Source: Chloroflexota bacterium (GTDB lineage Bacteria; Chloroflexota; Anaerolineae; Caldilineales; Caldilineaceae). From it: DNA of 29,082 nt. Position 1 is the first letter of the stretch. Each line of letters starts with the position of its first letter. The DNA lies in contig QEUW01000137.1 in NCBI GenBank assembly GCA_003577005.1, positions 1 through 29,082 of the forward strand. The letters run 5' to 3'. The position numbers were made by a program, and so were the translations under genes. The notes below the pieces were generated by a model that saw only the letters and a list, made by a program, of their open reading frames with translations, had not been told where the DNA came from and did no database searches. This document shows, piece after piece, positions 1-29,082 of this stretch.

Positions 1-471
1 ACGCGCATCGATTGGGCGCTGCCTGGCTGGCCGCGGCTGGCGGTTGGGGCAGAGAGCAACTGTGATCTGGCGCTGATCACCGCAACCGGGCGCGGCCTGC
101 GCATCCCCGTAGAACTCATCCGGCGTACAGGCACGCGGGTGTTTCACAAACAAAAGAGCGACGAGATCATCGGCGCACAGGCCGTCACCGCCACTGACTG
201 GCTCTGGCTGCTGGCAAGCGAAGGCTGGGCCAAGTGGCTTTGTACTGGGGAAATTCCCCAGGCGGATGCGGGCGGGCAGGGCAGCGTGGTCGTCCGGCGA
301 CGGGGGCAACTCTGCGGGCTGGTGGGAGAGGAGTGCGAGTGGGTGCGGCTGCTTACGACGGCGCGGCTGCTCGTGGTCGATCCACACAACACGCCTCGCG
401 AAGATTCCTTGTCCATGCACCGCACAGTCAGGATGAGCAAAGGGGAACAGGTGCTGAGCCTTGTACAATAG
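1..471 (+). CDS. GyrA/ParC-like C-terminal beta-pinwheel protein, 3' part only
   Basis: An open frame runs in from the window edge and ends at TAG 469-471; the true start lies upstream. The translated fragment (about 156 residues) resembles blades of the DNA gyrase/topoisomerase IV subunit A C-terminal pinwheel, which wraps DNA beside the cleavage core. Repeated blade-like patterns are visible: a segment with LALITATGRGLRIP near the start, then SDEIIGAQAV followed by LLASEGWAKW and GEIPQADAGGQG, matching the family pattern of a hydrophobic strand, a T/S-x-x-G turn, a basic position and a G-G-Q-G-like end. The GTG at 139 is internal, because the similarity continues upstream of it. The catalytic core is outside the window, so this could be a gyrase A, ParC or a stand-alone pinwheel protein. 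The family call rests on pattern recognition only. Confidence 0.55.
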   Translation, partial: TRIDWALPGWPRLAVGAESNCDLALITATGRGLRIPVELIRRTGTRVFHKQKSDEIIGAQAVTATDWLWLLASEGWAKWLCTGEIPQADAGGQGSVVVRRRGQLCGLVGEECEWVRLLTTARLLVVDPHNTPREDSLSMHRTVRMSKGEQVLSLVQ

Positions 472-514
472 GGCCGTCTTGTGGGTATGGTCAACCTATC
501 GAAGACAACAGTTG

Positions 515-545
515 GATGCGTTGCACTTTCAAAGTGCGATGCATC
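515..545. terminator. Hairpin between two convergent genes
   Basis: Two 15-base arms (515-529 and 531-545) pair throughout, with two G-T wobble positions, around a single central base. The element lies between the convergent ends of the pinwheel gene (471) and selD (577), where a bidirectional transcription stop would be expected. No T-run follows on either strand, so it is not a textbook intrinsic terminator and might instead be a small palindromic repeat. Confidence 0.4.
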
Positions 546-576
546 TAAAGGTTACCATCACTTTCAAGCAGGACGC

Positions 577-1680
577 TCAGACGACCTCCACCCCCTCACT
601 GTGGAGCACTTCGCCAATTTCCCAGCATCGCTCCTCTTGTTCCAGGCAGTGATCGCGGAATCGTTCCGCCTGGCCGGGCGGTACAGCCAGCAACAACCCA
701 CCGCTGGTTTCCGCCTCCCACAATAGTGTGCGCTGCGCCGGGGTGACGCTCTCGGCAAAGCGCACGTGTTGCCCAAAGTGTTCTGGGTTGCGCGTGCTGC
801 CACGGGTCAAATAGCGGGCGGCGATGTAGTCCCACACACCGGGCAGCGCCGGTACATCTGCCGCATGGATGCGAAAACCGGTGCCCCCTGTGCTGAGCAT
901 CATCTCGACGCTATGGCCGAGCAGACCAAAGCCGGTGATGTCGGTTCCACCCTGCACGCCCGCCGCCACCGCCGCGCGCGCCGCGCCACGATTGAGCTTG
1001 AGCATCGAAATAACCGCTGCATCGAGATCGCTCATATCGATGTCGGGCCGGCCCTGGCTGTGACGGGTTTGCCGGCTCTCGGCGCTCTCGCCCGCGCCGG
1101 TGAGCTTGGCCGCTGTGGTGACGATGCCCGTACCAAGCGGCTTGGTCAAGAAGAGACGGTCACCGGGCCGGGCGCCCCCTTTGCGGATCACCTGGTCCGG
1201 GTGGATCAGACCGGTGACGCTCAGGCCGTAGAACGGCTCCGGGCTGTTGATCGTGTGGCCGCCGGTGATGGCCGCACCCGCCTCGCGCACTTTGGTGGCC
1301 CCGCCGGCAAAGATCTGGGCGATGACTTCGCCTTTCATCTCGGCGGGGAAACCGGCCAGGTTGAGGCAAAAGAGCACCTCACCCCCCATCGCATAGACAT
1401 CGCTCATGGCGTTGGCTGCGGCGATGGCGCCGTACGTCCACGGGTCGTCGACGATGGGGGTGAAGAAGTCGGTAGTCTGGATGAGGGCGCGCTCATCGTC
1501 CAACTGGTAGACGGCAGCATCATCCGGCTCGCCCAGCCCGACCAGCACGTTGGGATATGCGGTTGCCGGGAAGAACCCGGCCAGTTGGCGCACGACCTGC
1601 GCTAATGTCCCCGGCGGGAGCTTGGACGCTCAACCTGCACAGGTGACGAGCGCGGTCAGCAGTCTAGTTTGTTCGGCCAT
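577..1680 (-). CDS. selD: Selenophosphate synthetase (selenide, water dikinase), probably a selenoprotein with in-frame UGA
   Basis: SelD makes selenophosphate from selenide and ATP, the selenium donor for selenocysteine and selenouridine. From the GTG at 1593 onward the protein matches SelD: a GEPDDAAVYQL segment, TTDFFTPIVDDP, AAANAMSDVYAMGG, an ITGGHTI motif and FLTKPLGTG. The usual N-terminus is missing from that frame because of TGA at 1630-1632. Reading through it gives M-A-E-Q-T-R-L-L-T-A-L-V-T-C-A-G-U-A-S-K-L-P-P-G, which is the expected SelD N-terminus with the catalytic Cys position (residue 17) occupied by the UGA codon. Selenocysteine at this position is known in many SelD proteins. 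The protein is then about 367 residues from ATG 1680 (368 from ATG 1683), normal for SelD. The start lies about 12-15 bases after the brnA stop, so the two are probably cotranscribed. Confidence 0.9.
1609..1632 (-). promoter_or_regulatory. Sec UGA codon of selD with possible SECIS-like hairpin just downstream
   Basis: The TGA is at 1630-1632. In the mRNA the next bases form a GC-rich stretch in which CTCC can pair with GGGG around a CGCC loop, about 10-21 bases after the UGA, extended outward by a short G-T/A-C pairing. Bacterial SECIS elements are hairpins immediately downstream of the UGA, so the placement fits. The stem is short and I could not fold it computationally. Confidence 0.4.
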
Positions 1681-1695
1681 CATGATCTTTGTCGT

Positions 1696-2130
1696 TTAGC
1701 CATTCTTTGATGCTGCCTTGCGAGAGAGCACTCGCTCGGCAACAGCATCGATAAAGCGGGGATCGGCAAGCAACTCCTGGGCAGGGATTGGCAGCGTCTC
1801 AGAATCCATCATCTGATCGCGCTCCATAAATTCGCGCAAAGTATTGTTGATCTGTGTCTGATAGGGCGCAGCGTTTGGGCGTGCGGCTCGCTCCTTGAAG
1901 TAGGTCACTATGTCTTGGTCGAGATTGATTGAGATCCGAACTTTGGCTGGCAGCGCGACCTGACCCGAGTCGATACCCTGGCGTTTCAAAAAGCTGCCAC
2001 GCTGGAATGAGTGGCGACCTGGCGGAAGCACCTCATCTTCATCCAGCCCTGCAGCCAGATCGGCGTTGAATTCTTCTTCAGTTACTACAACCGTGATTTT
2101 GTCACTTTTCTTTGACCGTTTATTGCTCAT
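1696..2130 (-). CDS. brnA: BrnA-family antitoxin
   Basis: BrnA antitoxins bind and neutralise the BrnT ribonuclease toxin and repress their own promoter with a ribbon-helix-helix-like C-terminal domain. The protein (144 residues) has an acidic N-terminal part (EEEFNADLAAGLDEDE) and then KVRISINLDQDIVTYFKE followed by YQTQINNTLREFM, the typical BrnA C-terminal pattern. The ATG at 2130 is chosen over the longer frame from 2211 because GGAGG sits eight bases upstream and family similarity begins there. Its first bases overlap the restored brnT frame by 11 bases, as is usual in toxin-antitoxin operons. The C-terminal extension after the domain, about 30 residues, is not recognised. selD follows within about 15 bases. 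Confidence 0.8.
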   Translation of the reverse strand: MSNKRSKKSDKITVVVTEEEFNADLAAGLDEDEVLPPGRHSFQRGSFLKRQGIDSGQVALPAKVRISINLDQDIVTYFKERAARPNAAPYQTQINNTLREFMERDQMMDSETLPIPAQELLADPRFIDAVAERVLSRKAASKNG

Positions 2131-2393
2131 AGATCCTCCGGTGCCTGGCATCTGCCTTACGAGCCGAAATGATCCGGACGATTCCCTCTGCTGGTTCGGA
2201 AAACACAACAAAACAGACGGCGGCTAGATAGACCAATTAAATGATAGCGATGTTCAGTGACCGAGTGGTCAGCATCGTAATCATCGACGGCATTGGGGTC
2301 AAAGAAGGCTTCGACTACTTCCTCAAAACTGACCTGATGCCGGCGCTGATTACGTTCTGCCTTTCCCGAATTCCACGTAAATCGCAAGTTCAT
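2120..2393 (-). pseudogene. brnT: BrnT-family toxin gene with a one-base frameshift
   Basis: BrnT toxins are small RelE-fold ribonucleases. The frame from ATG 2393 reads MNLRFTWNSGKAERNQRRHQ and continues with VSFEEVVEAFFDP and a HRYHLIGLSSRRL segment, as in BrnT, but then departs from the family and ends at a premature TAA around 2157. In another frame the expected end is present: VVFSEPAEG, VRIISARKADARHRRIYEQ and TAA at 2120-2122. Removing one T from the T-run at 2210-2213 (A-run on the plus strand) rejoins the two. The restored protein would be about 90 residues, normal for BrnT. The frameshift could be real inactivation, slippage-based phase variation, or a sequencing error in a homopolymer. 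Confidence 0.75.
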
Positions 2394-2397
2394 ATAT

Positions 2398-2426
2398 ATT
2401 ATACATTATTGATATGTATTCAGGTG
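2398..2426 (-). promoter_or_regulatory. Probable brnTA promoter with overlapping inverted repeat
   Basis: On the minus strand a perfect TATAAT (2398-2403) ends four bases before the brnT ATG, so transcription would begin at or next to the start codon (leaderless mRNA). The -35 region is weak: CACCTG at 2421-2426 with a 17-base spacer. An inverted repeat ATACAT-N7-ATGTAT lies at 2401-2419 just upstream of and touching the -10 box, a sensible place for an autoregulatory BrnA operator. Operator identity is inference. Confidence 0.5.
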
Positions 2427-2475
2427 AATTCCTGTCTGTGTATGGTTGCCAATTTGAAGCAGCGCCTCGAAAAGA

Positions 2476-3291
2476 TCAACCCACCGGCGGGCGCAGCGGC
2501 GGGATGGGCTGGAGGATCTGGCGTCGCTCGGGGGTCAAGCGGTCGAGCAGCGCCTGGGAATACTCGTAGCCGTAGCGCGTCGTCGCCCATTTTACACCAT
2601 AACGATAGATGGTGACACGGCGTTCGCCCTCGGTGTTGGTGCGGCTGCTGCCGCCGTGCATCAGGCCATCTACAAAGAGCAGCGCATCGCCCTTTTTCAT
2701 GTAGACAGGGATGGCCCCTTCCAGCGTGTCCATGCGGTCGCCAGCGGCATAGTTGCCGGCAAGGGGGTGGGGAAAGTTGGACTTGTGGCTGCCGGGGATC
2801 ACCATCGTAGGGCCGTCGCCGGAGCCGATGTCGGTCAGGGCGAGAATGACGTTGCACTGGCCGCAGCGAAAGACGCCGTTCTGGTAGAGATAGCGCCCGC
2901 GCAGCGCCCCTTGATAGCCGCCCGAATGCACCGGGTGGTGCCCGCCCGACCGCCGGATGGAGGCGATGCACTCGTCGATGAAGAGCCCTTCGACATACGA
3001 TTTTTCTTCGCCACAATAGTGGCGCACATAGTTGATCCAGCCCGGATGGTCGATGAGGCGCTCAAAGGGTTCGCCCGCCTCGACACAGTTGTGCAATTCA
3101 AAGCCTGTGTCGCTTGTGTAGTCACGGCGCTGGGCATTGCCCCACCACTCGCCGTAGCCAAGCGGCGGAAACTCATCAAAGGCTCGGTTCAACGCAGCGA
3201 GCAACTCCGGCTCGACGGCGTTTTCCAAAACCAGATAACCACGCAAGTCAAAGAGAAAGTCATCGAGCGCAGTCGGGTTCCGTGGTTCCAT
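2476..3291 (-). CDS. Phytanoyl-CoA dioxygenase (PhyH) family protein
   Basis: A double-stranded beta-helix protein of the PhyH family, whose members are usually Fe(II)/2-oxoglutarate oxygenases. Visible motifs are FLFDLRGYLVLENAV near the N-terminus, CNVILALTDIGSGDGPTMVI with PGSHKSN, and GDALLFVDGLMHGGSSRTN with RRVTIYRYG. The distal His (about residue 212) and a likely 2OG-binding Arg (about 224) are present. The proximal His-x-Asp motif instead reads H-S-G (His122-Ser-Gly124), so the usual carboxylate ligand is missing. ATG 3291 is chosen because GAGGAG lies about 11 bases upstream and the PhyH domain starts soon after; a longer frame reaches 3411. Length 271 residues is typical. It stands alone on the minus strand, with a 370-base gap to the divergent aminotransferase. 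Substrate unknown. Confidence 0.8.
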   Translation of the reverse strand: MEPRNPTALDDFLFDLRGYLVLENAVEPELLAALNRAFDEFPPLGYGEWWGNAQRRDYTSDTGFELHNCVEAGEPFERLIDHPGWINYVRHYCGEEKSYVEGLFIDECIASIRRSGGHHPVHSGGYQGALRGRYLYQNGVFRCGQCNVILALTDIGSGDGPTMVIPGSHKSNFPHPLAGNYAAGDRMDTLEGAIPVYMKKGDALLFVDGLMHGGSSRTNTEGERRVTIYRYGVKWATTRYGYEYSQALLDRLTPERRQILQPIPPLRPPVG

Positions 3292-3661
3292 ACCGGGCAA
3301 AGCTCCTCTGCTTTTGTACAATTGTGGATAACCAACAAGCCTGGCGACCACACCTCGAGCGGTTCGCCGTAGACAGCTACAAGTATAAAGCAGATCGAAT
3401 CGAGCGAGCAAGATAGCCGCTCGCTACCCCACAAAATGCTCCTGGCTTTGCCAAAAATGCTGGGAATACGGCTGGCGCGTCACCATCGGTTTGCTACACG
3501 TCTTCAATTGTACTGTTTCAACTGTGCTGCCCTCTTGATTTCACGGAATGCTTGTTTCTTAAGAAGAAACAATGGTCCCTTTACAAGAAACAAAACATCC
3601 TCTACAATGGGGCGACTCAGTGTCATACCCTAACAGCGAAGATAGAAAATGCAGGCAACTT
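3292..3661. other. Intergenic region between divergent PhyH and aminotransferase genes
   Basis: No convincing gene is present. It holds the divergent promoters of the two flanking genes, a TTGTACAA palindrome around 3314-3321, and the GTTTC/GAAAC motif annotated separately at 3552-3593. Local base composition is AT-richer than the flanking genes, as expected for a promoter region. Confidence 0.5.
3552..3593. promoter_or_regulatory. Candidate operator: TTGTTTCTT/AAGAAACAA repeats
   Basis: TTGTTTCTT (3552-3560) and AAGAAACAA (3564-3572) form a perfect 9-base inverted repeat around AAG, and AAGAAACAA recurs as a direct repeat at 3585-3593. The core is GTTTC-N7-GAAAC. A very similar GTTTC-N8-GAAAC plus further GAAAC copy occurs at 6333-6380 upstream of the IclR gene. 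Position upstream of the class III aminotransferase start (3662) suggests a regulator binding site; assignment to the IclR protein is inference. Confidence 0.45.
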
Positions 3662-4963
3662 ATGAGGAACTACACCCGGTCAAAAGTCTTGTATGAACGA
3701 GCCAGCCGTGTGTTGGCTGGGGGCGTCTCCAGCGAATTTCGCAAGGCCAGCTGGCCCCATCCGCTCTTCTTTACATCCGCACAGGGCAGCCGCATCGTAG
3801 ACGTTGACGAAAACGAGTATCTGGACTTTACGTTGAGCCAGGGGCCGCTGATCCTTGGCCACAGCCATCCCCAGGTGTTGGAGGCAGTCGAGCGCGCCTC
3901 GCGCAACGGGCAGCTCTTCGCCGGGCAACATCTGATGGAGATCGAATTGGCCGAAAAGCTACAACAGCATGTCCCCTGCGCCGAACTGGTGCGCTTTAGC
4001 CTCTCCGGCTCCGAAGCGGACCATACGGCGTTGCGCGTTGCCCGCGCCGTGACGGGCCGGCCGCGTTTTATCCGCTTTGAAGGTCATTACCACGGCTGGT
4101 TCGACAACGTGGCCTGGAGCATCAATGGCCCGTCAGCAGAGGCGCTGGGCGACTACGAGCAGCCGACACCCCTTGCCTGGACGCAAGGGCTACCACCTAC
4201 CAGCACCGACGAATTCATCGTCCTACCCTGGAACGATCTCGCGCTGGTCGAGCGCACCCTGGCCGCACGCCATGACGAAGTGGCGGCCATCATCACCGAG
4301 CCTGTCATGTGCAACAGTGGCTGTATCGAACCCGCGCCCGGCTTTCTTGCCGGGCTACGCGACCTGTGTGACCGGTATGATGTTGCGTTGATCTTCGACG
4401 AGGTGATCACCGGTTTCCGCCTGCGTATGGGCGGTGCGCAGGCGTACTATGGCGTCACACCCGACCTGGCTGTCTTTGCCAAGGCGCTGGCCAACGGCTA
4501 TCCCATCAGCGCTCTGGCCGGCCAACGACGCTGGATGCAACCGATTGTGGATGGCAAGGTGATCCACGCCGGCACGATGAATTCAAGCAACCCGACGGTG
4601 GCTGCCGCGCTGGCAACGCTGGAGGTGCTGGAGCGCGAGCAGGTGCATGAAAAACTTTTCCGGCTGGGGCGCCGCCTGATGGAAGGTTTGCGGATGGCGG
4701 CGGCGGAGAGCGGGCAGCCGCTCTGTGTGCTCGGCCCTGGCCCCATGTTCCACACAGCATTTACAACGGAGCGAGCGATCCGCAACTATCGCGACACCCT
4801 GGCCTTTGACCGGACCCGGCTGGGGCTCTTTGTCCAGCAGATGCAGGAACGGGGCATTCGCCTGATTGGGCGCGGCCTGTGGTATCTCTCCGCCGCCCAC
4901 ACGGAGGCCGACATCGACCAGGCTATCGAGACGGCACGGGCTGTCCTGCGCGAGATAGCGTAA
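3662..4963 (+). CDS. Class III pyridoxal-phosphate aminotransferase, glutamate-1-semialdehyde aminomutase-like
   Basis: A fold-type I PLP enzyme related to HemL. The order is typical: ERASRVLAGGVSSEFR at the N-terminus, a GHSHP motif, SLSGSEADHTALRVARA (phosphate-binding region), FEGHYHGW, IFDEVITGFR with the PLP N1-binding Asp (about residue 246), the Schiff-base Lys in FAKALANGYP (about residue 274), and TMNSSNPTVAAA. ATG 3662 is preferred because family proteins start about there; a longer frame opens at 3572. Length 433 residues is normal. SGSEAD in place of the HemL SGTEA, and the absence of nearby haem genes, suggest a catabolic or secondary role rather than tetrapyrrole synthesis. It ends about 40 bases before an inverted-repeat element. 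Confidence 0.88.
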   Translation: MRNYTRSKVLYERASRVLAGGVSSEFRKASWPHPLFFTSAQGSRIVDVDENEYLDFTLSQGPLILGHSHPQVLEAVERASRNGQLFAGQHLMEIELAEKLQQHVPCAELVRFSLSGSEADHTALRVARAVTGRPRFIRFEGHYHGWFDNVAWSINGPSAEALGDYEQPTPLAWTQGLPPTSTDEFIVLPWNDLALVERTLAARHDEVAAIITEPVMCNSGCIEPAPGFLAGLRDLCDRYDVALIFDEVITGFRLRMGGAQAYYGVTPDLAVFAKALANGYPISALAGQRRWMQPIVDGKVIHAGTMNSSNPTVAAALATLEVLEREQVHEKLFRLGRRLMEGLRMAAAESGQPLCVLGPGPMFHTAFTTERAIRNYRDTLAFDRTRLGLFVQQMQERGIRLIGRGLWYLSAAHTEADIDQAIETARAVLREIA

Positions 4964-5004
4964 AACGTGCCCACCATTTTGGATGGTCTCCCGCTGCGGT
5001 GCTG

Positions 5005-5166
5005 CTATACTAAAGTCAGAATGAAAACCCGATTTTCTACCCCTCCTAGCCTCCCCCAGGTTGGGGAAGGAACCGAATCTTCTTCTATCCCGTGACAATT
5101 CCCTCCCCAACCTGGGGAGGGTTTGGGAGGGGTAAAACTCCGCTTTTCAAGTTGATGTGAGTATAG
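5005..5166. repeat. MITE-like element with long imperfect terminal inverted repeats
   Basis: The 162-base segment starts CTATACT and ends AGTATAG. The outer ~23 bases of each end are imperfectly complementary. A longer inner pair follows: TACCCCTCC (5038-5046) with GGAGGGGTA (5126-5134), then a C-rich block with CCCCAGGTTGGGG facing CCCCAACCTGGGG around 5054-5066 and 5105-5117. No coding capacity is seen. This is the structure of a non-autonomous palindromic element. The C/G-rich blocks resemble palindromic repeats common in some Chloroflexota and cyanobacterial genomes, which is recollection rather than a search result. Confidence 0.65.
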
Positions 5167-5180
5167 AGCGAGTGGCACAG

Positions 5181-5235
5181 AGAACCGTGGATTTACCCAG
5201 CGTAGATCGGCGTGAGGAGGCGAATCCGCGGTTCT
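5181..5235. repeat. Inverted repeat next to the MITE-like element
   Basis: AGAACCGTGGATT (5181-5193) faces AATCCGCGGTTCT (5223-5235), 13 bases paired with a single G-T wobble, around a 29-base loop. It starts 15 bases after the element at 5005-5166 and may be part of a composite repeat. Confidence 0.45.
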
Positions 5236-5294
5236 TACTCATATCCCTCCGGGCAACCCCTAACTGGGGATTGCGCCATTAGACAGGGTTTTTA

Positions 5295-5324
5295 GTTGGC
5301 TCTGTGCAAAGCACAACCGCCAAC
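5295..5324 (-). terminator. Hairpin after the IclR gene
   Basis: GTTGGC (5295-5300) pairs with GCCAAC (5319-5324), and inside it GTGC (5304-5307) pairs with GCAC (5311-5314). It begins eight bases past the IclR stop codon, the right place for a terminator on the minus strand. There is no T-run after it in that direction, so its activity is uncertain. Confidence 0.35.
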
Positions 5325-5331
5325 TCACAAG

Positions 5332-6132
5332 TTATTCGTTTTGGTTGGGTTTGTTTTCCTCTAACCGGTTTGTGCCCAGCTGCTGAGAAATCATAGCAGT
5401 GGTCTCCATGACGGCCTGGGCGACCTGTTCCACCAGCCTCTCTGGCAGGCGGCTTGCTGGCGCCGAGACGCTGAGCGCCGCCAGGACGTGGCCGTGCGCA
5501 TCGGTAATCGGCGCGCCGATGCAACAGGCACCCTCTTCGTTTTCGCCGTTGTCGAGGGCATAGCCACGTTGGCGCGCCAAGGAGAGGTCTTGGGCGAGGA
5601 GTGCGAGCGAGGTTAGGGTGCGCGGCGTGCGTGCGGTCAGCGTGGCGGGCAGGTGCGCCTGCCACTGGCCCTCCGGCAAAAAAGCCAGGATCGCCTTGCC
5701 GAGCGAAGTTGAATAGGCCGGGTCGCGCCCGCCGATGGTGGCCTGCATACGCAGCGCGCGCCGGCTTTCCACCATGCCGAGATAGACGATGTCGGTGCGG
5801 TTCAGGACGCCGAGGTTGACGGTCTCGTCGAAACGATCGCGTAGCTCTTGCATCAACGGCAAAGCAAGTTCGAGTAGCCGGGCATACTGCTGCGCCGACT
5901 GGCCCAGTTGCCAGCTGCGCGGCCCCAGGCGATAGAGATCGGCGTCACCGTTGTGGGCGACATAGCCATGAAAACCAAGCGTGTATAGATAACGAAAGAC
6001 CGTGGTCTTGGGTAGACCGACGCGGGTGCAGATTTCCTTGAGCGAGAGCTCATGGCCGGCCTCGGCCAGCAATGTCAGCACCTGGAGCGCCTTATCCACT
6101 GGTTTGACGATATAATTGCTGTTGGCAGACAT
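5332..6132 (-). CDS. IclR-family transcriptional regulator
   Basis: IclR proteins are dimeric winged-helix regulators with a C-terminal GAF-like effector domain, often controlling catabolism of sugar acids and aromatics. The N-terminal HTH (about residues 8-75) shows KPVDKALQVLTLLAE, SLKEICTRVGLPKTTVFRYL and GYV. The effector domain follows with VNLGVLNRTDIVYLG, STSLGKAILAFLPE, RQRGYALDNGENEEGACCIGAP and AALSVSAP. ATG 6132 is preferred over the frame start 6189 because GGGAGG lies about 11 bases upstream and the family N-terminus fits; length is 266 residues. It is divergent from the UlaG-like gene, with repeated GAAAC motifs in between that are plausible self-operators. The effector cannot be deduced. 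Confidence 0.9.
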   Translation of the reverse strand: MSANSNYIVKPVDKALQVLTLLAEAGHELSLKEICTRVGLPKTTVFRYLYTLGFHGYVAHNGDADLYRLGPRSWQLGQSAQQYARLLELALPLMQELRDRFDETVNLGVLNRTDIVYLGMVESRRALRMQATIGGRDPAYSTSLGKAILAFLPEGQWQAHLPATLTARTPRTLTSLALLAQDLSLARQRGYALDNGENEEGACCIGAPITDAHGHVLAALSVSAPASRLPERLVEQVAQAVMETTAMISQQLGTNRLEENKPNQNE

Positions 6133-6543
6133 CCCTGCTTCCCTCCCTTTGGCTGGCGCTATCTTACCAGTAGAGAGCGGAAGGCGCAAACGCGTTTTTA
6201 GGGTCTCGTAAGGAAGTTTGGCGTTTGGCGTTCATAATAATTGCAGTCGCACCAGGGATTGGTGTAAGATTAGCGCGTCCTCTATTGCCCCAAAAACGAT
6301 GATCACAAGGTAGTTGCTCAAGGTCGCCCAAAGTTTCCACAGATTGAAACAAGAAGCTGTACAGTCTGTGGAAACAAGAGATGGCTTCCTAGGCACTATG
6401 CATATGCAGCGCCTCACGCCCATCGATAGCAGATGCGACGGATAGTTGAGGCTGGCAACTGTTGATTATCCAATCTGCCGGCTGCCGCCCACTTTTTATG
6501 TGATGGTGGTGTGGATGAGTTGGTCTTTCTAAAGCGAGCATTT
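6133..6543. other. Intergenic region between divergent IclR and UlaG-like genes
   Basis: About 410 bases without a credible gene; short frames here lack similarity and good starts. It contains the inverted/direct repeat cluster at 6333-6380 and presumably both promoters. A CATATG-containing palindrome-like patch occurs near 6398-6407. Confidence 0.5.
6333..6380. promoter_or_regulatory. Candidate IclR operator: GTTTCCACAGA/TCTGTGGAAAC with GAAACAAGA repeats
   Basis: GTTTCCACAGA (6333-6343) and TCTGTGGAAAC (6365-6375) are a perfect 11-base inverted repeat separated by 21 bases. GAAACAAGA is present twice in direct orientation (6346-6354 and 6371-6379), spaced 25 bases start to start. The half-site GAAAC is shared with the site at 3552-3593. 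The location upstream of the IclR gene fits autoregulation. Confidence 0.5.
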
Positions 6544-7320
6544 ATGATTGCCGATCTCTTTTCTCAGATTCAGGATACATCGGTGGATGCGGGCCGGCTT
6601 GTGTTGTGGTATCTTGGCGGCGCCGGCTATGCGCTCAAGTCCGCCGCCACGACGCTCCTCATCGACCCCTTCATCGGGCCGGGGCACCCACCCGAATGGA
6701 CGCGCTTGACGCCGCCCGCCTTTTCACCCGGCCAGGTACGGGATATCGACGCCCTGTTGCTCACCCATGAGCACGATGATCACACCGACCCCGTTGCGCT
6801 GGATGCGGTCCGGCTGCGCACCGAGGCGACACTCATCGGACCCAAAAGCAGCGTCGCCGTCGCCAAACAGCACAAGTGGCCGCTAAAACGTTGCCAGACG
6901 TTACCGCACCAGGCGACCCTGGTACTCAATGACCTGCGCATCACCGCTGTGCCCATGCAGGACCCCAACGCCAAAGGCTGCAATGGCTATGTCATCGAGT
7001 GTGGCAAGACCGTACTGCTCCACGCCGGCGACAGCCACTATTTTGCCGGTTTTGCTGCACTGGCGCGGCGCTGGTCTTTCACTGCCATCTGCGTCAGTGT
7101 GGCTTACAACCCGCCGGGCAAGCTGCTGTATATGGATGAATGCGACGCTGCGCGCGCTGCTCGTGATACCAAAGCGCGCCTGCTGGTCGTCCACCATTAT
7201 GATCTTTGGCAGGGTTACACGCTGGACCCGGAGCAGGTGCGGACGGCGGCAGCATGGTACTGCCCAGAGAGTTGTGTGGTGGCGGCAAAGGTAGGTGAGG
7301 CGTTGGAGATTGGCTGTTGA
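6544..7320 (+). CDS. UlaG-like metallo-beta-lactamase-fold hydrolase
   Basis: The protein resembles UlaG/L-ascorbate-6-phosphate lactonase-type hydrolases: VLWYLGGAGYALKS, TLLIDPFIGPG, the metal-binding LLLTHEHDDHTDP (His75, His77, Asp79, His80), and HAGDSHYF with a further metal-ligand Asp. HHYDLW near the C-terminus supplies a late His. It is probably a cytoplasmic metal-dependent lactonase or phosphodiesterase; the substrate is not determined by sequence. ATG 6544 is chosen from the family N-terminus; a GTG at 6511 gives 11 more residues. The protein has about 258 residues, shorter than UlaG itself (about 350). The stop is six bases from the convergent stop of the class V aminotransferase. 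Confidence 0.82.
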   Translation: MIADLFSQIQDTSVDAGRLVLWYLGGAGYALKSAATTLLIDPFIGPGHPPEWTRLTPPAFSPGQVRDIDALLLTHEHDDHTDPVALDAVRLRTEATLIGPKSSVAVAKQHKWPLKRCQTLPHQATLVLNDLRITAVPMQDPNAKGCNGYVIECGKTVLLHAGDSHYFAGFAALARRWSFTAICVSVAYNPPGKLLYMDECDAARAARDTKARLLVVHHYDLWQGYTLDPEQVRTAAAWYCPESCVVAAKVGEALEIGC

Positions 7321-7326
7321 TCTCTT

Positions 7327-8454
7327 TCAGACCAGCAACGCCCTATGCCGGGTCAAGGCATCGATCAGGCAATGGATATCATGGAGATTGTTGTAGAAGT
7401 GCGGTGAGATACGCAGGTTTTGGTCGCGGCTGGAGACGATGAGGTTGTCTTGGGCCAGCCACTTGACGAGCAGATCGACCTTGTGCGAGCGAACGGTAAC
7501 AAGTGCGCCGTGCCGGTCAGGGTCCACCGGCGAGACGAGGTTGAAGCCACGGCGCATGAGGCCTGCCTTGAGCGCACTGGTCAGTTCGCGCACCTCCTGC
7601 TGGATCCGCGCCAAACCCACCGACTGTACCAGCTTGATGCCGGCCAGCGCGGCGTAAAGATTGGGCACGGGCGGCGAACCGCTCTCGAAGCGCCGCGCCG
7701 CCGCCGCCGGCGCATGGGTGGTATGGTCCATGGCAAAGATATTGGCCTGGGCAAACCAGCCGGTGACTGTAGGGTCGAGTTGCTCGACCAACTCGCGGCG
7801 CACATAGAGGTAGGCCAACCCCGACGAGGCCAACAGGTACTTTAAGACGCCACCCACCAAAAAATCGACCTTCAACTTCTTGACGTCGAGTGGCATTGTG
7901 CCCAACGTCTGGTAGGCGTCGAGCAGAACCAGCGCACCTTTGCGCTGGGCGATCTCGACAATGGCCGGCACATCGAGCAGCGCGCCGTTGCGATAGCAGA
8001 CATGGGTGATAGCCACCAGCCGGGTCCGCTCGTCGATAGCGTCGGCAAAACGCTCGACCGGTATGCTGTTTCCTGCCGCCGGCACATGCACCACCTTTGC
8101 GCCGCGCCGCTCCTGGGCGCGCCAGATCTGCCCTACAGTGGGGAACTCGAAATCGCTCACAACAATCTTGTTGCGTTCGCCGCTAAACTCAAGCGCACTG
8201 GCCAGCGCGCTGACACCGTGCGAAACCGATGTCGTCACCGCCACCTCATCCGCCTGGGCGTTGACCAGTCCGGCAAAGGCATGCCGCGCTGCCTCGTTTA
8301 ACTCTACCCAGCGCTCCCACGGCGAGCCGTACTCGTCCCAATCGCAGAGATATTGGTGATAGGCCTGTTGTACGTCAAGCGAGAGCGCACCTTGCGAGCA
8401 ACTGTTGAGATAGGTCTTTTTTTGGAAAATAGGAAAACGGTCGCGCAGTGACAT
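7327..8454 (-). CDS. Class V pyridoxal-phosphate aminotransferase (cysteine desulfurase/kynureninase-like fold)
   Basis: A fold-type I PLP enzyme of the class V group, which includes cysteine desulfurases, isopenicillin-N epimerase-like enzymes and kynureninases. Visible are an N-terminal YLNSCSQGALS, VAVTTSVSHGVSALASAL (phosphate-binding loop), SDFEFPTVGQIW, THVCYRNGALLDV, LLDAYQTLGTMPLDV with the PLP-binding Asp (about residue 179), and the Schiff-base Lys in VGGVLKYLLASSG (about residue 205). ATG 8454 matches the family start; a frame from 8517 exists but is unlike family members. Length is 375 residues. Ribosome binding is weak. A desulfurase-type catalytic Cys loop is not evident, so desulfurase activity is not supported. 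An inverted-repeat element lies directly upstream. Confidence 0.85.
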   Translation of the reverse strand: MSLRDRFPIFQKKTYLNSCSQGALSLDVQQAYHQYLCDWDEYGSPWERWVELNEAARHAFAGLVNAQADEVAVTTSVSHGVSALASALEFSGERNKIVVSDFEFPTVGQIWRAQERRGAKVVHVPAAGNSIPVERFADAIDERTRLVAITHVCYRNGALLDVPAIVEIAQRKGALVLLDAYQTLGTMPLDVKKLKVDFLVGGVLKYLLASSGLAYLYVRRELVEQLDPTVTGWFAQANIFAMDHTTHAPAAAARRFESGSPPVPNLYAALAGIKLVQSVGLARIQQEVRELTSALKAGLMRRGFNLVSPVDPDRHGALVTVRSHKVDLLVKWLAQDNLIVSSRDQNLRISPHFYNNLHDIHCLIDALTRHRALLV

Positions 8455-8519
8455 CCCTGTAGCTTTCTGGTTGGTGGCGAAAGATGGCGATAAAAGATGT
8501 TTATGTGCGGCGATCAAGG

Positions 8520-8647
8520 TTGGGTAGCGCCGCAGTTAACCCTGGCGTGCGTCGCACGGGCCACAAAATGGCTGGTCATACAGGAGAGCGGACGGCCCGT
8601 GCGACGCACGCCACTGCCCGACCACGGTTAAGTGTTGTGCTACCCAA
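8520..8647. repeat. Long palindromic element with 20-base perfect inner arms
   Basis: TGGCGTGCGTCGCACGGGCC (8543-8562) is perfectly repeated in inverted orientation at 8594-8613 around a 31-base spacer. Outside it, TTAACC (8536-8541)/GGTTAA and TTGGGTAGC (8520-8528)/GCTACCCAA (8639-8647) extend the symmetry, with about 11 unpaired extra bases on the right side. It lies between livF (ends 8749) and the class V aminotransferase start (8454). It may be a MITE-like element that could also stop or attenuate transcription; no open frame lies inside. Confidence 0.65.
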
Positions 8648-8748
8648 GGTTGACACCGCTATAAAAGTATACCACATGTCCACCCCTGTCGTGCTGAATC
8701 CACGATGAATTTTGAGAAACGTTACGATCTTCTCTGGCTGAGGGGTGA

Positions 8749-9495
8749 TCATCTCCCCAGATAGGCCGCCCTCAACTGGTCGTTGTTGAGTAGATTCTCC
8801 GCTGTGTCAACCAGCACGACCCGCCCAGTCTGCAACACATACCCCCGATCTGCCACCGAGAGCGCCATGTTGGCATTCTGCTCCACCATAAAGACCGCCA
8901 CGCCCTGCTGGTTGATCTCTTTGATCAGCCGGAAGTTTTGCTCCACCAGCATGGGCGCCAACCCCATACTTGGTTCGTCCATCAGCAGCAACTGTGGACG
9001 GCTCATGAGCGCCCGTGCCATGGCCAGCATCTGCTGTTCGCCGCCGCTGAGCGTATTGCCAGGCTGGCGATAGCGCTCGCGCAGGCGCGGGAACAGAGCA
9101 GTAATCCGCTCCAGGTCTTCTTCCACGGCGGTGCGGTCGCGGCGCAGATAGGCGCCCATGAGCAGATTTTCATGCACACTCATCTCGCCGAAGATACGCC
9201 GGTTCTCCGGTACGACGGCCACGCCGCGCTCGATACGGTAACTGGTAGGTCTGTCCTGCACCGGCTCGCCATGCAATTCGACTATCCCGCTGGCCGGGCG
9301 CACAATGCCCAGGATCGTCTTGAGCGTGGTCGATTTGCCCGACGCGTTGCCACCCAGCAGACAGACCACTTCGCCAGGGTGGATCTCCACGCTCACATCC
9401 TGCAGGATGTGGATGGGGCCATAGAATGTATGGATGGCCCGCAAACGTAAGAGAGGTTGGCGAGACTCTCCGGTTGTCAGTGCATCTTGACTCAT
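8749..9495 (-). CDS. livF: Branched-chain amino acid-type ABC transporter ATPase (LivF)
   Basis: Cytoplasmic ATPase that energises import of hydrophobic amino acids or related amides by a LivFGHM-type transporter. Visible: Walker A GGNASGKST (residues 48-56, Gly-Gly replacing the usual Gly-Pro), VPENRRIFGEMSVHENL typical of LivF, signature LSGGEQQMLAMARAL, Walker B LLLMDEPSMGLAP, and the LivF-like VFMVEQNANMALSVADRGYVLQTG. Length of 248 residues is normal. The start (9495) abuts the Phd/PIN promoter on the other strand. livG lies upstream on the same strand but is separated by that 830-base cassette, so cotranscription with livG would require reading through the toxin-antitoxin genes in antisense. 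Confidence 0.92.
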   Translation of the reverse strand: MSQDALTTGESRQPLLRLRAIHTFYGPIHILQDVSVEIHPGEVVCLLGGNASGKSTTLKTILGIVRPASGIVELHGEPVQDRPTSYRIERGVAVVPENRRIFGEMSVHENLLMGAYLRRDRTAVEEDLERITALFPRLRERYRQPGNTLSGGEQQMLAMARALMSRPQLLLMDEPSMGLAPMLVEQNFRLIKEINQQGVAVFMVEQNANMALSVADRGYVLQTGRVVLVDTAENLLNNDQLRAAYLGR

Positions 9496-9515
9496 TAGGT
9501 TTCGCCGGATAAAAT
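9487..9515 (+). promoter_or_regulatory. Promoter of the Phd/PIN toxin-antitoxin cassette
   Basis: TTGACT (9487-9492) and TAAAAT (9510-9515) are separated by exactly 17 bases, a good sigma-70-type promoter, with the transcription start expected near 9522. The -35 box overlaps the livF start region on the other strand. Confidence 0.6.
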
Positions 9516-9516
9516 A

Positions 9517-9546
9517 GCTAATCAGTTAGCGATCTGTTTAGCTAAA
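9517..9546. promoter_or_regulatory. Candidate Phd operator palindromes
   Basis: GCTAA-TCAG-TTAGC (9517-9530) is an inverted repeat, and TTTAGCTAAA (9537-9546) is a perfect 10-base palindrome; both share the TTAGC/GCTAA half-site. They lie between the -10 box and the antitoxin ribosome binding site, as expected for antitoxin autorepression. Confidence 0.55.
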
Positions 9547-9560
9547 TGGAAGGATCTGTC

Positions 9561-9878
9561 ATGCCAAAAGTTGTCTCCTCCACCGAAGCGCAAAATCGGT
9601 TCGCCTCGATGATGCAGTGGGCCAACGAACACAACGACGGTGTCGTAGTCGAGGTGCGTGGCGAGCCACGGGCGGCCATCCTCTCGTATGCGGATTATGC
9701 TGAGTTCCTCCGTCTGCGCAAGCAGGAGCAGAAGCGTAAGGTGCTGGCGGCGCTCGATGCAATTCGTGAAGAAATCAAGCAGAAAGGGCCGCCGCTCACG
9801 ACAGAAGAGGCCTACCACTTGGCCGGCATTAGCGAAGATGTGATTCAGAAGATTGCCCAACACGATGATACCGTATAG
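9561..9878 (+). CDS. Phd/YefM-type antitoxin
   Basis: A small (105 residue) protein matching the Phd/YefM antitoxin fold: MPKVVSSTEAQNRFASMMQW followed by VVVEVRGEPRAAILSYADYAEF. These proteins neutralise a partner toxin and repress the operon by binding promoter palindromes. ATG 9561 is favoured because GGAAGG lies seven bases upstream; an ATG at 9546 lies inside the operator palindrome. The charged C-terminal half (about residues 55-105) is the likely toxin-binding part. The PIN gene follows after 11 bases. The pair points against the liv genes on both sides. Confidence 0.82.
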   Translation: MPKVVSSTEAQNRFASMMQWANEHNDGVVVEVRGEPRAAILSYADYAEFLRLRKQEQKRKVLAALDAIREEIKQKGPPLTTEEAYHLAGISEDVIQKIAQHDDTV

Positions 9879-9889
9879 GCAGCCCACTG

Positions 9890-10327
9890 ATGTTATTTAG
9901 GGTGCTCATTGACGCCAACATCTGGCTCAGCTATCTGCTTGCGCCGGATCAGGAACAAACGATAACGCTCGTTGTGCGCGCCTGTTTGTCTGATGCAGTA
10001 GAGTTAATCGTTCCACCCGAACTGCTTGAAGAGATCGTGACTATCTTAACTACAAGACGTTACTTTCTCGAACGAGTTTCTCAAGAACGTCGTGAGGAGC
10101 TAGTACGCCAGCTTCAACTTTACCATGATCTGGCTGGGTCTCTGGAAGCCCCACCTCCTTATACTCGTGACCGCAAAGATGACTATCTAATTGCCTATGG
10201 CTTGCTCAATGATGTCAATTACTTGATTACCGGTGACAAAGATTTGCTCGTATTGCGAAGAATTGCAGCGCTCGAAATCGTAGATCCAGAGGATTTTCTT
10301 ACTATTCTCTCCGCTCGCCTTCCCTGA
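9890..10327 (+). CDS. PIN-domain toxin (putative ribonuclease)
   Basis: PIN toxins are Mg2+-dependent RNases controlled by a cognate antitoxin. This 145-residue protein has the conserved acidic residues: Asp8 in VLIDANIWLSYL, a Glu in the PPELLEEI segment, Asp97/98 in RDRKDDYLIAYGL, and Asp116/118 in LITGDKDLL. It resembles the COG1569-type putative toxin component. It is coupled to the Phd-like antitoxin upstream. Base composition is AT-richer than livF and livG on either side, in keeping with a mobile cassette. Its stop is four bases from the end of the convergent livG gene. Confidence 0.85.
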   Translation: MLFRVLIDANIWLSYLLAPDQEQTITLVVRACLSDAVELIVPPELLEEIVTILTTRRYFLERVSQERREELVRQLQLYHDLAGSLEAPPPYTRDRKDDYLIAYGLLNDVNYLITGDKDLLVLRRIAALEIVDPEDFLTILSARLP

Positions 10328-10331
10328 CAGT

Positions 10332-11099
10332 TCAATGTTTCCGCCCTAAATAGGCCTCGATCACCTGCTCGTTCGATGTCATCTCGGCAAAACTGCCCTC
10401 GGCGATCTTCTCACCGTGGTCGAGGACGATCACCCGGTCGGAAATGCCCCCCACTACGCTCATGTCGTGCTCGATGAGGACGATGGTGTAGCCGCGCTCG
10501 CTGCGCAACTGGCCGATAAGTTCAGTGATCTCGGCTGATTCGTTGGGGTTCATGCCGGCGGCCGGCTCGTCGAGCAGCAAGAGTCTGGCGCCGGTCATCA
10601 TCGCGCGAGCAATCTCCAGCCGGCGGCGGTTGGCGTAGGAGAGGCTGTAGGCTGGCTGGTCGAGCCGGTAGCCCTTGAGCCGGTCGCCAAAAAAGGCGAG
10701 CAATTCTTCGGCCTGCGCCTGGAGTTCGGCTTCCTCGCGGCGCCAGGCCGGTGTGCGGAAGATCGCCGCCAGCAGCCCGGCCTGGCTGCGACAGTAGCCG
10801 GCGGCCATGACATTCTCCAGTACGCTCAGATTGAGAAAGACGCGCAACGTCTGAAAGGTGCGGGCGATGCCCAACCGGGTAATCTCGTGCGGCGTGCGCC
10901 CCACCAGCGATTTCCCTCGGAAACGGACCGCGCCGCCGTCGGGCCGGTTGACGCCGGTGAGCACATTGAGCGTGGTCGATTTCCCTGCCCCGTTTGGGCC
11001 GATGATACTGACGATCTCGCCCTCGTTGACGGTAAAGGAAAGATGGGTCAATATCTGAAGGCCGCCAAAACGGAGGGATAAATCGTTAACTTCCAGCAT
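10332..11099 (-). CDS. livG: Branched-chain amino acid-type ABC transporter ATPase (LivG)
   Basis: The second ATPase of a Liv-type importer. Walker A GPNGAGKST (residues 34-42), GIARTFQTLRVFLNLSVLENVM, a signature region SLSYANRRRLEIARAM (degenerate as usual for LivG), Walker B LLLLDEPAAGMNPNE, and VLIEHDMSVVGGISDRVIVLDHG are all typical. Length of 255 residues is normal. Its start overlaps the 3' end of the restriction-endonuclease remnant by 14 bases, so ribosome binding relies on sequence inside that gene. livH, livM and the binding-protein gene, normally upstream, are missing; the AT-rich island takes their place. Confidence 0.92.
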   Translation of the reverse strand: MLEVNDLSLRFGGLQILTHLSFTVNEGEIVSIIGPNGAGKSTTLNVLTGVNRPDGGAVRFRGKSLVGRTPHEITRLGIARTFQTLRVFLNLSVLENVMAAGYCRSQAGLLAAIFRTPAWRREEAELQAQAEELLAFFGDRLKGYRLDQPAYSLSYANRRRLEIARAMMTGARLLLLDEPAAGMNPNESAEITELIGQLRSERGYTIVLIEHDMSVVGGISDRVIVLDHGEKIAEGSFAEMTSNEQVIEAYLGRKH

Positions 11100-11615
11100 A
11101 AGGCCCCAGAAATTTATCGCCGTCGAAATGGATCAAATGGGAAGGCGCGTCCGCAACCCAGACCTCGGTCTCCCAGGCAATATCAGCCAGGTGACGCTTC
11201 AGTGCCTGGCGAGAGGGAAATGCTGTGACATAGACCAGGGCCGCGGATGAGTCAGCAAATAAGATCATTAACTCCTCATGGCGCTTGGGATCAATCGGGC
11301 CGTGGCTGGTGACGGCTTCGATCAATATCAACCAATTCTCAGCCGGATAATATAAGACTATGTCGGGCATCTTGCCGTGAGCGTCAACTGTTAGACCCAA
11401 GTCGGCCAACACAGCCGGCTCGTAATATCCCCACTTATCACCGGTGTCACCTATATAGATAAGGTGAGCGCCCGGTACAAAGCGTGGTGCAAACTCTTCG
11501 ATGATCGCCTTGAGAGCCTGCTATGGCCACCGGGGCTGAGTTGGATCTGCTGATTGCCAGCAACTGAAATTGGGATCAACTGTTGTTTTCGCTGGTTCGC
11601 ATAGCGTTTGATCAA
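11086..11615 (-). pseudogene. BsuBI/PstI-type restriction endonuclease, frameshifted
   Basis: The 3' frame reads IIEEFAPRFVPGAHLIYIGD, then KMPDIVLYY, ENWLILIEAVTSHGPIDPKR, VYVTAFPSR, DIAWETEVWVADAP and HLIHFDGDKFLGPY. This is the C-terminal catalytic domain of BsuBI/PstI restriction enzymes, with the PD...E-A core. Upstream of the in-frame TAG (11521-11523) another frame continues the same family: LIKRYANQRKQQLIPISVAG, NQQIQLSPGGHSRL. One inserted base near 11508-11516 would join them, giving about 176 residues from a TTG at 11615. The gene begins about 33 bases after the stop of the MBL gene, so it is the last gene of the methyltransferase operon. The larger N-terminal domain of PstI is not seen. 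The break may be decay or a sequence error. Confidence 0.72.
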
Positions 11616-11648
11616 TGTTTTCCGTAATGCTAGATATACTAATAGAGG

Positions 11649-12578
11649 CTAGAAGACACGCCTACACAGTGCATTGGGTGCATGCAAAATGATAAAGTCC
11701 TCATGTTCAGCAAGAGTGGGTTGAATGATGGAAGTGTCTAATTGAATCTGAATTGTTCCTGCACAACAGCTACGAGTGGAAGTGCCTCTCGAGAACAAAC
11801 GGCCAATATGACTTGGTGATATCTTAGGGACCACAGCTGCACATTGTTTTGATAGTTCTGTACAGACAATTCGAACGCCGGGCTGCCAACTCCTTGTTGC
11901 TTTGATCACTTCTTCTCTGGGGTACTTATCGCTTCGTCCAATTGAGAAAATTATTTGCTCCGGCTTCACATAGGCGCATAGTCTAGTAGTGAATAGTGCA
12001 GTGTCTGAATTGTTTCCAGCTCTACCTCCGTGATGCGGAAACACGAGTATTGGGGACTGGGCATCATGTACGTTTTCCTGTAGATCGCTCAACCCTAGTT
12101 CATCTAAGTCACCAGCTAGCAAGATTACTGGCTTACCGCGATACACAACCCGAATCACACTGCTAATTGTATTTGTCTCTATTCGTATTCCCGACCTATG
12201 TAATGAACCGGGACCTTTTGCTGCCAGGTACGCACTTGGAGCGAGAATCTGCAATTGTGTACTGCCTAGATCGATAGTTCCTGGATCGGCCAGATTTAGC
12301 GAAGTCCTGAACACGAGTTGGCCTGAACGATCAGCCTTGCTCAATTCGTAGACCAAGTCATCCCACACTGCAGAGCCTTTTAGCGCGTCTGTGTTTAACC
12401 TTACCTCCCTGACTACGAATTCTTTTGAACTTAGCAGGCCGATAAGCCCGCCAATATGATCTTCATCTGCATGGGACAACAAAACGAGGTCGATTACACG
12501 CAAATTGTGTCGCAGGAGATATTCTGCAATGTTTCCATGCCCCACATCAATAACGGTCACCGAAGGCGCTGAAGGCAT
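11649..12578 (-). CDS. ComEC-like metallo-beta-lactamase-fold hydrolase of the island operon
   Basis: A soluble MBL-fold protein (309 residues) like the hydrolase domain of ComEC/Rec2. Motifs: VIDVGHGN, LVLLSHADEDHIGGL (His36, Asp38, Asp40, His41), LLAGDLDELG with a ligand Asp, and VFPHHGGRAG, then FSIGR. Known relatives hydrolyse nucleic acid or nucleotide phosphodiesters, which makes this the likely effector or nuclease of the operon, by inference. ATG 12578 follows the receiver-gene stop by one base (TAAGATG) and is preferred over the frame start at 12635. The stretch between VIDVGHGN and the His motif is short: the usual first strands of the fold, or about 20 residues, seem missing. The last ~60 residues, Cys-rich in part, are not recognised. 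Confidence 0.78.
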   Translation of the reverse strand: MPSAPSVTVIDVGHGNIAEYLLRHNLRVIDLVLLSHADEDHIGGLIGLLSSKEFVVREVRLNTDALKGSAVWDDLVYELSKADRSGQLVFRTSLNLADPGTIDLGSTQLQILAPSAYLAAKGPGSLHRSGIRIETNTISSVIRVVYRGKPVILLAGDLDELGLSDLQENVHDAQSPILVFPHHGGRAGNNSDTALFTTRLCAYVKPEQIIFSIGRSDKYPREEVIKATRSWQPGVRIVCTELSKQCAAVVPKISPSHIGRLFSRGTSTRSCCAGTIQIQLDTSIIQPTLAEHEDFIILHAPNALCRRVF

Positions 12579-12579
12579 C

Positions 12580-13245
12580 TTATTCCGATTCCCAACTCTC
12601 AAAAAACAGATCTTCGTTCTGTTCAGCTCCAACATTTACCTGCGCATGAAATCGCTTCCGGCCTTTTCGGATGCGTTCATGGATAAGTTTGGGAAGGTGC
12701 GCCAGCGTTAGCCTCACTGTTTGACGGGGATCCCAGGCTGGAATAATTACATACACAAAATTGTCATCGAAGGAGTCAACACGTACAAGTGTACGCCATG
12801 GCCTACGGTGCGCTTCAAATTCGCCGTCAAACTCTCCGAAGCAACAAGCCAGTCCAGCACACAATGAATCGGGTTCAAGATTTTCAGAGTCGGGAGTGAA
12901 CAACACAGGAATAAACCGTCTATAAGGCCTTATCTCATCCACGTTTGCTTTTTCATATCGGGTGCAAAGTATTGCTGGAAAATTCTCTTGGTAAAGCCGA
13001 GCGGCCAATTCTGCCCCGTTGAAGGTAGCATATCGCTTCTTGGTTAGGTGATGATCCAAGATTGCTGCCTCAGCGACTTCCTTGCTATGTGCGACCAATG
13101 CATCAATATTGGTCAGTGGTCCATCTTGTGGAACGGGCTCTAGCTTTAGGTCTGCTATTCTGAACCCATAGGCTTTTCGTGCTGATGGATCATCATCTAT
13201 TATTTGTACTCGGGAAATCGTTCTACGTGCAACAGTGATACTCAT
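12580..13245 (-). CDS. Receiver-domain protein with unrecognised C-terminal domain
   Basis: The N-terminal half (about residues 10-115) resembles a response-regulator receiver: VQIIDDDPSARKAYGF with acidic pocket Asp17-19, AAILDHHL with the phosphoacceptor position Asp64, and AILCTRY with the switch Thr95. The C-terminal ~105 residues (PWRTLVRVDSF, VYVIIPAWDPRQTVRLTL, then a basic helix-like HLPKLIHERIRKGRKRF) match no DNA-binding output domain that I recognise. The gene starts one base after the stop of the double-GHKL kinase (TAAGATG), with GGGGA as ribosome binding site, so the two are translationally coupled and probably form a phosphorelay pair. Length 221 residues. Confidence 0.75.
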   Translation of the reverse strand: MSITVARRTISRVQIIDDDPSARKAYGFRIADLKLEPVPQDGPLTNIDALVAHSKEVAEAAILDHHLTKKRYATFNGAELAARLYQENFPAILCTRYEKANVDEIRPYRRFIPVLFTPDSENLEPDSLCAGLACCFGEFDGEFEAHRRPWRTLVRVDSFDDNFVYVIIPAWDPRQTVRLTLAHLPKLIHERIRKGRKRFHAQVNVGAEQNEDLFFESWESE

Positions 13246-13246
13246 C

Positions 13247-15313
13247 TTATATCCCCAAAACCGGCAGCATCACGATGATCTCCGCCCCTCCGAGAGGGCT
13301 TGTAGCATTCGCAGCAACTCGTCCTCCCAAATCCTTAACGGTATCTTGCACGATTGTTAGTCCAAGACCTGTACCACTGGGTCTCGTAGTCTCACCTGGA
13401 ATCCAAATATCATCGATGGCAATATCAACAATTCCAGGGCCGCTATCTAGCACACGCAGGGTGAACCACCCGTCCGTAACCTCGGTGTCAATAAGAATAA
13501 GCCGCTCGCTACTTCCATTGCTTTCAAAGGCTGCTAGGCTATTATTGAGAAGATTAGTGAGAATTGACTCAATGGCTGCTTCACTCCCGCGAAGAAACGG
13601 TGTTCCTTCGCACAATGTGGTCTGTAGCGTGACATCTCTCCCTTCCAGGAATGGCTTAAATGTTGTTAATACATTCTCAATCACTTTGTGAAGATCGACC
13701 CTTCCGAATCTTCTTTTTTCATGGTCTACTAGTCTGAGAGCGGCACTACCAAGTACCGCCAAGGAATCAACGGCATGTTTGACGGTATCAATAGGTTCCG
13801 CTAGGAGAATCTCGTACTGAAATGGTAACGCTTCTCTAGCTCGGCTTTCTATTGAGCGAACGGAGAATCGTATCACCTTGATCGGATTGCCGCTGGACTC
13901 ATGAGCAAATGTAGCCGTAGTAATCCCGACGGTGCTTAATGTACGATACAGCTGCACTTCCTTTCTTAACTTCTCAACTTCGGTATCCCGCGCTTTACGA
14001 TACTCCTCAAACGAGTGCTTAACACGTGACCGCTCATGCTCAGAAAGTGTAGCAATCGCATCCTCCACAGTTTTTGCGGCTTGACTTGCCTTTTCTTGCG
14101 TTTGCTTCCGTTCTTCCGCACGACGTTTTTCGGCCTCACCGAGTCGTCTCTTTGCCATCCAGTCAAGTGCGTCTTGTGCAAATGACCGTAAATCCTGGAA
14201 GGCTAGATTTTCAACTAGGCCTGAACGATCTGTTTTCTGGAGCAGCGTCCCCGACGTATGTGTAATTGAAACTCTTCCGATTGAAGTATTCGTACCTGGA
14301 CGTTCTTCAGGGCTTCTAACACGCCGCAAATTCATGTCTAGCCAATCGTTGCCCGGATTACCATAGGGCATCACGCGTAATCGATTTTCATAAAGATGCA
14401 CCCCGCCAAATTCATTTAGCCAGGCTCGCACTTCGGCAAGCGTGCTCGTTCTTGTTGAGAAGGCTTCCTTCTTCAATAGAAAAGCCCAGAGGTCGAATCT
14501 GGCTGGGGGGCATTGATAGAATCTGCCTTTTTTCCCTCTGGTAATTTCGTCATGATCAGCGGTGAATAGAACAGCACCCTTCCAGTCAAGCACAGATGCC
14601 TTGGCCTCGCCTTTCTCATCCACTTCGGCCAGAAGGTGGTACTCTGCCTCTTCAAAGTATCTCTTTTCGACGAGCTGTTCAAATTCCGCAAACGCTGGAG
14701 CCACAAGCACTGGCTTAAATCCCAAAGGATCATCTGAGAATGGATCGGCAAGCATGATTAGTGCTCTTGCCAGACTTTGAACAGATGATCGAGACAGCTT
14801 GGTTTTCAAGCCAGCAATGGTTATCTCGGTCCCAGAATTCACACCCAGGGGTCTCAACATTTCATGAACTTGCAATTCAACATCTTCAACGGCAGAGACT
14901 TTGTCAAATTCATTCCAATCGATCTTGAGCTTGTACTGTTTGTCAGGCCGATCGGCAGGACGTGTGATTAGTTCGACGGATGTGCCAAGTCTGAGAGCGG
15001 CAAGCCGCCCAATCCCCTTATTCCCGGCAGGAATTCTACCCAATCTAGTCCGCCTATCCTGTGATTTGTTTGAGCCACCTAAGAGCAGCCATCCATTAAC
15101 AATGTCATTTTCATCCATCCCAATTCCGTCGTCGCATATCCGAATCGCGCCATTGTTACTCTTACTGTTCTGCAGTTCAATGACACACCGATGGGCATCT
15201 GCATCATAAGTATTCTTGACCAATTCCAAAATACCTTGGTCAGGATTGGGATTTAATTCTTCGCCCAATCTGCGAAGAATATCTGTGGCGAAGCGAATGG
15301 TTGCAACCTTCAT
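13247..15313 (-). CDS. Double GHKL protein: MORC/Hsp90-like ATPase fused to a histidine-kinase-like module
   Basis: Numbering is from ATG 15313, which overlaps the methyltransferase stop as ATGA and has GGGAGAG upstream. N-terminal Bergerat ATPase: ILELVKNTYDADA (Glu30, Asn34), RICDDGIGM (Asp61), GRIPAGNKGIGRLAA. Then about 270 residues with a MutL/MORC-like transducer appearance (ENRLRVMPYGNPGNDW), a charged coiled coil (about 385-450), an H-box TATFAHESSGNPIKVI (His471 as possible phosphoacceptor), and a C-terminal kinase ATPase: NLLNNSLAAF, VLDSGPGI, IPGETTRPSGTGLGLTIV. MutL/MORC-type ATPases are known beside restriction-modification genes. Joining one to a histidine kinase gives a plausible DNA-sensing kinase, by inference. 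No transmembrane segments, so cytoplasmic. 688 residues. Confidence 0.85.
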   Translation of the reverse strand: MKVATIRFATDILRRLGEELNPNPDQGILELVKNTYDADAHRCVIELQNSKSNNGAIRICDDGIGMDENDIVNGWLLLGGSNKSQDRRTRLGRIPAGNKGIGRLAALRLGTSVELITRPADRPDKQYKLKIDWNEFDKVSAVEDVELQVHEMLRPLGVNSGTEITIAGLKTKLSRSSVQSLARALIMLADPFSDDPLGFKPVLVAPAFAEFEQLVEKRYFEEAEYHLLAEVDEKGEAKASVLDWKGAVLFTADHDEITRGKKGRFYQCPPARFDLWAFLLKKEAFSTRTSTLAEVRAWLNEFGGVHLYENRLRVMPYGNPGNDWLDMNLRRVRSPEERPGTNTSIGRVSITHTSGTLLQKTDRSGLVENLAFQDLRSFAQDALDWMAKRRLGEAEKRRAEERKQTQEKASQAAKTVEDAIATLSEHERSRVKHSFEEYRKARDTEVEKLRKEVQLYRTLSTVGITTATFAHESSGNPIKVIRFSVRSIESRAREALPFQYEILLAEPIDTVKHAVDSLAVLGSAALRLVDHEKRRFGRVDLHKVIENVLTTFKPFLEGRDVTLQTTLCEGTPFLRGSEAAIESILTNLLNNSLAAFESNGSSERLILIDTEVTDGWFTLRVLDSGPGIVDIAIDDIWIPGETTRPSGTGLGLTIVQDTVKDLGGRVAANATSPLGGAEIIVMLPVLGI

Positions 15314-16611
15314 TGTCTCTCCCACCAGGGCAAATCTGCAAGTGCCGAGACGGTCAAATGCCTACAGCTAATTCGCTGATTAAGCCAACTGCTTGTCTCC
15401 TCCATCTTAAGGACTTCCACTAGTTCATAACAGTCACCAAGCTCACCACTATGAGGAATCAATACCAACAAATGGTTTTCTACTGCAACAGGTTCAGACA
15501 TATCCACAACGGTGGGTACGGCCCGGTAGCGATCACCCTTTCTTGATGTTCGTCTGACTACTACAAATGGAGGGGTGAAAGTAGCGCCGCTGAAGCGTCT
15601 TTGTTTCTCTAGTCCCCAAATCGTTGCCCAAGGGGGCGCATTCTGAGGAGTAAGGTAAGGATATGTTTTCCCTTCATGAGGGTCTCGATACTCTACAACA
15701 GCCCCCACATGTACAGAAAACTTTCCCCTTACCTTAAAGTGTTGCCCGTCAGCTGCAGGCTCCCAAAGCTTCGAGTCTCTCATACTGCTATCACGTCTAA
15801 CTTCTAATTCCAGGATAAAAACATCAACATCAGCATGTTTATCAAACTGACCCAAGCATTCTGTTTCTAATATCTCGGCCTTGGCCTCAAGTTGGGAACG
15901 CCATTTCTTGTAATTTGAGCCGCTACGAAGTACATCGGGCAGGATAGCTACAAGCTTGGTTCCATTCGATGCATTAGACACACAAAAATCGACAAACACG
16001 GCGGCTGCATTTACCTTTCCAGATGCCCAAGTACAATCTTGAGGTGGTGTGACTTTCGTGTAAGGTGGATTCATTATAATGTGGGTGGCCCGCTCGATAG
16101 AATCTGCGCATAATAGACCGTTTCTTGCTGTAATGCCGGGGAAGAGAAGGTCAAGATCCGGGACAATAGCTATATTGGATTGATGACCTTGTAGGATTCC
16201 AGCTAAAACAAGTCTCAATTTGGCTGCGTTCACAAATTCCATGAAGATATCATGACCAATAAGCTGCTTGCCCCACAGCTCTAAAGTAGACGAAAGATCG
16301 CCGCCCTTACCAAGTTTGGGTGTAAGACCAATGAATAAATCGCCAACCCCACATGCAATATCTACAACAACTGACTTGGATGAAAGAGTGCTAATGGTTC
16401 TTTCAGCGAGTGCGTTTCGTAAATGAGACGGGGTAAAAAAGATGCCCGACCTTCTTAGATCGCTGAGTTTTACGGTGGATCTTAATTGTTTTGAAGGTTC
16501 ACCATCAAGGGCAATATCAATGGAGTTAGCTAGCGCAGGTGTAACGCCATTTGCCAGTACCGTGCTAACAATATTATGCAAATGCTCGACGTATGAGAGA
16601 AAGGATTTCAT
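15310..16611 (-). CDS. N6-adenine-type DNA methyltransferase
   Basis: A SAM-dependent DNA methylase of the N-6 gamma class. FFTPSHLRNALAE precedes motif I VVVDIACGVGDLF (about residues 81-93); motif IV is IIMNPPYTK (Asn181-Pro-Pro-Tyr), followed by VAILPDVLRSG. The C-terminal ~190 residues, containing PPFVVVRRTSRKGDRYRAVP and HLLVLIPH, look like a target-recognition region as in Eco57I/TaqI-type enzymes. ATG 16611 is chosen; a TTG at 16641 gives ten more residues. It is the first gene of the five-gene operon that ends in a BsuBI/PstI-type nuclease, and PstI-like systems do pair with adenine methylases. Base composition is clearly lower in GC than in genes outside the island. Confidence 0.87.
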   Translation of the reverse strand: MKSFLSYVEHLHNIVSTVLANGVTPALANSIDIALDGEPSKQLRSTVKLSDLRRSGIFFTPSHLRNALAERTISTLSSKSVVVDIACGVGDLFIGLTPKLGKGGDLSSTLELWGKQLIGHDIFMEFVNAAKLRLVLAGILQGHQSNIAIVPDLDLLFPGITARNGLLCADSIERATHIIMNPPYTKVTPPQDCTWASGKVNAAAVFVDFCVSNASNGTKLVAILPDVLRSGSNYKKWRSQLEAKAEILETECLGQFDKHADVDVFILELEVRRDSSMRDSKLWEPAADGQHFKVRGKFSVHVGAVVEYRDPHEGKTYPYLTPQNAPPWATIWGLEKQRRFSGATFTPPFVVVRRTSRKGDRYRAVPTVVDMSEPVAVENHLLVLIPHSGELGDCYELVEVLKMEETSSWLNQRISCRHLTVSALADLPWWERQ

Positions 16612-16973
16612 AAGGAAACTAGAGATAAAGCTATCGAACAAGAATTGGTGGTACGGATGTTTGAATCAACCATCATTCAGCAGTATACCAGAAACTTGCG
16701 AGCCTGCACGTTGTAGTCGAACGGGCACAAAAACTACCAACCTTGCATCCATGATCAGAATGGGCGTGGCGGCTGGCTGTCGAAACGTGTCTCCTAGGAA
16801 GAGTAGAGATGTGAATCATGATCCCACATCACGGCCCTCATGCAATTTTGGACGACGAGCGTGGGCAGTACCCTCTCCATCCATCACATCGCCTTCTGCT
16901 ATTGGCAGTGTAAGTGGCGGGGATCAGCAGCCAGCGCGACTCCTCAGCATTGAGCCACAAGCGGATAAAACCT
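16612..16973. other. Intergenic region upstream of the methyltransferase operon
   Basis: No convincing gene. On the minus strand TATACT (16682-16687) could be a -10 box for the island operon, without a clear -35. An imperfect dyad GATGTG-N11-CACATC (16808-16830) encloses the palindrome ATCATGAT (16815-16822) and is a candidate binding site. The stop of the cyclase gene (16974) borders the region; no intrinsic terminator is visible after it. Confidence 0.45.
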
Positions 16974-19900
16974 TCACCTATTATAGACCGCCGCAAACGC
17001 TTCTACAAGCCGGCGGTGCGATGGGACGTTTTCCAGGAAGGAGCGTCGCAGCGCGTCGTCGCCGATCTGGCTGGCCCGTTGTTGGAGCAGGTCATGCGCC
17101 GTTGCCAGCAGCGGGGTCGCGCGTTCGTCGCCGTTGGCCCGCAGCGTCTCGTAGACGGTGAGATAGATCTCGATGGGGTCCAGCACCCCCTCCAACGAAC
17201 CGGTCTCCAAATGGGCGAGGATCGGCTCGATATGGCTGAGCGCCCGCGCCGGATCACCCTGCGCCAGCGCCACGTCGGCTAGACCGGCCAGCGCCTCCAT
17301 GCGCTGGGTAGGCTGTTGCAGTTCGGTACGGATGGCAAGCGCCTGCTCGTAGGCGACGGTGGCTTCTTCTAGCCGACCAAGGATCAAGGCGGCGCGCCCA
17401 ACTTTGCTGAGAATCTTGCTCTCGTTCTCGCGATAGCCTACCGTGCGGGCGCTCTCCAACGCCTGTTGCAACCGTTCGTAAGCGTCCTCGCCGTCCCCTT
17501 GGCGGATCTCGATTTCGGCCAGGATCGCGCTTGGCAGCGAGTCATAGCCGCGGCTGCCGATGGCGCGCGCCAGTTCGAGCGAGGCGGTGATATAGGTGCG
17601 GGCCAGCTCATCGTTACCCAGGTCCATGGCGATGGCCCCCAGGTTGCCCTGGGCGACCATCATGCCAAAGCGGTCGTTGAGTTCGCCAAAGATCGCCAGC
17701 GCCTGGTGCTGGTACTCCAGCGCACGCTCGTATTGGCCGAGCCGCTGGTAGGAGATGCCGGCATTGGTGCGCCCGATCCCCTGGCGCAGACGGTCGCCGG
17801 TTTCGTGATAGAGGGTGAGTCCCGCGTTGAGATAGCGAAGCGCGGCCGCGTGATCGCCTAGGTTTTGGGCAATCAGTCCCAAGTTGGTAAGGGGGGGACC
17901 CTGGGCGAAACGCTTGCCAATCCCCTCATAGATAGGCAGACTCTGTTCGAGATGCGCCGTAGCTTGCGGATAGTTGCCCATATACCAATTAGTAACGCCC
18001 AGGCTCACCAGCGCATCAGCTTCCACCTCGCGGAAGCCATGCGCCTGCGCTAGGGCAAGCGCTTGGCCGGCCTGCGCCAGTGCCTCGCCATATTGGCCCA
18101 GCCGCCAGGATTTGCGCGCCTGATGTTCGTAGGCCCTGGCCTGTAATAAGAAATCTTCGCCCGCAATGGCAGAGGCAAGCGCCCGCCGCGCCGCCTCTAC
18201 TGCCGCCGGAAAATCGCTGATCGATTCAGCGTATTCGGCCTGAGCCAGCGCCGCATCGCCCTGGCGGATCGGGTCGTTCAGCGCCGCGGCCAGGGCGATC
18301 ATACGCTCCACATCGTCGCGCTGGGCGGCCCGATTTCCCTGTGTCTGCAAGACGCGCACACGAGCGGCCAGTAGATCGTAGCGAGCAGGGAGATCGTCTG
18401 CCGGGGTCAATTCCAACGCACGGGTGAAAAAGCGGATGGCATCTGTATTGGCAAACTGCTCGGCAGCCCGTTCGCCGGCCAGCTGGGCAAAACGACGCTC
18501 TTGGTCAGGTGCGAGCGCCTGGTGGTAGTGGTAGACCAGGTCCGCATAGCGGGGAGCCAGGTCGGCGGCATAGACCTGTTCGATACACTCGGCGGCCAGG
18601 CGATGCAAGGTGCGTAGACGGGCGCGCAACTGCATTTCATAGGCGGCCTCGCGCAACAGAGTGTGGCGAAAGAGATAGCGCAACTCGGTGAGCGCCGTCC
18701 AGATCGCCTCGTCTTCGGCCACATGGAGGCTGGTCAAAACACCCGAGGTATTGCGCAGCATCCGCGACAACACCTCCACCTCAAACTCCCGGCCCAAGAC
18801 CGATGCCGTCTGTACAACCTCTTTGACCGCCTGGGCCAGCCGGTCCAGCCGGGCAACAAGCAGGGCCTGGACGGCGTCGGGCAGCAGTTCGGTGGCGGTT
18901 GGGGCCAGCCCCGCTTCGGTGGCCGCCAACAGCCCCTGCTCTTGCAGATAGAGCAAAATCTGCTCGGCAAAAAAAGGATTCCCTTCGCTCCTGCTCTGCA
19001 CCAGCGCAACGAGCGCCGGCGTGACGGTCTGCCCCAACCGCTGTTCAGCGAGCCGGGCCACCGCCGAGGCCGAAAGTGCGGGCAGGCGGATCACCTGGTA
19101 GCGCACCTGATCGCCCAGACGCTCCACGGCAGGCTCTTCGCGGCTAGTGGCGATCACCATCAGCGGGTGTTCTGCGACTCCAGCGAGCAGCCGCTGTAAA
19201 AACTGGTGCGATTCCACATCGAGCCATTGGAGGTCTTCGATCTCCAAAATCAGCGGCTGGCGCAGACTTTCGACCAATAAGAGCGCCCGCAGCGCGCTAA
19301 AGGTGTTTTCAAAGCGGAGTTGTGGAGCCACTTGCGCATAGAGCGAATCCTCCCAGTAGAGGTCGACCAGCGCACCCAGAAAGGAGCGGGTGCGCGCTAG
19401 TTCCTGTTGCAGGGTGGGGTCGTTGGTCTGGGCAATCAGCGTATCCAGCGTGCGGTCGAAGTGTGCTTTGTTTTCGCTGTCGCTTTGGCTCGGGGATTGG
19501 CTGAAATAGGTGCGCAAAAAATAGCGGAACGGGTTGAGCGGCTGGCGCAAGATCTCGTCTGCCGGGCAGTGGAACCACTGAACGGCGGATTCTGCTGGCG
19601 TTTCAGCCGTCGCAGCGGGCGCGGTGAGGCGGCGGCGCGCCTCGTAGAGGAGGCGGCTCTTGCCGATGCCCGCCTCGCCTACCACGACGACCAGGTCGGC
19701 GCGCCCCTGGCGCGCTGCGGGTTGCAGCGCAGACAATAGTTGCGCAAGCTCCTCGTCACGCCCGACAAGGGCGCTCTCATGACCGGCAACCGTCTGTTCG
19801 CCGCGGCCGCGCAGGGCAAAGACGGGTTGTTCGACCTCAAAGCCTTTGAACCGCATCTGGCCGACAAGCGCCACGTCGAAGCCCGCGGCGTGGCGGGCCG

Positions 19901-21047
19901 TTTCGGTATCCAGCCAGATGTCACCCCAGCCGGCGGCCACCATTTGCCGCGCCGCCAGATTGACGCCAGCGCCGTAACAGGTGTACTCCTCGCGCAACGG
20001 GCTGCCGACAAAGCCCGCATAGCTGCGCTGAAAGGTGATCCCGGCGCGCACTGGGACGCTGGCCTGGTCGCGCAGGTCGAGGACAAAGTTGAGCACGCGC
20101 GTCACATCATTCTCGTGGCTGGTCGGCGCCCCCCAAAAGAGCAGAAAGGTACTGCCGGTATCGCGGGCGCCGATCCGCCCCACCCGGCACAGGTAGCCAC
20201 CGTACTGGTGTAGCAGGCGGAACAGGACGGGGATCAGCGGGTCGGACGAACCAGGTTCGGGCAGGGTTTGCACGTTGAGGAAGAGCGACACCACGTAACG
20301 GAATTCGCCCTGGGCGGCCAGGTTTAAGAGATCGGCCGGGTAGAAGACCTGGGCTATTTCAAGCGGGGGGTCACCGGGCTGCACAACCGGTGCAGGCGCT
20401 GGCAGCAACGCCGCATCAAGGATGTGGAGTTTTCGATACGCAGCGTTGGCGGCTACCGGGGTTGTCGCCAGCGCGGTCTGCATTGTGGTTGACAACCGCT
20501 CTTGGATGCGGCGCGTGATGACCAGGCCACCGGCATCGGCGTATTGCTCGCCCTGGACCGCATCGTCGATGGCGGGGCCGGAAAAGGTGTAGGCATGGGA
20601 CTGCGCCTGGGTACTGTCTCCTTCGCTGGCCCAGATACCCCATGTCACATCACCGCCGGCCATACTGGTGCGCACGGTAAACTCAAACGTACCGTAAGGG
20701 GTTTCCTGGTGTGGTTGAGCCGCCATTCGCTGGCGGATCTCCTGAGCCGCGGCCAGCGCCCGCAAGTAGACCTCATCCTCAGCGCCTGGGAAGACCGCCT
20801 TGAAGGCGTCACCGGCGAACCCGGCGATCAGGCCACCGTGGGCATAGACGCTCTCCACCAGCGGCGCAAAGACGGCCAACAGAATATTGGCGAGCACCTC
20901 GGCGCCGGCTCGTTCATGTTCGGTCAGCCGCACTGTCAGCGGTGTAAACCCCGATGTGTCGACAAAGAGGACGGCAGCGGGAAAGCGGCCACTAAATTCG
21001 CCTGCTTGTAGCCGCTCCAAAATTAGATGGGGCGTCAGGTGGTGCAT
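16974..21047 (-). CDS. Adenylate/guanylate cyclase-domain protein with AAA ATPase and TPR repeats
   Basis: A 1357-residue protein with the layout of soluble adenylyl cyclase-type proteins. The first class III cyclase domain (about 20-210) has AAVLFVDTSGFTPLT (metal Asp30) and GGLIAGFAGDAFKAVFP (metal Asp80). A second, more diverged cyclase domain (about 250-410) has GGYLCRVGRIG, AGITFQRSYAGFVG and CYGAGVNLAARQM and lacks an obvious first metal Asp. An AAA/NACHT-like ATPase follows: ALVGRDEELAQLL, Walker A GEAGIGKS (457-464), LILEIEDLQWLD (Walker B). The last ~500 residues are TPR repeats of the GNYPQATAHLEQSL type. The start is one base after the stop of the BTAD regulator gene (TAAGATG), so the two form an operon. 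Cyclic nucleotide production is plausible but not certain. Confidence 0.85.
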   Translation of the reverse strand: MHHLTPHLILERLQAGEFSGRFPAAVLFVDTSGFTPLTVRLTEHERAGAEVLANILLAVFAPLVESVYAHGGLIAGFAGDAFKAVFPGAEDEVYLRALAAAQEIRQRMAAQPHQETPYGTFEFTVRTSMAGGDVTWGIWASEGDSTQAQSHAYTFSGPAIDDAVQGEQYADAGGLVITRRIQERLSTTMQTALATTPVAANAAYRKLHILDAALLPAPAPVVQPGDPPLEIAQVFYPADLLNLAAQGEFRYVVSLFLNVQTLPEPGSSDPLIPVLFRLLHQYGGYLCRVGRIGARDTGSTFLLFWGAPTSHENDVTRVLNFVLDLRDQASVPVRAGITFQRSYAGFVGSPLREEYTCYGAGVNLAARQMVAAGWGDIWLDTETARHAAGFDVALVGQMRFKGFEVEQPVFALRGRGEQTVAGHESALVGRDEELAQLLSALQPAARQGRADLVVVVGEAGIGKSRLLYEARRRLTAPAATAETPAESAVQWFHCPADEILRQPLNPFRYFLRTYFSQSPSQSDSENKAHFDRTLDTLIAQTNDPTLQQELARTRSFLGALVDLYWEDSLYAQVAPQLRFENTFSALRALLLVESLRQPLILEIEDLQWLDVESHQFLQRLLAGVAEHPLMVIATSREEPAVERLGDQVRYQVIRLPALSASAVARLAEQRLGQTVTPALVALVQSRSEGNPFFAEQILLYLQEQGLLAATEAGLAPTATELLPDAVQALLVARLDRLAQAVKEVVQTASVLGREFEVEVLSRMLRNTSGVLTSLHVAEDEAIWTALTELRYLFRHTLLREAAYEMQLRARLRTLHRLAAECIEQVYAADLAPRYADLVYHYHQALAPDQERRFAQLAGERAAEQFANTDAIRFFTRALELTPADDLPARYDLLAARVRVLQTQGNRAAQRDDVERMIALAAALNDPIRQGDAALAQAEYAESISDFPAAVEAARRALASAIAGEDFLLQARAYEHQARKSWRLGQYGEALAQAGQALALAQAHGFREVEADALVSLGVTNWYMGNYPQATAHLEQSLPIYEGIGKRFAQGPPLTNLGLIAQNLGDHAAALRYLNAGLTLYHETGDRLRQGIGRTNAGISYQRLGQYERALEYQHQALAIFGELNDRFGMMVAQGNLGAIAMDLGNDELARTYITASLELARAIGSRGYDSLPSAILAEIEIRQGDGEDAYERLQQALESARTVGYRENESKILSKVGRAALILGRLEEATVAYEQALAIRTELQQPTQRMEALAGLADVALAQGDPARALSHIEPILAHLETGSLEGVLDPIEIYLTVYETLRANGDERATPLLATAHDLLQQRASQIGDDALRRSFLENVPSHRRLVEAFAAVYNR

Positions 21048-21048
21048 C

Positions 21049-24000
21049 TTAGCTGATCAGACCTGAGGAAAGCCGGACTAGCGTTTGTGCTGCCAACCTT
21101 TCTAGCTCCTGGTCGCCTGCCAGACCAGCAGCAGGCGTGGTCAGGGTTACACCATTGTTGGCCGGCTGCGTGGACAGCTCAGCCAAGAGGCGTTGCGCCC
21201 GCTCCTGCTGGGTGCGTGTCTTGGCTGGGTGATGGAGCACAAGGTGTAAAATTGGCAGCGCACCTTCGGTATCACCGATTTCGCGCCACAAGGCGGCAAT
21301 GCTTAAGAGCGCGTCCAGACGATGGCGCGTGCTGTGCAGATCTTGTGCGATCGCCAGCGCACTCTGCAACTGCCGCCGCGCCTCATCGTAATTCCCCTGG
21401 CGGCGGGCCAGATCGCCCAAATTGGTATGCACAGTCGTTACGCCCGACAGGTTATGAATCTCTTGATAGAAGGCGATGCTTTGGTGGTAGCTCTCGGCGG
21501 CTGCGGCAAAGTCCTGCTGGCTCTCGGCCAATTTGCCCAAATTATTGAGGCTAGCGGCCACGCCGCGGCGGTCGCCGAGGGATCTGCTGATGGCCATGCT
21601 CTCTTCAAAGAGGCGTCTGGCCTCAACATACTCGCCCTGGCGACGCGCCACGCGCCCAAGATAGTTGAGTGAGAAGACCGTTCCCCACCGGTCGCCGATC
21701 ATGCGTTTGAGCGCCAGGCTCTCCTGGCAGAAACGCTGTACGTCCGCAAAGTCCCCTTGAAGATAGGCGATCTGGCCGAGGATATTGAGCGCCACACTTA
21801 CGCCAAAGCGATCGCCGTTGGCCCGGCAGATCGCAAGACTTTCGTTGATATAGCGCTGCGCCGCCTCATAGTCACCAAGGTGGCGCAGCACCGCCCCCAG
21901 ATAGTTGAGCGAAAAGACGGCCTCGGCCCGTGCGCCCAATGAGAGCAGCAGCTCTACACTCTGGTTCAAGAGCGTCTGGGCCCGGTTATGCTGGCCCAGA
22001 TGAAAGAGAAACCAGCCCTGGCGGCCTAACACCTTGGCCAGGATTGTCCGTTTGCGCATCGATACGGCAGCCGGGGCCTGGGCATCGGCCACTTGGGCGG
22101 CGGCGTGGCGAAAGATCTCTTCGCCACCGCGAAACTGGCTGCGCGTGTCAAAAAAGTGAAAGAGTGCCTCGACATATGAATCGATGATATTGATCTTGTC
22201 GGGGTCACTGTTGAGCCGGGCCAGCGCCCGCTGCCAGCCAGCGCGAATGTTTTCGATTTCGCCGCCGATTTCACGCAGCGCCTCAAGTTGTCTCTCCCCC
22301 TTTAGCTCGCTCTGCCGGGCCTGGAGGAAAGCGCCATAGAAGTGGCAGTGGCGGTCGCTCAGCATCGCTTCTTCCGCAGGGATTTCTGCCAGCTTTTGTG
22401 CAGCATACTGGCGCAACAGTTCATGAATCAGATAGCGCCCGTCGGCCTCGCGGCGTAACAGCGATTTGTTGACCAGCGCCGAGAGCACTGGAAGCGCAAT
22501 CTCTGTCACCCTTTGTGCGGCCTGATAGGTAAATCCGCCGCGGAAGACAGAGAGAGCGGCAAAGGCGCGCCTCTCTGGCTCAGTGAGAAGCTGCCATGAG
22601 GTGTCGAAGACGACGCGCAGGCTTTGATGACGTTCAGGGATATTGCGATGCCGTGCGGTCAGGATATCAAGACCGCTTGCCAACTCGTCGGCCACCCCCT
22701 CTGTCGTCAATACCTTGAGCCACGAGGCAGCCAGTTCGAGCGCCAACGGCATCCCCTGGACGAGACGACAGATGCGCGCCACATGCACCGCATCACTCGC
22801 TAGCGAAAAGCCAACCAGCGAGCGGAGCGCACACTGCTCGAACAGGCGTACAGCATCGTACTGTTCAATCCCTTCCACGGTCTCCTCATCAGGGAAAGGC
22901 ATTTCCGGCACGGCGTAGAACCACTCTTCCTGCAAGTCGAGTGCTTCACGCGACGTAACCAACAGCTTGACGCCGGCGGCAGAAAGCAGGATTTCAGAGA
23001 GCAACTCGGCGCCGTCGAGCAAGTGCTCAAAGCCATCCAAGACGAGGATGAGCTGTTTTTGCATGAGATAGGCCAGCAGTTGATGGCGGAGACGTGTGTC
23101 GCCTGAGAATTGGATGCCAAGCGCCTGACCAATGGCTGGCACAATATCGTTGGGTGAAGCTGCTGGCGTCAAGGCCACAAAAAAGAGTCCATCGCGGATC
23201 ACCTCTTTGGCGGCCTCTTCTTCCAACAGCGCCTGCGCCGCTGCAATTGCCAGGCGGCTCTTGCCGATCCCACCTGGGCCAACAAGGGTCAGCAACCTGC
23301 AGGTCGGGTTGTGTAGCCGCCCCACGATCGCCGCCACCTCCTCCGCTCGCCCCACAAAGGGGGTGGCCGGGATGGGCAGATTCTGGGGCGGCTCCGGCTG
23401 AGTGGGTGCAGGAGCAGGTACAGGGGGCTGGGGCGTCTGCTGTGGAGCGGTGACCGTCTGGCTCTTCCCTACACCGGCGCTACGGGTGCGAATTGCTTCA
23501 AACAGGGACGTCGTCTCTTCGGCGGGGGCCATGTCAAGTTCTTCGGCCAGCAGGCGTTTGCACTCTTCATACTGGCGTCTGGCAGCAGCCTGCTGGCCGG
23601 ATGCTGCGTAGAGTTGCATGAGAAGACGATGGGCCGGCTCGTGTAAGGGATCGAGCGCCAGCCAACGCCGTGCACAGGGTATCGCCTCGCTGAGCTGGCC
23701 GCGCGCCAGATGGGCAAGGGCCAACTGTTCCACCGCGCGGGCAAGTAATCGGCGCAATGCATCCCGTTGAAAAAATTGCCAGTTGTCAAAATCCGGGCAG
23801 TCGGCCAGGGTGAAACCGGCCATGAAATCATCGGTGTACAATTCGACCGCTTGCGCCAGCCGCAAAAGGGCGGCATCATCGATCTCGTCAATAGGACCAG
23901 CGGGCAGTGTGGTAGCAACCAGCTGCTGGTAGACCTCTATATCAATCCACAGATCAGCATTGGGATTAAGTTCCAATGTCTCTGTGCCAAAGGTCAGGAT

Positions 24001-24234
24001 CTCTTTGCCCAGCGCTTCGGTGATCCGGTAGAGGGTACGACGCAGGTTGGCGCGTGCATCGCGCTGGCCATCCTCTGGCCAGAAGAGCGTTGCCAACTGG
24101 TCGCGGCTGTGGGGCTGGCGGCTGACGGCCAGGTAAGCAAAGAGCGCCAGCGCCTTGCGCAGGTTCAACTCAACGATTTGCTCCCCGCGCATCAACTGAG
24201 GCGAGCCAAAGAGCCGTAGCTCAAGTGCAGACAT
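21049..24234 (-). CDS. SARP-type BTAD regulator with NB-ARC ATPase and TPR repeats
   Basis: A large (1061 residue) AfsR/DnrI-like transcriptional regulator. The N-terminal winged-helix DNA-binding domain (about 1-95) begins MSALELRLFGSPQL with LRKALALFAYLAV and RDQLATLFWPEDGQRDARANLRRTLYRI. The BTAD all-helical domain (about 95-250) contains DWEPxx-like LALDPLHEPAHRLLMQLYAASGQQ. A Pro-rich linker (about 262-292) leads to an NB-ARC/STAND ATPase: TPFVGRAEEVAAIV, Walker A GPGGIGKS (319-326), LILVLDGFEHLLD, LLVTSREAL. TPR repeats such as GDYEAAQRYINESLAIC fill the C-terminal third. ATG 24234 is chosen because AAAGGA lies about six bases upstream; the frame opens at 24267. The cyclase-type protein follows after one base, suggesting a shared sensory pathway. 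Confidence 0.88.
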   Translation of the reverse strand: MSALELRLFGSPQLMRGEQIVELNLRKALALFAYLAVSRQPHSRDQLATLFWPEDGQRDARANLRRTLYRITEALGKEILTFGTETLELNPNADLWIDIEVYQQLVATTLPAGPIDEIDDAALLRLAQAVELYTDDFMAGFTLADCPDFDNWQFFQRDALRRLLARAVEQLALAHLARGQLSEAIPCARRWLALDPLHEPAHRLLMQLYAASGQQAAARRQYEECKRLLAEELDMAPAEETTSLFEAIRTRSAGVGKSQTVTAPQQTPQPPVPAPAPTQPEPPQNLPIPATPFVGRAEEVAAIVGRLHNPTCRLLTLVGPGGIGKSRLAIAAAQALLEEEAAKEVIRDGLFFVALTPAASPNDIVPAIGQALGIQFSGDTRLRHQLLAYLMQKQLILVLDGFEHLLDGAELLSEILLSAAGVKLLVTSREALDLQEEWFYAVPEMPFPDEETVEGIEQYDAVRLFEQCALRSLVGFSLASDAVHVARICRLVQGMPLALELAASWLKVLTTEGVADELASGLDILTARHRNIPERHQSLRVVFDTSWQLLTEPERRAFAALSVFRGGFTYQAAQRVTEIALPVLSALVNKSLLRREADGRYLIHELLRQYAAQKLAEIPAEEAMLSDRHCHFYGAFLQARQSELKGERQLEALREIGGEIENIRAGWQRALARLNSDPDKINIIDSYVEALFHFFDTRSQFRGGEEIFRHAAAQVADAQAPAAVSMRKRTILAKVLGRQGWFLFHLGQHNRAQTLLNQSVELLLSLGARAEAVFSLNYLGAVLRHLGDYEAAQRYINESLAICRANGDRFGVSVALNILGQIAYLQGDFADVQRFCQESLALKRMIGDRWGTVFSLNYLGRVARRQGEYVEARRLFEESMAISRSLGDRRGVAASLNNLGKLAESQQDFAAAAESYHQSIAFYQEIHNLSGVTTVHTNLGDLARRQGNYDEARRQLQSALAIAQDLHSTRHRLDALLSIAALWREIGDTEGALPILHLVLHHPAKTRTQQERAQRLLAELSTQPANNGVTLTTPAAGLAGDQELERLAAQTLVRLSSGLIS

Positions 24235-24631
24235 GCAAAATCCTTTGCGAACAATCGGATCAACCACTCATCCCGACTGTAGATATAGGGTACGTCGAGC
24301 AGCCGTTTGGAAGGGCAGTATAGCGCAACCGGCTTGTATGCGTCAACGTATGGCAGAGAAGCGAGGCTTTTGCCAAAAGTCTCGCTTCTCTGCCATACGT
24401 TGACATCTGTCATCCCTTCGTGTACGATCTTTTTGCCACAAACAAGTCGAACGATAGAGGTCGGTAGGTTTCTCGCTGAATGGATACAACAATTGAATGT
24501 GAGCCAGACCACCGATCAATAAACCCAGTAGAGCCGCGGTTGAGAACGCCAGCAACCAAGTGTCCTCTGGGGGCAGCGCTCTCGGGCAACGATTTACCTC
24601 CTCAAACCGATCAAATCAAGGGGTTTACCAG
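24235..24631. other. Intergenic region between divergent BTAD regulator and galactonate dehydratase genes
   Basis: About 400 bases with no credible gene. It contains the near-perfect palindrome at 24342-24404 and must hold both promoters. Nothing else stood out. Confidence 0.5.
24342..24404. repeat. 63-base near-perfect palindrome
   Basis: Two 31-base arms (24342-24372 and 24374-24404) flank a single central base, with one mismatch (24366/24380) that becomes a G-U pair in a plus-strand RNA. The outer arm begins GTCAACGTATGGCAGAG and the inner part is CTTTTG-C-CAAAAG. It sits between two divergent gene starts, so it is not a terminator for either gene. It could be a cruciform-forming regulatory site, a small mobile palindrome, or a source of a hairpin RNA. 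Confidence 0.7.
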
Positions 24632-25774
24632 ATGAAAATTGCCAAAATCGAACAATTCTTTCCCCGCCCGCGTATGAGGTTGGTCAAGATCACCACCGAC
24701 GACGGGATTGTGGGCTGGGGTGAATCGACGCTGGAGGGCAAACCCAAGAGCGTCATGGCCGCCATCGATGAGTTGAGCGATTACCTCATCGGCAAGGACC
24801 CGCTGCGCATCGAGCATCATTGGCAGCACATCTATCGCTCGGCCTTTTTCCGTGGGGGCAATGTGCTCATGAGCGCGCTCTCTGGCATCGACCAGGCGTT
24901 GTGGGATATTGCCGGGAAGCACTACGGTGTGCCCGTCTACAAATTGTTAGGAGGACCGGTACGCGACCGGGTGCGTGTCTACGCCCACTGGGGCATCCGC
25001 GACCTGAGCGATGAGGGGAAAGCCAAGGCCAAAGAACGGCTCGACCAGCTGCGGCAGGCCGGCGGCTACCAGGCCTTCAAGAGTGGACCTGCCGGCAAAT
25101 GGCGCGCCCATGAACCGCCCGCGCGCATCGATGCGTTTGTCGAGGCGGCCTTTCTCATGCGCGAGTGGGTTGGGCCGGAGGTGGAGCTTTGCTTTGACTT
25201 CCACGGCAAGATGACGCCCGCGCTCGCCATCGAAGTCTGCCACGAGCTCAAGGGGATGCGTCCCATGTTTGTCGAGGAGCCGGTGCCGCAAGAGAATACC
25301 GATGCGCTCAAGCTGGTGAGCGACCATGTGCCCTTCCCTATTGCCACGGGCGAACGCTTGCTGAGCCGCTGGGAGTTCCGCCGCCTCTTCGAGATCCAGG
25401 CGTGCGCTTATATCCAGCCCGACGGTTCGCACGCCGGCGGGATCAGCGAACTCAAGCGCATCGCCAACATGGCTGAGGTCTACTATATCCACGTTATGCC
25501 ACATTGTGCCATTGGGCCGGTGGCGTTGGCCGCCTGTATGCACGTGGATGCCGCTGTGCCCAATTTCTTGATTCAAGAGAGCATTGGTCCACAACAATTG
25601 GAAGGGTCGGTCCAGTTGAACTGGAAGCTCAAAGACGGCTACATGGATCTCTCTACTGCGCCTGGCCTGGGCGTGGATGTGGATGAGAACGAGGTGGCCA
25701 GGATGGCCCTATACACTGAGGAACTGGGCGGTGAGCACTTCTACGAAGACGACGGCAGCGTGGCTGATTGGTAA
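24632..25774 (+). CDS. dgoD: D-galactonate dehydratase-type enolase superfamily enzyme
   Basis: Dehydrates a sugar acid, in known relatives D-galactonate to 2-keto-3-deoxy-D-galactonate. The N-terminal capping domain is MKIAKIEQFFPRPRM with GIVGWGE. The barrel carries metal-binding CFDFHG (Asp189, His191), VEEPVP (Glu215), ATGERL (Glu241) and the base in MPHCAIGP (His291). These are the five DgoD active-site residues, each offset by six from the positions I recall for the E. coli enzyme (183, 185, 209, 235, 285). QPDGSHAGGISE is also typical. ATG 24632 is chosen by family start and an AAGGGG upstream; the frame opens at 24560. Length of 380 residues is normal. Close family members may act on other acid sugars, so the substrate is tentative. 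Confidence 0.85.
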   Translation: MKIAKIEQFFPRPRMRLVKITTDDGIVGWGESTLEGKPKSVMAAIDELSDYLIGKDPLRIEHHWQHIYRSAFFRGGNVLMSALSGIDQALWDIAGKHYGVPVYKLLGGPVRDRVRVYAHWGIRDLSDEGKAKAKERLDQLRQAGGYQAFKSGPAGKWRAHEPPARIDAFVEAAFLMREWVGPEVELCFDFHGKMTPALAIEVCHELKGMRPMFVEEPVPQENTDALKLVSDHVPFPIATGERLLSRWEFRRLFEIQACAYIQPDGSHAGGISELKRIANMAEVYYIHVMPHCAIGPVALAACMHVDAAVPNFLIQESIGPQQLEGSVQLNWKLKDGYMDLSTAPGLGVDVDENEVARMALYTEELGGEHFYEDDGSVADW

Positions 25775-25894
25775 GGAGCAAGCACAATAGCTGAGACTGC
25801 ACCATGTCTCCAGAATTTTACGTCTTTGAATTCTCGAAGGTAAGTCAGTGCGCCAAAGTGCTGCTCGAACCATGAAACCGGGCAGACTTTAGTA

Positions 25895-26026
25895 CTACAA
25901 CGAGACTTCGCCCGGCGGACTCGATCCGACCTCCGGGAGACGCCCACAAATAGGTTGGTTGACGAGACTGATTCTAAGCGTCTCCCGGAGGTCTTGCTGG
26001 CGATAATCGCCAAAGTCTCGTTGTAG
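25895..26026. repeat. Nested inverted-repeat element
   Basis: CTACAACGAGACTT (25895-25908) is inverted at 26013-26026, a perfect 14-base terminal repeat. Inside, GACCTCCGGGAGACGC (25928-25943) is inverted at 25978-25993, perfect over 16 bases. No coding capacity. The 132-base unit is a MITE-like candidate between dgoD and the MFS gene, in a 289-base gap that otherwise holds nothing recognisable. Confidence 0.65.
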
Positions 26027-26063
26027 GGTTAATTAGCAACAAAATAGAGATCAGGATAAACCA

Positions 26064-27317
26064 GTGGCTTTACAACCGGGTTGGCTAGCAGTCGGTCGAC
26101 TTCACCGCGATGTGCAATTGATCCTTGCCGTGTCGGGGTTGATGTCGGTCAGCTTTTTTGGCGTGCAGAACCTGATCAAGGTGCTCTATGTCCTGCGGCT
26201 GGGCTATGGACTGGAGTATGTGGGTCTCTTTGGCGCGATGGGCGCGCTGGCCTACATGGTCATGAGTCTGCCGGGGGGCGCGCTGGGCAGCCGGTTTGGC
26301 CCACAGCCAGTGATGCGCGCCGGCGTCCTGATTACGGTGCTAGGTATGGTGTTGTTGCCCTTGACCGAAAGCTCCCCTGATGGATTGCGGGCCGCAGTTC
26401 CACTCCTATCACAAGTGTTGCTGGCGGGTGGGTGGTCGCTCTTCAACGTCAACATGGCGCCCGCTCTGATGAGCTTGACCACGGCGCAAGAACGCAACAA
26501 CGCCTATTCGCTCAACAGTGTCAGCCGGGGATTAGGAACCTTTGTGGGTGCGGTGGCGGGCGGCTTTTTACCGGCTCTCTTTGTGGCTCTATTGGGCAGC
26601 ACGCTGGCCGACCCCGCACCCTATCGCTGGTCGCTCTGGGTGGGCGCTGTGTTGGGTGTGCTGGCGTTGGTCCCCCTTGTCTGGCTGGGCTCGATTGATA
26701 CCAAAAGCGAGATGGCAACCGGCGGGCCCGCTGCTTCCTTTCCGCGGCTGTGGTTTGCGCTGATCGTGCTCCATGTCGTGCTGGCTCATGCCGCCTTCGC
26801 GACCTGCCAGACATTTTGCAATGCCTATATGGACACCGAACTGCGTCTGTCGCCAGCATCGATTGGGCTGCTGACCGGCGCCGGCCAGTTTGCTGCGATG
26901 CTGGCGCCGCTGCTCGTGCCGATCCTTGCGCACCGGTACAGCAACCGCTGGACGCTCTCGATGACGACGTTGGGGATGGCGGCCAGTCTGGCGCCACTGG
27001 CGCTCTTTGCCCACTGGGCGCCGGCCGGTTTGGGGCGCCTGGGCACAGTAGCGCTGGAGGCTATGTGGCTGCCTGCGCTCCAGGTTCTTCAGATGGAAAC
27101 GGTTACCGCACGCTGGCGCTCTTTATCCTATGGTATCGTATCGACGATGATGGCGCTGGCCTTTGCGTCGGTCAGTTTGGCCGGCGGTTATATCATCGCT
27201 GCATGGGGATATCGCACCCTGTTTCTGATGGGGGTGCTCACCAGTGTGGCCGGGGCCGTGCTCATGCAGCGTACGCCCCAGCTCGCGCAGGGAGCGGTCG
27301 CCCCTCAAGAGCCATGA
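26064..27317 (+). CDS. Major facilitator superfamily transporter
   Basis: An integral membrane protein of 417 residues with about 12 hydrophobic segments. MFS-type features are the segment LPGGALGSRFGPQPVMRAGV between the second and third helices (G-x-x-x-D/R-R-x-G-type loop) and a symmetric second half after residue ~215, with VPILAHRYSNRWTL as the corresponding loop. Start GTG 26064 has AGGA seven bases upstream. It lies between a sugar-acid dehydratase and an alpha-fucosidase on the same strand, so import or export of a sugar or sugar acid is plausible, but substrate cannot be read from sequence. Confidence 0.82.
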   Translation: MALQPGWLAVGRLHRDVQLILAVSGLMSVSFFGVQNLIKVLYVLRLGYGLEYVGLFGAMGALAYMVMSLPGGALGSRFGPQPVMRAGVLITVLGMVLLPLTESSPDGLRAAVPLLSQVLLAGGWSLFNVNMAPALMSLTTAQERNNAYSLNSVSRGLGTFVGAVAGGFLPALFVALLGSTLADPAPYRWSLWVGAVLGVLALVPLVWLGSIDTKSEMATGGPAASFPRLWFALIVLHVVLAHAAFATCQTFCNAYMDTELRLSPASIGLLTGAGQFAAMLAPLLVPILAHRYSNRWTLSMTTLGMAASLAPLALFAHWAPAGLGRLGTVALEAMWLPALQVLQMETVTARWRSLSYGIVSTMMALAFASVSLAGGYIIAAWGYRTLFLMGVLTSVAGAVLMQRTPQLAQGAVAPQEP

Positions 27318-27405
27318 GCTTTTGAGGCAAAAACTAGCTTGCGGAACACTGGGCGACAATCGACGAAACTTTAAGCCAGCTATTCATGTACACAAAAAGC
27401 AGCAA

Positions 27406-27463
27406 CACGGAGGACACCGAGTGTTCACAGAGCGCACAAAGAAAGAACTCGGTGTGCTCTGTG
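27406..27463. repeat. Degenerate CACGGAGGACACCGAG-type inverted repeat
   Basis: CACGGAGGACACCGAG (27406-27421) faces CTCGGTGTGCTCTGTG (27448-27463) with two mismatches. The surrounding bases (CACAGAG, CTCTGTG) continue the same low-complexity pattern. This style of intergenic repeat occurs in several bacterial groups (recollection). It precedes the fucosidase gene by about 50 bases. Confidence 0.5.
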
Positions 27464-27513
27464 TCTTCTCTGTGTTCCTGTAGTCTTGCTCCAGCTTATC
27501 CGGGTTAGGGGGT

Positions 27514-28971
27514 GTGACTGTGATCAATCTGCAAGCGATCAACCAGACCATTGATGCGGGCCCATTTGCGGCAAATTGGGATGCGCTGCGTGGGTACACG
27601 ATTCCATCATGGTATGAGGACGGCAAGTTTGGCATTTTTATCCACTGGGGCGTCTACAGCGTGCCGGCCTTTGGCAACGAATGGTATCCCCGCCACATGT
27701 ATCTGCGGGGCCGGCCCGAGTTCGATTACCACGTGGCTACCTACGGCCCGCACCACCAGTTTGGCTATAAAGACTTCATCCCCCAATTTACCGCCGCCTA
27801 CTATGATCCCGCCGGGTGGGCGAGCCTCTTTCGGGAGGCAGGCGCCCGCTATGTGGTGCCTGTAGCCGAACACCACGATGGATTCGCCATGTACGACTCG
27901 GCTCTGACCCAGTGGTGCGCCGCCAAGAAGGGACCAAAGCGCGACCTGATCGGTGAACTGGCCGCCGCCGTGCGCAAAGAGGGGCTGGTCTTTGGCCTCT
28001 CCAGCCATCGCGCCGAGCATTGGTGGTTTATGAACGGCGGGCGCGCATATGATTCTGATGTGAACGACCCGCGCTATCAGGACTTTTACGGGCCGGCCAC
28101 ACCGATGGAAGGAGACCCCCACAAACTGGACGCCCGCCCCTACCCCGACACGGCTTTTCTGGATGATTGGCTGTTGCGCACTTGCGAATTGGTGGAAAAA
28201 TACCAGCCGCAACTGGTCTGGTTTGATTGGTGGATCGGCCACGAGGCCTTCAAACCCTATCTGCCCCGCTTTGCCGCCTACTATTACAACCAGGGCGCCC
28301 GCTGGGGCAAAGGTGTCGCCATCAACCACAAGTACGAGGCCTTCCCCGAAGGGACGACCGTCTTCGACATCGAGCGCGGCCAGCTTGCCGGCATCCGCCC
28401 GCTGCTCTGGCAGAACGACACCTCGGTCTCGAAGAATTCGTGGGGCTATGTCCACAATCAGGATTACAAGAGCGTCGATTCGTTGGTGGATGACCTGGTC
28501 GATGTGGTGAGCAAGAACGGTGCGTTGCTGCTCAACATCGGCCCCAAACCCGACGGGACGATCCCAGAGCCGGAGCAGCAGATCCTGCGCGAGATCGGCG
28601 CCTGGCTCAAGGTCAACGGCGAGGCGATCTACGGCACGCGGCCGTGGAAGATCTTCGGCGAAGGCCCCACCGAGGTGAGCGAGGGCTCGTTTACCGACAC
28701 CAAACGGGCCGACTTTACCGGCGAGGACATCCGCTTTACGGCCAGAGGGGACATTCTCTACGCCATTGCGCTGGCGTGGCCGGGCCGACAGATGACGGTC
28801 CGTTCGCTGGGTCGGGCCGCCAGGTATTGGGATGGGCCTGTGAATGCGGTCCGTCTGCTGGGGCATGATGGGCCGCTACGGTGGGCGCAGACCGGCCAGG
28901 CGTTGGTTATCGATCTGCCGGAACAGCAGCCTTGTGAGCACGCGTTTGTTATTGAGGTGCGCGGCGGGTAG
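27514..28971 (+). CDS. GH29-family alpha-L-fucosidase
   Basis: Retaining glycoside hydrolase that releases terminal L-fucose from glycans. Typical GH29 elements: WYEDGKFGIFIHWGVYSVPAF, NEWYPRHMY, YVVPVAEHHDGFAMYDS (His120, His121), RDLIGELAAAVRKEGLVFGL, nucleophile Asp238 in LVWFDWWIG, and SKNGALLLNIGPKPDGTIP. A C-terminal beta domain (about 400-485) follows. No signal peptide is visible, so a cytoplasmic enzyme acting on imported oligosaccharides is likely, consistent with the MFS gene just upstream. Start is GTG 27514; GTG 27520 has better spacing from AGGGGG and may be the true start. Length of 485 residues is normal. Confidence 0.9.
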   Translation: MTVINLQAINQTIDAGPFAANWDALRGYTIPSWYEDGKFGIFIHWGVYSVPAFGNEWYPRHMYLRGRPEFDYHVATYGPHHQFGYKDFIPQFTAAYYDPAGWASLFREAGARYVVPVAEHHDGFAMYDSALTQWCAAKKGPKRDLIGELAAAVRKEGLVFGLSSHRAEHWWFMNGGRAYDSDVNDPRYQDFYGPATPMEGDPHKLDARPYPDTAFLDDWLLRTCELVEKYQPQLVWFDWWIGHEAFKPYLPRFAAYYYNQGARWGKGVAINHKYEAFPEGTTVFDIERGQLAGIRPLLWQNDTSVSKNSWGYVHNQDYKSVDSLVDDLVDVVSKNGALLLNIGPKPDGTIPEPEQQILREIGAWLKVNGEAIYGTRPWKIFGEGPTEVSEGSFTDTKRADFTGEDIRFTARGDILYAIALAWPGRQMTVRSLGRAARYWDGPVNAVRLLGHDGPLRWAQTGQALVIDLPEQQPCEHAFVIEVRGG

Positions 28972-29020
28972 GCGCTGTCAGCTTTTGCCCCACCCTTTAT
29001 TCGAGCCAAAAGGAGATCTC

Positions 29021-29082
29021 ATGCAACTTGGGCTTTTCATGATGCCGATGCATCCACCGGAAAAGGACCGCACCATCTGCTT
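29021..29082 (+). CDS. Luciferase-like (LLM class) flavin-dependent oxidoreductase, N-terminal fragment
   Basis: ATG at 29021 follows AGGAG by about five bases. The 20 visible residues, starting MQLGLFMMPMHPPEKD, match the N-terminus of bacterial luciferase-like monooxygenases, where a GLFMMPLHPP-like strand opens the barrel. The gene runs off the window. It starts 50 bases after the fucosidase stop, so probably the same transcript. Confidence 0.65.
   Translation, partial: MQLGLFMMPMHPPEKDRTIC

Follow-up and report, generated by a model that had tools for sequence, protein, structure and literature searches.

A recurrent methyltransferase, histidine kinase, receiver and MBL cassette that may encode phosphorelay-switched DNA restriction

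Described systems closest to the cassette

Restriction-modification (R-M) enzymes are usually regarded as autonomous. A link between R-M genes and signalling was predicted in 2021, when the kinase-receiver pair PF19191/PF19192 was placed near R-M genes, mainly those of C5 methylases, with HNH and Vsr neighbours recorded in the accessible part of the report (PMC8011034). Here, we describe a four-gene cassette encoding an N6-adenine-type DNA methyltransferase (MTase), a double-GHKL histidine kinase, a receiver protein and an MBL hydrolase, which is real, strictly linked and laterally spread and is a version of this predicted kind. It shares with HEF_HK/Response_reg_2 systems a kinase composed of HATPase_c_3, an H-box and HATPase_c, an adjacent receiver and DNA methylase, and the predicted R-M link; the order MTase, double-GHKL kinase, receiver is also the same. 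The two differ in protein size (kinases of 993 to 1,078 residues and PF19192 open frames of 567 to 817 in eight PF19192 loci, against 688 and 221 in the cassette) and in the methylase, which is C5 in the scanned HEF_HK-type locus L068 and N6-type in the cassette. PF19191 gave no match at E ≤1 in the kinases of locus L002 (Phycisphaerae) and of the window (the whole 29,082-nucleotide stretch of DNA that was analysed), with L068 as positive control at 80 bits, and PF19192 gave none at E ≤1 in the receivers of the window or L002, against 116.8 bits in L068. Since neither model matches, we reject membership of PF19191/PF19192 for the cassette proteins. Profile comparison linked the cassette and PF19191-type kinases (probability 99.6) and left the receivers unlinked. 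In the Pseudomonadota sample, PF19192 occurred in 8 of 299 genomes, and no cassette-type MBL or MTase was detected in the 7.2- to 15-kb stretches around these eight loci.

Single parts of the cassette have parallels in other systems. MORC/paraMORC GHKL ATPases occur in R-M operons with VSR, HNH and RE-fold partners (PMC2292703), and a MORC-type GHKL beside methylases and nucleases is common to both, whereas the accessible text of that paper contains neither "receiver" nor "lactamase" and describes no histidine-kinase half. The MBL domain of ComEC bears an H-X-D-X-D-H motif and is described, in the part of the source available, as a two-metal endo/exonuclease (PMC12455585); the cassette MBL shares the ComEC/Rec2 fold (9ic4) and motif but stands alone, lacks the channel domains, and carries four Cys that are kept in 37 of the 39 aligned proteins. 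BbrUII/HgiDII-type GHKL restriction enzymes (NF050001) have a similar N-terminal ATPase, which scores 75.7 bits, far under the 550-bit cut-off, and the C-terminal half in the cassette is instead a histidine kinase. Detocs is a phosphorelay defence in which a histidine kinase and a receiver lead to an effector acting on nucleotides; to our knowledge it has no MTase, and it is by this description rather than by sequence that the cassette is set apart from it. VcSduA, in which a nuclease is fused to a GHKL ATPase, shows that such a combination can act against phages (PMC12137116, available in part), which makes the general idea of GHKL-nuclease defence plausible.

In PADLOC 2.0.0, the receiver matched 0 families, and the MTase, kinase and MBL gave only weak partial matches to generic families and none to a specific model. 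A weak match to mad2 (MADS; 9e-9) covers part of the MTase, and no other mad family is among the PADLOC matches of the cassette proteins. The original prediction did not recognise the combination as a named defence system, and this holds as far as the literature and PADLOC 2.0.0 cover it, the 2021 prediction being the only related description. No account of the MBL version of the cassette was found in the open-licence PMC literature, and a description elsewhere is possible. HATPase and REC are among the abbreviations in the legend to Fig. 6F of DefensePredictor (PMC13092281), which concerns predicted, unvalidated systems, and to judge from that legend these predictions may overlap with the cassette class; the accessible part of a BREX survey (PMC12839542) contains nothing resembling the cassette.

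The locus and the relic at its edge

Five minus-strand genes in an AT-richer island had been proposed at this locus. Four of these, for the MTase, kinase, receiver and MBL, stand as described, whereas the fifth, a BsuBI/PstI restriction endonuclease (RE), proved to be a relic (Table 1). The reported ATGA overlap joins the MTase and kinase genes, and TAAGATG is found at both the kinase/receiver and the receiver/MBL junctions. The difference in composition is likewise evident, with 45 to 48% GC in the four cassette genes and 52.9% in the RE frame against 62 to 64% in the genes flanking the island. Promoter and terminator scans gave counts below shuffle expectation. The MTase has DIACGVGDLF as motif I and NPPY as motif IV. 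In the kinase, a MORC-type HATPase_c_3 at the N terminus is followed by an H-box containing His471 and a C-terminal HATPase_c, and the receiver protein consists of a (beta-alpha)5 receiver (Asp18, Asp64, Thr95) and a C-terminal beta domain (about residues 150 to 219). The MBL motif reads HADEDH, with Asp157 and His182-His183 in addition.

Table 1. Features of the cassette and its edge, in window coordinates.
Feature	Coordinates	Strand	Evidence
N6-adenine-type DNA methyltransferase, gamma-class	15310..16611	-	N6_Mtase PF02384, E 2e-7
Double-GHKL histidine kinase, 688 residues	13247..15313	-	HATPase_c_3 + HATPase_c
Receiver protein, 221 residues	12580..13245	-	Structure model; no significant Pfam match
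ComEC-like MBL hydrolase, predicted nuclease effector	11649..12578	-	Lactamase_B
BsuBI/PstI restriction endonuclease relic, 5' truncated and frameshifted, outside the cassette	11086..11645	-	PF06616; alignment to full-length relative

The BsuBI/PstI domain itself is clear (PF06616, E 4.7e-57 across the open frame). The open stretch covers no more than 11520 to 11086, or 144 codons, with a GTG at 11412 as the earliest possible start, and is closed upstream by a stop codon at 11521-11523. We compared it with the full-length 317-residue BsuBI/PstI enzyme of Skermanella rosea. Its residues 172-313 align to one frame (11520-11095) and its residues 130-175 to another (11645-11508), with the frame changing near 11515, whereas residues 1-129 are without a match in the window. 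The match stops at 11645, 3 bases from the MBL stop codon. Because relic sequence in the other frame reaches almost to that codon, the gap of about 33 bases once taken for a gene junction is not one. The cassette thus adjoins what is, on this alignment, left of an older R-M gene after truncation and a frameshift. A BsuBI/PstI match was found in only 1 of 41 other cassette loci (L012), upstream, on the opposite strand and also lacking its 5' part. The nuclease had been put forward as a member of the system, and we reject it as a cassette component on account of its broken state and this single recurrence.

Recurrence, spread and conserved residues

A genome collection with one genome per species (84,980 species) was scanned with the kinase alignment. 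The 41 loci recovered are a lower bound, having been found by two sequence patterns drawn from close kinase homologues; they are biased to close relatives, and looser associations in more distant ones would be missed. Two loci (L034, L037) are cut by contig ends, and all four genes are present in 39 of the 39 others, so that the proposed check for a core recurring with or without the RE came out strongly in its favour. Order and strand are the same in 37 of these 39, the exceptions being L038, whose receiver and MBL genes lie on the opposite strand, and L039, in which the frames of the MTase and the kinase are broken. The 37 unbroken cassettes span 4,918 to 5,220 bp, and the gaps between their successive genes have medians of -4, +2 and 0 bp. 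The four-gene linkage is more than chance. No recurrent fifth gene was seen among mechanically called ORFs of at least 90 residues, up to four on each side, where clustering by similarity brought together at most 6 proteins, at no fixed position. The four proteins are correlated in their pairwise identities (Mantel rho 0.38-0.74 for 6 pairs, inflated by related genomes; for no pair was the observed value reached in 500 permutations), the MTase less with the other three (0.38-0.53) than those among themselves (0.59-0.74).

Record titles and tree labels place kinase loci in Bacteroidota, Planctomycetota, Verrucomicrobiota, Acidobacteriota, Pseudomonadota, Chloroflexota, Armatimonadota, Gemmatimonadota, Actinomycetota, Myxococcota and others. 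On a kinase tree of 74 rows, built by a quick method and midpoint-rooted, the kinases from MBL-type loci fall into a single group (47 rows, support 100) within which phyla are interleaved, which points to lateral transfer. The complete cassette is plasmid-borne in Burkholderia aenigmatica, where a HerA gene annotated as anti-phage is about 6.5 kb away, and in Hymenobacter volaticus, where a patatin-like phospholipase gene directly precedes it and a ThiF-family gene is about 5 kb off. In Pseudanabaena, an MTase was neither annotated nor detected beside the kinase, and the MBL is split by an IS982 transposase. The cassette is rare: with the best few candidates per genome scored and the four seed genomes set aside, kinase matches exceeded 450 bits in 3 of 1,091 genomes from four phylum samples, which comprise 3 of 300 in Chloroflexota (one broken, at a contig end) and 0 of 791 in the other three. 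The same Chloroflexota sample holds receiver relatives (L053-L055) whose neighbours include no cassette-type kinase or MBL. Phage records gave no match to the kinase. The whole cassette is present on three IMG/VR viral contigs. A defence-island setting was not seen in the scan for defence families, which took in the flanking set alone: among 141 flanking proteins, the 25 PADLOC families shown (29 matched) had one member each. That set consists of the first two called ORFs per side, with those of <100 or >1,100 residues dropped to leave 142, minus a piece of the L039 MTase.

Conservation was counted over the window and 38 of the 41 loci (L034, L037 and L039 left out). Alignments were also made of the window kinase with 22 of 120 listed homologues (A1), of the receiver with 72 of 73 listed homologues (P0001, 100% identical to the window, was omitted) and 12 loci (A3), and of the MBL with those from 30 of the 41 loci (A4). 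The kinase residues H471, E30, N34 and N591 are each present in 39/39 proteins. In the receiver, D18, D64 and a T or S at position 95 are found in all 39 and D17 in 38, and there is no conserved Lys after beta-5 (K in 7/39, R in 7/39). The window kinase and receiver thus carry the elements of a phosphorelay, namely an H-box His, an ATP-site N-box and a receiver Asp at its fold position, and the receiver fold is supported by a structure model and a fold search. For the C-terminal domain of the receiver the fold search gave no match, the matches listed being receiver domains that barely cover this part; within that coverage, neither Pfam nor the fold search found a known DNA-binding output domain. 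The MBL motif positions H-D-D-H, D and H-H are kept in 39/39 aligned proteins, and the best solved relatives of the MBL profile are ComEC (E 2.8e-20). Together with the further ligands and the L002 MBL model, whose fold matches 9ic4 (E 1.3e-15), the H-X-D-X-D-H motif agrees with a ComEC-type enzyme; relatives also include phosphorylcholine esterase and cyclic-nucleotide-binding proteins. Motif IV of the MTase is NPPF or NPPY in 39/39. The 39 aligned MTases have a mean pairwise identity of 38%, and in 713 of 741 pairs the identity in the C-terminal part equals or exceeds that in the catalytic part (means 0.458 versus 0.383). Gamma-class MTases have their target-recognition domain in the C-terminal part, and its constancy here may mean that one motif is recognised across all these phyla.

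Proposed phosphorelay-switched restriction and its alternatives

We put at about even the chance that the cassette is a horizontally moving, self-contained module in which DNA restriction (defence) is coupled to methylation and a phosphorelay acts as the switch; its defence, phosphotransfer and nuclease activities are inferred. Motifs I and IV and the constant C-terminal region suggest that the MTase would methylate host DNA at adenines within one constant motif. At its MORC-like GHKL end, the kinase may sense unmodified or invading DNA, perhaps with the MTase, and its core would phosphorylate His471, from which the phosphate would pass to receiver Asp64, consistent with the invariant residues and the fold. 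The phosphorylated receiver would then free or activate the ComEC-like MBL, which would cut DNA. More tentatively, and at somewhat under even chances, we propose restriction whose cutting is licensed by the His-Asp phosphorelay, in which a MORC/histidine-kinase chimera reads the state of the DNA, the receiver relays it and the ComEC-like nuclease executes, with subtypes exchanging effectors (MBL, HNH) and a single methylation motif across phyla. Distant relatives with other genes at the MBL position bear on such swapping. On plasmid P2 of Deinococcus gobiensis, an Eco57I-type MTase and a double-GHKL kinase are accompanied by a protein of weak receiver likeness (PF00072, E 0.002) and by an HNH protein that resembles PtuB, and G634 shares this layout with an N6 MTase, a kinase, a protein of weak receiver similarity and an HNH match just under the Pfam cut-off; in both, the HNH would fit the effector position. 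The proteins after the kinases in L149 and in one related group (L154, L155, L162, L163, L166) had no Pfam match at E 0.01. Should a two-component phosphorelay gate the nuclease, it would be a new route to limit self-damage and sense foreign DNA, and the cassette, compact at 5 kb and open to testing, would represent the R-M-linked kinase-receiver pairs predicted in 2021 with no output known. The invariant residues make single-residue tests straightforward.

Several observations count against restriction, including the absence of a general defence-island setting among the flanking proteins scanned, the rarity of the cassette, the unconserved beta-5 Lys, the weaker correlation of the MTase, MBL relatives with other substrates, Vsr or EndIII-like proteins in C5 relatives, and a window MBL that is probably damaged. 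An unlikely alternative is that the cassette is a unit of signalling or epigenetic regulation rather than defence, in which the kinase and receiver control the MTase or gene expression and a small signal is produced or cleared by the MBL. R-M specificity regions are usually not as constant as the MTase C-terminal region is across phyla, and the cyclic-nucleotide-binding and phosphorylcholine esterase relatives of the MBL also favour such a unit, whereas the HNH at the MBL position in a relative, a spread too patchy and rare for a housekeeping regulator, and the lack of a known DNA-binding output domain in the receiver (C-terminal part barely covered) argue against it. We consider it rather improbable that the cassette is instead a repair or mismatch module tied to methylation, with a MutL-like kinase and a repair nuclease, in the manner of Vsr with C5 methylases. 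The N-terminal GHKL is of the MORC type, and among C5-methylase relatives Vsr follows the PF19192 protein in L068 and an EndIII-like glycosylase follows an unassigned ~470-residue protein after the kinase in L151 and L165; these proteins fit repair as well, and would point to methylcytosine repair rather than attack. The MBL and HNH, however, differ from Vsr and EndIII, repair alone leaves the histidine phosphorelay unexplained, and N6-methyladenine has no deamination problem on the scale of 5-methylcytosine.

An ordinary type II R-M system, with the BsuBI/PstI nuclease and MTase as its enzymes and the other three proteins as bystanders or controllers, is very improbable. The RE domain does adjoin the cassette, and the window MTase has weak similarity (23% identity, E 4e-11) to a methylase encoded next to one full-length BsuBI/PstI enzyme, but an intact BsuBI/PstI endonuclease gene, which membership of a BsuBI/PstI type II R-M system requires, is absent from the window, and the relic state already contradicts such a reading. 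Its lone counterpart upstream on the other strand and the presence of the MTase with the kinase cassette in all 39 uncut loci also argue against it. A further possibility, compatible with phosphorelay-switched restriction and which we rate as more likely than not, is that the cassette in the window is decaying and no longer functional, independently of what intact members of the family do. Its MBL lacks 20 residues after residue 16 that are kept in the sister protein P0194 (329 residues, 7 contigs), to which it is otherwise identical but for one residue at the gap junction. The missing residues span two predicted strands, as judged by alignment to L002 (model pLDDT 92.8); the window MBL is probably damaged, and for want of these strands the copy may not work. 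The RE relic at the edge also suggests decay, whereas the open MTase, kinase and receiver genes with their key residues, and the intact MBL motif residues, speak for a sound copy. The in-frame loss may reflect either inactivation or an error in the metagenome assembly of the contig, and intact copies exist elsewhere. In the MTase gene of this copy, an alternative in-frame TTG start is possible at 16641.

Relic nuclease gene and flanks of the island

The BsuBI/PstI endonuclease gene beside the MBL end of the cassette is a relic. Because its match stops three bases from the last gene of the cassette, the arrangement suggests that the cassette displaced an older restriction-modification gene. The coordinates of the relic and of the genes flanking the island are collected in the table.

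Features of the window and of two loci in other records
Feature	Record	Coordinates	Strand	Remark
Phd/YefM antitoxin and PIN_3 toxin-like pair	window	9546-10327	plus	beyond the ABC ATPase gene adjoining the island
BsuBI/PstI endonuclease relic	window	11086-11645
MBL	window	11649-12578	minus
AAA_16/TPR protein	window	16974-21047		1,357 residues; weak cyclase match; flanks the island
ThiF-family and patatin-like phospholipase genes upstream of the cassette	Hymenobacter volaticus plasmid (L085)	1440-7249
MBL gene split by IS982 transposase	Pseudanabaena (L086)	11818-13771

The MBL family

Relative to its near-identical sister P0194, which was recovered from seven contigs, the MBL of the window lacks 20 residues. 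In an alignment of the window protein with the MBLs of 30 of the 41 cassette loci, four cysteines form a conserved set (C239, C246, C272, and C305), which, judged from sequence, may constitute a structural metal site. Three of the four are gone together in the MBLs of two loci, L010 and L015.

Relatives of the kinase and receiver

A related group of double-GHKL kinases was found at L154, L155, L156, L161, L162, L163, and L166. The proteins that follow these kinases are possibly further receivers or effectors; those scanned (217-430 residues) gave no Pfam match. Within the Chloroflexota sample, three genomes carry relatives of the receiver without a cassette-type kinase or MBL (L053-L055; L076-L078).

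Plasmid, viral, and transposase-associated copies

The complete cassette is present on three IMG/VR viral contigs (L081, L082, and L083), which may be either provirus or host DNA. In Pseudanabaena, where a transposase interrupts the MBL gene, no MTase annotation adjoins the kinase. Upstream of the cassette on the plasmid from Hymenobacter lie a ThiF-family gene and a gene for a patatin-like phospholipase, a CBASS-like set, and two hypothetical proteins give weak matches to MBL profiles.
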